Assembly: GCF_023073355.1 (NCBI RefSeq)
Contig: NZ_JADPJI010000006.1
Location: forward strand, 372,001-436,000
Direction: 5' to 3'
Source of the DNA: Bradyrhizobium sp. 199
GTDB lineage: Bacteria; Pseudomonadota; Alphaproteobacteria; Rhizobiales; Xanthobacteraceae
Length of the DNA stretch: 64,000 bases
Part shown: one piece after another, positions 1 to 64,000 of the stretch
How positions within the stretch are numbered: position 1 is the stretch's first letter
Layout: each line of letters begins with the position of its first letter
Notes under the pieces: model-generated
What the model saw: the letters and a program-made list of their open reading frames with translations, nothing else
The model's database searches: none
Told to the model about the DNA's origin: nothing
Program-made: the position numbers and the translations under genes

Positions 1-845
1 GCGACGGTGAACGAGCCTAGCGCCGCGTTGATGTGACCGGCGAGCGTCTTGATCCGCATCCGCGCGAAACGGCTGCCGATCAGCGCGCCGATCCCGACCA
101 GAGCCACGCCGCGCCCCCAGTCGGGCAGGCCGCCCTCGACCCAGCCGGCGCCATGCAGCACGCTGGACGCGATCATGGCACCGAACATCCAGCTCGCCGG
201 AAACTTGATCAGACGCAGGAACAGCGCCATGGCCAGCGAGGCTGCGACCAGCGCCACGAGCCCGAGCGGCGAGGCGATCGTCGTCGTCGCCGGCGGCGCG
301 GCAGAGGGCACCACGCCGGCGAACGCGAGCAGCATCGGTAGTGCCGCGGTGAGGATGATGACGCGCATGGTCTGCACCACCGCGATGCCCGGCAGGTCGG
401 CGCCGCGCTCGACCGCCAGAATCGTGATCTGCGACAGCGCGCCGGGGCTGCCGGCAAGGAAGGCCGAGGTGCGGTCCCAGCCATGGACGCGCTGGAGGTA
501 ATAGCTCGAGCCGAAGGTCGAGCAGAAGGTTGCGAGCGCAAGCAGCCCGATGGTGAGGGGATAGGCGCCGACCTGCTGCAGCAGATGGCGCGAGACCACC
601 GAGCCCAGCGAAATACCGAGCAGCACCAGCACGGTCTGGGCCAGGAGTGGCGGCAGCGACAATTGGCGGCCGGCGATTGCGGCGATGGCGACTGCGATCA
701 TCGAGCCGGAGATCAGCCCGCCGGGAAGGCCGGCGAGCAGAAACACCAGGCCTCCGGCGGTGCCGATGACGAGCGTCTCCGCGGTGCTCAAGAGCCTGGC
801 GCGGCTTGGCCATTCGAACGGCAGGGAGGCGGTGGTTTGCTTCAC
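1..845 (-). CDS. AbrB-family (putative ammonia monooxygenase-like) membrane protein, 3' end cut by window
   Basis: Multi-spanning inner-membrane protein of the AbrB/membrane-AbrB-duplication family, a family of unknown transport or regulatory role often mislabelled ammonia monooxygenase. Reading the minus strand from a GTG at 845, the frame stays open to the window edge (281 codons, no stop), so the C-terminus is missing. The first residues are MKQTTASLPFEWPSRARLL, followed by alternating Gly/Ala/Leu-rich hydrophobic segments. Family-typical stretches are AGLPGGLISGSMIA and, about 100 residues later, AFLAGSPGALSQI. A second half repeats the first, as in the duplicated family architecture (FPASWMFGAMIASSVLH). 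An in-frame TAA lies two codons upstream, so GTG 845 is the first available start. It is missed by start-to-stop ORF searches because it has no stop in the window. Function remains unassigned. Confidence 0.8.
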   Translation of the reverse strand, partial: MKQTTASLPFEWPSRARLLSTAETLVIGTAGGLVFLLAGLPGGLISGSMIAVAIAAIAGRQLSLPPLLAQTVLVLLGISLGSVVSRHLLQQVGAYPLTIGLLALATFCSTFGSSYYLQRVHGWDRTSAFLAGSPGALSQITILAVERGADLPGIAVVQTMRVIILTAALPMLLAFAGVVPSAAPPATTTIASPLGLVALVAASLAMALFLRLIKFPASWMFGAMIASSVLHGAGWVEGGLPDWGRGVALVGIGALIGSRFARMRIKTLAGHINAALGSFTV

Positions 846-944
846 GCCACCTTATCGCAAATCAGCGAGAGGCGCACAATTGCAGGCTCGTCATGCCGCA
901 ATGCGTGCGCCTCTTCCTGATGCTCGTGGAGGATCGCGGCGAGC

Positions 945-1226
945 TTACTTCTTGTCGGCGGCAGGGGCGGCGGGCGCCGCGGTGCCGGCCCTCGCTGCCT
1001 TCTTGCACTCGCGGCGGAATTTCTTGCGCTCCTTGCCCTTCAAGCCCTTGGCGTCAGCCTGCTTGGAGCATTCCAGCGACTCCGCCGAACGCTCCTTCGG
1101 CGCCTTCCTATCGGCAATGGCGGCTGCGTCGGGCTTGGTTGCCGGCGCGGTCGTCTGCGCGAAGGCAATGCCGCTGACGAGCAGGGAGGCCAGAGCGGCG
1201 GCGGCGAGGCGGGACGTGAAGGTCAT
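945..1226 (-). CDS. PsiF-repeat small secreted protein
   Basis: A 93-residue protein of the PsiF repeat family, named after a phosphate-starvation-inducible E. coli protein of unknown function. Residues 1-23 form a Sec signal peptide (MTFTSRLAAAALASLLVSG...AFA). The mature part is short, with one PsiF-type unit: an ECSKQADAKGLKGKERKKF core, then RRECKK, with two cysteines in basic surroundings. The C-terminus is an Ala/Pro tail ending in Lys. The start was set at ATG 1226 because it opens directly on the signal peptide; the frame runs 71 codons further upstream without plausible content. It is divergent from the small secreted protein at 1428, across a 200-base promoter region. Predicted to be periplasmic; no function is known. 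Confidence 0.75.
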   Translation of the reverse strand: MTFTSRLAAAALASLLVSGIAFAQTTAPATKPDAAAIADRKAPKERSAESLECSKQADAKGLKGKERKKFRRECKKAARAGTAAPAAPAADKK

Positions 1227-1427
1227 GTGCTGCACTCTGCTTGCGAGAATTGCGGAGAGCAGGGACCGTCGGCCTACGTTGCTGAACGCGACATGAATGA
1301 TGAGAACGACAGGATCACTATATTTTGCCGGCGCAACGCATCGCATCCTTGTCCCAAGCGGCCGGCACGCTAGGATAGTAATGTTCGTTTCACTTCCCTC
1401 GGGGGAAGACCAAGGAGGAGACCAGGG

Positions 1428-1910
1428 ATGACCATTCAATCAAAATGGCTGTGCGCGATTGCTTTGTCGGGATTTGCTGCGTTGACGGTGGCGGCGCCAG
1501 CACAGGCGCTGACATCGCAGGAGTGCAGCGCGAAATACCAGGCGGCCAAGAAAGACGGCTCGCTCGGCACCACGAAATGGAATGACTTCCGCAAGGCTCA
1601 GTGCGGCGCGGATGCAACGCCCGCTGCTGCGCCGGCTGCGGCCGCGCCCGCCGCTCCCGCCGAGCCGAAGCAGGCGAAGAAGGAGGCGGCCCCCGCCGCC
1701 GCGCCGACCCTGCCGGCCGGCCCCGCGATCTATCCGAACGCGGTCGATCCGAAATACGCCAAGGAGACTCCCGGCAAGGGGCGCCTGCACACCTGCGTCG
1801 ACCAGTACAACGCCAACAAGACCACCAACGGCAACGGCGGCATGAAGTGGATCGAGAAGGGCGGCGGCTATTACAGCGAATGCAACAAGAAGCTAAAGGG
1901 CGCTGCCTGA
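1428..1910 (+). CDS. Small secreted cysteine-pair protein of unknown function
   Basis: A 160-residue protein with a clear Sec signal peptide (cleavage near residue 27, APAQA-LTS) and a strong AAGGAGG ribosome binding site just upstream. The mature protein has two cysteine pairs, Cys33/Cys59 and Cys123/Cys152, each spanning a Lys/Trp-containing segment (KWNDFRKAQC and MKWIEKGGGYYSEC). An Ala/Pro/Lys-rich linker (about residues 61-105) separates them. The two segments look like diverged copies of one module. It lies divergent from a PsiF-repeat protein, which also has paired cysteines in a basic setting, so the two may be functionally linked; that is inference only. I do not recognise a named family. 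A strong hairpin terminator follows at 1927. Confidence 0.7.
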   Translation: MTIQSKWLCAIALSGFAALTVAAPAQALTSQECSAKYQAAKKDGSLGTTKWNDFRKAQCGADATPAAAPAAAAPAAPAEPKQAKKEAAPAAAPTLPAGPAIYPNAVDPKYAKETPGKGRLHTCVDQYNANKTTNGNGGMKWIEKGGGYYSECNKKLKGAA

Positions 1911-1926
1911 GCTTCGTATCGATGCG

Positions 1927-1953
1927 AAGGCCGGAGCAACGCTCCGGCCTTTT
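1927..1953 (+). terminator. Intrinsic terminator after the small secreted protein
   Basis: Perfect 11-bp stem (AAGGCCGGAGC / GCTCCGGCCTT) with a three-base loop AAC, running into TTT. It lies 16 bases after the stop codon at 1910. Confidence 0.8.
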
Positions 1954-1960
1954 CGCCAAA

Positions 1961-2053
1961 GCATGAACTGCACAGCGGTTTTCCGAAAAGATCATGCTTG
2001 AACAACAACCTGAAGCGCGATGGCGGTTCCATCCTAATCGCATCGCGCTTTAG
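1961..2053. repeat. Dispersed two-hairpin repeat, copy 1
   Basis: A roughly 93-base element nearly identical to 48625-48723. It has two internal hairpins. One is formed by gcatga.../...atcatgc around a conserved GCGGTTTTCCGAAAAGATC core. The other is formed by aagcgcgatgg / catcgcgctt. The right edge, read on the minus strand, begins TAAAGCGCGATG and supplies the TAA stop codon of the TetR gene. It is a typical Rhizobiales intergenic palindromic repeat; no coding content. Confidence 0.85.
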
Positions 2054-2598
2054 TCGAGCAGCTTTTCGGCCGACTTCGCCACCAGCTGCGCCCGCTTGCG
2101 CGGGCCGCGCTCGACGAACAAGAGGCTCTGGCCGAAGATGAAGCAGTAGAACAGGAAGGCCCGCGCGTCGGCCTCCTCGGCCGCAAGCCCGGTTGCACGA
2201 TAGAGCTCGGCCACGTGCTTGAGCCGCGCGGCGTCCACGCCCGCCACAGCCGCCGCGGCGTTCTCGTCCGAGCGGGCCCATTGCCGGATCGCGAGCTCGA
2301 TCGCCATGGCTTCCGGATTGAGCCGCTCCGAATAGAGCTGGATCACCGCCTTCAGCCGTTCGCGGGGCTCTTGGCCGTCGAGGCGCGTCTGCTGCGCGAT
2401 CGACGCTGCGCGCCCCTCGCGCCAGCGTTGCAGCATGGCATCGAGCAGCGCGGCGCGGTCGGCGAAGCGGCGGTAGAAGCCGCCCTTGGTGACGCCGAGG
2501 CTCTTGGCGAGCACCTCGACCCTGACACCCTCGACCCCCGAGCGGGCGAGCTCGGCAAACCCCGCCTCGATCCAGACATCGCCCTTGCCGTCGCTCAT
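2050..2598 (-). CDS. TetR-family transcriptional regulator
   Basis: A 182-residue one-component regulator. The N-terminal helix-turn-helix DNA-binding domain covers about residues 8-50, with the family signature VRVEVLAKSLGVTKGGFYRRF at about 25-45. It is followed by an all-helical ligand-binding/dimerisation domain (about 60-182) without obvious named homology. It is divergent from the thioesterase pair at 2713-3372. The 114 bases between them hold two TetR-style palindromes (2622-2635 and 2655-2672), which suggests autoregulation and control of the thioesterases, perhaps by an acyl-CoA or aromatic ligand. The stop codon lies inside the repeat at 1961-2053. Confidence 0.9.
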   Translation of the reverse strand: MSDGKGDVWIEAGFAELARSGVEGVRVEVLAKSLGVTKGGFYRRFADRAALLDAMLQRWREGRAASIAQQTRLDGQEPRERLKAVIQLYSERLNPEAMAIELAIRQWARSDENAAAAVAGVDAARLKHVAELYRATGLAAEEADARAFLFYCFIFGQSLLFVERGPRKRAQLVAKSAEKLLD

Positions 2599-2621
2599 GA
2601 AGGAAGCCTCGCCGATTCTTG

Positions 2622-2635
2622 ATACGGTACCGTAT
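2622..2635. promoter_or_regulatory. TetR operator 1 (palindrome)
   Basis: Perfect 14-base palindrome ATACGGTACCGTAT, 23 bases upstream of the tetR start codon. It shares the half-site ATACG/CGTAT with the palindrome at 2655-2672; the centres are 35 bp apart. Probable binding site of the adjacent TetR protein. Confidence 0.7.
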
Positions 2636-2654
2636 TGCTAGCGCGACGGAGCCC

Positions 2655-2672
2655 TGATACGCTACCGTATCA
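2655..2672. promoter_or_regulatory. TetR operator 2 (palindrome)
   Basis: Near-perfect palindrome TGATACGctacCGTATCA with 7-bp arms, 40 bases upstream of the thioesterase remnant. Same half-site as operator 1. Its place between the two divergent start codons suits control of both transcripts. Confidence 0.7.
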
Positions 2673-2712
2673 AGAAGCCAACCAAAGGCAGAACTCGGCA
2701 GGAGGAATTGCC

Positions 2713-2925
2713 ATGGAGCAGGAGGCGACCTATCGCGGCACGGTTTATCCGTCGCAGTGCGATCATGTCGGCCACATGAACATCATGTGGCATGTCGGCA
2801 AGTTCGCCCCGACTTGCGAGATCACCGGTGTGCACATGGATCGCAGCCAGCGCAAGTCCACACCGTTTGCCGACGCCGTCCGCAAAACTGCGTTGCGGCA
2901 GCTTGCCGAGCCGGTCGAGGTGTAA
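2713..2925 (+). pseudogene. Internally deleted acyl-CoA thioesterase (4HBT-like)
   Basis: A 70-residue open frame with a good ribosome binding site (AGGAGGAATTGCC) and ATG at 2713. Residues 1-31 (TYRGTVYPSQCDHVGHMNIM...VGKF) match the start of a hotdog thioesterase of the 4-hydroxybenzoyl-CoA thioesterase type, including the catalytic-type Asp in QCDHVGHMN. Residues 32-70 (TCEITGVHMDRSQRKSTPF...) match its last strand and C-terminus. The central helix and strands, roughly 70 residues in intact family members, are absent. The join is in frame, so the gene still gives a continuous product that cannot make a full hotdog fold. It is three bases ahead of an intact PaaI-type thioesterase gene and under the double TetR operator. 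Called a remnant; a functional short protein is unlikely but possible. Confidence 0.7.
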
Positions 2926-2928
2926 GCC

Positions 2929-3372
2929 ATGGCCCCGTTCGAGCCGAAAAATCCAGGCTATCGCGCGGCTGCCATTGCCTTGTTCGACGGCCAGCCGGCG
3001 ATGCGCACGCTCGGCATCGTGATCGTCCGCCTCGCGCCGGGCGAGGTCGAACTGGCGATGCTGCATTCGCCGGCCTTCACGCAGCAGAACGGCTTTGTCC
3101 ATGCCGGTATCATCACCGCAGGCCTGGACAATGCCTGCGGTGTCGCCGCCTTCACTCTGATGCCAGCCGAGGCCGGCATCCTCACCGTCGAGTTCAAGAC
3201 CACGCTGCTTGCCCCCGCCGGCGGCGAACGCTTCGTCTTCAAGGCCGAGGTGGTCAAGCCCGGCCGTACCCTAACCTTCTGCGAGGCCAGAGCTTTTGCA
3301 GAGCACGAAGGCAAGACCACGCTGATCGCCACCATGACCGGAACGCTGATGGCGATGCTGCCCCGTGTCTAG
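2929..3372 (+). CDS. PaaI-family hotdog thioesterase
   Basis: A 147-residue single-domain hotdog protein of the PaaI/YdiI-like thioesterase family, predicted to hydrolyse an acyl-CoA, often a phenylacetyl- or medium-chain CoA. The family signature NGFVHAGIITAGLDNACG (about residues 45-62) carries the helix-capping HxG and the acidic Asp. Further strands (VEFKTTLLAPAGG, TLTFCEARAF) complete the fold, and the length is normal. It starts three bases after the stop of the broken thioesterase, so it is co-transcribed with it and probably under the TetR operators at 2622-2672. The intact copy may have made the first one dispensable. Confidence 0.85.
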   Translation: MAPFEPKNPGYRAAAIALFDGQPAMRTLGIVIVRLAPGEVELAMLHSPAFTQQNGFVHAGIITAGLDNACGVAAFTLMPAEAGILTVEFKTTLLAPAGGERFVFKAEVVKPGRTLTFCEARAFAEHEGKTTLIATMTGTLMAMLPRV

Positions 3373-3471
3373 CGTGCGATGACTTTGCGCCCGTAACGCT
3401 CTATATGAGCCGTAACAACTCCCGGTCCCGAACCGTAGTTGCGAAAAGATGGGACCGAAACGGGACGAGAT

Positions 3472-4128
3472 ATGGCTGAATCCGGAAATAAGGGCCTGCC
3501 GACGCGGCGCGCGGCGCTGACGCTGATCGGGGCGAGCGCCCTCGCGGCGGGCCGCATCACCTCGGTACGGGCAGCCGCCGATGATGGCGAGGTGCTGACC
3601 GAAGCCAAGGTGCTGCGCGATCCCGACACGCCGGTCGCCGGCAACCCCAACGGCAACATCACCATCGTCGAATGGTCCGACTACAATTGCCCCTATTGCC
3701 GCAAGCTCGAACCCGAGCTGCGCCAGGTCGTCCAGGACGATGGCAAGGTGCGGCTGGTGATGAAGGATTGGCCGATTCTCGGGCCGGTCTCGGTCACGGC
3801 GGCGCGGATCGCGCTCGCGGCGAAATTCCAGGACAAGTACCATCCGGCCCACGACGCCTTGATGGGTGTCAGCTCACGCCTGACCGAGCCGCGCATCAAC
3901 GAGCTGCTCGCGGCCGCCGGCGTCGACATGGATCGCCTGAAGCGTGATCTTACCGACCATGGCAGCGACATCGACGCCCTGCTCAAGCGCAACAACGAGC
4001 AAGCCGAAGCCTTCGGTTTCAGCGGCACTCCCTCCTTCATCGTCGGCAAGTACCGCGTACCCGGCGTGCTCAGCATGACCGAGTTCGAGCAGGTCATTGC
4101 CGATGCCCGCAAGGCCAAGATGAACTGA
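3472..4128 (+). CDS. DsbA-family thiol:disulfide oxidoreductase
   Basis: A 218-residue periplasmic thioredoxin-fold protein. The N-terminus has a TRRAALTLIGASALAAG stretch that resembles a Sec or weak Tat signal. The active site is Cys73-Pro-Tyr-Cys76 within VEWSDYNCPYC, the motif of DsbA/DsbG-like enzymes acting on exported proteins. The cis-proline loop is GTPSFIVG, near residue 193. The helical insert between them has the normal length. ATG 3472 is preferred over the longer frame from 3439 because it directly precedes the signal sequence. It is transcribed alone between the thioesterases and a convergent small membrane protein, with a hairpin terminator after it. Confidence 0.88.
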   Translation: MAESGNKGLPTRRAALTLIGASALAAGRITSVRAAADDGEVLTEAKVLRDPDTPVAGNPNGNITIVEWSDYNCPYCRKLEPELRQVVQDDGKVRLVMKDWPILGPVSVTAARIALAAKFQDKYHPAHDALMGVSSRLTEPRINELLAAAGVDMDRLKRDLTDHGSDIDALLKRNNEQAEAFGFSGTPSFIVGKYRVPGVLSMTEFEQVIADARKAKMN

Positions 4129-4155
4129 CGCGCAGCATTGATCGTAGCCAACACA

Positions 4156-4187
4156 AAGGCGCCGCCGCGGATCCGCGACGGCGCCTT
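4156..4187. terminator. Hairpin between convergent genes
   Basis: 9-bp stem AAGGCGCCG / CGGCGCCTT with a 14-base loop that is itself partly palindromic (CGCGGATCCGCG). It lies between the stops of the DsbA-like gene and the convergent small gene at 4206. A short T-rich stretch follows on the plus strand and A-rich bases precede it, so it may work in both directions. Confidence 0.6.
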
Positions 4188-4205
4188 GTTCATGATACGT
4201 CGTGG

Positions 4206-4412
4206 TTACTTCGACGAGATCCGGACCCAGTCCTTGTGCGCGCGATCGCGCAGCGCGTCCCAATCGGCCTTGGCGACATCCCAGTTCACGATAGTCCGAT
4301 TGGTCGTCGCGACCCCGCCATTGGCGACCGACGACGTCTGCATGGAGTCATAGACGTATACGCCGCAGGCAAGCAGCAGCGCGCCTAAAATCATTCCAAG
4401 AAACATCCGCAT
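4206..4412 (-). CDS. Small single-pass membrane protein, unknown
   Basis: A 68-residue protein with one N-terminal hydrophobic segment (residues 3-20, FLGMILGALLLACGVYVY). A short polar tail with a Trp/Asp/Lys-rich end (WDVAKADWDALRDRAHKDW) follows, and probably faces the periplasm. A good GGAGG ribosome binding site precedes the ATG. Small proteins of this build are conserved in Bradyrhizobium, but I know no function. Cys16 could be mistaken for a lipobox, but the context LLACGVY is a poor match. Confidence 0.65.
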   Translation of the reverse strand: MRMFLGMILGALLLACGVYVYDSMQTSSVANGGVATTNRTIVNWDVAKADWDALRDRAHKDWVRISSK

Positions 4413-4493
4413 GGCGAAACCTCCGGTGACGGGCGATAACGTCGGCGCCGACTGATGGTTCCGCGAGAGTGCGGCGCAGGAAGGACGGCTCGT

Positions 4494-5564
4494 TCACTCT
4501 CCATTCAGCCACTGCACCAGCTCCGCGTTGATCTCGCGCGGATAGGTGTGGCTGAGGTCGTCGATCTCGCGATAGGTGACATCAGCGCCGGCGGCTGCGA
4601 GTGCCGCCTGCGTCTGGCGCGCGGTCTGCACCGGAAACATCCAGTCGAGCTTGCCGTGGGTGATGAAGATCGGCAGACGCTGCAGGCGCGTGGCATCGGC
4701 CATCTCCGCCATCAACGGATGGAAGGTCGCGGACACCGGCGCCAGATGGGTGAAGGGCGAGGCTCCGTCGAGCCCGCTCACGTAACAGAAGGTGCCGCCG
4801 TCGCTCATGCCGGTCAGCAGCATGCGCGAGGCATCGATGGTCCAGCGACTGCGCACGGTCTCGAGGATGCGCATGAGATTGGGCGTATCGGCATCGTCGC
4901 CCATCAGCGCCCAGGTCGGACCGGTCGCGGTTGGCGCCACCAGGATCGCGCCGAGACTGCGGGCGTCGCGCAGCCAGCTCCACAGGAAGCCGCGGCCGTT
5001 GCCGCTGCCGCCATGCAGCGCCATCACCAGCGGCATGGCGCGATCAGCGGTGTAATATTCCGGCACATAGACCGAGAAGCCGCCGCGGCTGCCGGGGTCG
5101 TTGTGATCGTGGAAGATGCCGGTGATTTCGCTCGCGCTGACTTCGAGCCGCGACAACAGGTCCGCATTTTCGCGATTGGCAGCGTTGAGGAAGAAGCTGC
5201 TCACCGGTGGAAACTGCAGCGCCAGAGGATAGAGCGCCTCCTGCGCGCGCGGCAGGTGGCGCAGCGCGCGGAAGACCGCGACGAGATCGCCATTGCCGCG
5301 CTCGACCTCGCGAATGCCGGCAAAGGCGGCCAGCGTCTCGTCGCAGGCGCGATCCAGTCGCTCGCGCAGGCCTGCGAACTGCTCCGGCCAATCGCCGATC
5401 GCAGTGCGTGCGGCCTGCAGCGCCTCGTCCGGCGCGCCGATCGCATTCATGACGGAAGCAAAGGCCGGGGGATGCAATTGCCTCTGGAAAAATCCAAGCG
5501 CTTCCAGCGCATTGAGCAGTGGCGGGAGCACGGCCACGCTGTCGTCCACAACGGCCTCGGTCAT
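4494..5564 (-). CDS. Alpha/beta-hydrolase esterase (phospholipase/carboxylesterase type)
   Basis: A 356-residue protein. The first 150 residues are helical and unassigned. The C-terminal alpha/beta-hydrolase domain has an oxyanion segment LHGGSGNG (about 184-190), nucleophile Ser254 in GMSDG, acid Asp307 in HGKLDWMFP and base His339 in LSHTYP, a complete triad like that of the phospholipase/carboxylesterase (YpfH/LysoPLA-like) group. There is no signal peptide, so it is cytoplasmic. It follows the HtrA-like gene by 22 bases on the same strand and is almost certainly co-transcribed with it. Substrate unknown; the helical N-terminal part is longer than in minimal esterases. Confidence 0.8.
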   Translation of the reverse strand: MTEAVVDDSVAVLPPLLNALEALGFFQRQLHPPAFASVMNAIGAPDEALQAARTAIGDWPEQFAGLRERLDRACDETLAAFAGIREVERGNGDLVAVFRALRHLPRAQEALYPLALQFPPVSSFFLNAANRENADLLSRLEVSASEITGIFHDHNDPGSRGGFSVYVPEYYTADRAMPLVMALHGGSGNGRGFLWSWLRDARSLGAILVAPTATGPTWALMGDDADTPNLMRILETVRSRWTIDASRMLLTGMSDGGTFCYVSGLDGASPFTHLAPVSATFHPLMAEMADATRLQRLPIFITHGKLDWMFPVQTARQTQAALAAAGADVTYREIDDLSHTYPREINAELVQWLNGE

Positions 5565-5586
5565 TGCGGATCCCTTCAGCGTGGAT

Positions 5587-6558
5587 TCAATGCAGCTTCG
5601 GCGCCTTCAAGAGCTTGAAGCGGTCGGTCGAGGTCACCGTGACGTCGAAGGTGACGCCTTGGTGATGCACGGTCAGCGGCACGTCTACTCCGGCGGCGCC
5701 GAGCGACCACATCTTCTTGTAAAAGGCGGTCTGGCTCGTGACCTTGTCGCCGTCGACGGCGAGGATGATGTCGTCGGTCTTGAGCTCGGCGCGCGCCGCC
5801 GGACCGTTGGCGGAGATCCCGATCACCACCACGCGGTTGTCGATCTCGGTCGAGTAGAGCCCGAGCCATGGCCGCGCCGGCTTGTTGACGCGACCGAACT
5901 TGCGCAGATCCTCCAGGATCGGCTTCAACAGATCGATCGGCACGATCATGTTGACGTGCTCGGCCTTGCCGTCACGTTCGCGCTCGAGCTGAAGCGAACC
6001 GATGCCGATCAACTCGCCGCGCTCATTGAGCAGCGCGGTGCCGCCCCAGTTCGGATGCGCGGGATAGGTGAAGACGGCTTCGTCCAGCAGATATTCCCAG
6101 TAGCCGGCGAATTCCTGCTTGGCCACGATCTGGCTCGCGACCGAGCGCGTGCGGCCGCCGGCGCCGCCGACAACGACGCGGTCGCCGATCCGGGTTGCCG
6201 CCGACGAGCCGAGCGGCAGCGGCTCGACGTCGAGCTGGCCGAGCGCCTGCACCAAACCGAATCCGGTCTCGGAATCGAAGCCGAGCGCATGACCTTCCAC
6301 CACGCGTCCGTCGGCGCGGTGGAGCCAGACCGACTCTGCCTCGGTGACGAGATAACCTATCGTGAGCACCAGCCCGTCGTCGATCACGACGCCGTTGCCG
6401 GCGCGTTCGGTGCCCAGCGTCTCGGCGCTGAAGGCGTCCGGCGGGATGATGGCATGCAGGCCGACGACGGATGCGAGCGCCCGGTCGAGATCGAAACCGT
6501 AGTCGCCCGCACGCGGCTGATTGGCCGGCGGCACTCTCCATTCGGTCAGGGCGGGCAT
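5587..6558 (-). CDS. HtrA/DegP-like S1C protein with PDZ domain but no catalytic triad
   Basis: A 323-residue protein with a trypsin-like (S1C) fold followed by one PDZ domain (about 225-305, PWLGLYSTE... to the end). It would be annotated as a serine protease, but all three catalytic positions are replaced. The His loop, usually TNxHVV, reads TIGYLV (66-71, Tyr69). The Asp loop, usually DxxTDLA, reads DSETGFG (Gly99). The Ser loop, usually GNSGGPL, reads NWGGTAL (Trp171). Strands around these loops are well kept, so this is a pseudoprotease rather than a decayed gene. There is no signal peptide, unlike periplasmic DegP. The start at 6558 has an AGGAG site; longer upstream frames lack support. 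It heads an operon with the esterase at 4494. It may act as a PDZ-based binding or scaffolding protein. Confidence 0.85.
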   Translation of the reverse strand: MPALTEWRVPPANQPRAGDYGFDLDRALASVVGLHAIIPPDAFSAETLGTERAGNGVVIDDGLVLTIGYLVTEAESVWLHRADGRVVEGHALGFDSETGFGLVQALGQLDVEPLPLGSSAATRIGDRVVVGGAGGRTRSVASQIVAKQEFAGYWEYLLDEAVFTYPAHPNWGGTALLNERGELIGIGSLQLERERDGKAEHVNMIVPIDLLKPILEDLRKFGRVNKPARPWLGLYSTEIDNRVVVIGISANGPAARAELKTDDIILAVDGDKVTSQTAFYKKMWSLGAAGVDVPLTVHHQGVTFDVTVTSTDRFKLLKAPKLH

Positions 6559-6843
6559 GGTGTTCTCCTGGCTGAGTGCGCTTCCGCGATTGCTGAGGAG
6601 CGACGCGCGAAGCAGCCATAATTTAGGTCGGGGAAGGCCGTCTTGAAAGCCTCGTTCCCAACTATTCCGGAGCAGGCCGCGTGAAATCTTCGCAAAGCGC
6701 AGGACCGGGACATGCCCACGAGGCAGGCGGCTGCTCATTCCGGCCTCAGCCGCATGGCTGCCGTCGCGCGAGGTGCTAGGCGGAGTGCAATGAAGCTGCT
6801 ACCGATTGCCGCTTGGTTTGACCAAGGGATCACGGACCGAAGC

Positions 6844-8262
6844 ATGGACAACCGCAGCGACATCTGGCGTGGCGTCGACACGATCAAGGCGCGTTTCATC
6901 GACCTCAGCGACAAGGTCTGGGGCATGCCCGAGGTGTGCTACACCGAGGCGCGGTCCGCCGCCGAGCATCTCGCGGAGCTGCGCCATCAGGGTTTCCGCA
7001 TTACGGAGAACGTCGCCGGCATTCCGACCGCGGTGATGGGCGAGTGGGGCGAGGGCGGTCCGATCATCGCCTTCATGGGGGAATATGACGCGCTGCCCGG
7101 CCTCAGCCAGGAAGCAGGTGTCGCCGAACATCGTCCCATCGAGGCCAGCGGGCATGGCCATGGCTGCGGTCATAATCTGCTCGGTTCCGCCGCGCTGCTC
7201 GCCGCCACCGCGATGAAGGACTGGCTCGCCGAGAACAAGGCGCCCGGTCGGGTACGCTATTACGGCTGCCCGGCGGAAGAGGGCGGCGCGGCAAAGGCCT
7301 TCATGGTGCGCTCCGGTGCGTTCGAGGACGCCGATATCGCCATCACCTGGCATCCGCACAGCTTCTGGGAGGTCGCGGTGACGCCGTCGCTCGCCAACAC
7401 GCGCGCGGACTTCATCTTCACCGGCCGAACCTCGCACGCCGCCGCCTCGCCGCATCTCGGCCGTTCGGCGCTCGATGCGGTGGAATTGATGAATGTCGGC
7501 GTGAACTACATGCGCGAGCACATGCCGAGCGACGCGCGCGTGCATTACGCGGTGCTCGACACCGGGGGTATCGCGCCCAACGTGGTCCAGGCCCATGCGC
7601 GCGTGCGCTATTCGATCCGCGCCCGTGATCTTCCCGGCATGAACGAGCTGGTCGGACGCGTGAGCAAGATCGCCGAGGGCGCGGCGCTGATGACCGAGAC
7701 CAAGGTGGAGATGAAGATCATCTCCGCGGTCTCCAACATCCTGCCGAACACGCCGCTTGAGCAGGCGCTGCACCGGGTCATGGAAGAGCTCGGACCGCCG
7801 CATTTCGACGACGCGGACAAGAGCTTTGCCGGCCAGATCCGCGCGACATTGAGCGACAAGGATATCGAGTCGGTCTATTACGCGATCGGCATGGAGCCGA
7901 CCGACCGGCCGCTGGCCGACTTCCTGGTGCCACTCGATGCCAAGCGCAATCCGCTGGTCGGCTCGACCGACGTCGGCGACGTCAGCTGGGTGGTGCCGAC
8001 CGTGCAGGTTCACGCACCCACAGTTGCGATCGGCACGCCCTTCCACACCTGGCAGGTGGTGGCGCAGGGCAAGAGCGCGCATGCCCACAAGGCCATGGTG
8101 CAGGCCGCCAAGGCGATGGCTGGTCTCGGCATCAAGGCGCTGACGGATCCGGAACTGATCAAGGCAGCCAAGGCCGACCTCAAAAAGCGGACCGCCAAGA
8201 CGCCCTATGTCTGTCCGCTGCCGGATCATGTTGAGCCACCGCTCGACATGTCCATCGCGTAG
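6844..8262 (+). CDS. M20-family amidohydrolase, AbgB-like
   Basis: A 472-residue zinc-dependent amidohydrolase of the M20D group, closest in style to AbgB, the p-aminobenzoyl-glutamate hydrolase subunit. Metal-ligand motifs seen are GHGHGCGHN (103-111), PAEEGG (about 142-147, catalytic Glu pair) and TWHPH (about 168-172). A lid/dimerisation insert lies between them, and a late His is found in PFHTWQ. No signal peptide, so it is cytosolic. It lies 262 bases ahead of a complete peptide-type ABC importer on the same strand, which suggests that the importer brings in an N-acyl or peptide-like compound that this enzyme cleaves; that pairing is inference. ATG 6844 was chosen over a longer frame because the protein begins there with the family's usual N-terminus. 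Confidence 0.88.
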   Translation: MDNRSDIWRGVDTIKARFIDLSDKVWGMPEVCYTEARSAAEHLAELRHQGFRITENVAGIPTAVMGEWGEGGPIIAFMGEYDALPGLSQEAGVAEHRPIEASGHGHGCGHNLLGSAALLAATAMKDWLAENKAPGRVRYYGCPAEEGGAAKAFMVRSGAFEDADIAITWHPHSFWEVAVTPSLANTRADFIFTGRTSHAAASPHLGRSALDAVELMNVGVNYMREHMPSDARVHYAVLDTGGIAPNVVQAHARVRYSIRARDLPGMNELVGRVSKIAEGAALMTETKVEMKIISAVSNILPNTPLEQALHRVMEELGPPHFDDADKSFAGQIRATLSDKDIESVYYAIGMEPTDRPLADFLVPLDAKRNPLVGSTDVGDVSWVVPTVQVHAPTVAIGTPFHTWQVVAQGKSAHAHKAMVQAAKAMAGLGIKALTDPELIKAAKADLKKRTAKTPYVCPLPDHVEPPLDMSIA

Positions 8263-8318
8263 AATTTCGCCTCGATACTTCGTCTGATCCGGCGAACAAA
8301 TTTTTCGCACTGCAGCGT

Positions 8319-8348
8319 GCAATCCAGCATGTTTTGATGCTGGATTGC
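8319..8348. repeat. Perfect hairpin upstream of the peptide ABC operon
   Basis: 12-bp perfect inverted repeat GCAATCCAGCAT / ATGCTGGATTGC with a six-base loop GTTTTG, 57 bases after the AbgB-like stop codon and about 175 bases before the binding-protein start. There is no T-run, so it is either a transcript-stabilising hairpin for the upstream gene or a regulator site for the operon. Confidence 0.6.
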
Positions 8349-8524
8349 CGAACGGATGGGCTGCAGAACGCAGTTTTGCCCAACAGACAGCCAGAAGACC
8401 GTTTGCACACACACGGTCGCAGTTGACGCGCCCCCCATTCGGTGTGCCATCTACTGCCAGCCAAATGGGCAGCCGCGTTTCTCCGGCCGCCCTCATCGCT
8501 ATGGGAACCAGACGGGGGACAACC

Positions 8525-10318
8525 ATGCTGGATAAAGAACTGCGTTCGATGATCGGCAAAGTGAAGGACGGGCGGATGGATCGCCGCGCCTTCATCAAGC
8601 GCATGGCCGCAGTCGGTCTCACCGTTCCCCTGGCCAACCAGATCCTCGCGCTTGGCGGCGTCGCGATGGCCGAGGGCGCCTCGACCTACAAGCCGACCAA
8701 GCGTGGCGGCGGCGGCGCGCTGAAGCTGTTGTGGTGGCAGGGACCGACCTTGCTCAATCCGCATTTCGCCACCGGCACCAAGGACCAGGACGGCTCGCGC
8801 CTGTTCTACGAGCCGCTCGCCTGCTGGGATCCGGAAGGCAACATGAAGCTGGTGCTGGCGGCGGAGATTCCGTCGATCCAGAACGGCCTGCTTGCCGCCG
8901 ACGGCAAGTCAGTGACGTGGAAACTGAAGCCGGGCGTGAAGTGGCATGACGGCAAGCCGTTTTCGGCCGACGACCTCGTCTTCACCTGGCAGTATGCCAA
9001 GGATCCCGCGACCGCAGCCGTCACCATCGGTGTCTATCGCGACATCACCGTCGAGAAGATCGATGATCTCACGGTCAAGATCACCTTTCCGCAGCCGACT
9101 CCGTTCTGGGCCGATGCTTTCGTCGGCGCCGGCGCAGGCCAGATCTTGCCGAAGCATCTCTTCGCCGATTTCATCGGCTCCAAATCGCGCGAGGCGCCGA
9201 CCAATCTCGCACCCGTCGGCACCGGTCCCTACAGGTTCGTCGAGTTCAAGCCGGGCGATCTCATCCGCGGCGTGATCAATCCCGACTACCACATGGCCAA
9301 CCGTCCCTATTTCGATTCACTCGAGATGAAGGGCGGCGGCGACGCCGTCTCGGCGGCGCGTGCGGTGATTCAGACCGGCGAGTACGATTTCGGCTGGAAC
9401 ATTCAGGTCGAGGACGACGTGCTGCTGCGCCTGGAGAAGGGCGGCAAGGGCAAGACCGTCTATGCCGTTGGCGGCGACACCGAGTTCATCGCGCTCAACT
9501 TTACCGATCCGAATGTCGAGGTCGACGGCGAGCGTTCGTCCATGAAGACCAAGCATCCGCTGTTCTCGGATCCCGCCGTGCGAAAGGCGCTGTCCCTGCT
9601 GGTCGATCGCGAATCCGTCAAGAAGGCGATCTACGGCCGTGCCGGCCGCACCACCGCGAACTTCCTCAACGGCCCCGAAAAGTTCGTCTCCAAGAACACG
9701 ACCTGGGAGTTCAACATCGAAAAGGCGGCAAAGATGCTCGAGGACGCCGGCTGGAAGCCTGGCGCCGACGGCATTCGCGAGAAGGACGGCAAGAAACTCA
9801 AGATCGTCTACCAGACCGCGATCAACGGTCCGCGCCAGAAGACTCAGGCCATCGTCAAGCAGGCCTGTCAGAAGGCCGGCATCGATGTCGAGCTGAAGTC
9901 GGTGGTGGCCTCGGTGTTCTTCTCGTCCGACGTCGCCAATCCCGACACCTATCCGAAGTTCTATGCTGACATCGAGATGTTCCAGATCCCGCTGAGCCAG
10001 CCGGACCCGTCGCAGCACATGCGCCGCTATCTCTCCACGGCAGCCGCGACCAAGGAGAACAAGTGGCAGGGCACCAACTTCCCGCGCTGGGTCAACAAGG
10101 ACTATGACGCGGCGATCAACGCGGCGGACACGGAGATGGACCCGGTCAAGCGCGCGGCGCTCTACATCAAGGCCAACGACCTGATGTGGCAGGACACGGT
10201 GTTCATCCCCGTGATGCATCGTCTCAAGGTCGAGGCGGCCGCGAACAATTTGCGTCCGGTGATCTCGGGCTGGGCCAACGAAACCGACAATCTGTTCGAC
10301 TGGTACCGCGAGGAATGA
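8525..10318 (+). CDS. Peptide-type ABC importer, substrate-binding protein
   Basis: A 597-residue periplasmic binding protein of the DppA/OppA (SBP family 5) class. The N-terminus has a twin-arginine signal, DRRAFIKRMAAVGLTVPLA (Arg20-Arg21), so it is probably exported folded by Tat. Family landmarks include WKLKPGVKWHDGKPFSADDLVFTW, the LAPVGTGPYRFVEFKPGD loop, and PAVRKALSLLVDRESV in the C-terminal lobe. It is longer than DppA (about 535). It is followed at short spacing by two permeases and two ATPases on the same strand, completing the importer. The AbgB-like hydrolase upstream hints at a peptide or acyl-amino acid ligand. ATG 8525 has a purine-rich GGGGGAC ribosome site. Confidence 0.92.
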   Translation: MLDKELRSMIGKVKDGRMDRRAFIKRMAAVGLTVPLANQILALGGVAMAEGASTYKPTKRGGGGALKLLWWQGPTLLNPHFATGTKDQDGSRLFYEPLACWDPEGNMKLVLAAEIPSIQNGLLAADGKSVTWKLKPGVKWHDGKPFSADDLVFTWQYAKDPATAAVTIGVYRDITVEKIDDLTVKITFPQPTPFWADAFVGAGAGQILPKHLFADFIGSKSREAPTNLAPVGTGPYRFVEFKPGDLIRGVINPDYHMANRPYFDSLEMKGGGDAVSAARAVIQTGEYDFGWNIQVEDDVLLRLEKGGKGKTVYAVGGDTEFIALNFTDPNVEVDGERSSMKTKHPLFSDPAVRKALSLLVDRESVKKAIYGRAGRTTANFLNGPEKFVSKNTTWEFNIEKAAKMLEDAGWKPGADGIREKDGKKLKIVYQTAINGPRQKTQAIVKQACQKAGIDVELKSVVASVFFSSDVANPDTYPKFYADIEMFQIPLSQPDPSQHMRRYLSTAAATKENKWQGTNFPRWVNKDYDAAINAADTEMDPVKRAALYIKANDLMWQDTVFIPVMHRLKVEAAANNLRPVISGWANETDNLFDWYREE

Positions 10319-10347
10319 TCCCCCAACTCTAGACGGGGCCTTCCCTC

Positions 10348-11307
10348 ATGAGCCAATACGTCCTGCGTCGCCTGCTGATCGCGATTCCGAGCTTGCTCGG
10401 CATTTCGGCTGTGCTGTTCTTCGTGCTGGCGCTCGCGCCGGGCGATCCTTTCTCGGAACTGGCGACGAATCCGAACGTCCCGCCCGAAGTGCAGGCCGCA
10501 CTTCGGGCCAAGTTCGGCCTCGACGATCCGATTCACCTCCGCTACCTGCACTGGCTCAATGCCATGCTGCACGGCGACTGGGGTTTTTCCTTCGTCAGCC
10601 GGATGGACGTCGACACGCTCATCTTCCAGCGCTTGCCAACGACGCTCTATGTGATCGGCTCCGCGCAGATTCTCGCACTGCTGATAGCGATTCCCGTTGG
10701 CGTCTATGCCGCGACGAAGCCGTACTCGCTGTTCGACCAGATCGCCAACACGCTGGCCTTCGTCGGCTTCTCGCTGCCGACCTTCTTCACCGGCATCCTG
10801 TTCATCCTGATCTTCTCGGTGACGCTGGACTGGCTGCCTTTTGTCTACACAACCGACATCAAGGGCAGGGGCATTCACTGGCTGCTGGAGACGATCCGTC
10901 AGGCGATCATGCCGGTGGCGGTGCTCGGCCTGTTCCAGGCTGCGTCGATGACGCGCTTCGTGCGCTCGGCGATGCTCGACGTGATCCGACTAGACTACGT
11001 CACCACCGCGCGTGCCAAGGGCATCGGCCAGCGACGGGTGATCATCAAGCACGTGATGCGGAACGCCATGATCCCGGTCGTCACGCTGATCGCGTTGCAA
11101 ATCCCGGCGGTGTTCGGCGGTGCCATCGTCACCGAGCAGATCTTCCGCATCCCCGGGATCGGCTCGCTGCTGATCTCTTCGATTCTGTCCAACGACACGC
11201 CGGTCGTGATGGCCGTGACCTTCGTCTTCGCGTGTCTCGTCGTGCTGTTCAATCTCATCGCGGACGTTCTTTATGGCTGGCTTGACCCTCGCATCTCCCT
11301 CCGCTGA
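10348..11307 (+). CDS. Peptide-type ABC importer permease (DppB-like)
   Basis: A 319-residue inner-membrane permease. An N-terminal transmembrane helix (YVLRRLLIAIPSLLGISAVLFFVL) and a conserved periplasmic segment precede five more helices. The cytoplasmic EAA loop that docks the ATPase reads TTARAKGIGQRRVIIKHVMRNAM (about residues 215-238). This matches the DppB/OppB half of the heterodimeric channel. It begins 29 bases after the binding-protein gene, and its end overlaps the next permease by 35 bases, so translation is probably coupled. Confidence 0.92.
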   Translation: MSQYVLRRLLIAIPSLLGISAVLFFVLALAPGDPFSELATNPNVPPEVQAALRAKFGLDDPIHLRYLHWLNAMLHGDWGFSFVSRMDVDTLIFQRLPTTLYVIGSAQILALLIAIPVGVYAATKPYSLFDQIANTLAFVGFSLPTFFTGILFILIFSVTLDWLPFVYTTDIKGRGIHWLLETIRQAIMPVAVLGLFQAASMTRFVRSAMLDVIRLDYVTTARAKGIGQRRVIIKHVMRNAMIPVVTLIALQIPAVFGGAIVTEQIFRIPGIGSLLISSILSNDTPVVMAVTFVFACLVVLFNLIADVLYGWLDPRISLR

Positions 11308-12189
11308 GCGGCGCGTCTACTCGCCATGGCGCGAGACGTGGCGGCGCTATAGCCGCCACAAGCTCGCCGTCGTCAGCGCCTTCCTGCTCCTCATTCTGGT
11401 GCTCGCCGTCGTTCTCGGGCCCTTCGTGTGGCGTGTGAAGATCAACGACATCGATATCGTCGCGGGCCTGCAAGGACCATCGTTCGCCCATCCCTTCGGC
11501 ACCGATGATCTCGGCCAGGACATTCTGGCGCGCATGATCTATGGCGGCCGCATCTCGCTCGCGGTCGGCCTCGCCGCGATGCTGGTCTCCGTCGTCATCG
11601 GCACGCTGATCGGCGCGCTCGCCGGCATGTCGCGCGGTGCGCTCGGGCACGGACTGATGTGGCTCACGGACCTGTTCCTGTCGCTGCCGCAACTGCCACT
11701 GTTGCTGCTGCTGATCTACCTGTTTCGCGACGGGCTGAAGCAGGTATTCGGGCCCGAGGGCGGCATCTTCATCCTGATCGTGCTCGTGATCGGGGGACTG
11801 CGCTGGATGCCGGTGGCGCGGCTCGTGCGCGCCCAGTTCCTGTCGATCCGCGAAAAGGAGTTCGTCGAGGCGGCGCGTGCACTCGGCGCCAGCCCGGTGC
11901 GGCAAGTGGTGCGGCATATTTTGCCCAATGCGCTCGGCCCGGTGATCATCGCCGGCACCATCGACGTTGCCGCCGCGATCATCGCCGAATCGACGCTGTC
12001 CTTCCTCGGCCTCGGTTTCCCGCCGGATACGCCGACCTGGGGCCGTCTGCTGTACGACGCCAAGGACTTTCTCGACATCGGCCCGCATTGGGCGCTGTTT
12101 CCGGGCGGCGCGATCTTCATCGCGGTGGTCGCCATCAACTTCATCGGCGACGGTCTGCGTGACGCGCTCGATGCGCGGCGGGTGATTTG

Positions 12190-12190
<1 letters not shown>
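11273..12190 (+). CDS. Peptide-type ABC importer permease (DppC-like)
   Basis: A 305-residue second permease of the importer. A cytoplasmic N-terminus with WRRYSRHKLAVVSAF leads into the first helix, as in DppC/OppC. The family hallmark HPFGTDDLGQDILARMIYGGR follows (about 81-101), and the EAA loop reads EAARALGASPVRQVVRHILPNAL (about 199-221). Six helices are predicted. It overlaps the upstream permease by 35 bases, and its TGA overlaps the ATG of the next ATPase by one base (TGATG). Confidence 0.92.
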
Positions 12191-13181
<991 letters not shown>

Positions 13182-13185
<4 letters not shown>

Positions 13186-14150
13186 GCGAGCCCCTGCTGC
13201 GCGTCAGCGGCCTGAAGAAACATTTCCCCGTGTTCGGCGGCCTGTTGTCGCGCCAGGTCGGCACCGTCTATGCGGTCGACGGCGTGTCGTTCTCGGTCAA
13301 CCGCGGCGAGACGCTCGGTCTCGTTGGCGAATCCGGTTGCGGCAAGTCGACCACGGGACGTTGCGTGCTGCGCCTGATCGAGCCGACCGACGGCGAGGTC
13401 ACCTTCGACGGCCAGGACGTACGTCAGCTCGGCGGCAACGATCTGCGGGCGATGCGGCGGAACATGCAGCTGGTGTTCCAGGATCCGTTCGCCTCGCTCA
13501 ATCCGCGAATGACAGTCGGTGCGATCCTCGGCGAGGCGCTGATCATTCACAAGCTCGGATCGTCCGCCAAGGAGCGCGAAGAGCGTGTCGCCAGCCTGCT
13601 CGTCAAGGTCGGGCTCAAGGCCGAGCATATGCGGCGCTATCCGCATGAATTCTCCGGCGGTCAGCGCCAGCGCATCGTCATCGCGCGCGCGCTCGCGGTC
13701 GAGCCGAAGCTGATCGTCTGCGACGAGCCGGTCTCGGCGCTCGACGTGTCGATCCAGGCCCAGGTCATCAACCTCTTGGAAGACCTGCAGGCCGAGCTGA
13801 ACCTCACTTATCTCTTCGTCGCGCACGACCTCTCCGTGGTCGAGCACATCTCCGACCGCGTCGCGGTGATGTATCTCGGCCGCATCGTCGAGCTCGCGAA
13901 GGCCAGCGATCTTTACCGCAATCCTCAGCATCCCTATACCAGGGCCCTCCTGTCCGCGGTGCCGGTGCCTGATCCAAAACTCAAGCGCGAGCGCATCCGC
14001 CTCAAGGGCGACGTGCCGAGCCCGATGAAGCCGCCATCGGGCTGCCACTTCCACACCCGCTGTCCGATCGCCCAGCCGCGCTGTGCGGAAAGCGCGCCGG
14101 AGCTGAGGGAAGGAGCGGGCGGACACTTCGTGTCGTGCCATCTCGCCTGA
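13182..14150 (+). CDS. Peptide-type ABC importer ATPase (DppF-like)
   Basis: A 322-residue partner ATPase. Walker A is GESGCGKST (about 52-60), the Q-loop [13 protein letters not shown], the signature [10 protein letters not shown], and Walker [13 protein letters not shown]. The H-loop is [15 protein letters not shown]-terminal extension with [16 protein letters not shown] matches DppF/OppF. It pairs with the gene at 12190, with a four-base ATGA overlap. It closes the importer set; the MFS gene starts 50 bases later and may share the transcript. Confidence 0.92.
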
Positions 14151-14200
14151 CGCCGGCAGGCGATTTCGACGGATCGGCGCGAGGAGAGGACGGGGGTCAG

Positions 14201-15454
14201 ATGCAGGAAGCCGGTGTCACCGCAGCTGGAGCGCAGCCGCATTCGATTCGGACGACCGATGTCGGCGCCGATGCGCGCCGGGCGCTGTGGGGATCCGCGC
14301 TCGGCTACGGCATGGATGGGTTCGATCTTCTCATCCTTGGTTTCATGCTGACCGCGATCTCGAAGGACCTGCATCTGACGCAGCCGCAGGCCGCCTCGCT
14401 GGTGACCGCAACACTGGTGGGCGCGGTGCTCGGCGGCTTGATCTTCGGCCTGTTGTCTGACCGGCTGGGGCGGGTCCGCGTCCTGACCTGGAGCATTGTC
14501 CTGTTTGCAGTCTTCACCGGACTGTGTGCATTGGCCCAGGGGTATTGGGATCTCATGATCTACCGGGCTATCGCAGGCATCGGGCTCGGTGGCGAATTCG
14601 GTATAGGCATGGCGCTGGTCGCCGAGGCCTGGCCGTCGGACAAGCGGGCGCGAGCAACCTCCTATGTCGGTCTCGGCTGGCAATTCGGCGTACTCAGCGC
14701 GGCGCTGGTGACGCCGATGCTCCTGCCCCTCATTGGCTGGCGCGGCATGTTCGCGATCGGGCTGTTTCCGGCTCTCGCTGCTTATGTGATCCGGCGCAGA
14801 CTGCACGAGCCGGATATCTTCCTGGCACGCAGGGCCGCGACGACAGATGCCATCGGCTCGCTTCGCGCGCTCGTCGCCGACAGACAGACGGCGAAAATCA
14901 GCCTTGCAATGATCATCCTCTGTTCGGTGCAGAATTTCGGCTACTACGGCATCATGATCTGGCTGCCGAACTATCTCTCGACGCGGTTCGGCTATGGCCT
15001 CACCCAATCGGCGGTCTGGACTTCCGTCACCATTGCCGGCATGGCGCTTGGCATCTTTCTGTTTGGCCACGCGGCCGATCGCTTCGGCCGCCGCCCTGCG
15101 TTCCTGGTCTACATGCTGGGCGCCGCAATCATGGTGCTGGTCTATTCGCAGTTGACCGCCGCGGCGGCGCTGTTGGTCGGCGGAGCGGTAATGGGCTTCT
15201 TCGTCAACGGCATGCTCGGTGGCTACGGCGCGCTCATGAGCGAGCTTTATCCGACCGCCTCGCGGGCGACCGCACAAAACGTGTTCTTCAATATCGGCCG
15301 CGCGGTCGCGGGCTTCGGTCCGCTGGTCGTCGGCCTGGTCAGCGCATCCTACGGCTTTCCAACCGCGATAGGTGCTCTGGCGCTGCTCTACCTTCTCGAT
15401 GTCGTGGTGCTGCTCGCGCTGGTTCCCGAGCGGCGCGGCGCGGAGCTTGCCTGA
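14201..15454 (+). CDS. MFS transporter, aromatic-acid/sugar-acid symporter type
   Basis: A 417-residue, 12-helix major facilitator. The first helix carries GYGMDGFDLLILGFML, with the D-x-F-D style acidic pair seen in the aromatic acid:H+ symporter (AAHS) branch. The loop 2-3 motif is GLLSDRLGRVRVL, and the equivalent half-repeat motif is GHAADRFGRRPAFL. Helix 4-5 has RAIAGIGLGGEFGIGMALVAE, again AAHS-like. ATG 14201 follows a GAGGAGAGGA ribosome site, while a longer frame from 14135 overlaps the ATPase gene. It lies 50 bases downstream of the ABC importer, possibly exporting or importing a product of the same pathway. Substrate not deducible. Confidence 0.88.
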   Translation: MQEAGVTAAGAQPHSIRTTDVGADARRALWGSALGYGMDGFDLLILGFMLTAISKDLHLTQPQAASLVTATLVGAVLGGLIFGLLSDRLGRVRVLTWSIVLFAVFTGLCALAQGYWDLMIYRAIAGIGLGGEFGIGMALVAEAWPSDKRARATSYVGLGWQFGVLSAALVTPMLLPLIGWRGMFAIGLFPALAAYVIRRRLHEPDIFLARRAATTDAIGSLRALVADRQTAKISLAMIILCSVQNFGYYGIMIWLPNYLSTRFGYGLTQSAVWTSVTIAGMALGIFLFGHAADRFGRRPAFLVYMLGAAIMVLVYSQLTAAAALLVGGAVMGFFVNGMLGGYGALMSELYPTASRATAQNVFFNIGRAVAGFGPLVVGLVSASYGFPTAIGALALLYLLDVVVLLALVPERRGAELA

Positions 15455-15540
15455 CCCAGCGTCCGCTCATGGCGCCTCGAGCCGGCCGTGATCCGAGTCA
15501 TACCCTGCCAGATGCGCGCGACAAACGCCGGCCGATCCTG

Positions 15541-17445
15541 TCACGCCGACTTCGCGGGCCAAGGGATGACCTGTCCCGACATCACCAGCCGGTCACGGCC
15601 GCCGTCCTTGGCGGCGTAAAGGGCGCGATCGGCTGCGGCGACCAGCGTGCTGCAGTCCATCGTGGTCCCGGACGGAACAGCCGATGCCCCGCCGAGGCTC
15701 GCAGTCACCAGCCGGGACGGCGGATTTTGCACATGCAGCATGGCGAGCTCGTGCAGTGCCTGGCGAATTCCTTCGCCGACTTCGGCGCAGCCATCAGGGC
15801 CGGTGTTCGGCAACAACACGGCGAATTCCTCACCACCATAACGCGCGGCGAGATCGGCCGGGCGCCTGGCCTGAGTGGATAGAATCCGGCCGAGCGCGCG
15901 CAGGCAGGCGTCGCCCGCCAGATGTCCGTAGTGGTCGTTGAACTTCTTGAAATGATCGAGATCGATCAGCAGCAGTGAGAGCTGCGTGCCGTCGCGCCGA
16001 GCCCGTGCCCATTCGTCGGCAAGGCGTTCGTCGAATGCGCGCCGGTTTGCAAGACCCGTGAGGCCGTCGGTCGTTGCCAGCGAGGCGAGCCTGTCCTGAA
16101 GATCCTTCTGCTCGGTCATGTCGCGCACGACCGCGACGACGCCGTCGATCGCGCCGCTGTCCGACGCCAGGGTCACGTGCAGCGCCGCCTCGGCCCAGAT
16201 CTCGCGCTTGTCGCGATGACGCTGGCGATAGACGAACCGCGCCTCCTCTGCTTCGCCGTTCTTCAGCGCGGCGATCGCCTGCTCGACCCGCTCCATGTCG
16301 TCCGCGTGAATGCCGGCCAGCGCCGACGTGCCCAGCAGCTCTTCGGCCGACCAGCCGGTGATGCGTGCACAGGAGGGAGAAACGTAGAGCAGCCGGTTAT
16401 CCAGCCCGATGCGGGTCACCATGTCGCTGGATTGCTCGGCCAGCAGGCGGAAATTAGCTTCCTTGGCGACGAGGGCCTGTGCCATGCGTTGCCGCTGCAG
16501 CAACTGACGGACAAGATAGTAGCCGATCACCGCGATCAGCAGGACGAGTCCGAGGACGAAGGTCATGCGCGTGGCCGCCGCGCGCCGCCAGGGGGCCAGT
16601 ACGTCCGCCTGCGACTTGCTCGCCAGCACCATCAGTGGATAGCGGCTGCTGCGCTGGTAATAGCTCAGCCGCTGCACGCCATCGAGCGGCGACTTGAAAT
16701 AGTAGACCGCCGCGGCGGGGCGGCTTTCCCATCCCTTGAACAAGGGGGAGTCGGACAGGTCTCGCCCGACGAAGGCGCCGCTCTCGTCGCGGCTGCGCGC
16801 CAGCATGATGCCGCTGTTGTTGAGCAACGATGCCGAGCCGTTCGGACCGATGTCGAACCGCTCGTAGAATTTGACGAAATAGCTGACGTCGATCGTGAGC
16901 AGAGCAACGCCGGCGAAACCGCCATCGGCATCGTTGACCCGGCGGGACGCGGTGATGATCCATTGGCCTCCGGCGCGGCTCTTGACCGGAGGTCCGATCA
17001 GCGTGCCCGGCTCCGGAGAGTCGCGATGGCGCCGGAAATACTCGCGGTCGCTGTTGTTGAGCTTGGAGAAGTCGAGGCGCTCGGTCGTGGCAAGCCAGCG
17101 GCCGCTCGCGTCATAGATGAAAATGCCGCGGATGCGGTCCGATGATTTGCGCGTCGGCAGATACGCCTGGAGCTTTGAGATCGTGTCCGGTCCCGTTCCG
17201 TCGAGTTCGAGCCGATGGACCAGCCCGACCAGGAGCGTGTCGACGAGCTCGAACGTGTCGTCCGCATGCTGGACCAGGGAATGCGCCAGATTGGCGACGT
17301 CGATCTCGGCGTTCCTGAGATCGGCCTCGCGGGCTTCCCATTCGCGCCAGGCACTCATGCCCAGGATCGCGAGGCAAATCAGCACGACGAACCCGGCCGC
17401 CCAGAGCGGAAGACGCGTCTTGCCGAGTTCGCGGCTCGTGACCAT
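15541..17445 (-). CDS. Membrane diguanylate cyclase with dCache and PAS domains
   Basis: A 634-residue enzyme that makes c-di-GMP from two GTP. Order: transmembrane helix 1 (about 14-32), periplasmic dCache-like sensor (to about 290), helix 2 (FVLGLVLLIAVIGYYLV), PAS domain (about 325-440), and C-terminal GGDEF domain. The active-site loop is RYGGEEF with GGEEF at 537-541. The inhibitory I-site RPAD is at 528-531, exactly five residues upstream, so product inhibition is expected. There is no EAL domain. ATG 17445 with GGAG eight bases upstream was chosen over a TTG 19 codons earlier. It is convergent with the MFS gene and stands alone. Confidence 0.93.
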   Translation of the reverse strand: MVTSRELGKTRLPLWAAGFVVLICLAILGMSAWREWEAREADLRNAEIDVANLAHSLVQHADDTFELVDTLLVGLVHRLELDGTGPDTISKLQAYLPTRKSSDRIRGIFIYDASGRWLATTERLDFSKLNNSDREYFRRHRDSPEPGTLIGPPVKSRAGGQWIITASRRVNDADGGFAGVALLTIDVSYFVKFYERFDIGPNGSASLLNNSGIMLARSRDESGAFVGRDLSDSPLFKGWESRPAAAVYYFKSPLDGVQRLSYYQRSSRYPLMVLASKSQADVLAPWRRAAATRMTFVLGLVLLIAVIGYYLVRQLLQRQRMAQALVAKEANFRLLAEQSSDMVTRIGLDNRLLYVSPSCARITGWSAEELLGTSALAGIHADDMERVEQAIAALKNGEAEEARFVYRQRHRDKREIWAEAALHVTLASDSGAIDGVVAVVRDMTEQKDLQDRLASLATTDGLTGLANRRAFDERLADEWARARRDGTQLSLLLIDLDHFKKFNDHYGHLAGDACLRALGRILSTQARRPADLAARYGGEEFAVLLPNTGPDGCAEVGEGIRQALHELAMLHVQNPPSRLVTASLGGASAVPSGTTMDCSTLVAAADRALYAAKDGGRDRLVMSGQVIPWPAKSA

Positions 17446-17625
17446 CAGGCTTGCTCCAAATCGGTGCAAACCTCTCACTTTCGCCTTAACGGCCTGTTGC
17501 AATATTTGCGATGATTGCGCTGGTCCGTACTGGACCGGAGACGGTTGTGGATATCACGATCGCCTCGCGTCGGGCGGATGTTTACGCGGCGCCGCACGCG
17601 ACGGTTCCGCCCGTCGTCCGCCGCG

Positions 17626-17847
17626 TCATCCCTCCAGCGTGAAGCCGACGCGCAGCGTCACTTGGTAGTGGCGGACGGTGCCGTTCTCGATGTGGCCGCG
17701 CGTCTGCACCACCTCGAACCATTTCATCTCGCGAACGGTCTTGGCGGCGCGGCTGACCGCGTTCTTGATCGCATCCTCGATCGAGATCTCGGACGATCCG
17801 ACGAGGTCCAGGATCTTGTAGACGTGATCATGTTCGGCTGTGGGCAT
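17626..17847 (-). CDS. Dodecin, flavin-storage protein
   Basis: A 73-residue dodecin. Twelve copies assemble into a hollow shell that binds flavins (FMN/FAD) and protects the cell from free flavin. The sequence shows the standard short beta-alpha-beta-beta fold with [23 protein letters not shown], the flavin-stacking Trp in [13 protein letters not shown], and the C-terminal strand YQVTLRVGF. The true start is ATG 17847 with a GGGAG site; the frame opens further upstream without meaningful content. Confidence 0.93.
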
Positions 17848-17997
17848 GATGAGGCTCCCTCGGTTGCGCTGGGGCACGCCTTGCCGCGTGCGCTCTGATC
17901 TGAACGAGCGCCAGTCCTCCGGGTTCCGTCCCGTAATCGCCGCATGCAGCGCAGGCCTATCGCATTTGGTATTTGTCACGAGCTGAGCGCGCGCCTC

Positions 17998-18124
17998 GTC
18001 CTTCGCGACGACCGCTTCGCGGTCTCCTCAGGATGAGGCTAAGCGGCATTGAGCGTGTTGAAACTGCTGCCGCACACTCGGTCCTCATCCTGAGGGCCCG
18101 CCAACGGCGGGCGTCTCGCAGGAT
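17998..18124. repeat. Imperfect inverted repeat element (CCTCAGGATGAGG type)
   Basis: This gene-free stretch holds a palindromic intergenic element. The inner arms, 18026-18038 (CCTCAGGATGAGG) and 18083-18095 (CCTCATCCTGAGG), are complementary. Outer arms at 17998-18010 and 18112-18124 pair with a few mismatches. Small secondary hairpins (GACCGCTTCGCGGTC; GCCCGCCAACGGCGGGC) lie between. It is a Bradyrhizobium-style dispersed repeat. Confidence 0.75.
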
Positions 18125-18234
18125 GGCATCAGAGAAAGCGCTCCCATATGCGATAGCCCTGGCAATGCATCGGGAGAGGGTCGAGCGCGCTGTCCGAGGC
18201 GGAGGGAAGGCGAGAGAAATGGGTTTTCAAATCG

Positions 18235-18416
18235 CCCGCTGGCGTTGGATGCCGCGGTTGCCCGCGCGCACACGGCTGAGCTCTTCACGGGGTCGGTGCC
18301 GTCGATGCGGAATCGCCGACGAGCGTCGCATTCGAGATCGACCGGATTTCCGTCTATCAGATCGACCTGGAGCAGGCGCAACCCTACGGATCCAGCTCCG
18401 TATCCCAGTACAGATA
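18235..18416 (+). pseudogene. Possible frameshifted coding remnant
   Basis: Between dodecin and the HNH gene, two short plus-strand segments in different frames have codon usage like real genes: NRPLALDAAVARAHTAELFT and then, after an apparent frame change near 18290, VGAVDAESPTSVAFEIDRIS... ending at TAG 18416. The second continues VYQIDLEQAQPYG and overlaps the 3' end of the convergent HNH gene by about 33 bases. I do not recognise the family. This may be the tail of a decayed gene, or chance; confidence is low. Confidence 0.25.
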
Positions 18417-18941
18417 GTCGAGCCAGCTGTCGTGCAGGTAGTTCGGCGGGAACAGGCGGCCGTTGCGATGGAGCTGATGCACTGTGGGCGCGAACGCGCT
18501 CTGGCGCGGAAACATCCTGGCCTGAGCCGGCGTGAGATTGCCCTTGCGTAAGTTACACGGCGAGCACGCCGCGACGACGTTCTCCCAGGTGGTCTGGCCG
18601 CCTTTGCTGCGCGGGACGATGTGATCGAAGGTCAGGTCTTCGGGCGAGCCGCAATATTGGCAGGCGAAACGATCGCGCAGGAAGACGTTGAATCGGGTGA
18701 AGGCCGGATGCGTGGTCGGCTTGACGAAGGATTTGAGCGAGACGACGCTCGGCAGCTGCATCTGCAGCGTCGGACTGTGGACCGCCTGGTCGTAGTGAGC
18801 GACGATATTGACGCGGTCGAGGAACACCGCCTTGATCGCGTCCTGCCACGACCAAAGAGACAGCGGGTAGTAACTCAGCGGCCGGAAGTCCGCATTCAGC
18901 ACCAACACCGGCCAACTGCCTTGCGAGACATGTGCGTTCAA
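18384..18941 (-). CDS. HNH endonuclease-family protein
   Basis: A 185-residue protein with a C-terminal HNH domain. Zinc ligands are Cys94-x2-Cys97 and Cys126-x2-Cys129. The catalytic DH is Asp106-His107 in LTFDHIVPRSKGG, and Asn121 is in TWENVVAAC. The N-terminal half (VLVLNADFRPLSYYPLSLWSW) is the conserved partner region of a widespread alphaproteobacterial and cyanobacterial HNH family with no established cellular role. The start is TTG at 18941, with GGGAG eight bases upstream; no ATG is available nearby. An inverted repeat sits just upstream at 18978-19000. It is unlikely to be part of a restriction system, since no methylase is near. Confidence 0.85.
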   Translation of the reverse strand: MNAHVSQGSWPVLVLNADFRPLSYYPLSLWSWQDAIKAVFLDRVNIVAHYDQAVHSPTLQMQLPSVVSLKSFVKPTTHPAFTRFNVFLRDRFACQYCGSPEDLTFDHIVPRSKGGQTTWENVVAACSPCNLRKGNLTPAQARMFPRQSAFAPTVHQLHRNGRLFPPNYLHDSWLDYLYWDTELDP

Positions 18942-18977
18942 GTAACGCTCCCGGCCTCCAATATACGCTGCGAAGCA

Positions 18978-19000
18978 GCATGTACTGACATACTACATGC
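18978..19000. promoter_or_regulatory. Palindrome upstream of the HNH gene
   Basis: 7-bp arms GCATGTA / TACATGC separated by CTGACATAC, centred about 48 bases upstream of the HNH start codon. It has the spacing of a dimeric repressor site, but no regulator gene is adjacent. Confidence 0.4.
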
Positions 19001-19156
19001 AGCGTGACGGGATTGTGAAGCCCGTTGAGCGACTTATTCAGGCGCAAGCAATGCGGCGGCGGAGTGGCAAAAGCGCTCAAAAAGCCGCGCCCCCAAAGGG
19101 GCCAATCTGGCTGGTCCGGAACCGGCTGTCTCTGCGCGTCGTGCCTTGTCCGGCAG

Positions 19157-20134
19157 CTACTCCCGTACCCGCTCCAGCTTCTGCAAACAGCGCGTGGCGC
19201 GCACCGCTTCGGGCATCTCCTCGTCCGGAAAGCTCGTCTTCCAGTCGGTGACGCCGACCTCGCCGACATAGATGTCGCCTTTCGAATCCAGCGCGATCCC
19301 GTGGGGTGCCAGGAATTTTCCGCTGACAACGCCCGGGCCCTCCTCGCCGCCGAGCCGCGCGATGCGCTTGCCGCTGGCGTCAACGATCGACAGCCGCGGG
19401 CCGAGATTGGGCACCTTGCGGTTGACGGCCATGCCGGGGCCAAGCTCGCCAATCACGAAGGTCGGGCTCTTGGCCCCGCCGCAGCAGCACAGCGCACAGG
19501 GCCGATGCAGATTGTTCCACTGCGCCTCGTATTTGCCCTCGCCGTTGAACACCTGGACGCGATGGTTCTCGCGGTCGGCGACGTAAACCCAGCCGTCGGC
19601 ATCCGTGGCAATGTTGTGCACGATGTTGAACTGGCCGGGGTCGGTGCCCGGCTCGCCCCAGCTCATCATCAGCCTGCCGTCGGGCGTGAATTTGTGCACG
19701 CGCGCATTGCCATAGCCGTCGGAGACGTAGATCTCGCCCTTCGGCGACAGCGCGGTATGGGTGCAGCGATGAAACGGCTCGCCGCTCATGAACGGTGACG
19801 GCTTTGCGGGGATGCCGATCGTCAGCAGCACCTTGCCCTCGGTGGTGCATTTGCGCACGGTGTGGTCGCCGTCGTCGGTGCAATAGAGATTGTCGTCGGC
19901 ATCGATATGCAGGCCGTGCGCGCGCGAGAACAGCCCTTCGCCGAAGCTGCGCAGGAAATTACCCTCGCGGTCCAGCACCACCATCGGGTGGGCGCCGCGG
20001 TTGAAGACGTAGATCTGGTCCCGGCTGTCGACCGCGACCGAGGCGACGTCGGTGAGCTGCCAGCCGTCCGGCAGCTTTGCGAAATTGTCGACGACGCGGT
20101 AGCGGTGCTCGCCGCTGCCGAGAATGGCTGGCAT
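19157..20134 (-). CDS. NHL-repeat beta-propeller protein (amidating-lyase-like family)
   Basis: A 325-residue protein built from NHL repeats (blades at about 30-60, 72-105, 125-155, 170-200 and 275-305; for example NIATDADGWVYVADRENHRVQVF). This architecture is shared with peptidyl-alpha-hydroxyglycine alpha-amidating lyases and with 6-bladed SMP-30-like enzymes. No signal peptide, so probably cytosolic. An unusual cysteine cluster CALCCCGG (Cys213, 216, 217, 218) interrupts the fifth blade, and other Cys residues lie at 85, 96 and 124; a metal or redox role is possible. It is the last gene of the minus-strand operon 19157-25879. ATG 20134 has an AAGGAAGGG ribosome site. Substrate unknown. 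Confidence 0.75.
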   Translation of the reverse strand: MPAILGSGEHRYRVVDNFAKLPDGWQLTDVASVAVDSRDQIYVFNRGAHPMVVLDREGNFLRSFGEGLFSRAHGLHIDADDNLYCTDDGDHTVRKCTTEGKVLLTIGIPAKPSPFMSGEPFHRCTHTALSPKGEIYVSDGYGNARVHKFTPDGRLMMSWGEPGTDPGQFNIVHNIATDADGWVYVADRENHRVQVFNGEGKYEAQWNNLHRPCALCCCGGAKSPTFVIGELGPGMAVNRKVPNLGPRLSIVDASGKRIARLGGEEGPGVVSGKFLAPHGIALDSKGDIYVGEVGVTDWKTSFPDEEMPEAVRATRCLQKLERVRE

Positions 20135-20202
20135 GTGTGGTCCCTTCCTTCGCTGTCCTCGATGTGTTCTTTTGCATCCGCTGCGCTCGCATGACGAGAA
20201 GC

Positions 20203-21978
20203 TCAGGTCGTGCCCACCTCGCGCCCCAAAATCCCTTCCTCGATCGCCTTGACCTGCAGCGCGAGATATTTCGAGTTGATGCGGCACTGCGCCAGGCTGC
20301 CGGCGATGAACCAGAGGCCGGCTTGGCGGGTACGCGTATACATGTTGCGCAGCTCGAGGCCGTCCCCAAAACCCCAGATCGGGCCAACGCGGTCGGCGAT
20401 CCCATCACCGAACAGCTTTCGTACCAGATAGTCCTGCGGCTTGTAGCCGGTCGAGAGCACGATGAGATCGGCGGCGATGATCGAGCCGTCCTTCATTCGC
20501 GCGCCTTCAGCGACGAAGCCCTCGATGTCGGCAAACTGCCGGAGCCCGATCTTGCCCTCGATGATCAAGTTGGAGCAGCCGACATTGAAATAATAGCCGC
20601 CGCCGCGGGTGAGATATTTGAACTGCCATCCCGTTCCGGCCTCGCCGAAGTCGAGCCTGAAGCCCACGCGCGAGAGGCCATCGAGCAGTTCCTTGTCAAG
20701 TTCCCTCGACTGCTTGGTCAGCATCACGTGGGTTTTCTTCGCCAGCGGCGTCGGCATCGAGGCCGCGATCAGATCATTGTCCTCGAGCGTGCCTTCATTG
20801 TAAGTCGCATAAGCGAGCTGCGCCGACGGCTCGATATTGGTGACCAGGGTGGGCGCGCGCTGCACCAGCGTCACCTCGGCGCCGCTGGAATAGAGATCCT
20901 GCGCGATGTCGTGACCGCTGTTGCCGGTGCCGATGACGATCGCGCGCTTGCCTGTCCAGTTCTCGCCGTCCTCGTAGCGGCTGGAATGCAGCAGCGTCCC
21001 CCGGAAATTGGCGAGGCTCGGAATGTCAGGGATGTTCGCGATGCCGCTGACGCCGGTCGCGATGATGACATGGCGCGGATGCATGGTTCGCCTGCTGCCG
21101 TCGGCGCCGCGCAGCGTGACCTCCCAGCGCTCCTTGGCCTCGTCATAGGTGCCGCCCTCGAGCTCGGTGCCGGTCCAGAAGTTCAGCTCCATGGCATCGA
21201 CGTAAGACTCGAACCAGTTGGCGAGCTTGTCCTTGGGGATATAGGTCGGCCAGTTCGGCGGAAACGGCATGTAGGGGAGGTGATTGACCTGCACCTGGTT
21301 GTGCAGCGTCAACGCGTGATAGCGCTTGCGCCAATTGTCGCCGATCCGCATCTCGCGATCGACGATCAGCGCGTCGATCTGCAACTGCTTCAGCCGCGCT
21401 GCGATCGCAAGCCCGGCCTGGCCGCCGCCGACCACCAGCACGGCCGGATCGCGTTTCGCATAGTCGCGCGAGGCGTTGCGCAAATCCAGCCAGTTCGGTC
21501 CGCGGAAATCGCGGGAATAGGCCTGGCAGCGCGGGCGCGACGTGCCGAGTTGCTCCTCGAACCCCTTGAGCTCGTCCAGCGCGGTCAGCAGCGTCCACGC
21601 CTTCAGACCATCGCCGTCGGTGCTGTCAGGAATGAGCCGGACGATGCCGCTGCCGCGCCCGATTGCGGTTTCGAAGTTGAAGATGGCTTCGATGGTGTTG
21701 GTGCCGGCGCGGCTCACCCAGCGCGGGGGCGCGCGGCCGGGCGCGATCTTGAAATTAGTCGGTGCCGCTTTTGGCGCGAGCGCGGCCAGCGCTGGCGCGA
21801 TCGTGTTGCGGCCGGCGAGCGTTTGCAGGTTCCAGCTCAGCGCCAGCACGTCGCGCCAAAAGCTGTCGGCGAGGAAGAGGCGCTCCAGCGTGGCGGGATC
21901 GGACCTGCCCAGCATATGCTCGAATTCGTCGAGCCAGGCTTGCGCGGCGACGGAAATATCCTTCGTTCTGTCCAGCAT
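20203..21978 (-). CDS. Flavin-dependent monooxygenase (FMO/BVMO-like)
   Basis: A 591-residue FAD- and NADPH-dependent monooxygenase. An N-terminal SnoaL/NTF2-like segment (about 1-130) is fused to the oxygenase. The FAD fingerprint is VVGGGQAGLAIAARL (about 183-197) and the NADPH fingerprint is VIGTGNSGHDIAQDL (about 345-359). Between them, FRGTLLHSSRYEDGENW resembles the FxGxxxHxxxW Baeyer-Villiger/FMO signature, with Tyr/Trp spacing closer to the YUCCA-like N-terminally extended group. Second gene from the end of the catabolic operon. The acyl-CoA synthetase and nitronate monooxygenase alongside suggest oxidation of a ring, ketone or N-containing compound. Confidence 0.85.
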   Translation of the reverse strand: MLDRTKDISVAAQAWLDEFEHMLGRSDPATLERLFLADSFWRDVLALSWNLQTLAGRNTIAPALAALAPKAAPTNFKIAPGRAPPRWVSRAGTNTIEAIFNFETAIGRGSGIVRLIPDSTDGDGLKAWTLLTALDELKGFEEQLGTSRPRCQAYSRDFRGPNWLDLRNASRDYAKRDPAVLVVGGGQAGLAIAARLKQLQIDALIVDREMRIGDNWRKRYHALTLHNQVQVNHLPYMPFPPNWPTYIPKDKLANWFESYVDAMELNFWTGTELEGGTYDEAKERWEVTLRGADGSRRTMHPRHVIIATGVSGIANIPDIPSLANFRGTLLHSSRYEDGENWTGKRAIVIGTGNSGHDIAQDLYSSGAEVTLVQRAPTLVTNIEPSAQLAYATYNEGTLEDNDLIAASMPTPLAKKTHVMLTKQSRELDKELLDGLSRVGFRLDFGEAGTGWQFKYLTRGGGYYFNVGCSNLIIEGKIGLRQFADIEGFVAEGARMKDGSIIAADLIVLSTGYKPQDYLVRKLFGDGIADRVGPIWGFGDGLELRNMYTRTRQAGLWFIAGSLAQCRINSKYLALQVKAIEEGILGREVGTT

Positions 21979-22139
21979 GCGCGACCTCGTAGCCGTCTCC
22001 GCGGCGTTTCCTCTGAGATCGAACGCTATACGGTTTCCTCGCCCGCCAAAAGCCGCAGACCTGAGCTAGGCAGGCATGCGCACCTGCTCGGACGGAATAT
22101 GGCCCGGCATTCCGCGCGCGGATGGCGGCCGGAGAGCGT

Positions 22140-23666
22140 TCAAGCGCCGCGCGGACCGCGGCCAGCCCAGTAGGGATCGCGCAGCTTGCGCTTGAATATC
22201 TTTCCGGTCGCCTCGCGCGGCAGGGCATCCATGAACTGGATCTGCTTCGGCACCTTGAAGTTGGCCAGCCGCTCGCGCAGCCAGCCCTGCACCTCGGCGG
22301 CTGCGAGCTGCGCGCCCGTCTCCGGCTCGATGCAGGCGCACAGCCGCTCGCCATATTCGGCGTCGGGAATGCCGAACACGGCGCAATCGCGCACGCGCGG
22401 CATCGTGATCAGCACGTTCTCGATCTCGGCGGGGTAGATGTTGACGCCGCCCGAGATCACCATGTCGCGCTTGCGGTCGCACAGGAACAGATAGCCGTCC
22501 TCGTCGAGATAGCCGACGTCACCGACGCTGACGAGACCGTCGCGCCCCGCCTCGGCGCGCGCCTGCGCCTTGCCGTGATAGTCGAAATCGGGCACCGCCG
22601 TCTGGCGCATGTAGATTTCACCGACCTCGTTGGCACCACAGAGGCTGCCGTCCTCGCGAAAAATCCTGACGATGCCGCCATCGATGGTGCGGCCGACCGT
22701 GCCGGGTTTTTTCAGCGCCTCCTCGGCGGAGTGCCAGACCGGGATGCCGGTCTCGGTCGAGCCGAAATATTCATTGATGACCGGTCCCCACCAGTCGATC
22801 ATCGCCTTCTTCACGTCGGGCGGACAGGGCGCGGCGCCGTGCACGACGAAACGCAGCGACGAGAGATCGTGGCGCCGCCTGACCGCCTCGGGCAGGCGGA
22901 GCAGGCGCACGAACATGGTCGGCACCATGTGGATGTGCGTCACGCGGTGACGCTCGATCAGCGCAAGCAGCTCCTCGGCGTCGAACCGCGGCTGCAGGAC
23001 GATGGTGCAGCCATTGCGGAACGCCATCATGCCGTAGGAATGCGGCGCGGAATGGTACATCGGCCCGTTGATCAGCACGACCTGCTCCTCGCGCGGCTTG
23101 ATGCCATAGGCGATCGCGCCGACGCGTTCGGAAGCGGCCGCCTGTTCGGGCTGCATCGGCATGCGCCGCACGCCCTTCGGCATGCCCGTGGTCCCCGAGG
23201 TGTAGATCATCGCCGCCGCTCGGCGCGGCGGCTCCTGGCTTTCGGGATGCCCGTCGCGCCAGAGGTCCCAATCGGTCAGTCCGGCCGGGACCTCGGTCAG
23301 ATCAGGGGGAATGGCGAAGGTCGCCGCGAACTCGGGCGGCGTCGCGACAACGAGCAGGCGGACGTCTTCCGGAATGCCGGAGCGGATCTGCGGCAGCAGG
23401 TCGGCATGGCAGACCAGGACCTTGGCGCCGCTGTCGGTCAGGATGTAACGGACCTCCTCCGCTTTGAGATGCCAGTTGATCGGCACCACCGGGCTGCCCA
23501 GTGCCGCCGAGGCCGCAACCACCTCGAACAAGGCGAAATCGTTGCGCAGCATCATGGCAACCGGCGCGCCTTCGGCAAGGCCGAGGGCGCGAAGCCCGCT
23601 CGCCGCGCGTTTGATGCGCGCCTGGATCGCGTCATAGCCGATCAGGCGTTCGCCGCTGATGATCAT
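22140..23666 (-). CDS. Acyl-CoA synthetase (AMP-forming)
   Basis: A 508-residue ANL-superfamily enzyme that activates a carboxylic acid with ATP and CoA. The P-loop-like AMP motif is MIYTSGTTGMPKGV (about 154-167), the adenine-binding motif EYFGSTETG, and the hinge region GDVGYLDEDGYLFLCDRKRDMVISGG. The catalytic lysine is in EATGKIFKR near residue 492. No transmembrane segment. It lies 23 bases downstream of the binding-protein gene and 161 bases upstream of the monooxygenase in the same operon. The wide gap may hold an internal promoter. The acid substrate cannot be read from sequence. Confidence 0.88.
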   Translation of the reverse strand: MIISGERLIGYDAIQARIKRAASGLRALGLAEGAPVAMMLRNDFALFEVVAASAALGSPVVPINWHLKAEEVRYILTDSGAKVLVCHADLLPQIRSGIPEDVRLLVVATPPEFAATFAIPPDLTEVPAGLTDWDLWRDGHPESQEPPRRAAAMIYTSGTTGMPKGVRRMPMQPEQAAASERVGAIAYGIKPREEQVVLINGPMYHSAPHSYGMMAFRNGCTIVLQPRFDAEELLALIERHRVTHIHMVPTMFVRLLRLPEAVRRRHDLSSLRFVVHGAAPCPPDVKKAMIDWWGPVINEYFGSTETGIPVWHSAEEALKKPGTVGRTIDGGIVRIFREDGSLCGANEVGEIYMRQTAVPDFDYHGKAQARAEAGRDGLVSVGDVGYLDEDGYLFLCDRKRDMVISGGVNIYPAEIENVLITMPRVRDCAVFGIPDAEYGERLCACIEPETGAQLAAAEVQGWLRERLANFKVPKQIQFMDALPREATGKIFKRKLRDPYWAGRGPRGA

Positions 23667-23689
23667 GGTCTGTCCTGTTCCGCCTCGTG

Positions 23690-24874
23690 TCAGCGATCAT
23701 CCAGCACGTCGCCGAATCCCACCCAGCTCTTGCCGTTGAACCGGCGGAGCTGAAGCTGCTGAAACGGCAGATAATCGTCGGGGCCGGTGCTTACACTCAT
23801 GCCCGGCAGCAGCAGCGGCAACTTCGCCTGTTTCAGAGACGCGGCCTGGCGCATGATGTTGTCGCGGCTGACATCATCCTTGCAGGCCTTCAGCACCGTC
23901 ATCAGCAGCGTCGCATAGTGATAGCCGGCCCCGTAGTTGGAATTGGAAAGGTCTGCGTTCGGCATGTATTGCTTCATGAAGGCAAAGTACTCCTTCACGC
24001 CGGCATCGTCGGCCCATTGCGGATCCATCGTGTCCTTCTGGTTGCTCGACGAGATCAGGCCGACTGCGTTGTCGAGGCCTGCCGGCTCCAGGAACGAGAT
24101 CGACGAGGCCGAGGTCGGCACGAAGAACAGCTCGGGCTTCCAGCCGATCTCGGCCACGCCTTTGATCATCTGCGAGGTGAACTTGCCGAGCACGACGCCG
24201 AACAGCACATCGGCGCCTGATGCCTTCAGAGTCGAGAGTTGCGAGCTGATCGTCGGTGCGCTGGTCTCATAGGTCTGCTCCGCGATGATCATGCCAGCTG
24301 CCTTGTCGCCGAGCGCGCGCTTGAAGCCGGCGACATAATCGCGGCCGAAATCGTCATTCTGGGACAGGATGGCGATTTTGGCGCCTGGCTTGGCCCGCAA
24401 CACGTGCTTGGCATAGACCACACCCTCGGATTCGTAGGCGGCCATGCCCGGCATGGTCCAGGGATATTTCTGCGGATCGGCCCATTTCGTCGCACCCGAC
24501 AGCACGAACAGCTGCGGCACCTTCTTGCTGTTGAGGTAGCGCTGCACCGCGCTGTTGGTGGCGGTGCCGAGCGAGCCGAACATCATCAGCACCTCGTCCT
24601 GCTCCACCAGCTTGCGGGTCTGCTCGACCGTCTTCGGCGGCGAGTAGGCGTCGTCCAGCGTGATGAACTTGACCTTGCGGCCGTTGATGCCGCCTTCGGC
24701 ATTGACCTTCTCGAAAAAGGCTTCCTGCGTCCGCCCGATCGCACCGAATCCGGAGGCCGGGCCGCTATAGGGCAGGGTCTGTCCGATGCGGATCTCGTCG
24801 CTGCCTTCGGCATGGACGCTGCCGCCGGCGAGCGTCAGCAACGATAGGCCGATCAGTGCGGCTGCCAGCTTCAT
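23690..24874 (-). CDS. Branched-chain amino acid-type ABC substrate-binding protein (solitary)
   Basis: A 394-residue periplasmic binding protein of the LivK/type I fold. Signal peptide MKLAAALIGLSLLTLAGGSVHA. Family landmarks are IRIGQTLPYSGPASGFGAIGR, NAEGGINGRKVKFITLDDAYSPPKTVEQTRKLV and the second lobe AILSQNDDFGRDYVAGFKRAL. No Liv permease or ATPase genes accompany it, so it must share them with another system or act as a sensor. It sits 30 bases downstream of the nitronate monooxygenase and 23 bases upstream of the acyl-CoA synthetase. In Bradyrhizobium this class often recognises aromatic or hydrophobic acids rather than amino acids. ATG 24874 has a GGGAGG ribosome site. Confidence 0.9.
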   Translation of the reverse strand: MKLAAALIGLSLLTLAGGSVHAEGSDEIRIGQTLPYSGPASGFGAIGRTQEAFFEKVNAEGGINGRKVKFITLDDAYSPPKTVEQTRKLVEQDEVLMMFGSLGTATNSAVQRYLNSKKVPQLFVLSGATKWADPQKYPWTMPGMAAYESEGVVYAKHVLRAKPGAKIAILSQNDDFGRDYVAGFKRALGDKAAGMIIAEQTYETSAPTISSQLSTLKASGADVLFGVVLGKFTSQMIKGVAEIGWKPELFFVPTSASSISFLEPAGLDNAVGLISSSNQKDTMDPQWADDAGVKEYFAFMKQYMPNADLSNSNYGAGYHYATLLMTVLKACKDDVSRDNIMRQAASLKQAKLPLLLPGMSVSTGPDDYLPFQQLQLRRFNGKSWVGFGDVLDDR

Positions 24875-24904
24875 GGTATCCTCCCGTTTTGTTCTTGTCG
24901 GTGC

Positions 24905-25879
24905 TCAGGCGCTTGCGCGCATCAGGAAATCCTGCCGGGCCTGATCGAATTCACCCTTCATGCGGTCGACCAGCTCCGCGACGGGCGGGACATCGGTGAT
25001 CTGGCCGATGCCCTGGCCCGATCCCCAGATGTCGCGCCAAGCCTTCGATTTCGTGTTGCCGCCGGAGCCGAAATTCATCTTCGACTTGTCAGCTGCCGGA
25101 AGATTGTCCGGGTCCAACCCGGCGGCCGCGATCGAAGGGCCGAGATAATTGCCATGCACGCCGGTGAACAGGTTCGTGTAGACGATGTCGTGCGCGGCGT
25201 GCTTCGTCAGCGAGGACTTGTAGACTTCGTCGGCATTGGCTTCCCGTGTCGCGATGAAGCGCGTGCCCATATAGGCGAGGTCGGCGCCCAGCGTCAGCGC
25301 TGAGGCGATGCCAAAACCGTCGCTGATCGCTCCCGACAGCAGGATCGCGCCGCCAAACCATTGCTTGACCTCGCGCACGAGCGCGAAGGGCGACAGCGTG
25401 CCGGCATGTCCGCCCGCACCGGCGCAGACCAGGATCAGGCCATCGACACCCTGCTCGGCGGCTTTCCGCGCATGCTTGACGTTGATGACGTCGTGGAACA
25501 CCAGCCCGCCATAGGAATGCGCGGCCTCGACGATCTCCGCCGGCGGCCGCAGCGAGGTGATGATGATGGGCGCTTTGTGCTTTACGCACGTCTCCATGTC
25601 CTTCATCAGCCGGTCGTTCGACGCATGGCAGATCTGGTTGACGGCGTAGGGTGCGACCTTCTTGCCGGGATTGCGCGATTTGTATTCGCCGAGCTCGTCT
25701 TCAATGCGACTCAGCCATTCGTCGAGCTTCTCGACCGGACGGGCGTTGAGCGCGGGAAAGGACCCGACGACGCCCGCCTTGCACTGGGCGATCACCAGCT
25801 CCGGTCCGGAGACGATGAAGAGCGGGGAGCCGACGACCGGCAGCTCCAGATTGTTCTTGAGCAGGGCAGGCAACGCCAT
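24905..25879 (-). CDS. Nitronate monooxygenase (NMO/2-nitropropane dioxygenase family)
   Basis: A 324-residue FMN-dependent TIM-barrel enzyme. Start at ATG 25879 with AGGAGG seven bases upstream. The N-terminus LELPVVGSPLFIVSGPELVIAQCKAGVVGSFPALNARP is typical of the group. The phosphate-binding segments are LILVCAGAGGHAG and ALTLGADLAYMGTRF. The enzyme oxidises alkyl nitronates such as propionate-3-nitronate; some relatives act as enoyl reductases or quinone reductases, so the exact reaction is open. It is the first gene of the five-gene operon 25879-19157 and is divergent from a LysR regulator across 180 bases. Confidence 0.85.
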   Translation of the reverse strand: MALPALLKNNLELPVVGSPLFIVSGPELVIAQCKAGVVGSFPALNARPVEKLDEWLSRIEDELGEYKSRNPGKKVAPYAVNQICHASNDRLMKDMETCVKHKAPIIITSLRPPAEIVEAAHSYGGLVFHDVINVKHARKAAEQGVDGLILVCAGAGGHAGTLSPFALVREVKQWFGGAILLSGAISDGFGIASALTLGADLAYMGTRFIATREANADEVYKSSLTKHAAHDIVYTNLFTGVHGNYLGPSIAAAGLDPDNLPAADKSKMNFGSGGNTKSKAWRDIWGSGQGIGQITDVPPVAELVDRMKGEFDQARQDFLMRASA

Positions 25880-26012
25880 CCGATCCTCCTGACGACGCCC
25901 ATCGCCGGTTCTTCCGGCCGATGGTGAGCGCTTCCATGTCGATTGTCGCGCTGGCGGGGTGCTCCGCCTCGCGGTTTGACCCACTATAGGGTTGGACGGC
26001 GCGCACAGGATC

Positions 26013-26048
26013 GTTCAAGATTGAACATACACATATTCAGTTTTGAAC
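26013..26048. promoter_or_regulatory. Two operator-like palindromes between nmo and lysR
   Basis: Perfect palindrome GTTCAA-GA-TTGAAC at 26013-26026 and a related imperfect one ATTCAG-TT-TTGAAC at 26035-26048. The centres are 22 bp apart, about two helical turns. They end 10 bases before the lysR GTG and lie about 135 bases from the nitronate monooxygenase start. Layout and spacing fit recognition and activation sites of the divergent LysR protein, which would repress itself and control the operon. Confidence 0.65.
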
Positions 26049-26058
26049 GGAGCTGCCG

Positions 26059-26946
26059 GTGGATTGGGAACTCTGCAAGATCTTCGTCGCAGTGGCGGAT
26101 ACCGGCAGCTTTACCGCCGCGGCGCGGCGGCTGCACGCCAGCCATCCGACCGTCAGCCGCAAGATCGCGGCGCTGGAGGCGCAGCTCGGCACCAAGCTGC
26201 TGGCCCGCGCTGCCGACGGCTTCGTACTCACTGCCGATGGCCGTACTTTGCGTGAGCACGCCGAGGCGATGGCGGCTGCCGCGCTCCGCGCCGAGGCGGC
26301 CGTCGGCGCCGGCGGGCGCAAGGCGCGCGGCACGGTCAAGCTGTCGATCGGGGCAACGCTGGCCTCGCACTGGCTGATGCCCCGACTGCAAGCCTTTCTG
26401 AGCGCGCATGATCACATCCGGCTCGAGATCATCACCCATCCATTTCCGGCCAGCGTGCGGCGCCGGGAAGCCGATGTCGTGCTGCGGCCGCTCGACAGCG
26501 GCGAGGAAAACCTGGTCGGCCGCAAGATCGGCCGTCTCGGCACCGGCTTCTATGCCTCGCGCGACTATGCTGCGAGCCGGTCCCTGCCGGAGCGCAGCGC
26601 CGAGTGGAAGGGGCACAGCGTGATCGGCTTTGCCGACCAGGGTTCCAACGCACAGCTGGCGCGCTGGAGCGATGCGATCACGCGCCAGGGCACGATCGTG
26701 ATGCGCTGCTCGTCGCAGGGGGACATGCTGGCGGCGGTCCGCGCGGGGATCGGAATTTCCACGCTGTCGTGCTTCGTCGCGGAGAGCTATTCCGACCTCG
26801 TGCGCGTCGCTCCGCAGAAGCTCGCCAGCGTGGCCGACCTGTGGCTGCTAGCCCATCCGGACCTCGTCGAGCTCCCTGCGGTGCGAGCCGTGATCGACTT
26901 CGTGGCTGGATGCGCCCGCGCCGATCGCGAGCGGCTGCGCGGCTAG
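26059..26946 (+). CDS. LysR-family transcriptional regulator
   Basis: A 295-residue LTTR. The N-terminal winged helix-turn-helix is WELCKIFVAVADTGSFTAAARRLHASHPTVSRKIAALE (about 3-41). A linker helix and a periplasmic-binding-protein-like effector domain from about residue 90 (GTVKLSIGATLASHWL) follow. It starts with GTG 26059, close to two palindromes. It is divergent from the nitronate monooxygenase operon, the classic LysR arrangement, so it probably senses that operon's substrate. Its stop codon overlaps the stop of the convergent glycosylase (shared CTAG). Confidence 0.9.
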   Translation: MDWELCKIFVAVADTGSFTAAARRLHASHPTVSRKIAALEAQLGTKLLARAADGFVLTADGRTLREHAEAMAAAALRAEAAVGAGGRKARGTVKLSIGATLASHWLMPRLQAFLSAHDHIRLEIITHPFPASVRRREADVVLRPLDSGEENLVGRKIGRLGTGFYASRDYAASRSLPERSAEWKGHSVIGFADQGSNAQLARWSDAITRQGTIVMRCSSQGDMLAAVRAGIGISTLSCFVAESYSDLVRVAPQKLASVADLWLLAHPDLVELPAVRAVIDFVAGCARADRERLRG

Positions 26947-27596
26947 TTCGCTCCGGTGAGCACGCCCTCGCGCTTCTTCACCGCGCGATAATAGCTCCAC
27001 CACAAATGCGCCGCCGCGCCGCGCAGCGGACGCCAGGGTTCGGCGAGCGGCGCCATCTGCTTCTCCGTCGGCCGCGCCTGAAGGCCGAGGCCAATCTTGA
27101 TGCCCTCCTGCACGGCGAGGTCGCCGGCCGGCCAGGCATCGCCATGGCCGAGGCAAAACAGCAGATAGACGTCGGCGGTCCAGGGGCCGATGCCGGGCAG
27201 CGCGATCAGCGTGTGATGCGCGGCGTCGGCATCTTCCTCGGCGAGCACGTCGAGGTTCAGCCGCTGCGCGCCGATCTCGCGCGCGAGATGCTTCAGCGTC
27301 TTGATCTTGGCGGCCGAGAGCCCGAGCCGCCCCAGCCGATCGGCCCGGGCGCGGCGCACCGCCTCATGATCGAACGGGTCGAACGCTGCAGACAGCCGCC
27401 CCCAGATCGCGGCCGCGCTCGCGGTCGAGAGCTGCTGCCCGCAGACGATGTGGGCAAGGCCCGCAAAACCCGGCTCGCGCCGCCGCAGCGCCGGCATGCC
27501 CGCGATCTTGAGCACCGGTTTCAGGCGCGAGTCGCGCTTGATCAGCGCGTGGACGGCCTCTTCGAGGTCGGACTGGGTTTCGAGGTGAATGGTCAT
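26943..27596 (-). CDS. DNA-3-methyladenine glycosylase, AlkA-like (HhH-GPD)
   Basis: A 217-residue base-excision DNA glycosylase of the HhH-GPD superfamily, removing alkylated bases. The helix-hairpin-helix is LPGIGPWTADVYLLF (133-147), and the catalytic Asp159 lies in AWPAGDLAV. The entry motif AHIVCGQQLSTASAAAIWGRL matches AlkA-type enzymes, including CGQQ. There is no iron-sulfur cluster motif, so it is not endonuclease III. It lacks the N-terminal beta domain of E. coli AlkA, as is usual for shorter bacterial forms. Convergent with LysR, with a four-base overlap at the stops. Confidence 0.88.
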   Translation of the reverse strand: MTIHLETQSDLEEAVHALIKRDSRLKPVLKIAGMPALRRREPGFAGLAHIVCGQQLSTASAAAIWGRLSAAFDPFDHEAVRRARADRLGRLGLSAAKIKTLKHLAREIGAQRLNLDVLAEEDADAAHHTLIALPGIGPWTADVYLLFCLGHGDAWPAGDLAVQEGIKIGLGLQARPTEKQMAPLAEPWRPLRGAAAHLWWSYYRAVKKREGVLTGAN

Positions 27597-27609
27597 GATG
27601 CATCAAACT

Positions 27610-27759
27610 CGTCATGCGCGGGCTTGACCCGGTACCGAATATTCTACTCCGTCATTCCGGGGCGATGCGAAGCATCGAACCCGGAATCTCGAGATTCCGG
27701 GTTCGGTCCTGCCGACCGCCCCGGAATGACAGCCGTGGTGGTCAAGCCCGGCCATGACG
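27610..27759. repeat. Nested palindromic repeat upstream of gluQ
   Basis: Three nested inverted repeats: outer 20-base arms 27610-27629 and 27740-27759 (18 of 20 paired); middle 14-base arms GTCATTCCGGGGCG (27651-27664) and its complement ending at 27730; and an inner perfect 28-base palindrome at 27677-27704 centred on TCTCGAGA. The right arm ends 14 bases before the gluQ start codon. Dispersed Bradyrhizobium-type repeat; related GTCATTCCGGG units lie at 30964 and 55885. Confidence 0.85.
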
Positions 27760-27773
27760 AGTTCTTTCGCATC

Positions 27774-28646
27774 ATGCCACCTGTTTTCCGATTCGCCCCC
27801 AGCCCGAACGGCTACCTGCATCTCGGCCATGCCTATTCGGCGCTGCTGAATTTCGAGCGGGCGCGCGAGACCGGCGGGCGGCTGTTGCTGCGGATCGAGG
27901 ACATCGACGCGACGCGCTGCCGGCCGGAATTCGAGGCGGCGATCTACGAGGATCTCGTCTGGCTCGGGATCGACTGGGAGAGACCGGTGCGGCGGCAGTC
28001 GGAGCACCTCGCCGATTATCGCGCCGCGCTGGAGAGGCTGTCGGCGCTTGGCCTCGTCTATCCCGCGTTCGAAAGCCGTGCCGAGATCGCAAAGCTCGTT
28101 GCCATACGTGAGGCGGATGGCCCGTGGCCGCATGATCCCGACGGCGCGCCGCTCTATCCCGGCGAATCCAAATCGCTACCCGCCGACGAGCGGTCGCGGT
28201 TGATCGCGTCAGGCGTGCCTTACGCGCTGCGGCTCGACATGGCGGCCGCCTGTCAGCGCGCCGCCGGGGGGCTGACGTGGAGCGAGCTCGGGGAGGGCCT
28301 CGACGGCGCACGCGGCATCGTCCCGGCACGCCCCGAGGCGTGGGGCGACGTGATTCTGGCCCGCAAGGAGACACCGACCAGCTACCATCTGTCTGTTGTC
28401 GTCGATGACGCGCTCCAGGGCGTCGGCGAGATCGTGCGCGGCCAAGACCTGTTCCACGCCACTTCAGTGCACCGCCTGCTCCAGGTCCTGCTCGGCCTGC
28501 CCGAACCCGCCTACCGCCATCACCGGCTGGTTTGCGACGCCGAGGGGCGGAAGCTGTCGAAATCGAGCGGCTCGACCGGTCTGCGCGAATTGCGCGCGGC
28601 CGGCATTATGCCTGCCGGCATCCGTCAGCTGGTGGGATTAGGTTAA
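27774..28646 (+). CDS. gluQ: Glutamyl-Q tRNA(Asp) synthetase
   Basis: A 290-residue paralogue of the catalytic domain of glutamyl-tRNA synthetase. It attaches glutamate to queuosine at the wobble position of tRNA(Asp) and lacks an anticodon-binding domain, which the short length confirms. Class I signature HLGH at 16-19 (FAPSPNGYLHLGHAYSA) and KLSKS at 260-264. The substrate loops RIEDIDATRC and SYHLSVVVDDALQGVGEIVRGQDL are well kept. The start at ATG 27774 aligns with the family N-terminus; the frame stays open far upstream through the repeat and the antisense of the glycosylase gene, which is not coding. Confidence 0.93.
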   Translation: MPPVFRFAPSPNGYLHLGHAYSALLNFERARETGGRLLLRIEDIDATRCRPEFEAAIYEDLVWLGIDWERPVRRQSEHLADYRAALERLSALGLVYPAFESRAEIAKLVAIREADGPWPHDPDGAPLYPGESKSLPADERSRLIASGVPYALRLDMAAACQRAAGGLTWSELGEGLDGARGIVPARPEAWGDVILARKETPTSYHLSVVVDDALQGVGEIVRGQDLFHATSVHRLLQVLLGLPEPAYRHHRLVCDAEGRKLSKSSGSTGLRELRAAGIMPAGIRQLVGLG

Positions 28647-28749
28647 GTTTCTCTGGGGGTTAGCCAAACGCCGCCGTGACTCCGGGTGTTCCGCCGTGCC
28701 ATGCTCGCCTGACGGCCCGGGGTTCGAAGGGATACTTCGAAGGGGAGTT

Positions 28750-30006
28750 ATGGCGGCGAAAACGCGCGCAGCGCGCACTACGCGAACGTCCAAGCGAGTG
28801 GTTCGGAAGCGGTCCGGGCCGACCGCCAGGTTGCCCAGGCGCAGCACCAAGGCGGTCACGCCTGATGTGGTCCAGGCCGCGCTTGCTGCCTTTGCCCATG
28901 AGGTCCGCACCCCCCTGACCGGCATTCTGGCGATCAGCGACCTGCTCGCGACCTCCGATCTCGGCGAACGGGAACGGCGCTGGGCCGACACCATCAAGGC
29001 CGGTGCCGAGCATCTGGCGAGCCTTGCCACGCTGTTCGTGGACGCTGCGAGAACGGGGCAGGGCGGCAGCGCGCTGCGGCAGGACCTGTTCGACCTGCGA
29101 ACGCTTGCCCGCAATGCCGGCGATTCGCTGGCCGGCCGGGCCGCGGCCAAGGGGCTGAAAGCCGAGGTGGCAATCTCCGAAAGGCTGCCGGGGCTGGTGG
29201 TCGGCGATCCCGTCCGCCTGCGTGCCGCGCTCGAGAACCTGATCGACAATGCCGTGAAATTCACTGATCAGGGCGGCGTGGCGCTTGCGGTCGAGCCGTG
29301 GCGTCCCGTCAACGGCAAAGTCAAAGCCAAAGGCAGGGTCGGCATTGCTTTCGCGGTGTCGGACAGCGGCATCGGCCTGACCATGGCCGAGATCAAGCGG
29401 CTGTTCCGCCCGTTCACCCAGGCCAACGTCACCATTGCCTCGCGCTTCGGCGGCGCCGGCCTCGGCCTATCCTCGGTAAAGCAGCTGGCACGCGCGATGG
29501 GTGGCGACATCACCGTCGCACCGCGCCGCGGCGGCGGCGCCACCTTCACGCTGACGGTGTCGGTCGATGCCGCAGAACCTCGCAAATCCGGCAAGACGAA
29601 GGGCCAAGCGGACGCAGATGCGGTCGCGGCGCTGCGTGTCCTTAGCGTCGAGGACAATCCGTTCGGTCGTGTCGTGCTCAACACCATTTTGACCGAGCTC
29701 GGCCATCATGCCGAGTTCATCGGGCGCGGCGAGGACGCCGTGAAGCGGCTGGAGCAGGGCGCATTCGACGCGGTGCTGATGGACATGGTGCTGCCGGGGA
29801 TCGACGGCGTCGAAGCCATCCGGCGGATCCGCGCGATGCCGGCACCGCTGGCTCAGATCCCCATCATCGGAGTTTCCGGGCGGGGCGAGGACGAGGCGGC
29901 CTCGCGCGAGGCCGGCGCCGACGCCTTCCTGGTCAAGCCTGTGTCTCCGCGGGCGCTAGCGACTGCGCTGCTTGAAGCGACACGCCGTGAGGAAGCCGCG
30001 ACTTGA
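28750..30006 (+). CDS. Soluble hybrid histidine kinase (HisKA-HATPase-REC)
   Basis: A 418-residue kinase with no transmembrane segment and no sensor domain. A 35-residue, strongly basic N-terminus leads straight into the dimerisation helix with phospho-acceptor His50 (AFAHEVRTPLTGI). The ATPase domain has the N-box LENLIDNAVKFT, G1 VSDSGIGLT and G2 FGGAGLGLSSV. A receiver domain follows a Lys-rich linker, with phospho-acceptor near Asp345 (VLMDMVLPGIDG) and the conserved KP in FLVKPVSP. Input must come through protein partners. ATG 28750 has an AGGGGAG site. The last 74 bases overlap the convergent YihY gene. No cognate response regulator is adjacent; CpdR lies 14 kb away. Confidence 0.88.
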   Translation: MAAKTRAARTTRTSKRVVRKRSGPTARLPRRSTKAVTPDVVQAALAAFAHEVRTPLTGILAISDLLATSDLGERERRWADTIKAGAEHLASLATLFVDAARTGQGGSALRQDLFDLRTLARNAGDSLAGRAAAKGLKAEVAISERLPGLVVGDPVRLRAALENLIDNAVKFTDQGGVALAVEPWRPVNGKVKAKGRVGIAFAVSDSGIGLTMAEIKRLFRPFTQANVTIASRFGGAGLGLSSVKQLARAMGGDITVAPRRGGGATFTLTVSVDAAEPRKSGKTKGQADADAVAALRVLSVEDNPFGRVVLNTILTELGHHAEFIGRGEDAVKRLEQGAFDAVLMDMVLPGIDGVEAIRRIRAMPAPLAQIPIIGVSGRGEDEAASREAGADAFLVKPVSPRALATALLEATRREEAAT

Positions 30007-30826
30007 TGATCGCGGCGTTGAGCTCGCCGCCGTAAACGAAGATCGCGGCGATGAAGTACAGAAACACCAGCGCGATGATCACCGAGGCGAGCCCCGCATA
30101 CATCGTCACGTAGTTGTTGGCGAAGCGGGCCAGATATTGTCCGAACACGACGCTGGAGATCAGCGAGGCCACGATGGTGAAGACGATGCCGGGCAGGATC
30201 TGGACGAAGCTGCGCCGTCCCGCCGGCAGCCAGGCGTGCAGGATGATCAGCGCCACCACCAGCGCACTGATGGTGATGCCGTAGCGCAGCCAGGTGAGGA
30301 TGCTCTCGTTCGATTCGACGAACAGCGGGATATGGCGCCGTGCCGCTTCGATCAGGAGCGGGCCGAGCACGATCAGGAACGCCATGGCGAGCGCGGTGAA
30401 AGCAGCGATCAGTGTGTAGAGGATCGATTCCAGTCGCAGCCAGTACCAACGCCGCATCTCCACCACCGCATAGGCGCGGTTGAGGGCGACCCGGAGCGCC
30501 TCGACGCCGTTGGAGGCGAAATAGACCGACAGCGCCGCGCCGATGGTGAGAATGCCGGTGCGGGTCGTGGTCAGCACGTCGTGGACCTCGCCCGAAATCG
30601 AATCGGCGACCTGCTTGGGCCAGATCTGCAGCATCAGGCTGGCGGCCTGGTCGGCGAGGTCCTTGGAGCCGAAGAAGCCGGCAAGCGAGGTGAGCACGAT
30701 CAGGAACGGGAACAGCGCCATCAGCGTCGACAGGGCGATGTGGCTCGCGATCGCCCAGCCGTCATCGGCCAGGAACGTGTAGAACGCATCTTCCAAGACG
30801 CAGTAGATGTAACGGACGGCTTTCAC
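29933..30826 (-). CDS. YihY/BrkB-family inner-membrane protein
   Basis: A 297-residue membrane protein with six or seven predicted helices, of the YihY (formerly RNase BN/BrkB) family, whose molecular function is uncertain. Signature regions include ASHIALSTLMALFPFLIVLTSLAGFFG near the N-terminus, LILHAWLPAGRRSFVQILPG, and a late VYGGELNAAI. The start is GTG at 30826. Its 3' end overlaps the kinase gene by 74 bases on the opposite strand, an unusually long convergent overlap for this window. Confidence 0.85.
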   Translation of the reverse strand: MKAVRYIYCVLEDAFYTFLADDGWAIASHIALSTLMALFPFLIVLTSLAGFFGSKDLADQAASLMLQIWPKQVADSISGEVHDVLTTTRTGILTIGAALSVYFASNGVEALRVALNRAYAVVEMRRWYWLRLESILYTLIAAFTALAMAFLIVLGPLLIEAARRHIPLFVESNESILTWLRYGITISALVVALIILHAWLPAGRRSFVQILPGIVFTIVASLISSVVFGQYLARFANNYVTMYAGLASVIIALVFLYFIAAIFVYGGELNAAIIKSRLPHGVSLQAAQSLAPAETQA

Positions 30827-30963
30827 GGGGCACCTACACTGCTGCTCTCTCCCCCTGCGCGCAGGGAGAGATCGAGAGAACAGGCAATGGGCGCAAATCG
30901 GAAATCATCGCGACTACCATCTGATATTATTGGCCCAAAAGCCAGTTCGCGAAGCACCCCGTT

Positions 30964-31063
30964 GTCATTCCGGGCGCGCAGCGCGAGCCCGGAATCCGTT
31001 TCGCCGCAGGACAGATGGCCCGACGAATTCCAAGATCGATGCTTCGCATCGCCCCGGAATGAC
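30964..31063. repeat. Inverted repeat element (GTCATTCCGGG type)
   Basis: Complementary arms GTCATTCCGGG (30964-30974) and CCCGGAATGAC (31053-31063), with internal smaller hairpins such as GCGATGCTTCGCATCGC-like bases near 31040-31052. A separate palindrome, CTCTCCCCCTGCGCGCAGGGAGAG-like, lies at 30845-30868. Non-coding spacer between yihY and the small HIG1-like gene. Confidence 0.75.
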
Positions 31064-31120
31064 GCCGGACGCTCTCGCGGCACCATAGCGGACCGGCGCG
31101 CACGGTGTTATCACCCCCCA

Positions 31121-31315
31121 ATGGCATCTATCCTGAGTACTTTCATCCTGCCGATTGCGGTCGGCGCCGTGGCGTTGGTGCTGCTGCTCGGTCTGATCAA
31201 TATGATGCGCGGCGGCTCGCCCAACACCTCGCAAAAGCTGATGCGCTGGCGCGTGCTGCTTCAATTCGTGGCGATCGTCATCGCGATGGCTGCGGTCTGG
31301 GCGATGGGGCGCTAA
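31121..31315 (+). CDS. Twin-transmembrane-helix small protein (HIG1-domain-like)
   Basis: A 64-residue inner-membrane protein with two helices, one at residues 6-27 (STFILPIAVGAVALVLLLGLI) and one at about 45-62 (LLQFVAIVIAMAAVWAMG). The intervening basic loop reads RGGSPNTSQKLMRWRV. This matches the HIG1/hypoxia-induced family, widespread in alphaproteobacteria and related to mitochondrial respiratory supercomplex factors. The stop codon directly abuts the ATG of the adenosyltransferase gene, so the two are co-transcribed, as is common in Bradyrhizobium. Confidence 0.8.
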   Translation: MASILSTFILPIAVGAVALVLLLGLINMMRGGSPNTSQKLMRWRVLLQFVAIVIAMAAVWAMGR

Positions 31316-31888
31316 ATGGTCACGTTGAACCGCATCTACACGAAGACCGGGGACGATGGCACGACGGCGCTCGGAACCGGTGAGCGGCGTCCGAAATACG
31401 ATCTGCGCATCGAAGCCTATGGCACCGTCGACGAGACCAACGCCGCGATCGGCGTCGTCCGGCTCCATGCCGGCGACATGCCCGAGCTCGACGCGATGCT
31501 CGGCCGCATCCAGAACGATCTGTTCGATCTTGGCGCCGACCTTGCGGTGCCCGCGCGTGAAGGCAAGGCGGAGCGGCTGCGGGTGGTGGTGAGCCAGGTC
31601 GAGCGGATCGAGCGCGACATCGACGCGCTCAACGACAAGCTCGCACCGCTGACTTCCTTCGTGCTGCCGGGCGGCACGCCGGCCGCAGCCCATCTCCACG
31701 TTGCGCGTACGATATGCCGCAGGGCGGAACGCGTGATGGTGGAACTGGCGGCCAGGCCCGACGAGCCGGTCAGCGCAGCTGGCATCCAATATATGAATCG
31801 CCTGTCAGACTTTCTGTTCGTGGCCAGCCGAGCCGCCAACGGCAATGGTGCCGGCGACGTGCTCTGGGTTCCGGGCCAGAACCGCTGA
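31316..31888 (+). CDS. Cob(I)alamin adenosyltransferase, PduO type
   Basis: A 190-residue enzyme that transfers the adenosyl group of ATP to cob(I)alamin, making coenzyme B12. PduO hallmarks: N-terminal IYTKTGDDGTTALGTGER (ATP-binding loop), VDETNAAIGVVR, the central VLPGGTPAAAHLHVARTICRRAER with the conserved Arg cluster, and the C-terminal NRLSDFLFVASR. Length and motif order are normal. It follows the twin-helix gene with no gap and precedes etfB by 126 bases. Adenosylcobalamin would serve methylmalonyl-CoA mutase and ribonucleotide reductase elsewhere in the genome. Confidence 0.93.
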   Translation: MVTLNRIYTKTGDDGTTALGTGERRPKYDLRIEAYGTVDETNAAIGVVRLHAGDMPELDAMLGRIQNDLFDLGADLAVPAREGKAERLRVVVSQVERIERDIDALNDKLAPLTSFVLPGGTPAAAHLHVARTICRRAERVMVELAARPDEPVSAAGIQYMNRLSDFLFVASRAANGNGAGDVLWVPGQNR

Positions 31889-32014
31889 CCGATCGAGCCG
31901 CCGCATTTCAGGAGGCCAAAATTAGGCCCGTTCGCGCGTTGACCGGGGCAGATCAGGCCTTTAGGTTCCGCGCCAGTTGATAACCCCCTTCCCAAATTGA
32001 GTGAAAGAGGATCG

Positions 32015-32764
32015 ATGAAGGTCTTAGTGCCGGTAAAGCGGGTGGTCGATTACAACGTCAAGGTCCGCGTCAAGGGCGATGGATCGGGCGTTGAACTCGC
32101 CAATGTCAAGATGTCGATGAACCCCTTCGACGAAATCGCGGTCGAGGAAGCGCTGCGCCTGAAGGAAGCCGGCAAGGCCACCGAGGTCGTGGTGGTTTCC
32201 ATTGGACCGGCGCAGGCGTCGGAGACGATCCGCACGGGTCTTGCGATGGGCGCCGACCGTGGCATCCTGGTGAAGGCGGAGGGCAGCGTCGAGCCGCTCG
32301 CGGTGGCCAAGATCCTGAAGAAGATCGCAGAAGAAGAGCAGCCGGGCCTGATCATTCTCGGCAAGCAGGCGATCGACGATGACAGCAACCAGACCGGCCA
32401 AATGCTGGCTGCGCTGCTCGGCTGGTCGCAGGCGACGTTTGCCTCGAAGCTCGAGGTCGAAGGTTCTGACTTCAAGGTCACCCGCGAAGTCGACGGCGGT
32501 TTGCAGACCGTGAAGCTGAAGGGACCGGCGATCGTCACCACCGACCTTCGTCTCAACGAGCCGCGCTACGCCTCGCTGCCCAACATCATGAAGGCGAAGA
32601 AAAAGCCGATCGCGGACAAGACCGTTGCCGACTATGGCGTCGACGTCGCTCCGCGTCTCGAGGTCGTCAAGACGACGGAGCCGCCCGGCCGCCAGGCGGG
32701 GGTCAAGGTCAAGGACGTCGCCGAGCTGGTGTCGAAACTCAAGAACGAAGCCGGGGTGCTCTGA
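32015..32764 (+). CDS. etfB: Electron transfer flavoprotein beta subunit
   Basis: A 249-residue ETF small subunit, which binds AMP and passes electrons from acyl-CoA and other dehydrogenases to ETF-quinone oxidoreductase. Signature [23 protein letters not shown] at the start, [18 protein letters not shown], and the ETF-beta signature [38 protein letters not shown]-style region (about 155-192, recognition loop included). ATG 32015 gives the standard N-terminus [10 protein letters not shown]. Its stop overlaps the etfA start (TGATG). Confidence 0.95.
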
Positions 32765-33708
32765 TGACGACGCTTCTGATTGCCGAACACGACAATGCGT
32801 CGCTCAAGGATGCGACCAACAAGGCTCTGACTGCGGCTGCCGCGCTCGGCGCGGATGTCGAGGTGCTGGTCGCCGGCCAGAACGCCAAGGCCGCGGCGGA
32901 CGCCGCCGCCAAGCTTGCGGGCGTGAAGAAGGTGCTGCTCGCCGACGGCGACCTCTACGCGCACGATCTTGCCGAGCCGCTGGCCGCGCTGATCGTCTCG
33001 CTGGCTTCCGGCTATGACGCGATCGTCGCGCCCGCGACCTCGCGCTTCAAGAACGTGATGCCGCGTGTCGCAGCCCTGCTCGACGTCATGCAGGTCTCGG
33101 AGATCATCAAGGTGGTCGCCCCCGACACCTATGAGCGCCCGATCTATGCCGGCAACGCCATCCAGACCGTGAAGTCGAAGGACGCCAAGAAGGTTATCAC
33201 GGTGCGCACCTCCACCTTCGCTGCGGCGGGTGAAGGCGGCAGCGCGTCGGTTGAGAGCGTCGCGGCGGCCGCCGATCCGGGCCTGTCGTCCTTTGTCGGC
33301 GAGGAGGTCGCCAAGAGCGACCGTCCCGAGCTGACCTCGGCGAAGATCATCGTCTCCGGTGGCCGCGCCATGCAGAGCCGCGAGAATTTCGCCAAGTACA
33401 TCGAGCCGCTCGCGGACAAGCTGGGCGCCGGTGTCGGCGCCTCGCGTGCGGCGGTCGACGCCGGCTATGCGCCCAACGACTGGCAGGTCGGCCAGACCGG
33501 CAAGGTCGTGGCCCCCGAGCTCTATGTCGCCGTCGGCATTTCCGGCGCCATCCAGCACCTGGCCGGCATGAAGGACTCCAAGGTGATCGTCGCGATCAAC
33601 AAGGACGAGGACGCGCCGATCTTCCAGGTCGCCGATTACGGCCTGGTCGCCGATCTCTACCAGGCGGTTCCCGAGCTGACGACCGAACTCGGCAAGCTCG
33701 GCAAGTAA
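32764..33708 (+). CDS. etfA: Electron transfer flavoprotein alpha subunit
   Basis: A 314-residue FAD-binding ETF large subunit, partner of the gene at 32015. The C-terminal FAD domain shows the signature [41 protein letters not shown], read in parts as the family's [19 protein letters not shown] motif. RGMQSREN-like [11 protein letters not shown] and SRAAVDAGY are also present. A one-base overlap with etfB and a strong terminator at 33718 define the 3' end of the transcript. Hbd follows as a separate unit and uses the same beta-oxidation electron chain. Confidence 0.95.
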
Positions 33709-33717
33709 AACAGCCAA

Positions 33718-33757
33718 AACACCGGCCGGAGCTATAAACTCCGGCCGGTGTTTCATT
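33718..33757 (+). terminator. Intrinsic terminator after etfBA
   Basis: Perfect 14-bp stem AACACCGGCCGGAG / CTCCGGCCGGTGTT with a seven-base loop CTATAAA, followed by a T-rich stretch (CATTT), starting 10 bases after the etfA stop codon. Confidence 0.88.
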
Positions 33758-33899
33758 TCTGAGGCGTTTTCTTTGGCGTGGGGCACGCCTTCGAAGCGAT
33801 CCAATCTAGGTTTCGAGGCCGGGTTCTGATTAAATCGGACCTCCCGGCTCAGGGGGATAGCAGGCGCGGTTAGCAGCGCGCCCTTCGGTGGATGACAAG

Positions 33900-34781
33900 A
33901 TGGCGGCAGTGATCAAGAAGGTCGGCGTGATCGGCGCGGGTCAGATGGGCAGCGGCATCGCGCACGTTGCGGCGCTGGCCGGCTTCGACGTGGTGCTCAA
34001 CGACATCTCGGCCGACCGCCTCAAGTCGGGGATGGCCACCATCAACGGCAATCTGGCCCGGCAGGTCTCCAAGAAGGCCGTGTCCGAAGACGACAAAGCC
34101 AAGGCGATGGCGCGCATCACGGCCGCCGAAAAGCTCGACGATCTCGCCGATTGCGACCTCGTGATCGAGACCGCGGTCGAGAAGGAAGAGGTCAAGCGCA
34201 AGATTTTCCACGAGCTCTGCGCGGTGTTGAAGCCGGAGGCGATCGTCGCCTCCGATACCTCCTCGATCTCGATCACGCGGCTCGCCGCCGCTACCGACCG
34301 CCCCGAGCGCTTCATCGGCATTCACTTCATGAATCCGGTGCCGCTGATGGAACTGGTCGAGTTGATCCGCGGCATTGCCACCGACGATTCGACCTTCGAG
34401 GCATCCAAGGAATTCGTCGGCAAGCTCGGCAAGCAGATCGCGGTCTCCGAGGATTTCCCGGCCTTCATCGTCAACCGCATTTTGCTGCCGATGATCAACG
34501 AGGCGATCTACACGCTGTATGAAGGCGTCGGCAATGTCGAGGCGATCGACGCGGCGATGAAGCTCGGGGCGCACCATCCGATGGGTCCGCTCGAGCTTGC
34601 CGATTTCATCGGCCTCGATACCTGCCTCTCCATCATGCAGGTGCTGCACGAAGGCCTGGCCGATTCCAAGTACCGTCCCTGCCCGCTGCTGGTGAAATAT
34701 GTCGAGGCCGGCTGGCTCGGCCGCAAGACCCAGCGCGGCTTCTACGACTACCGCGGCGCCAAGCCGGTTCCGACGCGCTAA
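33900..34781 (+). CDS. hbd: 3-hydroxybutyryl-CoA dehydrogenase
   Basis: A 293-residue NAD(P)-dependent dehydrogenase interconverting 3-hydroxyacyl-CoA and acetoacetyl-CoA. The Rossmann fingerprint is VGVIGAGQMGSGIAHVAAL, followed by the family motifs DLVIETAVEKEEVKRKIF, SDTSSISITRLA, the HCDH signature around HFMNPVPLMELVELI, and VNRILLPMINEAIYTLYEG. ATG 33900 gives the usual MAAVIKKVGVIGAG start; a GTG four codons upstream is an alternative. It lies 190 bases downstream of etfA behind a terminator, so it has its own promoter, but it acts with ETF in fatty acid or PHB metabolism. Confidence 0.93.
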   Translation: MAAVIKKVGVIGAGQMGSGIAHVAALAGFDVVLNDISADRLKSGMATINGNLARQVSKKAVSEDDKAKAMARITAAEKLDDLADCDLVIETAVEKEEVKRKIFHELCAVLKPEAIVASDTSSISITRLAAATDRPERFIGIHFMNPVPLMELVELIRGIATDDSTFEASKEFVGKLGKQIAVSEDFPAFIVNRILLPMINEAIYTLYEGVGNVEAIDAAMKLGAHHPMGPLELADFIGLDTCLSIMQVLHEGLADSKYRPCPLLVKYVEAGWLGRKTQRGFYDYRGAKPVPTR

Positions 34782-34787
34782 GGCGGC

Positions 34788-34888
34788 GGTGCCGCAGGGG
34801 GGCAAAGCCAAGCGTGCCCACCGCTTCATTCCAATATGTAGACAGATGTTGGGCGCGGTCAGGTGCGGCTTTGCCACCCTGCGGCACC
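34788..34888. repeat. Long inverted repeat after hbd
   Basis: Two 22-base arms (34788-34809 and 34867-34888) are complementary at 21 of 22 positions (GGTGCCGCAG... / ...CTGCGGCACC). The sequence motif GCAAAGCCAAGCGTGCCCACC is related to the repeat at 57781-57869. It fills most of the hbd-yjfB spacer and could end the hbd transcript, though no T-run follows. Confidence 0.75.
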
Positions 34889-34975
34889 ATTGCCCTCGGT
34901 GGGCACCGCACGTGACGTTTCATGTGCCGTTAACCTCCCGCGCCTAGGTTTACGGCCGGTACGAGGGTTCGCGTA

Positions 34976-35170
34976 ATGGACATGATGGCAATGGTCAGCA
35001 CCATGCTGGCCGCTCAGCAAGGCGCGCTGCAGTCGAATATTGCGGCGACCCTGACCAAGCAGAACGCGGATATGGAGAAATCCACCGTCCTGACGCTGCT
35101 CGGTGCCGGCCAGCCCTCGCTCGCCAATGTCGGCTCCGGCGTCGGCGGCAACCTCAACGTCACCGCCTGA
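34976..35170 (+). CDS. YjfB-family putative motility peptide
   Basis: A 64-residue protein of the YjfB family (described as putative motility protein): MDMMAMVSTMLAAQQGALQSNIAATLTKQNADMEKSTVLTLL... The pattern of an amphipathic N-terminal helix, QS..I...L.KQN, then a second helix with LL, matches the family. The C-terminus is Gly/Asn-rich. No signal peptide. It is convergent with tlpA, with a seven-base gap. The role is undemonstrated; the family is found near or regulated with flagellar genes in some bacteria, but none are here. Confidence 0.7.
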   Translation: MDMMAMVSTMLAAQQGALQSNIAATLTKQNADMEKSTVLTLLGAGQPSLANVGSGVGGNLNVTA

Positions 35171-35177
35171 ACCATTC

Positions 35178-35843
35178 TTAGAGGGACGCGGCGGCCTTGC
35201 CGGTTGCCGCCCGGAGCAGCTTGAGCGCGTCCTCGCTCGCCCATTCCGCCGGCCCCGCGATCGTCGCAATCTCGCAGCCTTGTGGATCCACCAGCACGGA
35301 GGTCGGCATGCCCAGCGCCCGGCCTATAGCCTTAAGATCCTGGAAAACCTTGGCTTTTTGATCGCTGAAATAGCCTAGCCTGGTCAGATTGGCCTCTTTC
35401 AGGAAAGTCTTCGGCTTCTCGGGGTCGCGGGTGTCGATATTGATCGCCACCACCTCGAAATTCGGGCCCGACAGCTTGCCCTGGAGCTCGTCCAGCGCCG
35501 GCATTTCCTTGCGGCAGGGCACGCACCAGGTCGCCCAGAGGTTCACAAGTAGCGTCTTGCCGCGGAAATCGGACAGCTTTTTCGGCTTGCCGTCGGCGTC
35601 CTCGAAGGCGAGGTCGGGCAGCTTGAGCGGGGCGCTCGCCATGGTCAGCGCCGCCACCTCGCCATGGGCGAGCGGAGCGATTTTTTGCGCCGTCGCCACC
35701 GCCGGCTTGCAGGTCGGATCGCCTGATGGCGCCCGGCTCAGGCCCAGCCCGTACAGCGCGGCGAAGCCGGCCAGCCCTCCGACCGCCACGGCGGCGATGA
35801 CGAGAGGGACCCGGCGCGTGGCGGAGGGCGTCTTGTCGAGCAT
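35178..35843 (-). CDS. tlpA: Thiol:disulfide interchange protein TlpA
   Basis: A 221-residue membrane-anchored periplasmic thioredoxin, very close to the Bradyrhizobium japonicum TlpA described as needed for cytochrome aa3 assembly, where it reduces ScoI and the CuA site of CoxB. An N-terminal anchor helix (about 12-36) precedes the thioredoxin domain. The active site is Trp-Cys107-Val-Pro-Cys110, with the same numbering as the studied protein. A further cysteine pair (Cys45 and one near Cys198 in PQGCEIAT) matches the structural disulfide. An ATG four codons upstream (35855) is an alternative start. It is divergent from argH with about 100 bases between. Confidence 0.95.
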
Positions 35844-35944
35844 ATCGTTTGTCATCCGGTCGCAGATATGGCTATCAGGTGCCTCTTAATACGGCTGGCA
35901 CCGGCCAGCAAACGTGCGGCAAATCAAGGCGTGAGCAGGCGATC

Positions 35945-37342
35945 ATGAGCAACAAGATGTGGGGCGGCCGGTTCTCTGAACGTCCCGATGAGATCATGGA
36001 AGAGATCAACGTCTCCATCGACGTCGATCGTCACCTCTACGCCCAGGACATTGCCGCGTCCAAGGCCCACGCTGCAATGCTCGCCAGCCAAGGCATCATC
36101 ACGGGCTCTGATGCGAAAAATATCGGCAAGGGTCTAGACACGATTTTGTCAGAGATCGGCAAGGGCGGCTTCGCGTTCAAGCGCGCGCTCGAGGACATTC
36201 ACATGAATGTCGAGAGCCGCCTGTCTGAGCTGATCGGCCCCGCCGCCGGCCGCCTGCACACCGCCCGCTCGCGCAACGACCAGGTCGCGACCGATTTCCG
36301 TCTCTATGTGCGTGACGTTCTCGACGAGACCGACGCCGCGCTCGCCGCGTTCCAGCAGGCGCTGGTCGAGCGTGCGCTGGAGCACGCAGGCACCGTGATG
36401 CCCGGCTTCACGCATCTGCAGACGGCACAGCCCGTGACCTTCGGCCATCATCTGCTCGCCTATGTCGAGATGGCCGCGCGCGATCGCGGCCGCTTCCACG
36501 ACGCGCGCAAGCGGCTGAACGAATCGCCGCTCGGCGCGGCGGCGCTCGCGGGCACCTCGTTCCCGATCGACCGCCACGCTACCGCAAAGGCGCTTCTGTT
36601 CGATCGTCCCATGGCGAATTCGCTCGATGCGGTCTCCGACCGTGACTTCGTGCTGGAGACGCTGTCGGCAGCCTCGATCTGCGCCGTGCACATGTCGCGC
36701 TTTGCCGAGGAGATCGTGATCTGGACCTCGCCGCTCGTCGGCCTGATCCGGCTCAGCGACAAGTTCACCACGGGCTCCTCGATCATGCCGCAGAAGCGCA
36801 ACCCTGATGCGGCCGAACTGGTGCGTGCCAAGACTGGCCGCGTCATCGGCGCGCTCAACGGCCTGTTGATCGTCATGAAGGGCCTGCCCCTCGCCTATCA
36901 AAAGGACATGCAGGAGGACAAGCAGGGCGCCATGGAGGGCTTTGCCGCGCTGTCGCTGGCGATCCGCGCCATGACCGGCATGGTCCGCGACCTCGTGCCC
37001 GACGAAGCCAAGATGAAGCTTGCTGCGGGCGAGGGCTATGCCACCGCGACCGACCTTGCCGACTGGCTGGTGCGGACGCTGAAAATGCCGTTCCGCGAGG
37101 CCCATCACGTCACCGGCCGCATCGTCGCCAAGGCCGCCGAGGGCGGCGTGGCGCTGCACGAGGTGCCGCTCAAGGAGATGCAGGCGATCGAGCCAAAAAT
37201 CACCAAGGACGTGTTCGGCGTGCTCTCGGTCGAATCGTCGGTGAAGAGCCGCACCAGCTTCGGCGGCACCGCGCCGAAGAACGTGGCGGCCCAGGCCAAG
37301 GCTTGGGTGAGGCGGCTGGAAAAAGAGCGAAAATTGGGCTGA
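35945..37342 (+). CDS. argH: Argininosuccinate lyase
   Basis: A 465-residue enzyme that splits argininosuccinate into arginine and fumarate, the last step of arginine synthesis. Superfamily signature [12 protein letters not shown] (about 279-290, the flexible catalytic loop with Ser). N-terminal [32 protein letters not shown] and the substrate loop [16 protein letters not shown] are standard. ATG 35945 starts the family N-terminus; the frame's upstream extension overlaps tlpA. It leads argH-lptM-lysA, an order conserved in rhizobia. Confidence 0.96.
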
Positions 37343-37435
37343 GGGTAAAATTTCCCTGATGTTTCATGGCCATCCGGCTCTCGCCAGAGCGCGCCAATCT
37401 CTGTATGGTGCACCGCGCGTAGTGGGGATTTCGTC

Positions 37436-37729
37436 GTGACGTCAAAGTTTCGCCCGGCCGGTTCGGGGTGGGCCATCATTGTCTTGAGCCTGACGGCGCT
37501 TGCGCTTGCCGGCTGCGGCCGCAAGGGTCCGCTTGATTTGCCGCCGACCGCCTCCAACGCGTCCACGGCCAGCGGTGCCGCACCATCCGATACCGAGACC
37601 GAAGCTCAGCGGACGCCGAGCGTGTTCAATCCTGCCAATGGTGCGGATGCCGCGCCCGCGGCGGCCAAGGGCCGGAAGAAACCGTTTATTCTCGACCCGC
37701 TCCTGGACGATCCTCCCGGCAAGAAATAA
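37436..37729 (+). CDS. lptM: LptM/YifL-family small lipoprotein
   Basis: A 97-residue lipoprotein. GTG start at 37436, N-terminal basic region, then a hydrophobic stretch and the lipobox LALAGC (Cys27), followed at once by the family hallmark CGRKGPLDLPP. The rest is Ala/Ser/Pro-rich and disordered. E. coli LptM (YifL) lies next to dapF/lysA-type genes and helps LptD oxidative folding; the same argH-lptM-lysA neighbourhood here supports the assignment. It is 23 bases upstream of lysA. Confidence 0.85.
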   Translation: MTSKFRPAGSGWAIIVLSLTALALAGCGRKGPLDLPPTASNASTASGAAPSDTETEAQRTPSVFNPANGADAAPAAAKGRKKPFILDPLLDDPPGKK

Positions 37730-37752
37730 GCCGGGACAACCGAGCTTAAGCC

Positions 37753-39018
37753 ATGAACCATTTCGACTATCGCAACGGCGTGCTGCACGCCGAGGCGGTG
37801 AACCTGTCCGAGCTGGCCGCGACCGTCGGCACGCCGTTCTATTGCTATTCGACTGCGACGCTGGAGCGGCACTACCGCGTCTTCACCGAGGCCTTCGCCG
37901 GCGAGAAGGTGCTGGTCTGCTACGCCATGAAGGCGAACTCCAATCAGTCGGTGCTGCGCACGCTGGCCAAGCTCGGGGCCGGCGCCGACGTGGTCTCCGG
38001 TGGTGAATTGAAGCGCGCGCTGGCCGCCGGCATTCCGCCAAACAAGATCCTGTTCTCCGGCGTCGGCAAGACCGAAGCCGAACTGCGCGCAGCGCTGGCC
38101 GCCGACATCCTCTGTCTCAACGTCGAATCCGAGCCCGAGCTCGAGCTGCTGTCGCGCGTTGCCACCGAGATGGGCAAGACCGCGCGCATCTCGCTCCGCG
38201 TCAATCCCGATGTCGACGCCGGCACCCACGCCAAGATCTCGACCGGCAAGTCCGAGAACAAGTTCGGCATCCCGATCGTGCATGCCCGTGAGGTCTATGC
38301 CCGCGCCGCCAAGCTGCCGGGCATCGAGGTGACCGGGACCGACGTGCATATCGGCAGCCAGATCACCGAGCTCTCCGGCATGGAGACCGCGTTCCGCATC
38401 CTCTCCGAATTCGTGCAGACCCTGCGCGCCGACGGTCACAACATCAGCCACGTCGATTTCGGCGGTGGTCTCGGCATTCCCTATGACATGGACCGCGAGG
38501 CGCCGCCAGCGCCGGCCGCCTATGCCGCGATGGTCAAGCGCGTCAGCCACAATCTCGGCTGCACGCTGATGTTCGAGCCCGGCCGCATGATCGTCGGCAA
38601 TGCCGGCATCCTGGTCGCCAAGGTGATCTATGCGAAGTACGGCGACGGCAAGAATTTTGTCATCATCGACGCTGCGATGAACGACCTCATTCGCCCAACG
38701 CTGTACGAGGCGCATCACGACGTCCTGCCGGTGAAGCAGCCTGTCAGGGGCGCCGCCACCATCACGGCCGATGTCGTCGGCCCGGTCTGCGAGACCGGCG
38801 ACTATCTCGCGCTTGACCGCACGCTGCCGACGCCCGCGCCCGGCGATCTCCTCGCCATCATGACCGCCGGCGCCTACGGCGCGGTGCAGGCCGGCACGTA
38901 CAACACCCGGCCCCTGGTGCCGGAGGTGATGGTGAAGGACGATCAGTACGCCGTGGTCCGCCCGCGCATGGAGGTGGAGCAGCTGATCGCGATGGATAAG
39001 CCGGCGCCGTGGCTGTGA
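37753..39018 (+). CDS. lysA: Diaminopimelate decarboxylase
   Basis: A 421-residue PLP enzyme of the alanine-racemase-fold decarboxylases that makes L-lysine from meso-diaminopimelate. The PLP lysine is in VCYAMKANSN (about residue 59). Phosphate-binding HVDFGGGLGIPYD and the GPVCETGDYLA cysteine motif of the partner active site are present, as is EPGRMIVGNAGIL. Length normal. It follows the lipoprotein closely and ends 10 bases before an inverted repeat that may stabilise the transcript. Confidence 0.96.
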   Translation: MNHFDYRNGVLHAEAVNLSELAATVGTPFYCYSTATLERHYRVFTEAFAGEKVLVCYAMKANSNQSVLRTLAKLGAGADVVSGGELKRALAAGIPPNKILFSGVGKTEAELRAALAADILCLNVESEPELELLSRVATEMGKTARISLRVNPDVDAGTHAKISTGKSENKFGIPIVHAREVYARAAKLPGIEVTGTDVHIGSQITELSGMETAFRILSEFVQTLRADGHNISHVDFGGGLGIPYDMDREAPPAPAAYAAMVKRVSHNLGCTLMFEPGRMIVGNAGILVAKVIYAKYGDGKNFVIIDAAMNDLIRPTLYEAHHDVLPVKQPVRGAATITADVVGPVCETGDYLALDRTLPTPAPGDLLAIMTAGAYGAVQAGTYNTRPLVPEVMVKDDQYAVVRPRMEVEQLIAMDKPAPWL

Positions 39019-39027
39019 GCAACCTAT

Positions 39028-39113
39028 CGTAGCCCGGATGGAGCGGAGCGAAATCCGGGGTCTCGCCAAGCCGTAACAAAGCCCCGGATACGCTTCGCTC
39101 CATCCGGACTACG
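39028..39113. repeat. Inverted repeat after lysA
   Basis: Arms CGTAGCCCGGATGGAGCG (39028-39045) and CGCTCCATCCGGACTACG (39096-39113) pair with one mismatch, with a second inner complementarity ATCCGGGG / CCCCGGAT. A common dispersed intergenic repeat of Bradyrhizobium, here between the convergent lysA and mmsB-like genes. Confidence 0.85.
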
Positions 39114-39122
39114 GGCCTGGCG

Positions 39123-40013
39123 TTATGCCTTCCCGCCAACCACCACGCCCGCCTTCTTCTCGATCGGCTTGATCGCCGCCGTGAAATCGGACTCGGCGCC
39201 TTCCGCAGCTATCACGGTCTCCCACAACCGCCCAACTGCGTCGGCGACCTCCATCGACAGGCCGAGTTGCTTCATCTCCTCCAGCGCCAGCCGGACGTCC
39301 TTCACCATCAATCCCGTGGCGAAGCCGAAGTCGAACGTGCGCGGCAGCACCGCGCGCGGAAATTTGTCGCGGCTTGCCGTGTTCATGCCGGAGCTGGCAT
39401 TGATGACGTCGATCATCACGGCGGGATCGAGCCCGGCCTTCACCCCCATCACCACGGCTTCCGACGTTGCCACGATCGCGGTGGCCGAGAGGAAGTTGTT
39501 GGCGAGCTTCATGGTTTGCGCCGCGCCGGGCTTCTCGCCGATGAAGAATACTTTCCCGATCACGTCGAGGGCGGGCTTGAGCAGCTCGAACTCGGCTTTC
39601 GGCCCGGAGACCATCACCGCCAGCGTACCCTTCTCAGCGCCGCCGACGCCGCCGGAGACCGGGCAGTCGATCTGCACGATGTTGCGTCTGGCGAGGAGGC
39701 CGTGAATCTTTGCGGCCATTGCCGAGCCGACCGTGGAGAGATCGATGAAGCGCTTTGCCCGGCTGCCCTCGATCACGCCGTTCGCCCCGGTTGCGACCTT
39801 GAGTGAGGCCTGCAGCGAGGGCAGGCTCGCCATCACAGTCTCGACCTGGTCGGCGACGTCCTTCGGCGATGTCGCGGGCGTAGCGCCAAGCGCCACGAGC
39901 TTGCCCATGACCTCCTTGCGCGCGTCGAACACGACGAGCCTGTGTCCCGCCTCGATCAGCCGCCGCGCCATCGGGAAACCCATGTTTCCGAGGCCGATGA
40001 ATCCAATGTCCAT
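39123..40013 (-). CDS. 3-hydroxyisobutyrate dehydrogenase-family (beta-hydroxyacid) dehydrogenase
   Basis: A 296-residue NAD-dependent dehydrogenase. N-terminal Rossmann motif IGFIGLGNMGFPMARRLIEAGH, substrate-binding DCPVSGGVGGAEKGTL, and the catalytic lysine motif AQTMKLANNFLSATAIVATSEA. This is the beta-hydroxyacid dehydrogenase family (MmsB, GarR, GlxR); the exact acid cannot be fixed. ATG 40013 has an AGGAAGGA site. It is 130 bases downstream of a carboxymuconolactone decarboxylase-like gene on the same strand, with a repeat between them. Confidence 0.88.
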   Translation of the reverse strand: MDIGFIGLGNMGFPMARRLIEAGHRLVVFDARKEVMGKLVALGATPATSPKDVADQVETVMASLPSLQASLKVATGANGVIEGSRAKRFIDLSTVGSAMAAKIHGLLARRNIVQIDCPVSGGVGGAEKGTLAVMVSGPKAEFELLKPALDVIGKVFFIGEKPGAAQTMKLANNFLSATAIVATSEAVVMGVKAGLDPAVMIDVINASSGMNTASRDKFPRAVLPRTFDFGFATGLMVKDVRLALEEMKQLGLSMEVADAVGRLWETVIAAEGAESDFTAAIKPIEKKAGVVVGGKA

Positions 40014-40030
40014 GGTGTTTCCTTCCTGTT

Positions 40031-40114
40031 GTCATTGCGAGGAGCGAAGCTTCGAAGCAATCCAGACGTGTCCGCGGAGGGATTTCTGGATTGCTTCGCT
40101 TTGCTCGCAATGAC
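40031..40114. repeat. Inverted repeat (GTCATTGCGAG / CAATCCAGA type), copy 1
   Basis: Outer arms GTCATTGCGAG...GCGAAG and the complement ending CTCGCAATGAC at 40114; inner arms GAAGCAATCCAGA (40054-40066) and TCTGGATTGCTTC. The same family occurs at 50625-50710. Confidence 0.85.
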
Positions 40115-40144
40115 GCAGCGATACGTTGAAAGCTACTGTTCGGC

Positions 40145-40528
40145 TTAAGCCTTCCCGTCGATCTCCGCGAACACCTCGCGCGCGATGCGGAAGCTGTCCA
40201 CCGCGGCGGGCATGCCGCCATAGATCGCGACCTGCATCAGGATCTCGCGGATTTCCTCGCGGCTGACGCCGTTGGTGAGTGCGCCTTTCAGATGCGCGCG
40301 GAACTCATGCTGGCGATTGAGGATCGCGATCATGGCGATGTTGAGCATGCTGCGGGTCTTGCGCGGCAGCTCCTCGCGGCCCCACACCGCGCCCCAGCAA
40401 TACTCGTTCAGCATCTCCTGGAACGGACGATTGAAATCATCGACGCTCTTCAGGGCGTTGTTGACATAGGTCTCGCCCAGCACCGCTTTGCGGACTTCCA
40501 GGCCCTTGTCGTGCATCTTCTTGTCCAT
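40145..40528 (-). CDS. Carboxymuconolactone decarboxylase-family protein (PcaC-like)
   Basis: A 127-residue all-helical protein of the AhpD/CMD superfamily, most like 4-carboxymuconolactone decarboxylase (PcaC), which converts gamma-carboxymuconolactone to a beta-ketoadipate enol-lactone. The run FQEMLNEYCWGAVWGREELPRKTRSMLNIAMIAILNRQHEFRAHLKGALTNGV, taken in parts, shows the family's WG.....R.lp.K.Rsl motif and the conserved Glu/His of the E-x2-H-x3-A-L type (EFRAHLKGAL). There is no CxxC, so it is not a peroxidase of the AhpD type. No other protocatechuate genes are nearby; it may be linked to the dehydrogenase downstream. Confidence 0.85.
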   Translation of the reverse strand: MDKKMHDKGLEVRKAVLGETYVNNALKSVDDFNRPFQEMLNEYCWGAVWGREELPRKTRSMLNIAMIAILNRQHEFRAHLKGALTNGVSREEIREILMQVAIYGGMPAAVDSFRIAREVFAEIDGKA

Positions 40529-40706
40529 GGCGCTTCCCTTACTTCCCTTGCGTTTCTCTGGGGTGGTGCGCGGAAGTTACGGGCTTGGGCGGGGCCAGTC
40601 ACGTCCTCGTGTTATGCGGGAAAAGGGGTGTCTCCCGTACCGGAACGGATGCCTCAGTGCTGCCGTTGTGATAGGCTCCTCTCCACCGGGCAACCTGGAG
40701 AGTTGA

Positions 40707-42644
40707 TTGAACGGCGTCACCCCCGACCCGTCAGACCCGATCCGCAACAGCGACGCTCTGTCGCGGCTGAAGCTGGCGCAGGCCCTCGACCGGGCCACCT
40801 ATGCCATCGCGTGGGAGCGTGCCTGGCCAAATCTGGCGCGGCTTCTGACCGTCGTCGGCCTGTTCCTGGTGGTGTCCTGGGCCGGCCTCTGGCTCGTGCT
40901 GCCGTTCATCGCCCGTGCCATCGGTCTCGTCGTTTTCGCCGCTATCGCAATCGCCGTCCTGTTGCCCCTGATTCGCTTCCGCTGGCCGAGCCGCGAGGAG
41001 GCGCTGGGCCGGCTCGACCGTGGCTCCGGCATCCGTCACCGCCCGGCGACGACGCTGACCGACACGCTATCCTCACAGGATCCGGTGGCACGGGCGCTGT
41101 GGCAGGCGCAGCGCGAGCGGACGCTGGCCTCGCTCAAGCGCATCCGCGCCGGTCTGCCCCAACCGCGGCTCGCGCTCCATGATCCCTGGGCGCTGCGCGC
41201 GCTGGTCATGGTCATGCTGGTTGCGACCTTCTTCGCCGCCGGCGACGAGCGCGCGATGCGGCTCGGTGCCGCCTTCGACTGGAACGGCGTGCTGGCGCCG
41301 CCGAATATTCGCGTCGATGCCTGGGTCACCCCGCCGATCTACACCGGCAAACCGCCGGTCATCCTGTCGGCCGCCAATAAGGAGGCCGCCGCGCTGCCGG
41401 CTTCAGGCCCGCTTGCCGTTCCCGCAGGCTCGACCCTGATCGTGCGCTCCTCCGGCGGCAGTCTGGATGTCGCCGTCTCCGGCGGCCTCAAGGAAATCGC
41501 TCCCGCGGAGGCCGCACCCAAGGGCACCAACGAGAAGCATTTTGCCATCACCGCTGACGGCACCGCGCGTGTCCGCGCGCCCTCCGGCCAGCCGCAATGG
41601 GCGTTTGCGGCCACGCCGGACCGTGCGCCGACGATCGCGCTCGCCAAGGATCCCGAGCGCCAGGCGCGCGGCGGGCTGCAGCTCTCCTACAGGATCGAGG
41701 ACGATTACGGCGTCACCGGCGCGGATGCGCACATTGCCTTGCGCCCTGCCGAGGCCAAAGATGGCAGCAAGGAGACCGACGGCAAGGCCGCGGCGCGGCC
41801 GTTGTTCGAGCCGCCGCAATTTCCGCTCGTGCTGCCGAACGCGCGCACCCGCAACGGCGTCGGCCAGACGGTGAAGGACCTCAGCGAGGACCCCTATGCC
41901 GGCGCCGACGTCACGCTGACGCTGACCGCCAAGGACGAGGCCGGCAATGAGGCCAAGAGCGAACCCTTCAACATGCGCCTGCCCGAGCGTCTGTTCACCA
42001 ACTCGCTCGCGCGCGCGCTGATCGAGCAACGCCGCATCCTCGCGCTCGACGCCAACAGGAATTCCGACGTCTACACCGCGCTCGACGCGCTGATGATCGC
42101 GCCCGAATTGTTCACGCCGGATGCCGGCTGCTATCTCGGCCTCCGGAGCCTCGCGAGCCAGCTCGAGGCTGCCCGCACCGACGTCGCCCTGCGCAATGTC
42201 GTGGCGAGCATGTGGGCTTTCGCGGTCACCATCGAGGACGACGGTGTTGCCGGCAGCGTCAACGCCGCGCTGCGCTCGGCGCAGGACGCGCTCAAGGCCG
42301 CGCTGGAACGCGGTGCCGGCGAGGACGAGCTCAGGGTCCTGACGCAGAAGCTGCGGGAGGCCATGGCCGGCAAGGTGCGCGACGTCGCCCGGCGCGCCGA
42401 GCAGAATCCGCTCGGGGCCCGGCAGCCGTTCCCCGCGGAGGTGCAGCTCATCCTCGACAAAGCGATCGAGCTGCGGCAAAAGACCCAGCATGCGACGCCC
42501 GAGCAGCTCGCAGAGCTGGCGCAGCAGCAGGACGTCTTGCGCGAGCAGCTTCAAGCCTACCGGAAGTCGGCGAACAGCCGTGCCAACAAGGCGGTGGACG
42601 ACAAGACCAACCAGTTTACGCGGGACCGGAAATGCGGAAGCTAG
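40707..42644 (+). CDS. DUF4175/TIGR02302-family membrane protein, N-terminal part of a split gene
   Basis: A 645-residue protein. Residues about 24-45 and 55-80 form two transmembrane helices (LARLLTVVGLFLVVSWAGLWLVL; LVVFAAIAIAVLLPLI), and a third lies at about 165-180 (LRALVMVMLVATFFA). A long periplasmic beta-rich region (PPIYTGKPPVIL...) and a helical tail follow. This matches the N-terminal two-thirds of DUF4175/TIGR02302 proteins, which I recall as single chains of roughly 850 residues in alphaproteobacteria. Here the frame stops at 42644 and the remaining part continues in another frame at 42632. The start is TTG 40707 with GGAG seven bases upstream. Function of the family is unknown; envelope location is expected. 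Confidence 0.8.
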   Translation: MNGVTPDPSDPIRNSDALSRLKLAQALDRATYAIAWERAWPNLARLLTVVGLFLVVSWAGLWLVLPFIARAIGLVVFAAIAIAVLLPLIRFRWPSREEALGRLDRGSGIRHRPATTLTDTLSSQDPVARALWQAQRERTLASLKRIRAGLPQPRLALHDPWALRALVMVMLVATFFAAGDERAMRLGAAFDWNGVLAPPNIRVDAWVTPPIYTGKPPVILSAANKEAAALPASGPLAVPAGSTLIVRSSGGSLDVAVSGGLKEIAPAEAAPKGTNEKHFAITADGTARVRAPSGQPQWAFAATPDRAPTIALAKDPERQARGGLQLSYRIEDDYGVTGADAHIALRPAEAKDGSKETDGKAAARPLFEPPQFPLVLPNARTRNGVGQTVKDLSEDPYAGADVTLTLTAKDEAGNEAKSEPFNMRLPERLFTNSLARALIEQRRILALDANRNSDVYTALDALMIAPELFTPDAGCYLGLRSLASQLEAARTDVALRNVVASMWAFAVTIEDDGVAGSVNAALRSAQDALKAALERGAGEDELRVLTQKLREAMAGKVRDVARRAEQNPLGARQPFPAEVQLILDKAIELRQKTQHATPEQLAELAQQQDVLREQLQAYRKSANSRANKAVDDKTNQFTRDRKCGS

Positions 42645-43792
42645 CACGCGTGCCAGTCTTGAAGGCGATGTCGATCGCCTGTCTCGTCGTCCTGTTGGGA
42701 GGCGTTCCCCGCGTCGCGGCGCAGCAGGATCAGGACCCCGATGCGCTGCTCGACAGCGCGGAAAAGGCGATGCAGGATTCCGGCGACAGCCTCAGGCAGA
42801 AGGAGTCCGGGAAGAGCCTGAACAACCAATCCGACGCCATTCAGAAGCTCGAGGAATACAAGCGCGCGACGGAGAGAAGCCAATCTTCCAGCCGCGATCG
42901 TTCCGTCATCACGCAGCGGGATCTGGACGATCTGTTGCGGCAGATCGAGAAGGCGGCGCGCGAGGGCAATAAAGAGGCTGCGCAGCGCATGCTCGAGCAG
43001 CTCGCGCAGATCATGGAAAATCTCCAGATGGCGCAGCCTGGGCAATCCGGCGAGAGCGAGATGGAGCAGGCGCTGAACGAGCTCAGCGACATGATCCGCA
43101 AGCAGCAGCAATTGCGCGACAAGACATTCAAGCAGGGGCAAGACTCCCGGCGTGACCGCTCGCGCGGCAAGCAGGGCGATCAGTCGATGTCGGACCTCCA
43201 GCAGGATCAGCAGTCGCTGCGCGACCGCCTGAAGAAGCTGCAGGACGAGCTCGCCAAGCGCGGCCTCGCGCAGAAGGGACCAAAGGGTCAGAAGGGCCAG
43301 CAGGGTCAACAGGGACAGCAGGGACAGAAAGGCCAGCAGGGCGACCAGGGCCAGAACGGCGATCAGGACGGCGACGACGGCGATGACGATGGCAGCCTCG
43401 ACACCGCGGACGGCGCCATGGGCGATGCCGGTTCAAAACTCGGCGAGGGCAATGCCGACGGGGCCGTGGACTCGCAGGGCAAGGCACTCGACGCGATGCG
43501 CAAGGGCGCGCAGAAGATGGCCGAGGCGATGCAGCAGGGCGATGGCGACGGGCAGGGCGATGGTCCCGGCAACCGGCCAGGCCGTCAGCAGAGCGGCGGC
43601 AATCAGACCGATCCGCTGGGGCGTCCGCTTCACGGCCGTGATCTCAGCGACGACTACTCTGTCAAGATCCCCGGCGAGATCGACGCCCAGCGCGTCCGCC
43701 GCATCCTCGAAGAGCTCCGCCGCCGCCTCGGCGACAGCTCGCGCCCGCAGATCGAGCTCGATTACATCGAGCGGCTGCTGAAGGATTTTTGA
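42632..43792 (+). CDS. DUF4175/TIGR02302-family C-terminal part, with own signal peptide and collagen-like tract
   Basis: A 386-residue protein overlapping the upstream gene by 13 bases in a different frame. Residues 1-30 form a signal peptide or anchor (KAMSIACLVVLLGGVPRVAA). Residues 93-175 carry the family's helical motif (VITQRDLDDLLRQIEKAAREGNKEAAQRML, then ENLQMAQPGQ and MEQALNELSDMIRKQQQLRDKTFKQGQD). A Gln/Gly tract with Gly-X-Y periodicity covers about 216-243. The C-terminal motif is IPGEIDAQRVRRILEELRRRLGDSSRP...LDYIERLLKDF. Two internal segments, 38-81 and 255-300, are similar to each other (LDxAxxAMxDxGxxL). The upstream frame of the second ORF is not used. Confidence 0.8.
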   Translation: MRKLARVPVLKAMSIACLVVLLGGVPRVAAQQDQDPDALLDSAEKAMQDSGDSLRQKESGKSLNNQSDAIQKLEEYKRATERSQSSSRDRSVITQRDLDDLLRQIEKAAREGNKEAAQRMLEQLAQIMENLQMAQPGQSGESEMEQALNELSDMIRKQQQLRDKTFKQGQDSRRDRSRGKQGDQSMSDLQQDQQSLRDRLKKLQDELAKRGLAQKGPKGQKGQQGQQGQQGQKGQQGDQGQNGDQDGDDGDDDGSLDTADGAMGDAGSKLGEGNADGAVDSQGKALDAMRKGAQKMAEAMQQGDGDGQGDGPGNRPGRQQSGGNQTDPLGRPLHGRDLSDDYSVKIPGEIDAQRVRRILEELRRRLGDSSRPQIELDYIERLLKDF

Positions 43793-43815
43793 GGCGAACT
43801 CACCCCTAACTCACT

Positions 43816-43915
43816 GTCATCGCCCGACTTGATCGGGCGTCCAGTATTCCGAGACATTGTGATTCAATCGATAGGCCGCGGCGTACTGGATGCCCCGGTC
43901 AAGCCGGGGCATGAC
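43816..43915. repeat. Inverted repeat between DUF4175 and cpdR
   Basis: Arms GTCAT-CGCCCGACTTGATCGGGCG-TCCAGTA (43816-43846) and TACTGGA-TGCCCCGGTCAAGCCGGGGC-ATGAC (to 43915) pair at both ends, and each holds its own small hairpin. Non-coding, dispersed type. Confidence 0.75.
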
Positions 43916-43941
43916 AACGGAATACGTGGCCGACCTCGCCG

Positions 43942-44316
43942 CTACCCGTTCTTCGCCGCGAGGGCGTCCGCCACCGCCGTGCGGATGTCGGCGACCGAGA
44001 ACGGTTTTGTCACGACGTCGTGCACAAGCGCATTCAGGTTCGAGGCGCGCTCGCGCTGGTCGGCAAAGCCGGTCATCAGCAAGATGGTCAGATCAGGGAA
44101 ATCGCGCGCGGCGGAGAGCGCCAGCGCGATACCGTCCATGATGGGCATCTGGATGTCGGTGAGCAGAAGGTCGAAGGCGCCGCCTTCGCGGGTCAGGATC
44201 TCCAGCGCCTCGGCACCGTCCTGCGCGGTGACGGTCTCGTGGCCGTCCATGGCGATGGCGCGCGCGACCAGCGTGCGCATCGAATCCTCGTCATCGGCGA
44301 TCAGGATTTTCGGCAT
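43942..44316 (-). CDS. cpdR: Single-domain response regulator CpdR
   Basis: A 124-residue receiver domain with no output domain. Acidic pocket Asp8-Asp9, phospho-acceptor Asp54 in LLLTDIQMPIMDG, the Thr in LLMTGFAD and Lys in VTKPFSVADI are all present. The sequence closely follows alphaproteobacterial CpdR, which in Caulobacter and Sinorhizobium is phosphorylated through the CckA-ChpT relay. In its unphosphorylated state it recruits ClpXP to the pole to degrade CtrA and other cell-cycle proteins. It is a stand-alone gene, as usual. It lies upstream of the zinc-ribbon gene's terminus in the same orientation. Confidence 0.9.
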   Translation of the reverse strand: MPKILIADDEDSMRTLVARAIAMDGHETVTAQDGAEALEILTREGGAFDLLLTDIQMPIMDGIALALSAARDFPDLTILLMTGFADQRERASNLNALVHDVVTKPFSVADIRTAVADALAAKNG

Positions 44317-44352
44317 GGGACGAACCCTCCCGTGCGGGACTCTACAAGTTAA

Positions 44353-45231
44353 TTATACGCTGCCGCCGGCGATGTCGCGCCGGTTGAAGAAGCGAACGTC
44401 GATATTGCGGCCCTCGGGCGGCGGCGAGGCGAGCCGAGAGCGGAAGAAGGCGCGCTCGCCGGGCCGCAGCACGGTCTGCTCCAGCACCGAGTTCCAGGCG
44501 TAGATCTCCGCTCCTTGCGCGTCGCGCACGGCGAAGCGCAGCCGCGGGATGTCGAGTGGCTTCTTGCCCTCGCCGACGATCACGCCCTCGATCACCAATA
44601 CCTGCTTACCGTCCACGGTCTCACTGGAGAGCTTCACGTCCTTAAAGGCGAGGCCTCGCAGGTTCACCTCAAGCCCGACCATCTTGTAGAAAGCCGCGGT
44701 CTGCGGCAGCAGCCGCACCATGTCGCCCCGCCAGATCACCAGCGCCAGCACCAGCGCGCCCATCGCGGCGCAGGCGGTCGGCAGCCCGAAATAGGATTTT
44801 CGCGGAGCAATGGTGGCAGCCGGGCGGCTGACCCGTGCACCGCGGCGGCCGAACAGGCCGCGGAACCAGGACTGATGCTGCGCGCCAACGACCTCCTCTT
44901 CGACCTCGCGGGCCGCCGCTGACCATTCGTCCTCGGTTTCCCTGGCCTCTTCATCGGGCCAGTCGCTGGCGATCGAGGGGCTATCGACGACAGGCGCATC
45001 AGCCATCCCGTCATCCTTGGCATAGGAGTTCCACTGCTCGGCGAGATCGGACTGGTCGTCGCCCTGGCTGGCAGCGGCCATAGCCGGGACGGACGCCTCC
45101 TCAATGGCATCCTCGGCATGGGCGATCCAGGTCTCCTTGCAGCGGGAACAGCGGACCGCCCGTCCGTTCGCCCCAAGGCTCGCAAGCTTGACGGCGTACG
45201 ATGTCATACAGTGGGGGCAGACGATATGCAT
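44353..45231 (-). CDS. MJ0042-type zinc-ribbon membrane protein
   Basis: A 292-residue protein. N-terminal zinc ribbon MHIVCPHC...AVRCSRC (two CxxC pairs, Cys5/8 and Cys28/31), then an acidic disordered stretch (about 40-120), one transmembrane helix (about 155-175, ACAAMGALVLALVIW) and a C-terminal periplasmic DUF3426-like domain (about 185-290). This build is standard for alphaproteobacterial zinc-ribbon/DUF3426 proteins next to ftsEX, with no known function. ATG 45231 opens directly on the ribbon. It is divergent from ftsE. Confidence 0.85.
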   Translation of the reverse strand: MHIVCPHCMTSYAVKLASLGANGRAVRCSRCKETWIAHAEDAIEEASVPAMAAASQGDDQSDLAEQWNSYAKDDGMADAPVVDSPSIASDWPDEEARETEDEWSAAAREVEEEVVGAQHQSWFRGLFGRRGARVSRPAATIAPRKSYFGLPTACAAMGALVLALVIWRGDMVRLLPQTAAFYKMVGLEVNLRGLAFKDVKLSSETVDGKQVLVIEGVIVGEGKKPLDIPRLRFAVRDAQGAEIYAWNSVLEQTVLRPGERAFFRSRLASPPPEGRNIDVRFFNRRDIAGGSV

Positions 45232-45383
45232 GGACGAGCCTTGATGCATGAACGAGGACTTGACCATGTATGCTACAGCGCGACCGTTAACGAACCGGAA
45301 ACCATAACGGCGGCAAAACCCGTTGATCGCGTATGGCGGAGCGCAGCAGTGCGACCCGCGCCCCCTCTCGAACGGAGCTGAGC

Positions 45384-46043
45384 TTGGTTCGGTTCGAAAA
45401 TGTCGGATTGCGTTACGGTCTGGGGCCGGAGATTTTGCGCGACCTCAGCTTCCAGATCCCGGCGCATTCGTTCCAGTTCCTCACCGGCCCGTCGGGTGCT
45501 GGCAAGACCTCGCTGCTGCGCCTGCTGTTCCTGTCGCATCGGCCGACGCGGGGCCTCGTGAATCTGTTTGGCCACGATATCTCGCAGCTCGGAAAGGACG
45601 AGATCGCCGATTTGCGCAAGCGCATCGGCATCGTGCTCCAGGATTTCCGCCTGCTCGATCACATGACGACCTATGAGAACGTCGCGTTGCCGTTTCGCGT
45701 CATGGGGCGCAGCGAGTCGAGCTATCGCAAGGAGGTAATCGATTTGTTGCGTTGGGTCGGGCTCGGCGAGCGCATGGACGCGCTGCCGCCGATTCTGTCG
45801 GGCGGCGAGAAGCAGCGCGCTGCGATCGCGCGCGCCGTGATCTCGCGGCCGCAGCTGCTGCTCGCGGACGAGCCGACCGGCAGCGTCGATCCGACGCTCG
45901 GACGCCGCCTGTTGCGGCTCTTCATCGAGCTCAACAAATCGGGCACCGCCGTCATCATCGCGACTCACGACATCGGCCTGATGGACCAGTACGAGGCACG
46001 GCGGCTCGTGCTGCACCAGGGGCGGCTGCACGTCTATGAGTAG
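45384..46043 (+). CDS. ftsE: Cell division ATP-binding protein FtsE
   Basis: A 219-residue ABC ATPase that, with FtsX, links the cytoplasm to peptidoglycan hydrolase activation at the septum. Walker A is GPSGAGKTS, Q-loop VLQDFRLLDHMTTYENVALP, signature LSGGEKQRAAIARA, and Walker B LLLADEPTGSVD. TTG 45384 with GGAG eight bases upstream gives the standard short N-terminus MVRFENVGLRYG. An ATG at 45333 would add 17 residues without a visible ribosome site. The gene overlaps ftsX by eight bases. Confidence 0.93.
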   Translation: MVRFENVGLRYGLGPEILRDLSFQIPAHSFQFLTGPSGAGKTSLLRLLFLSHRPTRGLVNLFGHDISQLGKDEIADLRKRIGIVLQDFRLLDHMTTYENVALPFRVMGRSESSYRKEVIDLLRWVGLGERMDALPPILSGGEKQRAAIARAVISRPQLLLADEPTGSVDPTLGRRLLRLFIELNKSGTAVIIATHDIGLMDQYEARRLVLHQGRLHVYE

Positions 46044-47004
46044 GACCGACGAGCGCGGCGTACTGGTCGACCTCGGACAGGAGCGTCCGCAGCTCCCCGC
46101 GAAGGCGCGCAACATGTCGCCGATCGTGCCGCGCGCCTCGATCCACGGCCGCGCCCTGGTCGCCGTCGTCGCCATCATGACCTTTCTCGCCTCGATGACC
46201 ACGGGCACGGTGCTGCTGGTCAGCGCCTCCGCCGCCGAATGGCAGTCGGACGTTGCGAGCGAGATCACCATCCAGGTTCGCCCGCAGGCCGGCCGCGATC
46301 TCGAACGCGACACCGCGGCGGTGACCGAGGCAATGCGCGCGCAGGCCGGCATCGTCGAGGTCAAGCCGTTCAGCAGGGAGGAGAGCGGCAAGCTGCTCGA
46401 GCCCTGGCTCGGCACCGGGCTGTCGATGGACGATCTGCCGGTGCCACGCATGATTATCGCGCGCGTGCAGCCCGGCACGTCGCTTGATCTCGGCACCTTG
46501 CGCGCGCGCGTGACCCAGGTCGCGCCGGGCGCCAGCGTCGACGATCACCGCGCCTGGATCGAGCGGATGCGCTCGATGACCAACGCCACCGTGCTCGCCG
46601 GCCTCGGCATTCTCGCGTTGGTCATCATCGCCACCATCATCTCGGTGTCGTTTGCGACCCGCGGCGCCATGGCCGCGAACCGCCCGATCGTCGAGGTGCT
46701 GCATTTCGTCGGCGCCGGCGACCGCTACATCGCCAACCACTTCCTGCGTCATTTCCTCAGGCTGGGGCTGGAGGGCGGTCTGATCGGCGGCGGCGCCGCC
46801 ATGCTGGTGTTCGGCTTCTCCGAGTCGATCGCCGGCTGGTTTTCCGGTACCCCCGTCGGCGACCAGTTCGCCGCGCTGCTCGGCACCTTCTCGCTGCGGC
46901 CATCCGGCTACATCGTGCTCGCGGTCCAGGCCGTGCTGATCGGCGCCATCACCGCGGTGGCCGCGCGCCAGACGCTGTTTGCGACGCTGAATGATGTGGA
47001 TTGA
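46036..47004 (+). CDS. ftsX: Cell division membrane protein FtsX
   Basis: A 322-residue permease-like partner of FtsE. A cytoplasmic N-terminus is followed by helix 1 (about 38-62, LVAVVAIMTFLASMTTGTVLLV), the periplasmic extracellular loop domain (about 70-190), and three C-terminal helices (ATVLAGLGILALVIIATII; LEGGLIGGGAAMLVFGF; GYIVLAVQAVLIGAITAV). FtsX loop motifs such as ERMRSMTNATVLAGL and NRPIVEVLHFVGAGDRYIA are clear. Start codon overlaps the end of ftsE, indicating coupled translation. Confidence 0.92.
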   Translation: MSRTDERGVLVDLGQERPQLPAKARNMSPIVPRASIHGRALVAVVAIMTFLASMTTGTVLLVSASAAEWQSDVASEITIQVRPQAGRDLERDTAAVTEAMRAQAGIVEVKPFSREESGKLLEPWLGTGLSMDDLPVPRMIIARVQPGTSLDLGTLRARVTQVAPGASVDDHRAWIERMRSMTNATVLAGLGILALVIIATIISVSFATRGAMAANRPIVEVLHFVGAGDRYIANHFLRHFLRLGLEGGLIGGGAAMLVFGFSESIAGWFSGTPVGDQFAALLGTFSLRPSGYIVLAVQAVLIGAITAVAARQTLFATLNDVD

Positions 47005-47121
47005 GTTCGCGGAGAAAACCCCCTCAGCCGGCTCCCGCAAGCGGCGAGGATGAAGAAACCAGACTCCACTTCGTCTCAAAACGTCATAAAATCACCTGAG
47101 GGAAGGGATCACCGACATCAC

Positions 47122-47826
47122 ATGACCTCGCCGACCGACGATCGTTCGCCGAACCTGCCGCGCGGCTGGCTGCGCGCGGCATTGGTGTCGACGATTGCGT
47201 TCGCCTTCGTCGGCGCCGCGGCTGGTTTCATCGCCTTCCTGTCGCAATTGCGCGGCGCCGAGATCGCGCCGGGGCGCAAGGCTGACGGCATCGTGGTGCT
47301 GACCGGTGGCTCCTCGCGGGTGTCGGATGCGATGGAGCTGCTCGCTGCCGGCTACGGCAGGCGGCTGCTGATCTCGGGCGTGCATCCGACCTCGACGGCG
47401 AGCGACATCTCCCGGACCCTGCCGGAGAACCAGTCCTTCATGAGCTGTTGCGTCGATCTCGACCGCACCGCGCTATCGACCCGCGGCAATGCGGCGGAGG
47501 CGCGGCGCTGGGCCGAGCGGCGCCGATTCCAATCGCTGATCGTGGTCACCTCGAACTATCACATGCCGCGCGCGCTGGTGGAGTTCTCGCATGCGATGCC
47601 GCAGACGACACTGATCCCGTTCGCGGTGGTCGGCGACAAATGGCGCGAGGAGCCGTGGTGGACCTCGGCGTCCACCTTGCGGCTGCTGCTGTTGGAATAT
47701 GTCAAGTATATCGCGGCCGAGCTCAGGGTAAGCCTTGAGAATTTCGGGATTGACCTTTCGCCCGAGATGTTGGAGCAGCCCGCAAGCGTGCAGCCGAAGC
47801 GGCCCAACACTGCACAGGCCAATTGA
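47122..47826 (+). CDS. YdcF/SanA-like (DUF218) membrane protein
   Basis: A 234-residue protein with one N-terminal helix (about 16-40) and a DUF218 domain. Key motifs are GIVVLTGGSSRVSDAMELLAAGYGRRLLISG (about 56-86), the conserved ALSTRGNAAEA, and VVTSNYHMPRALVEF. DUF218 proteins (YdcF, SanA, ElyC) affect envelope or peptidoglycan precursor metabolism, and some bind S-adenosylmethionine. It sits in the ftsE-ftsX-ydcF-plsC series, which fits an envelope role. An upstream ATG at 47050 gives a longer form. The stop overlaps a TTG that could start plsC. Confidence 0.85.
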   Translation: MTSPTDDRSPNLPRGWLRAALVSTIAFAFVGAAAGFIAFLSQLRGAEIAPGRKADGIVVLTGGSSRVSDAMELLAAGYGRRLLISGVHPTSTASDISRTLPENQSFMSCCVDLDRTALSTRGNAAEARRWAERRRFQSLIVVTSNYHMPRALVEFSHAMPQTTLIPFAVVGDKWREEPWWTSASTLRLLLLEYVKYIAAELRVSLENFGIDLSPEMLEQPASVQPKRPNTAQAN

Positions 47827-47849
47827 TCGGCAAATTGATCGGACCATCG

Positions 47850-48623
47850 ATGTTTCTGATTTTCCTGCGCTCGCTGGTGTTCAACGTGCTGTTCTACGCC
47901 GTGCTGGTGTGCCTCGCCATCGTGGCGCTGCCGACCTTCGCATTGCCGCCGCGCGCGATGCTGACGGTTGCGAAGTGGTGGGCGAAGGCGACGCTGGTCC
48001 TGATGCGCCTGGTCTGCAACATCAAGGTGGAATTCCGGGGTGCGGAGAAGATTCCGCAGGGGCCGCTGGTGATCGTGGCGAAGCACCAGTCGTTCTGGGA
48101 GACGTTCGTGCTGCTGGGCTTCTTCGAGCACCCGATCTTCATCCTCAAGCGTCAGCTGATGCAGATCCCGGTGTTCGGCCAGTTCCTGGTCAAGACTGGC
48201 ATGATCGCGATCGATCGCAATGCCGGGGTGAAGGCGCTGCTCGACATGACGCGCCGCGCGCGTGAGGCGGTGCGCAGCGGAAAGCAGCTCGTCATCTTTC
48301 CCGAAGGCACGCGCCGCGCCCCCGGTGCACCGCCCGATTACAAGACTGGCTTTGCGCAGATCTATTCGTCCTGCGGAGTGCCGTGCCTGCCGATCGCGCT
48401 CAATTCAGGCCTGTTCTGGCCGCGCCGGACCTTCATGCGCTATCCCGGCACGCTGGTGGTGGAATTCCTCGATCCGTTGCCCCCGGGCCTGCCGAAGGAC
48501 CAGTTTCTTTCCCGCGTGCAGACGGCCATCGAGGACGCGACCGGTCGCCTCGTCGAAGCGGGCCGGAAAGAGCAGGAGCAGTTGATCGGCTCCGCGCCGA
48601 GCTATGCCCCGACCGGGGGCTAA
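47850..48623 (+). CDS. plsC: 1-acyl-sn-glycerol-3-phosphate acyltransferase
   Basis: A 257-residue membrane-bound acyltransferase making phosphatidic acid from lysophosphatidic acid. N-terminal helix (LRSLVFNVLFYAVLVCLAIVAL), then block I KHQSFWETF (His79 and, unusually, Glu84 in the HX4D acidic slot), block II IFILKRQLMQIPVFGQFL, and block III VIFPEGTRR. Block IV is PCLPIALNSG. A TTG at 47823 overlapping the previous stop is a possible longer start. Last of the ftsEX-linked genes; a two-hairpin repeat follows at once. Confidence 0.9.
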   Translation: MFLIFLRSLVFNVLFYAVLVCLAIVALPTFALPPRAMLTVAKWWAKATLVLMRLVCNIKVEFRGAEKIPQGPLVIVAKHQSFWETFVLLGFFEHPIFILKRQLMQIPVFGQFLVKTGMIAIDRNAGVKALLDMTRRAREAVRSGKQLVIFPEGTRRAPGAPPDYKTGFAQIYSSCGVPCLPIALNSGLFWPRRTFMRYPGTLVVEFLDPLPPGLPKDQFLSRVQTAIEDATGRLVEAGRKEQEQLIGSAPSYAPTGG

Positions 48624-48624
48624 A

Positions 48625-48723
48625 GCATGATCCGGGAAAGTGCGCAGCGGTTTTCCGAAAAGATCATGCTTAAACAACAACCTAAAGCGCGATGGCGATT
48701 CATCCTAATCGCATCGCGCTTTA
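48625..48723. repeat. Dispersed two-hairpin repeat, copy 2
   Basis: Second copy of the element at 1961-2053, with the same orientation, the same conserved GCGGTTTTCCGAAAAGATC core and the same two hairpins. It starts two bases after the plsC stop codon. Its right edge again provides TAA, here to the convergent chaC gene (stop at 48721-48723). Confidence 0.88.
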
Positions 48724-49323
48724 GCGGTCTTCGGCGGGTGCCGGCGCGTGCAGGGAATGCGCATCACCATGCAGCATCAATGCGAGCTGATGCAGTTGCG
48801 TGTCGCGAAAGCCTTCGGCCTCGATCGCCTTCACCGTCGCCGTCACGTAGTCGCGGTTCGCGCCGGACTGGCCGTGGCCCTGGAGGACATGGCGGTGCTG
48901 CTCGGTGAGCGAGAGACGGCCGGCATATTGGACATGGCCGCGATCGACGACATAAGCGAGCGCGGAAACGCGCTGCCGTGCATCGTTCTCCAGCCACACC
49001 GAGCGCATCACCTCGCGGTAGACCGAGGTGACCTGCTCGCGCGCACGCAAGTAAGCGACGACGTCAGCGCGGTTCTTTTCGGCGACACGGAAGGCGATGC
49101 CGCGGCAGGCGCCGCCGCGGTCGAGCCCGAGCACCAGGCCGGGCTTCTCCGGCGTGCCGCGATGCACGAAGGAATAGACGCAGAGCGCGCGGTGCTCGCC
49201 GACCAGCCGCGCCGGGACGCGCTCCTCGAATGCAAAGCCCGGCCGCCACATCAGCGAGCCGTAGCCGAACACCCAGAGATCGCCGCTGGCTGTGGTGACG
49301 GAGGGAAGGGTGATTTCCGACAT
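48721..49323 (-). CDS. Gamma-glutamylcyclotransferase, ChaC-like
   Basis: A 200-residue ChaC-family enzyme that cleaves glutathione to 5-oxoproline and Cys-Gly. The substrate loop is WVFGYGSLMWRPGF (about 16-29), and the YxSL motif is conserved. The catalytic glutamate region is SVYREVMRSVW, and the C-terminal RDYVTATVKAIEAEGF matches the family. The start is taken as ATG 49323; the frame continues 33 codons upstream through bases that do not look coding. Its stop codon lies in the dispersed repeat. Divergent from the DUF2125 gene. Confidence 0.88.
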   Translation of the reverse strand: MSEITLPSVTTASGDLWVFGYGSLMWRPGFAFEERVPARLVGEHRALCVYSFVHRGTPEKPGLVLGLDRGGACRGIAFRVAEKNRADVVAYLRAREQVTSVYREVMRSVWLENDARQRVSALAYVVDRGHVQYAGRLSLTEQHRHVLQGHGQSGANRDYVTATVKAIEAEGFRDTQLHQLALMLHGDAHSLHAPAPAEDR

Positions 49324-49433
49324 TTCGGGCACGGCTACCAGAACCGCGCCCCCAAGCGAAGCGAATTCTCCGTCTTTCGTCGCAGTCCGCCCTCGCTTAC
49401 ATTTGCCTGAATCTGGGGTCAAAGGGTCGCTGC

Positions 49434-50618
49434 ATGTCCAATAAGACCGTTGCCGCAGGCCGCCGCTCCCGTTGGGGCCTTTTCATCGCACCCGTTCTCG
49501 TCCTGATCCTCGCCGTGGCGTGGAGCGGCTTCTGGTTCTATGCGGCGTCGCAGGCCGAAATTGCCGCCGACGCCTGGCGGGCGCAGGAGGCCAAGTCCGG
49601 CCGCATCTATGATTGCGCCAGGCGTTCGATCGCCGGCTTTCCGTTCCGCTTCGAGGTCCAGTGCTCCGGCGCCAGCGTCGCCCTGGTCTCGCAGAATGCG
49701 AGCAAGACGCCGTTCACGGCGAAGCTCGACAACATCCTGGTCGTTGCCCAGGTGTACGATCCCAAGCGCGTTATCGCCGAATTCTCCGCACCCGCGACGC
49801 TGACGGACGGCGTCACGCAGAACACCTTCGTGGTGAACTGGAGCAAGGGCCGTAGCAGCGTGGTCGGCCTGCCGGCCGTGCCGGACCGCGCCTCCATCGT
49901 GTTCGACGATCCCTCGCTCAACCGGCTCGACGGCAGCGTGCAGGTGCCGCTGGCACGCGCCAAGCAGGTCGAGTTGCACGGTCGCCTCGCAGAGGGATCA
50001 CCGGCCGATCATCCTGTGATCGAGACGGTGCTCCATGTCGCGCAGGGCAGCATCCAGGGCGTTCATCCCCTGCTCGCCGAGCCGTTCGAGGCGGACACGC
50101 GCGCCAAGGTCACCGGCCTCTCCGACCTGACGCCAAAGCCCTGGCCGCAGCGCTTCCGCGAGATCCAGGCCGCCGGCGGTCACATCGAGATCGTGCAGTC
50201 ACGGATCCAGCAGGGCGAGATGATCGCGGTTGCGGCCGGCACGCTCGCCCTCTCGGCCAACGGCCGGCTCGACGGCGAATTGCAGATGACGGTGACGGGC
50301 CTCGAGCGCGTGATCCCGGCGCTCGGCATCGAGAAGATGCTGGAGGAGGGCGTACCGCAGGCAACGCTCGACCGCGTCGCGCCCGGCGTGAAGTCGCAGG
50401 ATCTCACCAACCTCTTCGGCGCGCTCGACCGCGCCGTGCCCGGTCTCGGCAAGGTCATCAAGCAGAACGCCAATGCCGGCGTTGCCGCCGGCATCAACTC
50501 GATCGGCACCGAGAGCACGCTGGAAGGCAAGAAGGCGAGAAGCTTCCCGCTGAAATTCGTCGACGGCGCCGTGCTGCTCGGGCCCGTCAAGGTCGGCCAG
50601 ATCCCGCCGCTGTATTGA
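49434..50618 (+). CDS. DUF2125 membrane-anchored periplasmic protein
   Basis: A 394-residue protein with an N-terminal anchor helix (about 16-38, LFIAPVLVLILAVAWSGFWFY) and a large DUF2125 periplasmic domain. Family marks include CARRSIAGFPFRFEVQCSG with two cysteines near residues 61 and 77, and a long beta-strand-rich body. The fold resembles AsmA-like or bridge-type lipid-handling proteins, but no function is established. Single gene followed by an inverted repeat. Confidence 0.8.
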   Translation: MSNKTVAAGRRSRWGLFIAPVLVLILAVAWSGFWFYAASQAEIAADAWRAQEAKSGRIYDCARRSIAGFPFRFEVQCSGASVALVSQNASKTPFTAKLDNILVVAQVYDPKRVIAEFSAPATLTDGVTQNTFVVNWSKGRSSVVGLPAVPDRASIVFDDPSLNRLDGSVQVPLARAKQVELHGRLAEGSPADHPVIETVLHVAQGSIQGVHPLLAEPFEADTRAKVTGLSDLTPKPWPQRFREIQAAGGHIEIVQSRIQQGEMIAVAAGTLALSANGRLDGELQMTVTGLERVIPALGIEKMLEEGVPQATLDRVAPGVKSQDLTNLFGALDRAVPGLGKVIKQNANAGVAAGINSIGTESTLEGKKARSFPLKFVDGAVLLGPVKVGQIPPLY

Positions 50619-50624
50619 CCCCTC

Positions 50625-50710
50625 CGTCATTGCGAGCGAAGCGAAGCAATCCAGACTTTCTCCTCGGAAACAGTCTGGATTGCTTCGTCGTTGCGATCCT
50701 CGCAATGAGG
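50625..50710. repeat. Inverted repeat (GTCATTGCGAG / CAATCCAGA type), copy 2
   Basis: Same family as 40031-40114: arms CGTCATTGCGAG...GAAGCAATCCAGACT and AGTCTGGATTGCTTC...CTCGCAATGAGG. Lies between the convergent DUF2125 and tyrC genes. Confidence 0.85.
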
Positions 50711-50723
50711 AGGTGAGAGCGCG

Positions 50724-51659
50724 CTACGGCTTCTTCAGCGCCGCATGCGGCCGGCCGAAATCGGGCGCGGCCGAATCCTGGCCGATCTCGACGATGCCGC
50801 GGCGGATGGCGCGGGTGCGGGTGAAGTGGTCGAACAGCGCCTCGCCATCGCCGCGGCGGATGGCGCGGGTGAGCTTTGCGAGGTCCTCGGTGAAGGTGCC
50901 GAGCATCTCCAGCACGGCTTCCTTGTTGGCCAGGAAGACGTCGCGCCACATCGTCGGGTCGGAGGCGGCGATGCGGGTGAAATCGCGAAAGCCGCCGGCG
51001 GAGAACTTGATGACCTCGGATTCCGTCACCTGCGCCAACTCGTCGGCGGTGCCGACGATGGTGTAGGCGATCAGATGCGGCAGATGGCTGGTGATGGCGA
51101 GCACGAGATCGTGATGATCCGGCGTCATCACCTCGACCTTGGCGCCCATCGCCGCCCAGAACGCGCGCAGGCGATCGGTGGCCGCGGCGTCGACGCCTTC
51201 GGGCGGGGTGAGAATGCACCAGCGGTTGATGAAGAGCTCGGCGAAACCTGAATCCGGCCCCGAATGCTCGGTGCCTGCGACCGGATGCGCCGGCACGAAA
51301 TGAACCGACTTCGGCAGATGCGGCGCCATGTCCCTGACGATCGCGCCCTTCACCGAGCCGACGTCGGAGATGACAGCGCCCGGCTTCAGGTGCGCGGCGA
51401 TCTCCTGGGCGACGGGGCCGCAGGCGCCGACGGGAATGCAGAGGATGACGAGATCGGCATCCTTCACCGCCTCCGCATTGGTCGCTACCACCTGGTCGAC
51501 GATACCGAGCTCCATCACCCGCGCGCGCGTCTTCTCCGAGCGCGCGGTGGTAACGATCTCGCCGGCCAGGCCCTGAAGCTTCGCAGCGCGCGCGATCGAG
51601 CCGCCGATCAGGCCGAAGCCGATCAGCGCGACACGCTGGAAGTGCGGATCCGCGCTCAT
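50724..51659 (-). CDS. tyrC: Prephenate/arogenate dehydrogenase
   Basis: A 311-residue NAD(P)-dependent enzyme that oxidatively decarboxylates prephenate (or arogenate) on the way to tyrosine. Rossmann motif [18 protein letters not shown], cofactor region [17 protein letters not shown], and catalytic His/Ser region [10 protein letters not shown]...[17 protein letters not shown]. The hallmark [12 protein letters not shown] and the later [11 protein letters not shown]-like [15 protein letters not shown] are present. ATG 51659 overlaps the hisC stop by four bases. Last gene of the chorismate mutase-hisC-tyrC operon. Confidence 0.93.
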
Positions 51660-52753
51660 TTGCCGGCCGTGAAGTCGCGCAAGGCATCGACCACGAGGCG
51701 ATTGGCCTCCTCGGTGCCGATGGTCATGCGCAGCGAATGCGGCAGGCCGTAATTCTTCAACGCGCGCAGCACCAGACCGCGCCTGGTGAGGAACGCGTCG
51801 GCGTCGTCGGCGGTCTTGCCTTTGTCGGTTGGGAAGTGGATCAGCACGAAATTGGCGACGCTCGGCGTCACCTTCAGACCGAGCTTGCCGATCTCCTCGG
51901 TGAGCCAGTTGCGCCAGGTCTCGGTGAACTGCCTCGACATCGCCTGGTGCGCGGTGTCCTCGATCGCGGCGACCGCGGCATACATCGCCGGCGTCGAGAC
52001 GTTGAACGGACCGCGGATGCGATTGACGGCGTCGATGATGTGCTCGGGGCCGAACATCCAGCCGATGCGCAGCGCCGCGAGGCCGTGGATCTTGGAGAAG
52101 GTGTGGGTCACCACCGTGTTCTCCGTGGTGGCGACGAGCTCGATCCCCATCTCGTAATCGTTGCGCGAGACGTAGTCGCAATAGGCAGCGTCCAGCACCA
52201 GCAGCACGTGGGAGGGCAGGCCGGCGCGCAGCCGCTTGACCTCGTCGAACGGCACATAGGTCCCGGTCGGATTGTTGGGGTTGGCGAGCCAGACCAGCTT
52301 GGTGCGCGGCGTCACGGCTTTCAGGATGGCGTCGACGTCGCAGGTGAGGTTGGTCTCCTGCGCGACCACGTTCTTGGCGCCGACCGCCATAGTCGCGATC
52401 GGGTAGACCAGGAAGCCGTGGGTGGTCGAGATCGCCTCGTCGCCGTGGCTGAGATAGGTGTGCGCGAGCAGGTTGAGGATCTCGTCCGAACCCGCGCCGC
52501 AGATGATGCGGTTGGGGTCCAGCCCGAAAGAACGGCCGATCGCCTCGCGCAGCACGCGCGAGGTTCCTTCCGGATAGTCTTCCAGATGGTCCGCCACGCC
52601 CTTGAACGCCTCGATCGCCTTGGGTGAGGGCCCGAAGGGCGTCTCGTTGGCGGACAGCTTGAACACCTTGCGGCCCGGCTCGGCGACCGGACTCTTGCCG
52701 GGCGTGTAGGGCGCAATGTCGAGAATGCCGGGATTCGGCACGGGGCGGGACAT
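51656..52753 (-). CDS. hisC: Histidinol-phosphate/aromatic aminotransferase
   Basis: A 365-residue class II aminotransferase-like PLP enzyme. The PLP lysine is in [17 protein letters not shown] (about 217-233), with [19 protein letters not shown] and the N-terminal [13 protein letters not shown]. HisC homologues in this tyrosine-operon setting usually also transaminate prephenate or 4-hydroxyphenylpyruvate. ATG 52753 with GGAG six bases upstream is preferred over a TTG two codons earlier. It is coupled to tyrC by a four-base overlap and follows the chorismate mutase gene by 35 bases. Confidence 0.93.
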
Positions 52754-52788
52754 CTTCAACTCCGAGATGGCGGGGCGTGGCGCGCGGA

Positions 52789-53637
52789 TTACGATTTCGC
52801 CCCGGTCGGGGGCACCGTATAGCGCGTTGCGTGGCTGCCGACGAGGGCCGTGGAGCGCACCGAGGCCCCCGCCTCGATCAGGGCAGCCCTGACTTTGTCG
52901 ATGCTGGTCGCACCCGTGACTGAGACCAGCAGCGCCGCGCCGTCGAAGGCGGCGTCAGGTACTGCCACGATCTCGGCGAGCGGCGACAGGGCACGCGCGA
53001 CCTCGGCATTCCATCCGGAGACGCGGACGCTGAAGGTCTCGACTTCCGTGACCAGGGCGCTGTCGGCGACCCGCGAGACCGCGAACACCGGCATCGCCGC
53101 CGGATGGTCGGCGCGCTCGACGAACGGCAGCCGTGCGATGATTTTTGGCGCGCCTTCTTGCTCGAGCGAGAGCCACCATGGCGTGCGGCTGGACGTCGCC
53201 GAGACCAGCGCCAGATCGCCTTTGGACTTCGCCACCGCTTCGACCGCGGCCTGCGCGCTGAAATGCGCGACGTAGGGCACGGTAAAACCAAAATGGAAAC
53301 GCGCGGAATCGCGCATCGCCGGCTCGCTCACCGATATGTCGGCATGCACCGAGAACGGCGCCTGCACATAGGTGAAGGTCGAGATGATGACGCGCCAGAT
53401 GCTCTCGACGGTGTCGAGCGGAAGGATGCCGCGATGGCGCTGCACGAGGTCACGCATCATGGCGGCCTCGCGCGCCGGACGGAACGCCGAGCCGACCTCC
53501 TGGGTCTGCTTCACCTGGATCAGGCGGTCGATGATGTCGCCGCGCTGCATCAACAGGCGATGCATGCCCTCGTCGATCGCGTCGATCTCCTTGCGCAGTT
53601 CCTGCAGCGATGGCGGCGCGGGCGGACGTTGGGACAT
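52789..53637 (-). CDS. Chorismate mutase (AroQ type) with C-terminal extension
   Basis: A 282-residue protein. Residues about 8-95 form the AroQ helical chorismate mutase domain ([33 protein letters not shown]). The rest (about 100-282) is a prephenate-dehydratase-like alpha/beta region that lacks a clear TRF motif, so dehydratase activity is doubtful. First gene of the operon with hisC and tyrC, supplying prephenate for tyrosine. ATG 53637; the ribosome site is weak. The C-terminal part may be regulatory. Confidence 0.88.
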
Positions 53638-53857
53638 ATCTGACTTGGACTGTTGAAGAGCTTGCGCTGTTGAGAGGCTTTCCAATGCGGTTCGGCCAGT
53701 GCCGGCACCGCTGCGGTTGATGTCCTGATTAGGCAGTCAGGGCGGCGAAAGCAAAGAGAAATGACGGCATGCTCCAGCCCACGGCCCGGAAGCAAATCCG
53801 ATCGATCCGGCCCGCGACTTGACGAAAACCGCCCAAGACGGTAGCTTTTGCCCGTTC

Positions 53858-53908
53858 CGTGGTCATTTGAGCCGGCCGGCTTGCAGCCACGTTAAAAAAC
53901 TCGCTAAA
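53858..53908 (+). promoter_or_regulatory. SAM-II riboswitch (metA motif)
   Basis: Matches the alphaproteobacterial SAM-II pseudoknot consensus. A 5' stem strand CGTGG (53858-53862) pairs with CCACG (53887-53891) around a GCCGGCCGGCTTGCAG loop. The conserved 3' A-rich segment TTAAAAAACTCGCTAAA (53892-53908) forms the pseudoknot that binds S-adenosylmethionine. It lies about 110 bases upstream of metX. SAM binding would lower expression of methionine synthesis. The surrounding 53638-54018 gap holds no gene. Confidence 0.92.
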
Positions 53909-53910
53909 CA

Positions 53911-53962
53911 GGCCGGGGACGCTTCTGATCCCGGCCGAACCTATCGTTCAGGCCGGGTTTTT
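53911..53962 (+). terminator. Mutually exclusive antiterminator/terminator hairpins after the SAM-II riboswitch
   Basis: GGCCGGG (53911-53917) can pair with CCCGGCC (53930-53936). The same CCCGGCC can instead pair with GGCCGGG (53951-53957), which runs straight into TTTTT (53958-53962), an intrinsic terminator. The two foldings share one strand and cannot coexist, an attenuator layout. The first strand begins three bases after the riboswitch pseudoknot, so ligand binding could decide which hairpin forms. Confidence 0.75.
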
Positions 53963-54018
53963 CATGGCCTGATGTCACTGCGATCTTACGTCTGATCGCA
54001 AACGAGGTCGATGGTCAG

Positions 54019-55215
54019 ATGGGTGGCGTCAAGTCGATACCGAGTCCTGCGATCAGCACCGACGAGCGGTCGCACGAGGTGGATCATCCGAGTTCGCAGG
54101 TCGCACATTTCGGCGCTGAGCAGCCGCTGCGGCTCGATTGCGGCGTCGATCTCACCCCGTTCCAGATCGCCTACCAGACCTATGGCGAGCTCAATGCCGA
54201 TCGCTCCAACGCCGTTCTGATCTGCCATGCGCTGACCGGCGATCAGCATGTCGCCAATGTGCATCCCGTGACTGGCAAGCCCGGCTGGTGGGAGACGCTG
54301 GTCGGCCCCGGCCGGCCCATCGATCCCAAGCAGTACTTCATCATCTGCTCCAACGTGATCGGCGGCTGCATGGGCTCGACCGGACCCGCCTCGATCAATC
54401 CTTCCACCGGCAAGGTCTGGGGTTTGGATTTCCCTGTCATCACCATCCCCGACATGGTGCGCGCGCAGGCGATGCTGGTCGACCGGCTCGGCATCGACAC
54501 GCTGTTTGCGGTCGTCGGCGGCTCGATGGGCGGCATGCAGGTGCTGCAATGGACGGCGGCCTATCCGGCGCGCGTGTTCTCCGCGCTGGCGATTGCCTGC
54601 TCGACGCGGCACTCGGCACAGAACATCGCCTTCCATGAGCTCGGCCGCCAGGCCGTGATGGCCGATCCCGATTGGCACGGTGGCGGCTATGCCGATCACG
54701 GCATCCATCCGCATCGCGGACTCGGCGTGGCGCGGATGGCGGCACACATCACCTATCTCTCGGACGCCGCGCTGCATCGCAAGTTCGGCCGGCGCATGCA
54801 GGACCGCGAGCTGCCGACCTTCTCGTTCGATGCCGATTTCCAGGTCGAGAGCTACCTGCGCTACCAGGGATCGTCCTTCGTCGAGCGCTTCGACGCCAAC
54901 TCCTATCTTTATCTGACGCGCGCGATGGATTATTTCGACATCGCCGCAGACCATGGCGGCGTGCTGGCGAAGGCGTTCGCCGATATCAAGACCCGCTTCT
55001 GCGTGGTCTCGTTCACCAGCGACTGGTTATTTCCGACCTCGGAATCGCGCGCGCTGGTGCACGCGCTGAACGCCTCGAGCGCGCGGGTGTCGTTCGCCGA
55101 GATCGAGACCGATCGCGGGCATGACGCCTTCCTGCTCGACGTTCCGGAATTCTTCGACATTTCCCGCGCATTCCTGCAATCGGCAGGCAAGGCGCGCGGA
55201 CTGAAGGGGAGCTAG
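54019..55215 (+). CDS. metX: Homoserine O-acetyltransferase
   Basis: A 398-residue alpha/beta-hydrolase-fold acyltransferase that starts methionine synthesis by acylating homoserine with acetyl-CoA; some members use succinyl-CoA. Nucleophile Ser169 in [10 protein letters not shown], acid Asp335 (SFTSDWLFP) and base His368 ([10 protein letters not shown]). The N-terminal [11 protein letters not shown] and the [14 protein letters not shown] loops are standard. It sits behind a SAM-II riboswitch and an attenuator, and is followed after one base by metW, the usual metXW pair. Confidence 0.95.
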
Positions 55216-55216
55216 C

Positions 55217-55879
55217 ATGTCGGTGCAGGAAGTCTTGCCGCTGGGCGGCGTTGCGACCGGGCAGTCCGGTGATTTTCGCGCCGATCATCGGTTGGTCGCC
55301 GAGATGGTCAAGCCGGGCTCGAAGGTGCTCGACGTCGGTTGCGGTGAGGGCGATCTGCTTCAGTTGCTGGAAACCCGCGGCATCGACGGCCGCGGCATCG
55401 AGCTATCGCGCGAGGGCGTCAATCGCTGCGTGGCCAAGGGCCTTGCGGTGGTGCAGGGCGATGCCGACACCGACCTCGTCAATTATCCGGATGACGCCTT
55501 CGACTACGTGATCCTGTCGCAGACGCTGCAGGCGACGCGGCAGCCGAGGGTGGTGCTGGAGAATCTGCTGCGCATCGGCCGCCGTGCCATCGTCTCGTTC
55601 CCGAATTTCGGCTTCTGGAAGATGCGGCTCCAGCTCCTGATCGGCGGCCACATGCCGCGCACCGAGAACCTGCCGGCGACCTGGTACGACACCGCCAACA
55701 TCCATTTCTGCACCATCAAGGACTTCGTGCAGCTCTGCGACGAGATCAACGTCAAGATGGAGCGCTCGGTCGCGCTCGATCTCTACGGCCGCCCGGTGCC
55801 GCTGAACCTGCCCTGGTGGGTGTGGAACATGTTCGGCGAGCAGGGCGTGTTTTTGCTGAGCCGCGGCGGCGGGAAATAG
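55217..55879 (+). CDS. metW: Methionine biosynthesis protein MetW
   Basis: A 220-residue class I methyltransferase-fold protein, the constant partner of metX; in several bacteria MetW is needed for full MetX activity. SAM-binding-like motif I VLDVGCGEGDLLQLL (about 37-51), post-I GIELSREGV, and MetW landmarks DYVILSQTLQATRQP, SFPNFGFWKMR and the Trp-rich C-terminus LPWWVWNMFGEQGVFLL. ATG follows metX by one base with GGGGAG upstream. A short palindrome follows at 55885. Confidence 0.94.
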   Translation: MSVQEVLPLGGVATGQSGDFRADHRLVAEMVKPGSKVLDVGCGEGDLLQLLETRGIDGRGIELSREGVNRCVAKGLAVVQGDADTDLVNYPDDAFDYVILSQTLQATRQPRVVLENLLRIGRRAIVSFPNFGFWKMRLQLLIGGHMPRTENLPATWYDTANIHFCTIKDFVQLCDEINVKMERSVALDLYGRPVPLNLPWWVWNMFGEQGVFLLSRGGGK

Positions 55880-55884
55880 TCCCT

Positions 55885-55919
55885 CCGTCATTCCGGGCCT
55901 GCGCATCCCGGAATGACGG
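55885..55919. repeat. Short palindromic repeat after metW
   Basis: Perfect 13-bp arms CCGTCATTCCGGG / CCCGGAATGACGG with a nine-base spacer, filling the gap between the convergent metW and hydrolase genes. A minimal form of the GTCATTCCGGG repeats at 27651 and 30964. It may act as a transcript-end stabiliser; no T-run. Confidence 0.85.
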
Positions 55920-56783
55920 CTAATGCGCCGCGAGCGACCTCGGATCGCGCACCGGCCAGCGGCCCGCTTCCACCAGCGTCACGAACCGCTCCACGCTTTC
56001 GTTGAACAGCGCGGGCTCTTCCAGATTGAGCACGTGGCCCGACTTCGGAAACATCGCCAAGCCCGCTGTCGGCAGGTGCTTCTTCAGGAACAGGCTTGCG
56101 CCCACGCACGGATCGTCCTCGTCCCCGCAGATGATCAACGCCGGCGTCGTCGCCTTCTTGATCGCATCCGTCATTGTGTAGATCGAGGGGCGGCCGCCCT
56201 GGAAGCCGCGCATTGTCCGCGCCGATCCCTTGGCATCGTGGCGCGCCAGCGCGGCGTAAAAATCGGCGTGCCCGCGCGGATCCTTCACCAGGAACGGAAT
56301 CCGGCTCGGCGCCTCGCGCGTGACTTTTGCGACCTCGGCGGAGCCCAGCGTCTCGAATTGCTCCGCGTTAGCGCGGCACTGCTGGCGCCAGGCGTCGAGG
56401 TTCTCGATCTCCGAACCTGAGCCCACACCGGCCAGCGTCATCGACAGCGCGCGTTGCGGCGCGTTGAGCCCGATCTGGAGCGACGAATAGGCGCCCATCG
56501 ACAGGCCGACGAGATGCGCGCGCTCGATCTTCAGATGATCGAGCACCGCGAGCGCGTCGCTGTAGAAGTGCGTGTAGCCATAGACTTCGCCCTCGGGCAC
56601 GTCCGATGGCGTGTAGCCGCGCGCCGAATAGGTGATGCAGCGATGGCCACGTGAGAAGTAGCGCATCTGCGGTTCCCAATTGGTGTAGTCGGCCGCGAAT
56701 TCGTGGAGGAAGATGATCGGCGTGCCGCTGCCCGCTTCTTCGAAATAGAGACGGCACTTGTCCTCGGTGACGGCGTAAGGCAT
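55920..56783 (-). CDS. Alpha/beta hydrolase
   Basis: A 287-residue alpha/beta hydrolase. Oxyanion segment IIFLHEFAADYTNWEPQ (about 23-39), nucleophile elbow LVGLSMGAYSS, acid in ICGDEDDPC and base His in SGHVLNLEEPALF. The triad is complete, as in esterases, haloperoxidase-like and C-C hydrolases. No signal peptide. ATG 56783 has an AAGGGAGA site; the open frame further upstream has no coding signs. Substrate unknown. Divergent from the TIGR02594 protein across 200 bases. Confidence 0.85.
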   Translation of the reverse strand: MPYAVTEDKCRLYFEEAGSGTPIIFLHEFAADYTNWEPQMRYFSRGHRCITYSARGYTPSDVPEGEVYGYTHFYSDALAVLDHLKIERAHLVGLSMGAYSSLQIGLNAPQRALSMTLAGVGSGSEIENLDAWRQQCRANAEQFETLGSAEVAKVTREAPSRIPFLVKDPRGHADFYAALARHDAKGSARTMRGFQGGRPSIYTMTDAIKKATTPALIICGDEDDPCVGASLFLKKHLPTAGLAMFPKSGHVLNLEEPALFNESVERFVTLVEAGRWPVRDPRSLAAH

Positions 56784-56983
56784 CGCGTTTTCTCCCTTAG
56801 GATGTTGCGGCATTGGAATGCCGTTCTGCAGTTCACGCATGTGAGTTCTAACATCCGTTAACCTGCGCGCAAAATCTTCCAGAACGCGTCTTGATCTCGC
56901 CACATCAGGATTCTGATACGCAAAGCAGATGTCGGCCACCGCACGGGCCGATCGGGAAGTGGGGTGTCAACGAAGGATGAAGA

Positions 56984-57766
56984 ATGTTTGAGTTGTTTGC
57001 GTCTCGCCTGTCGCGTTGTGTTGTCGCGCTGGCGATCTTCTTCGCAGCGGTTGCCGCGTTCGTCTCTCCGGCCTCAGCGCGGCCGCATCATCGTCATAGC
57101 GCAGAGCGGCACGCTTACGTTCACCACGCCAGGCAGCATCATTACCGCCACCATGCACGCAGCTCGCGCTTCGAGCGCAGCGCGGCGCAGTTACAGGCGG
57201 GCGGATTCGGCGGCGCCTTTGCCAGCTATGATCCGAACGCCAATAGCCCCAGCCTTGCCATGAGGGGCAACGGTGAAACGATTATTAGGGGCAGCGGTCG
57301 AATGGCCTCGATCGGTAGCCGTCGAATGGCCATGCGCGATGGCGGTAGCGATGGAATGGCGACGGGTGCGAACGGCGGCATGGCCGGCAATGGCATGAAT
57401 AGCGGCGGCTTCGGCGGTGGATCGGGTCTCGTCTCGGAGGCACGCCGCTATGTCGGGAGCAATCCGACCGGGCGTGGGAGCCTGTGGTGCGCGCGCTTCA
57501 TGAACATGGTGCTGCAGCAGACCGGGCATCAGGGCACCGGCTCCGACATGGCGAGCTCGTTCGCGCGTTACGGCACCCGCGTCTCCGGTCCGCAGGTCGG
57601 CGCCATCGCGGTGATGTCGCGCGGCGGCCGCGGTGGCCATGTCGGCATCATCACCGGCATCGACGCGCAGGGCAATCCGATCATGATCTCCGGCAACAAC
57701 GGCAACCGCGTCCGCGAGGCGCCGGTCTCGCGCGGCCGCATCTATGCGTATGTGATGCCAAACTAG
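56984..57766 (+). CDS. TIGR02594/CHAP-like secreted protein with His-rich segment
   Basis: A 260-residue exported protein. Signal peptide to about residue 32 (VSPASA-RPHH). Residues 35-57 are very rich in histidine (10 His in 23). Residues about 70-148 are low-complexity Gly/Met/Ser/Arg. The C-terminal TIGR02594 domain (about 149-260) has the NlpC/P60- or CHAP-like catalytic Cys169 (GSLWCARFMN) and His219 (RGGHVGIITG), with an Asn in ISGNNGN. This suggests peptidoglycan amidase activity; the His-rich region may bind metal. Good ribosome site GAAGGATGA. Confidence 0.82.
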   Translation: MFELFASRLSRCVVALAIFFAAVAAFVSPASARPHHRHSAERHAYVHHARQHHYRHHARSSRFERSAAQLQAGGFGGAFASYDPNANSPSLAMRGNGETIIRGSGRMASIGSRRMAMRDGGSDGMATGANGGMAGNGMNSGGFGGGSGLVSEARRYVGSNPTGRGSLWCARFMNMVLQQTGHQGTGSDMASSFARYGTRVSGPQVGAIAVMSRGGRGGHVGIITGIDAQGNPIMISGNNGNRVREAPVSRGRIYAYVMPN

Positions 57767-57780
57767 TGATGCAGCGGCAG

Positions 57781-57869
57781 GGTGGGCAAAGGCGCGCAAG
57801 CGCCGTGCCCACCAGCGGTGTATCAACGTTTGAAAACCGGAATGGTGGGCACGCTAAGCTTTGCCCGCC
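57781..57869. repeat. Pair of GTGGGCA...TGCCCAC hairpins
   Basis: First hairpin 57781-57813: GGTGGGCA...GGCG/CGCC...TGCCCACC. Second 57844-57869: GGTGGGCACGCTAAGCTTTGCCCGCC. Both are related to the motif at 34800-34823. Dispersed intergenic repeat between two convergent genes. Confidence 0.8.
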
Positions 57870-57878
57870 TACAGCAGC

Positions 57879-58667
57879 TTAGATGAGCTTCGGCTCTTCC
57901 ACCGCAAGCGCATCGCCGACCCCAATCTCGCCGTCGGCGACCACCTCGGCATAGATGCCGCAGTCCATGTGGCCGAGCGTGCGCGAAAGCGTGGGCGGGA
58001 TTTCGAGATCGCGCTTGCCGGTCTCAGGATCGACATTGGTGGCGGGGCAGCGGACGATGCGCTTGACAACCTTCAGCCGGGTCTGCCCGATCGCAAGCGT
58101 CTGGCCGACGAGATCGAGCTCCGACCAGGCCGGCCAGCCCTTCACGTAGAGATTGGCGCGGAAGCGCAGCGGATGCACGGCAGCGCCGCCCAGCATGGCC
58201 TCGATGGCGCGGACACTGCCGAGATTGATGATGGAGACGACCTTGCGGGCGACGTCGGAGAAGCTGTGCTCGCGGCCCGATAGCACCTTGGGCGGCCCCT
58301 TCAGCTCGGGCTGAAAATTCTCCGTGAAGTAGCGCTCGATGGCGGCGCGCCCGGCAGCGGTCTCCAGATTGCCGCTGGCGACGGTCAGGCCGTCCTTGCG
58401 GATGGTCAACACATTGGTGGCGTCGTCGAACCGGCTGTCGAGCTCAGCCAGCCGCTCGTTGCGCGCCAGCATCAGAAACTGGATCTTCGGCTTCCATTCG
58501 GGCGCATCAGGGTCGAACCCGCTCGGGCCGTTCTCGATGGCGTAGCGGCGGTCCGCGGGCAGGGTCTGACCAACCCGCAAAGGGACGCGCGACAGGCGTT
58601 CCGGCGTCAGGCCCTTGATCGGGTAGCGATACAGGCCGGTGATCTCGGCGATGTGGCTGGCTGTCAT
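57879..58667 (-). CDS. MOSC-domain protein with N-terminal beta-barrel
   Basis: A 262-residue protein: MOSC N-terminal beta barrel (about 6-110; ITGLYRYPIKGLTPERLSRVPL) and C-terminal MOSC domain (about 115-258). The conserved cysteine is in KRIVRCPATNVDPETG, the presumed sulfur carrier or Mo-ligand site, followed by LGHMDCGIYAEVV. The family includes the C-terminus of Moco sulfurase and the mARC/YcbX enzymes that reduce N-hydroxylated compounds with molybdenum cofactor. No ferredoxin domain is fused, unlike YcbX. Substrate unknown. Confidence 0.85.
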   Translation of the reverse strand: MTASHIAEITGLYRYPIKGLTPERLSRVPLRVGQTLPADRRYAIENGPSGFDPDAPEWKPKIQFLMLARNERLAELDSRFDDATNVLTIRKDGLTVASGNLETAAGRAAIERYFTENFQPELKGPPKVLSGREHSFSDVARKVVSIINLGSVRAIEAMLGGAAVHPLRFRANLYVKGWPAWSELDLVGQTLAIGQTRLKVVKRIVRCPATNVDPETGKRDLEIPPTLSRTLGHMDCGIYAEVVADGEIGVGDALAVEEPKLI

Positions 58668-58906
58668 GCTGCTACTTAAGGGATTCGGCCCGGACCCGCC
58701 AAGCCGCCGGATGAGAGCACGAAATTGTGAACGCGCCTCTTTCGCATCCGCAACCCGCTTCCCACATTTGTCTCAGGCCGGCGTCCCGCGCCGGCAAACA
58801 CGCCCGTTCCCGCTTGAGAAACCTCATTGCGGTGAGCGGAAACCCAATGAAGATGCCGTGTTGGGGTGCCTTAGAGGGCCCCAAGGGCAGGCCGAGGGAC
58901 AGAAAG

Positions 58907-61546
<2,640 letters not shown>

Positions 61547-61571
61547 GCAGCGGCATTCGAGCCTGAAACGA

Positions 61572-61615
61572 CAAACCGCCCCGGAGAGGTCAGCCTCTCC
61601 GGGGCGGTTTGCTTT
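61572..61615 (+). terminator. Strong intrinsic terminator after clpB
   Basis: Perfect 18-bp stem (CAAACCGCCCCGGAGAGG and its complement), four-base loop TCAG, then CTTTT, 25 bases after the stop codon. It is near-symmetrical and could also terminate the convergent gene at 61637. Confidence 0.92.
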
Positions 61616-61636
61616 TGCGGAGGCCGCCGGCCGCCG

Positions 61637-63256
61637 CTATTTCTTGGCCACCTTGTAGATCGCGTTCTCGATGTCGGAAGAGAAGTAGATCACGCCTGAA
61701 GCTCCGACCGCCACACCTGTCGGAATGTTGCTCGGCAGCCCGCCGGGCGCGCCGGTCAGGCCGATCGGAAGATTGGCCGCGATCTCGGAGACCTTGCCGC
61801 TCTCCGGTTCGATCTCGATCAGCCGCTTGGCACCGACTTCCGCCACGATCAGCTTGCCGTCGCTCCCGCGTGCGATGCCCTCGGGCATTTTCAGCTCCTT
61901 GGCGAGCACGGTCTTCTCGCCATTGCTGTCGATCCGGGACACGGTGCCGGCAAAGGCCTCGGTGACGTAGACCTCGTCAGCCTTCCCGCCGACGAGCCCG
62001 ACCGGGCCTTGGAGGTCGCCAATCAGCGTGGTGCGATCCTTGCCGTGCTCGCCGGTCACCTTGACCAGCGATTGGGTGCCGAGCTCGGCCACCAGGATGC
62101 TTCCGTCCGCGAGCACGATCGCATCGTGCGGCGCCTTGAAGCCGTGCAGCATGTCGCGCGTTGCGCCGGTCTTGCCGTCTATCACCTGTACGGTGCCGGT
62201 GAACCAGCTCGACAGCACCACGTCGTTGCCTCTCGCCGTCGCGCTCATCGGGTATTCGAGCGTGGTGCCGGCAGCGTGCATGCGCGCCTTCTCGGTGACC
62301 TCGCCGGTCGTGCCGTCCACCGTGCGATAGGCGAACACGTCGGCGACGTGGATGGTATCCTTGCCGTTTTCCGAGGTGACGCCGATGCCGCCGGGCAGCG
62401 CGAGCTTGCCGATGATGATCTGCTTCGCCTGGCCAGTCGCGGGATCGACCTCCTGGATTCCGTTATCGGCCATGTTGGAGACGTAAATGCGGTCCTTGTC
62501 GTCGATCGCGAGATTGTCCAGTGAGGGCTTCAGCTGCGCCACCACGGTCTTGGCGCCGGATTTGGGGTCAACCCGGACGAGCTGGCCAAGCGCGGTATCG
62601 ACGACCCAGAGATTGCCCTTGGAATCGAAGTTCACCGCGGCCGGGACCTTGAAGCCGTCGGCGACGACGGTCAGCTCGGCCTTGTCGACGTCGACTTTGG
62701 CGACCTGGCCCTTGAACCAGAGCGGACCGTAGAGCTTGTCGTCGGGGCCGAACTCGAAGCCGTTGAGGCCGCCCATCTTCTCCATGATCTGGCGCGGCGG
62801 TTTGACGCCCTCGACGTCGATCTCATAGAGCGTGTCGCCCAGGAAAACGGTGGTGGCGTAGAGCCTGCCGTCCTTGCGGAAGGCGAGCGAATTGATGCCG
62901 GGAAGCCCGCTGGCGAGCTTCTTGATCGGACCGTCGCCCTTGCGCGAATAGAGATCGCCGGCCAAAAATCCCGTCCAGGCCATGGTGCCATCAGGCGCGA
63001 ATGCGATGTCGTCGGCCATGCCGACGGGAGAAGGGATTGCAACCTTGGCGCTACCGGCTGATATGTCCACCTCATAGAGCGCCGCGCCGGCGACGCTGCC
63101 GGCGAACAGATGGCCGGCCTTGTCGATGCCGAGCCCGTGCACGCCGTGGAACGCGGAGCCCGGGACGAGTTTCGTGACCTCCCAGCCCTCGGCGGATGCG
63201 CTGGTGGTGGCAAAAAGCGCAGCGACGAAGGCTGCGCAGGCGAGCCTGTTCTTCAT
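61637..63256 (-). CDS. Secreted SMP-30/NHL-type beta-propeller protein
   Basis: A 539-residue exported protein: signal peptide MKNRLACAAFVAALFATTSASA, then two tandem six-bladed propeller-like units. One covers about 30-290 (repeats such as NSLAFRKDGRLYATTVF and VNFDSKGNLWVVDTALGQLVRVDPKSG), the other about 300-535 (DAIVLADGSILVAELG, GIARGSDGKLIVAEVGAKRLIEIEPESG). Similar to SMP-30/gluconolactonase and virginiamycin-B-lyase-like proteins, but specific catalytic residues cannot be assigned. ATG 63256 has a GGGAGG site and opens on the signal peptide. Single gene. Confidence 0.85.
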   Translation of the reverse strand: MKNRLACAAFVAALFATTSASAEGWEVTKLVPGSAFHGVHGLGIDKAGHLFAGSVAGAALYEVDISAGSAKVAIPSPVGMADDIAFAPDGTMAWTGFLAGDLYSRKGDGPIKKLASGLPGINSLAFRKDGRLYATTVFLGDTLYEIDVEGVKPPRQIMEKMGGLNGFEFGPDDKLYGPLWFKGQVAKVDVDKAELTVVADGFKVPAAVNFDSKGNLWVVDTALGQLVRVDPKSGAKTVVAQLKPSLDNLAIDDKDRIYVSNMADNGIQEVDPATGQAKQIIIGKLALPGGIGVTSENGKDTIHVADVFAYRTVDGTTGEVTEKARMHAAGTTLEYPMSATARGNDVVLSSWFTGTVQVIDGKTGATRDMLHGFKAPHDAIVLADGSILVAELGTQSLVKVTGEHGKDRTTLIGDLQGPVGLVGGKADEVYVTEAFAGTVSRIDSNGEKTVLAKELKMPEGIARGSDGKLIVAEVGAKRLIEIEPESGKVSEIAANLPIGLTGAPGGLPSNIPTGVAVGASGVIYFSSDIENAIYKVAKK

Positions 63257-63414
63257 GGCGAGACCTCCCGTTTTTTTGGGAAGTATTCGCCCCTCACGCG
63301 GCTTTGGCAAACGAAACTTGAAATTGTGACGCAGCGAAGCGACTTCGCGCGACTACGTCGAAATTCGGATCGTGTGCGGAGATATCAGGCCGATGTCGGC
63401 CGATAACCGGTTTC

Positions 63415-64000
63415 CTACCGGTTGGTGACCTGTAGCGGGCCGCCGGTCGCATCCGACATGCGGGCAATGGCGCCGCCGCGGCCGCTCATCATGCCCTCGA
63501 GCCGGTCGCGCTCCTTCTCGAAGCCTGCGAGCATCGGGCCTTCGAGCGAGCGGCCACGCGGCAGCTTCACGCGCATCGGGTCGACGAAGCGGCCGTTGAC
63601 CAGGATCTCGTAATGGACATGGGGGCCGGTCGACTGGCCGGTCGAACCGACGAAGCCGATCACCTGGCCCTGACGCACCTTCTTGCCCGCCTCCATGCCC
63701 TTGGCGAAGGCCGACATGTGACCGTAGGCGGTCTCGTAGCCGTTGGAATGCTTGATCCGAATGTATTTGCCGTAGCCGCCCTCGGGGCCGACCTTCTCGA
63801 TCAGGCCGTTGCCGGAGGCGAAGATCGGCGTGCCGTAGGAGGTGGCCCAGTCGACACCGGTGTGCATCTTCACGTAGCCGAGGATCGGGTGGCGGCGGCC
63901 GCCGAAGCCGGAGCGCATGATGGCGTTGTTGACCGGCTTCCTCACCAGGAACTTCTTCGCGCTCTTGCCGGTCTCGTCATAGTAGTCGACGACGCCGTCG
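63415..64000 (-). CDS. M23-family peptidoglycan endopeptidase (LytM domain), 5' end cut by window
   Basis: C-terminal 194 residues of a larger protein; the frame is open to the window edge (DGVVDYYDETGKSAKKFLVRKPVNN...), so the N-terminus lies outside. The LytM/M23 zinc site is complete: first ligand in GGRRHPILGYVKMHTGVDW (His and Asp of HxxxD) and second HVHYE near the 3' end, with GHMSAFAKGM between. Such proteins cut peptidoglycan cross-links or, when degenerate, activate amidases; the intact ligands favour an active enzyme. A short C-terminal tail follows the domain. Stop at 63415. Confidence 0.88.
   Translation of the reverse strand, partial: DGVVDYYDETGKSAKKFLVRKPVNNAIMRSGFGGRRHPILGYVKMHTGVDWATSYGTPIFASGNGLIEKVGPEGGYGKYIRIKHSNGYETAYGHMSAFAKGMEAGKKVRQGQVIGFVGSTGQSTGPHVHYEILVNGRFVDPMRVKLPRGRSLEGPMLAGFEKERDRLEGMMSGRGGAIARMSDATGGPLQVTNR

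Follow-up and report, generated by a model that had tools for sequence, protein, structure and literature searches.

In phages, mobile DNA has split the nrdA gene of Aeh1 (mobE) and topoisomerase gene 60 of T4 (mobA), and the split NrdA is a fully functional enzyme (PMC2988022). Gene 43 of Aeromonas phages is also split; the origin of this split was left open, and the two halves copurify (PMC2988022). In the mitochondrial cox2 of Campsomeris, insertional fission gave two complementary genes whose products are thought to form a heterodimer (PMC5374615). A rearrangement of another kind is DOMO, the movement of domains within specificity genes, for which recombination is the likely cause (PMC3077401). 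The locus that we describe here resembles phage nrdA, gene 60, and gene 43 in that a protein gene is divided by an insert. It differs from these phage splits in that the extra piece consists of two protein ends and a signal peptide, occurs at two sites, and lies in a bacterial envelope gene. For split NrdA, the insertion-derived tails are said to help reassembly. The likeness to DOMO lies in the alternative positions of one sequence within alleles of a gene. However, flanking repeats explain the movement in DOMO and the gene boundary is fixed, whereas here the gene boundary is found at two places. The cox2 split differs in that it is reported from one wasp genus, has a 3-kb insert with a putative nuclease, and is mitochondrial. 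No nuclease or other ORF lies between the halves of our gene, as the ORFs overlap by 13 bases or stand 3 or 10 bases apart. A split intein was also considered and rejected: Pfam and NCBIfam scans with E values up to 1 gave no intein family at the break. We found no title on this split in bacteria in a literature search that had few subscription journals within reach.

The window is a stretch of 64,000 nucleotides from Bradyrhizobium sp. 199, and all coordinates refer to it. The gene pair lies on the forward strand. Gene 1 (40707 to 42644) runs from a TTG start to a TAG stop and encodes 645 residues, the N-terminal part of a DUF4175/TIGR02302 protein that is predicted to be membrane anchored. 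Long N-terminal hydrophobic helices are seen in its sequence and in a low-confidence structure model. Gene 2 (42632 to 43792) encodes 386 residues from an ATG start, and the end of gene 1 overlaps its start by 13 bases (42632 to 42644), an overlap conserved in the group of loci that we call type A. The initial annotation had given these coordinates, the lengths, the differing frame, and the overlap, all of which were exact when we reread the window. It had also placed both halves in the DUF4175/TIGR02302 family, and profile scans agree. In the DUF4175 profile (PF13779; gathering cutoff, 27.3 bits), gene 1 matched positions 2 to 540 with 595.4 bits and gene 2 matched positions 527 to 825 with 246.9 bits, both above the cutoff. 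In the TIGR02302 profile, for which the whole-protein cutoff is 394.3 bits, gene 1 matched positions 3 to 571 (675.7 bits, above this value) and gene 2 alone matched positions 553 to 850 (285.5 bits, below it). Together, the two genes cover the whole family profile, as a single-chain member does; here there are two polypeptides, with extra modules at the break and a second export signal. The single-chain form of TIGR02302, of about 850 residues, does not occur in the window, where the ORFs have 645 and 386 residues. A profile search of the window's own genome (G000) gave no second DUF4175 match.

Gene 1 is composed of a core region common to single-chain relatives (40707 to 42416), with hydrophobic segments, a beta region, and helices in the low-confidence model, and of a module that we call the N-tail (42417 to 42581), a predicted helical hairpin ending gene 1. 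After the N-tail, a C-terminal extension reaches the stop at 42642 to 42644. Gene 2 opens with a predicted signal peptide of 30 codons (42632 to 42721), which ends in VAA with an assumed cleavage point and reads, from the ATG at 42632, MRKLARVPVLKAMSIACLVVLLGGVPRVAA. The signal peptide named in the initial annotation is present by our rule, but the sequence quoted there omitted the basic start. Next is the C-head (42728 to 42871), a predicted helical hairpin that resembles the family's C-terminal repeat. The M segment (42905 to 43171, approximate limits) consists of predicted helical hairpins; it belongs to gene 2 in the window and in type D and to gene 1 in types B and C. The remaining C-terminal part of DUF4175 (43172 to 43789, approximate limits) contains helix Q, a Gly/Gln-rich linker, a repeat hairpin, and the C-terminal end.

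The initial annotation had described family members as single chains of about 850 residues, and the 59 single chains of relatives that we cut out by script have 850 to 898 residues. The comparison across Bradyrhizobium and its relatives that had been proposed was run. A DUF4175 match was present in 262 of 265 Bradyrhizobium genomes, and the split-specific gene 2 start (the first 84 residues of gene 2) was matched in 82 of the 265. Sixty-six of these matches were strong (E at most 5e-25) and 16 were weak (about 1e-10 to 5e-7). By arrangement, the 82 split genomes comprise 66 of type A, 11 of type B, 3 of type C, and 2 of type D. Their best DUF4175 matches (n = 82; about 1e-176 to 1e-234) fall short of those of the listed full-length chains, and therefore no intact second single-chain copy was seen in the DUF4175 match table for these genomes. 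Three genomes (G006, G175, and G233, the last listed as 100% complete) gave zero DUF4175 matches on search and on repeat. When 17 genus genomes were rechecked, the match coordinates of most odd ones suggested fragments of contigs or altered frames; G193 and G243 are exceptions to this.

Other genera mostly have one chain. In the rest of the family, 46 of 47 genomes (46 genera) matched DUF4175, and 44 of these 46 had a full-length chain in a single open frame; in G309 and G326, the matches were spread over two contigs. In a sample of the class, TIGR02302 was matched in 132 of 240 genomes, and no comparable split was seen outside the window among the matches listed. Some rows of this sample, such as G574, G944, and G1054, had partial profile coverage in short frames. 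A scan of public genome contigs with the gene 1 tail gave at least 39 loci, all from Bradyrhizobium among the matches listed.

In the split loci, the extra piece is a cassette of about 400 bases that contains a hairpin and a stop for gene 1, followed by a start, a signal peptide, and a second hairpin for gene 2. We mapped the core, M, N-tail, C-head, and C-end on 141 loci (140 fetched loci and the window). In type A (65 mapped loci, including the window) and type D (2 loci), the order is core, N-tail, C-head, M, and C-end. In type B (11 loci) and type C (3 loci), it is core, M, N-tail, C-head, and C-end. The cassette is therefore found at site 1, before M, in types A and D and at site 2, after M, in types B and C, and M is present exactly once in all 141 loci. 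The 66th type A genome, G122, is outside this map and was read on its short locus. Sixty loci are free of the cassette; they comprise 53 single-chain loci from the genus, 6 outgroup loci, and G161. The last of these (L272) has a single-chain gene without the cassette, in a fragmented assembly, with the frame broken at the gene 1 end. Four arrangements at two sites are beyond what the initial annotation had seen. The alternatives that it had offered, gene fission and insertion, both hold: the gene is split, and the extra piece provides both the stop and the start, together with the export signal.

We then compared the break with uninterrupted loci. Pairwise DNA comparison of one type C locus showed the extra piece at site 2, where it replaces a short linker, and that of one type D locus showed the same at site 1. 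Neither a transposase ORF nor a clear target duplication was seen by eye in two locus pairs. Remnants of either cassette module were not seen at E<1e-6 in the 53 single chains of the genus or the 6 outgroup loci, so the refutation named in the initial annotation, relatives that carry the same stretch internally, is not borne out by these loci. No scars were seen at the single-chain junctions, which were outgroup-like by eye among 22 rows. By eye, type A differs from single-chain relatives more than type D does in the hairpin just before the cassette (42240 to 42410 of the window) and in the adjoining part of M (42905 to 43000).

The history of the split was followed in trees. In a DNA tree of lysA and ftsE (96 rows, with types A and B and single chains), split and single-chain states were interleaved; 45 of the 141 loci, including every locus of types C (3) and D (2), are outside this tree because a full lysA or ftsE was missing from the fetched stretch. 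In a tree of the core DNA (141 rows), type A formed one clade of 64, and G094, which is also type A, was elsewhere among single chains. Types B, C, and D formed one group each, with C and D next to single-chain relatives. In an AU test on core DNA (80 rows, with outgroups left out and type A randomly thinned), the hypothesis that all splits form a single clade was rejected (p-AU, 1.7e-6), and A plus B as one clade was not rejected (P = 0.66). In a tree of the C-end (94 rows, type A thinned at random), the 3' flank of each type was placed with its own lineage. In the type B loci (L101 to L109, L111, and L113), the C-terminal end of gene 2 is on a long branch (0.27), as if its evolution had been faster after the split. 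A tree of the cassette itself (30 rows, type A thinned at random) separated A and D (site 1) from B and C (site 2) with support of 91/79, a node that was not starred. At the level of sequence, we have shown that the predicted cassette modules resemble one another across the four types, lie at two alternative sites, and occur in separate gene lineages.

Protein identity between types was 49 to 62% for cassettes and 71 to 86% for cores; between type A and G094, it was 87% for the cassette and 80% for the core. Because dS between types is near 1, which is close to saturation, we used a codon-matched test that counts third-position differences at codons for the same amino acid. Between types A and B, 0.445 of these positions differed in the cassette, compared with 0.245 in the core; within type A, the values were 0.201 and 0.197. 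The pair sets for identity, dS, and third positions were random samples where large. Because third-position differences are higher in the A-B cassette than in the core, cassettes look older between types than the flanks that hold them. The data do not show a recent transfer of the cassette into G094, as the cassette dS (0.56) equals that of the flanks (0.54 and 0.55), and this equality fits inheritance as well as transfer. The rates for the C-end (Cend70) were taken without gaps and are possibly inflated by indels, chiefly in type C, and the A-G094 value alone was used.

We next looked at what the two modules resemble. Alignments of six rows each, out of 82 cassettes, had 15 invariant columns of 50 for the C-heads and 16 of 55 for the N-tails. 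On single chains, the C-head matches the C-terminal repeat hairpin, with E values as low as 1e-5 in hmmsearch and of 2.4e-4 in hhalign. The N-tail and C-head together were colinear with columns 635 to 768 of the single-chain profile, with a score of 29.1; 60 column shuffles of the pair gave a mean of 14.7 and a maximum of 22.9. In the same run, the N-tail alone scored 19.0, a marginal value equalled or beaten by 2 of the 60 shuffles, and the C-head alone scored 17.3 at a different position, a value reached or exceeded by 9 of the 60. Because the pair scores high and the single modules are weak, descent of the pair from the family's own C-terminal repeat block is likely, not proven.

The reading that we favor, and hold to be probable, is that one DUF4175/TIGR02302 envelope gene was interrupted by a gene-boundary cassette that had a single origin, shifted once, and spread by recombination and that the two products assemble in the periplasm. 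The cassette would have a single origin in the C-terminal repeat block of the family itself, and its position would have shifted once relative to M. It may then have passed between Bradyrhizobium lineages through recombination in shared flanks. The usual view of the family is of a membrane-anchored N terminus and a periplasmic remainder. Hydrophobic helices lie near the start of the single chain, whose long helical remainder we take to be outside the cytoplasm. A break in this remainder would mean that the second half needs a new export signal, which the cassette brings. The gene 1 protein would remain in the inner membrane, the gene 2 protein would be exported independently, and both would assemble in the periplasm to give the complex that relatives build from a single polypeptide. 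The N-tail and C-head may form a docking joint between the halves, and the coupled starts would favor matched synthesis of both proteins. Two separate proteins and the export of gene 2 are predictions. The strongest hint that the two proteins act together is that M occurs once, in whichever chain.

A single ancient split, dating to the root of the genus or earlier, is an unlikely course of events, though several observations suit it. A duplication would have placed M on both sides, with later loss from gene 1 in A and D or from gene 2 in B and C, and the single chains would have reverted by recombining with unsplit alleles. The cassettes are similar across all types but show deep divergence, each of the 141 loci has exactly one M, and a tandem duplication of the C-terminal part would fit. 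However, the cassette was not seen in the 46 other family genera sampled, single-chain lineages are nested among split ones and free of scars by eye in 22 rows, and a locus with two M segments is absent among the 141.

Repeated insertion, in which separate cassettes entered at least five times from an unsampled donor gene pair, we consider improbable. The splits are at five places on the core tree, the cassettes are more diverged than their flanks, and both flanks are native to each lineage, all of which it would explain. Against it, only two insertion sites are in use, and no convincing donor of the cassette was found in the family, order, and phylum samples, among the matches listed for genome contigs, or in viral contigs and plasmids. 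The C-head profile gave weak but recurrent matches to single-chain relatives: 50 of 347 genomes of the order sample were matched with E values of 0.01 or less. The top five were cassettes of the genus, and the best other match had an E value of 1.9e-6. Outside the genus, the N-tail profile gave only weak matches in samples of the family (295 genomes), the order (239), and the phylum (219), with a best E value of 8.2e-4. With a limit of E 0.05, it matched 18 of the 239 order genomes and 21 of the 219 phylum genomes, 3 of each from the genus. We read five frames with weak N-tail matches as possible donors: four were alike and from one genus, and one was unlike DUF4175 by eye. Two of the four like frames were scanned and contained a 3'-5' exonuclease and an HRDC domain, the make-up of RNase D. 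For three more weak matches, the longest frame across the locus, which is possibly the wrong one, was in no case DUF4175-like. Viral contigs gave zero cassette matches, and plasmids gave only partial matches to ordinary relatives.

The junction between the two genes is uniform within each type. In type A, a TAG stop with an ATG opening 13 bases before the gene 1 end was found in 64 of 65 loci analyzed, and the junction of G122 agrees with this pattern. Type B has TAG, 3 bases, and ATG (11 of 11 loci); type C has TGA, 3 bases, and ATG (3 of 3); and type D has TGA, 10 bases, and ATG (2 of 2). The start is coupled in 80 of 80 intact junctions. In one type A locus, L114 (G055), the frames are changed where gene 1 ends and gene 2 begins, through either a sequencing error or a decaying copy, and this locus was excluded from the junction, selection, and cassette counts. 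Signal-peptide-like features were found at 80 of 80 intact gene 2 starts versus 14 of 561 control starts. The controls were ATG starts opening at least 100 amino acids in any frame of the window, and the same simple rule (a basic start, a hydrophobic core, and an A-x-A-like end), rather than a dedicated predictor, was applied to both sets. The predicted signal peptide of gene 2 is more than chance. Over 56 type A loci, dN/dS for the signal-peptide codons was 0.386 in frame and 0.885 and 1.628 in the other frames. In type A, dN/dS was 0.125 for the N-tail, 0.085 for the C-head, and 0.097 for the last 120 codons of gene 2; these ratios were run without L082, and large pair sets were random samples. 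Judged by these ratios, the cassette modules are real protein under purifying selection in type A.

As an account of the whole group, sequencing error, a pseudogene, or a simple frameshift is refuted by conservation and selection and has next to no probability: G055 and G161 show that frame changes happen at this locus, but the junction is kept in 65 of 66 type A genomes, both halves are under purifying selection, and the extra modules are absent from the single-chain relatives examined. The initial annotation had held that this was not a simple frameshift, and G161, which is truly frame broken, has no cassette; the indel or sequencing error that it had named as a refutation fails on the 65 conserved junctions. 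A programmed frameshift giving one fused protein across the overlap is just as remote, since, although gene 2 of type A is in the -1 frame with a 13-base overlap, no canonical slippery heptamer was seen by eye in the window junction, gene 1 stops in B, C, and D with gene 2 beginning 3 or 10 bases on, and a fusion would contain an internal signal peptide.

Under our preferred reading of a single cassette in one envelope gene, the split bears on how proteins become complexes. To split a gene for a protein with an extracytoplasmic C-terminal half, a stop, a start, and an export signal are required simultaneously, along with a means of rejoining, and a single small conserved element seems to provide them all. 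It would be an unusual, testable route from one protein to a two-part complex. Because single-chain, site 1-split, and site 2-split alleles all occur in close relatives, this natural allele set offers a direct test system for proteins becoming complexes. The split also gives a handle on a conserved envelope family. More tentatively, we raise as a possibility that the cassette is a transferable protein-splitting module built from family repeats, which would make a two-component complex, one half of it freely exported, out of a membrane-tethered envelope protein, would persist in a genus as alternative alleles, and could occupy different joints since the hairpins dock the halves. Structure models had mean pLDDT values of 51.6 for gene 2 and 49.7 for gene 1, and these low-confidence models were used for helix boundaries alone. 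In them, the N-tail and the C-head are each a helical hairpin among others. No solved structure matched gene 1. A match of gene 2 to the solved structure of Circular tendon repeat protein (E 2.8e-8) was taken as a match of helix composition and set aside.

Reports on the family touch on the cell surface and on division. Deletion of a TIGR02302 gene in Azorhizobium led to exopolysaccharide overproduction and an infection defect, according to a title cited in PMC6842974. A Rhodobacter family member appears in a table of the section on CenR binding (PMC9275681), and Acinetobacter AdvA, a protein with a DUF4175 domain, is described as critical for division (PMC7481262). Because of these family reports and a nearby ftsE-like gene, a role of the pair in envelope or division work is a fair guess. 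Downstream of the pair (43942 to 46043), the window holds what we take to be a small response regulator and a zinc-ribbon protein, both on the reverse strand, and then an ftsE-like ATPase on the forward strand. This last gene (45333 to 46043), presumably ftsE-like from its sequence, begins 1.5 kb past the end of the gene pair.
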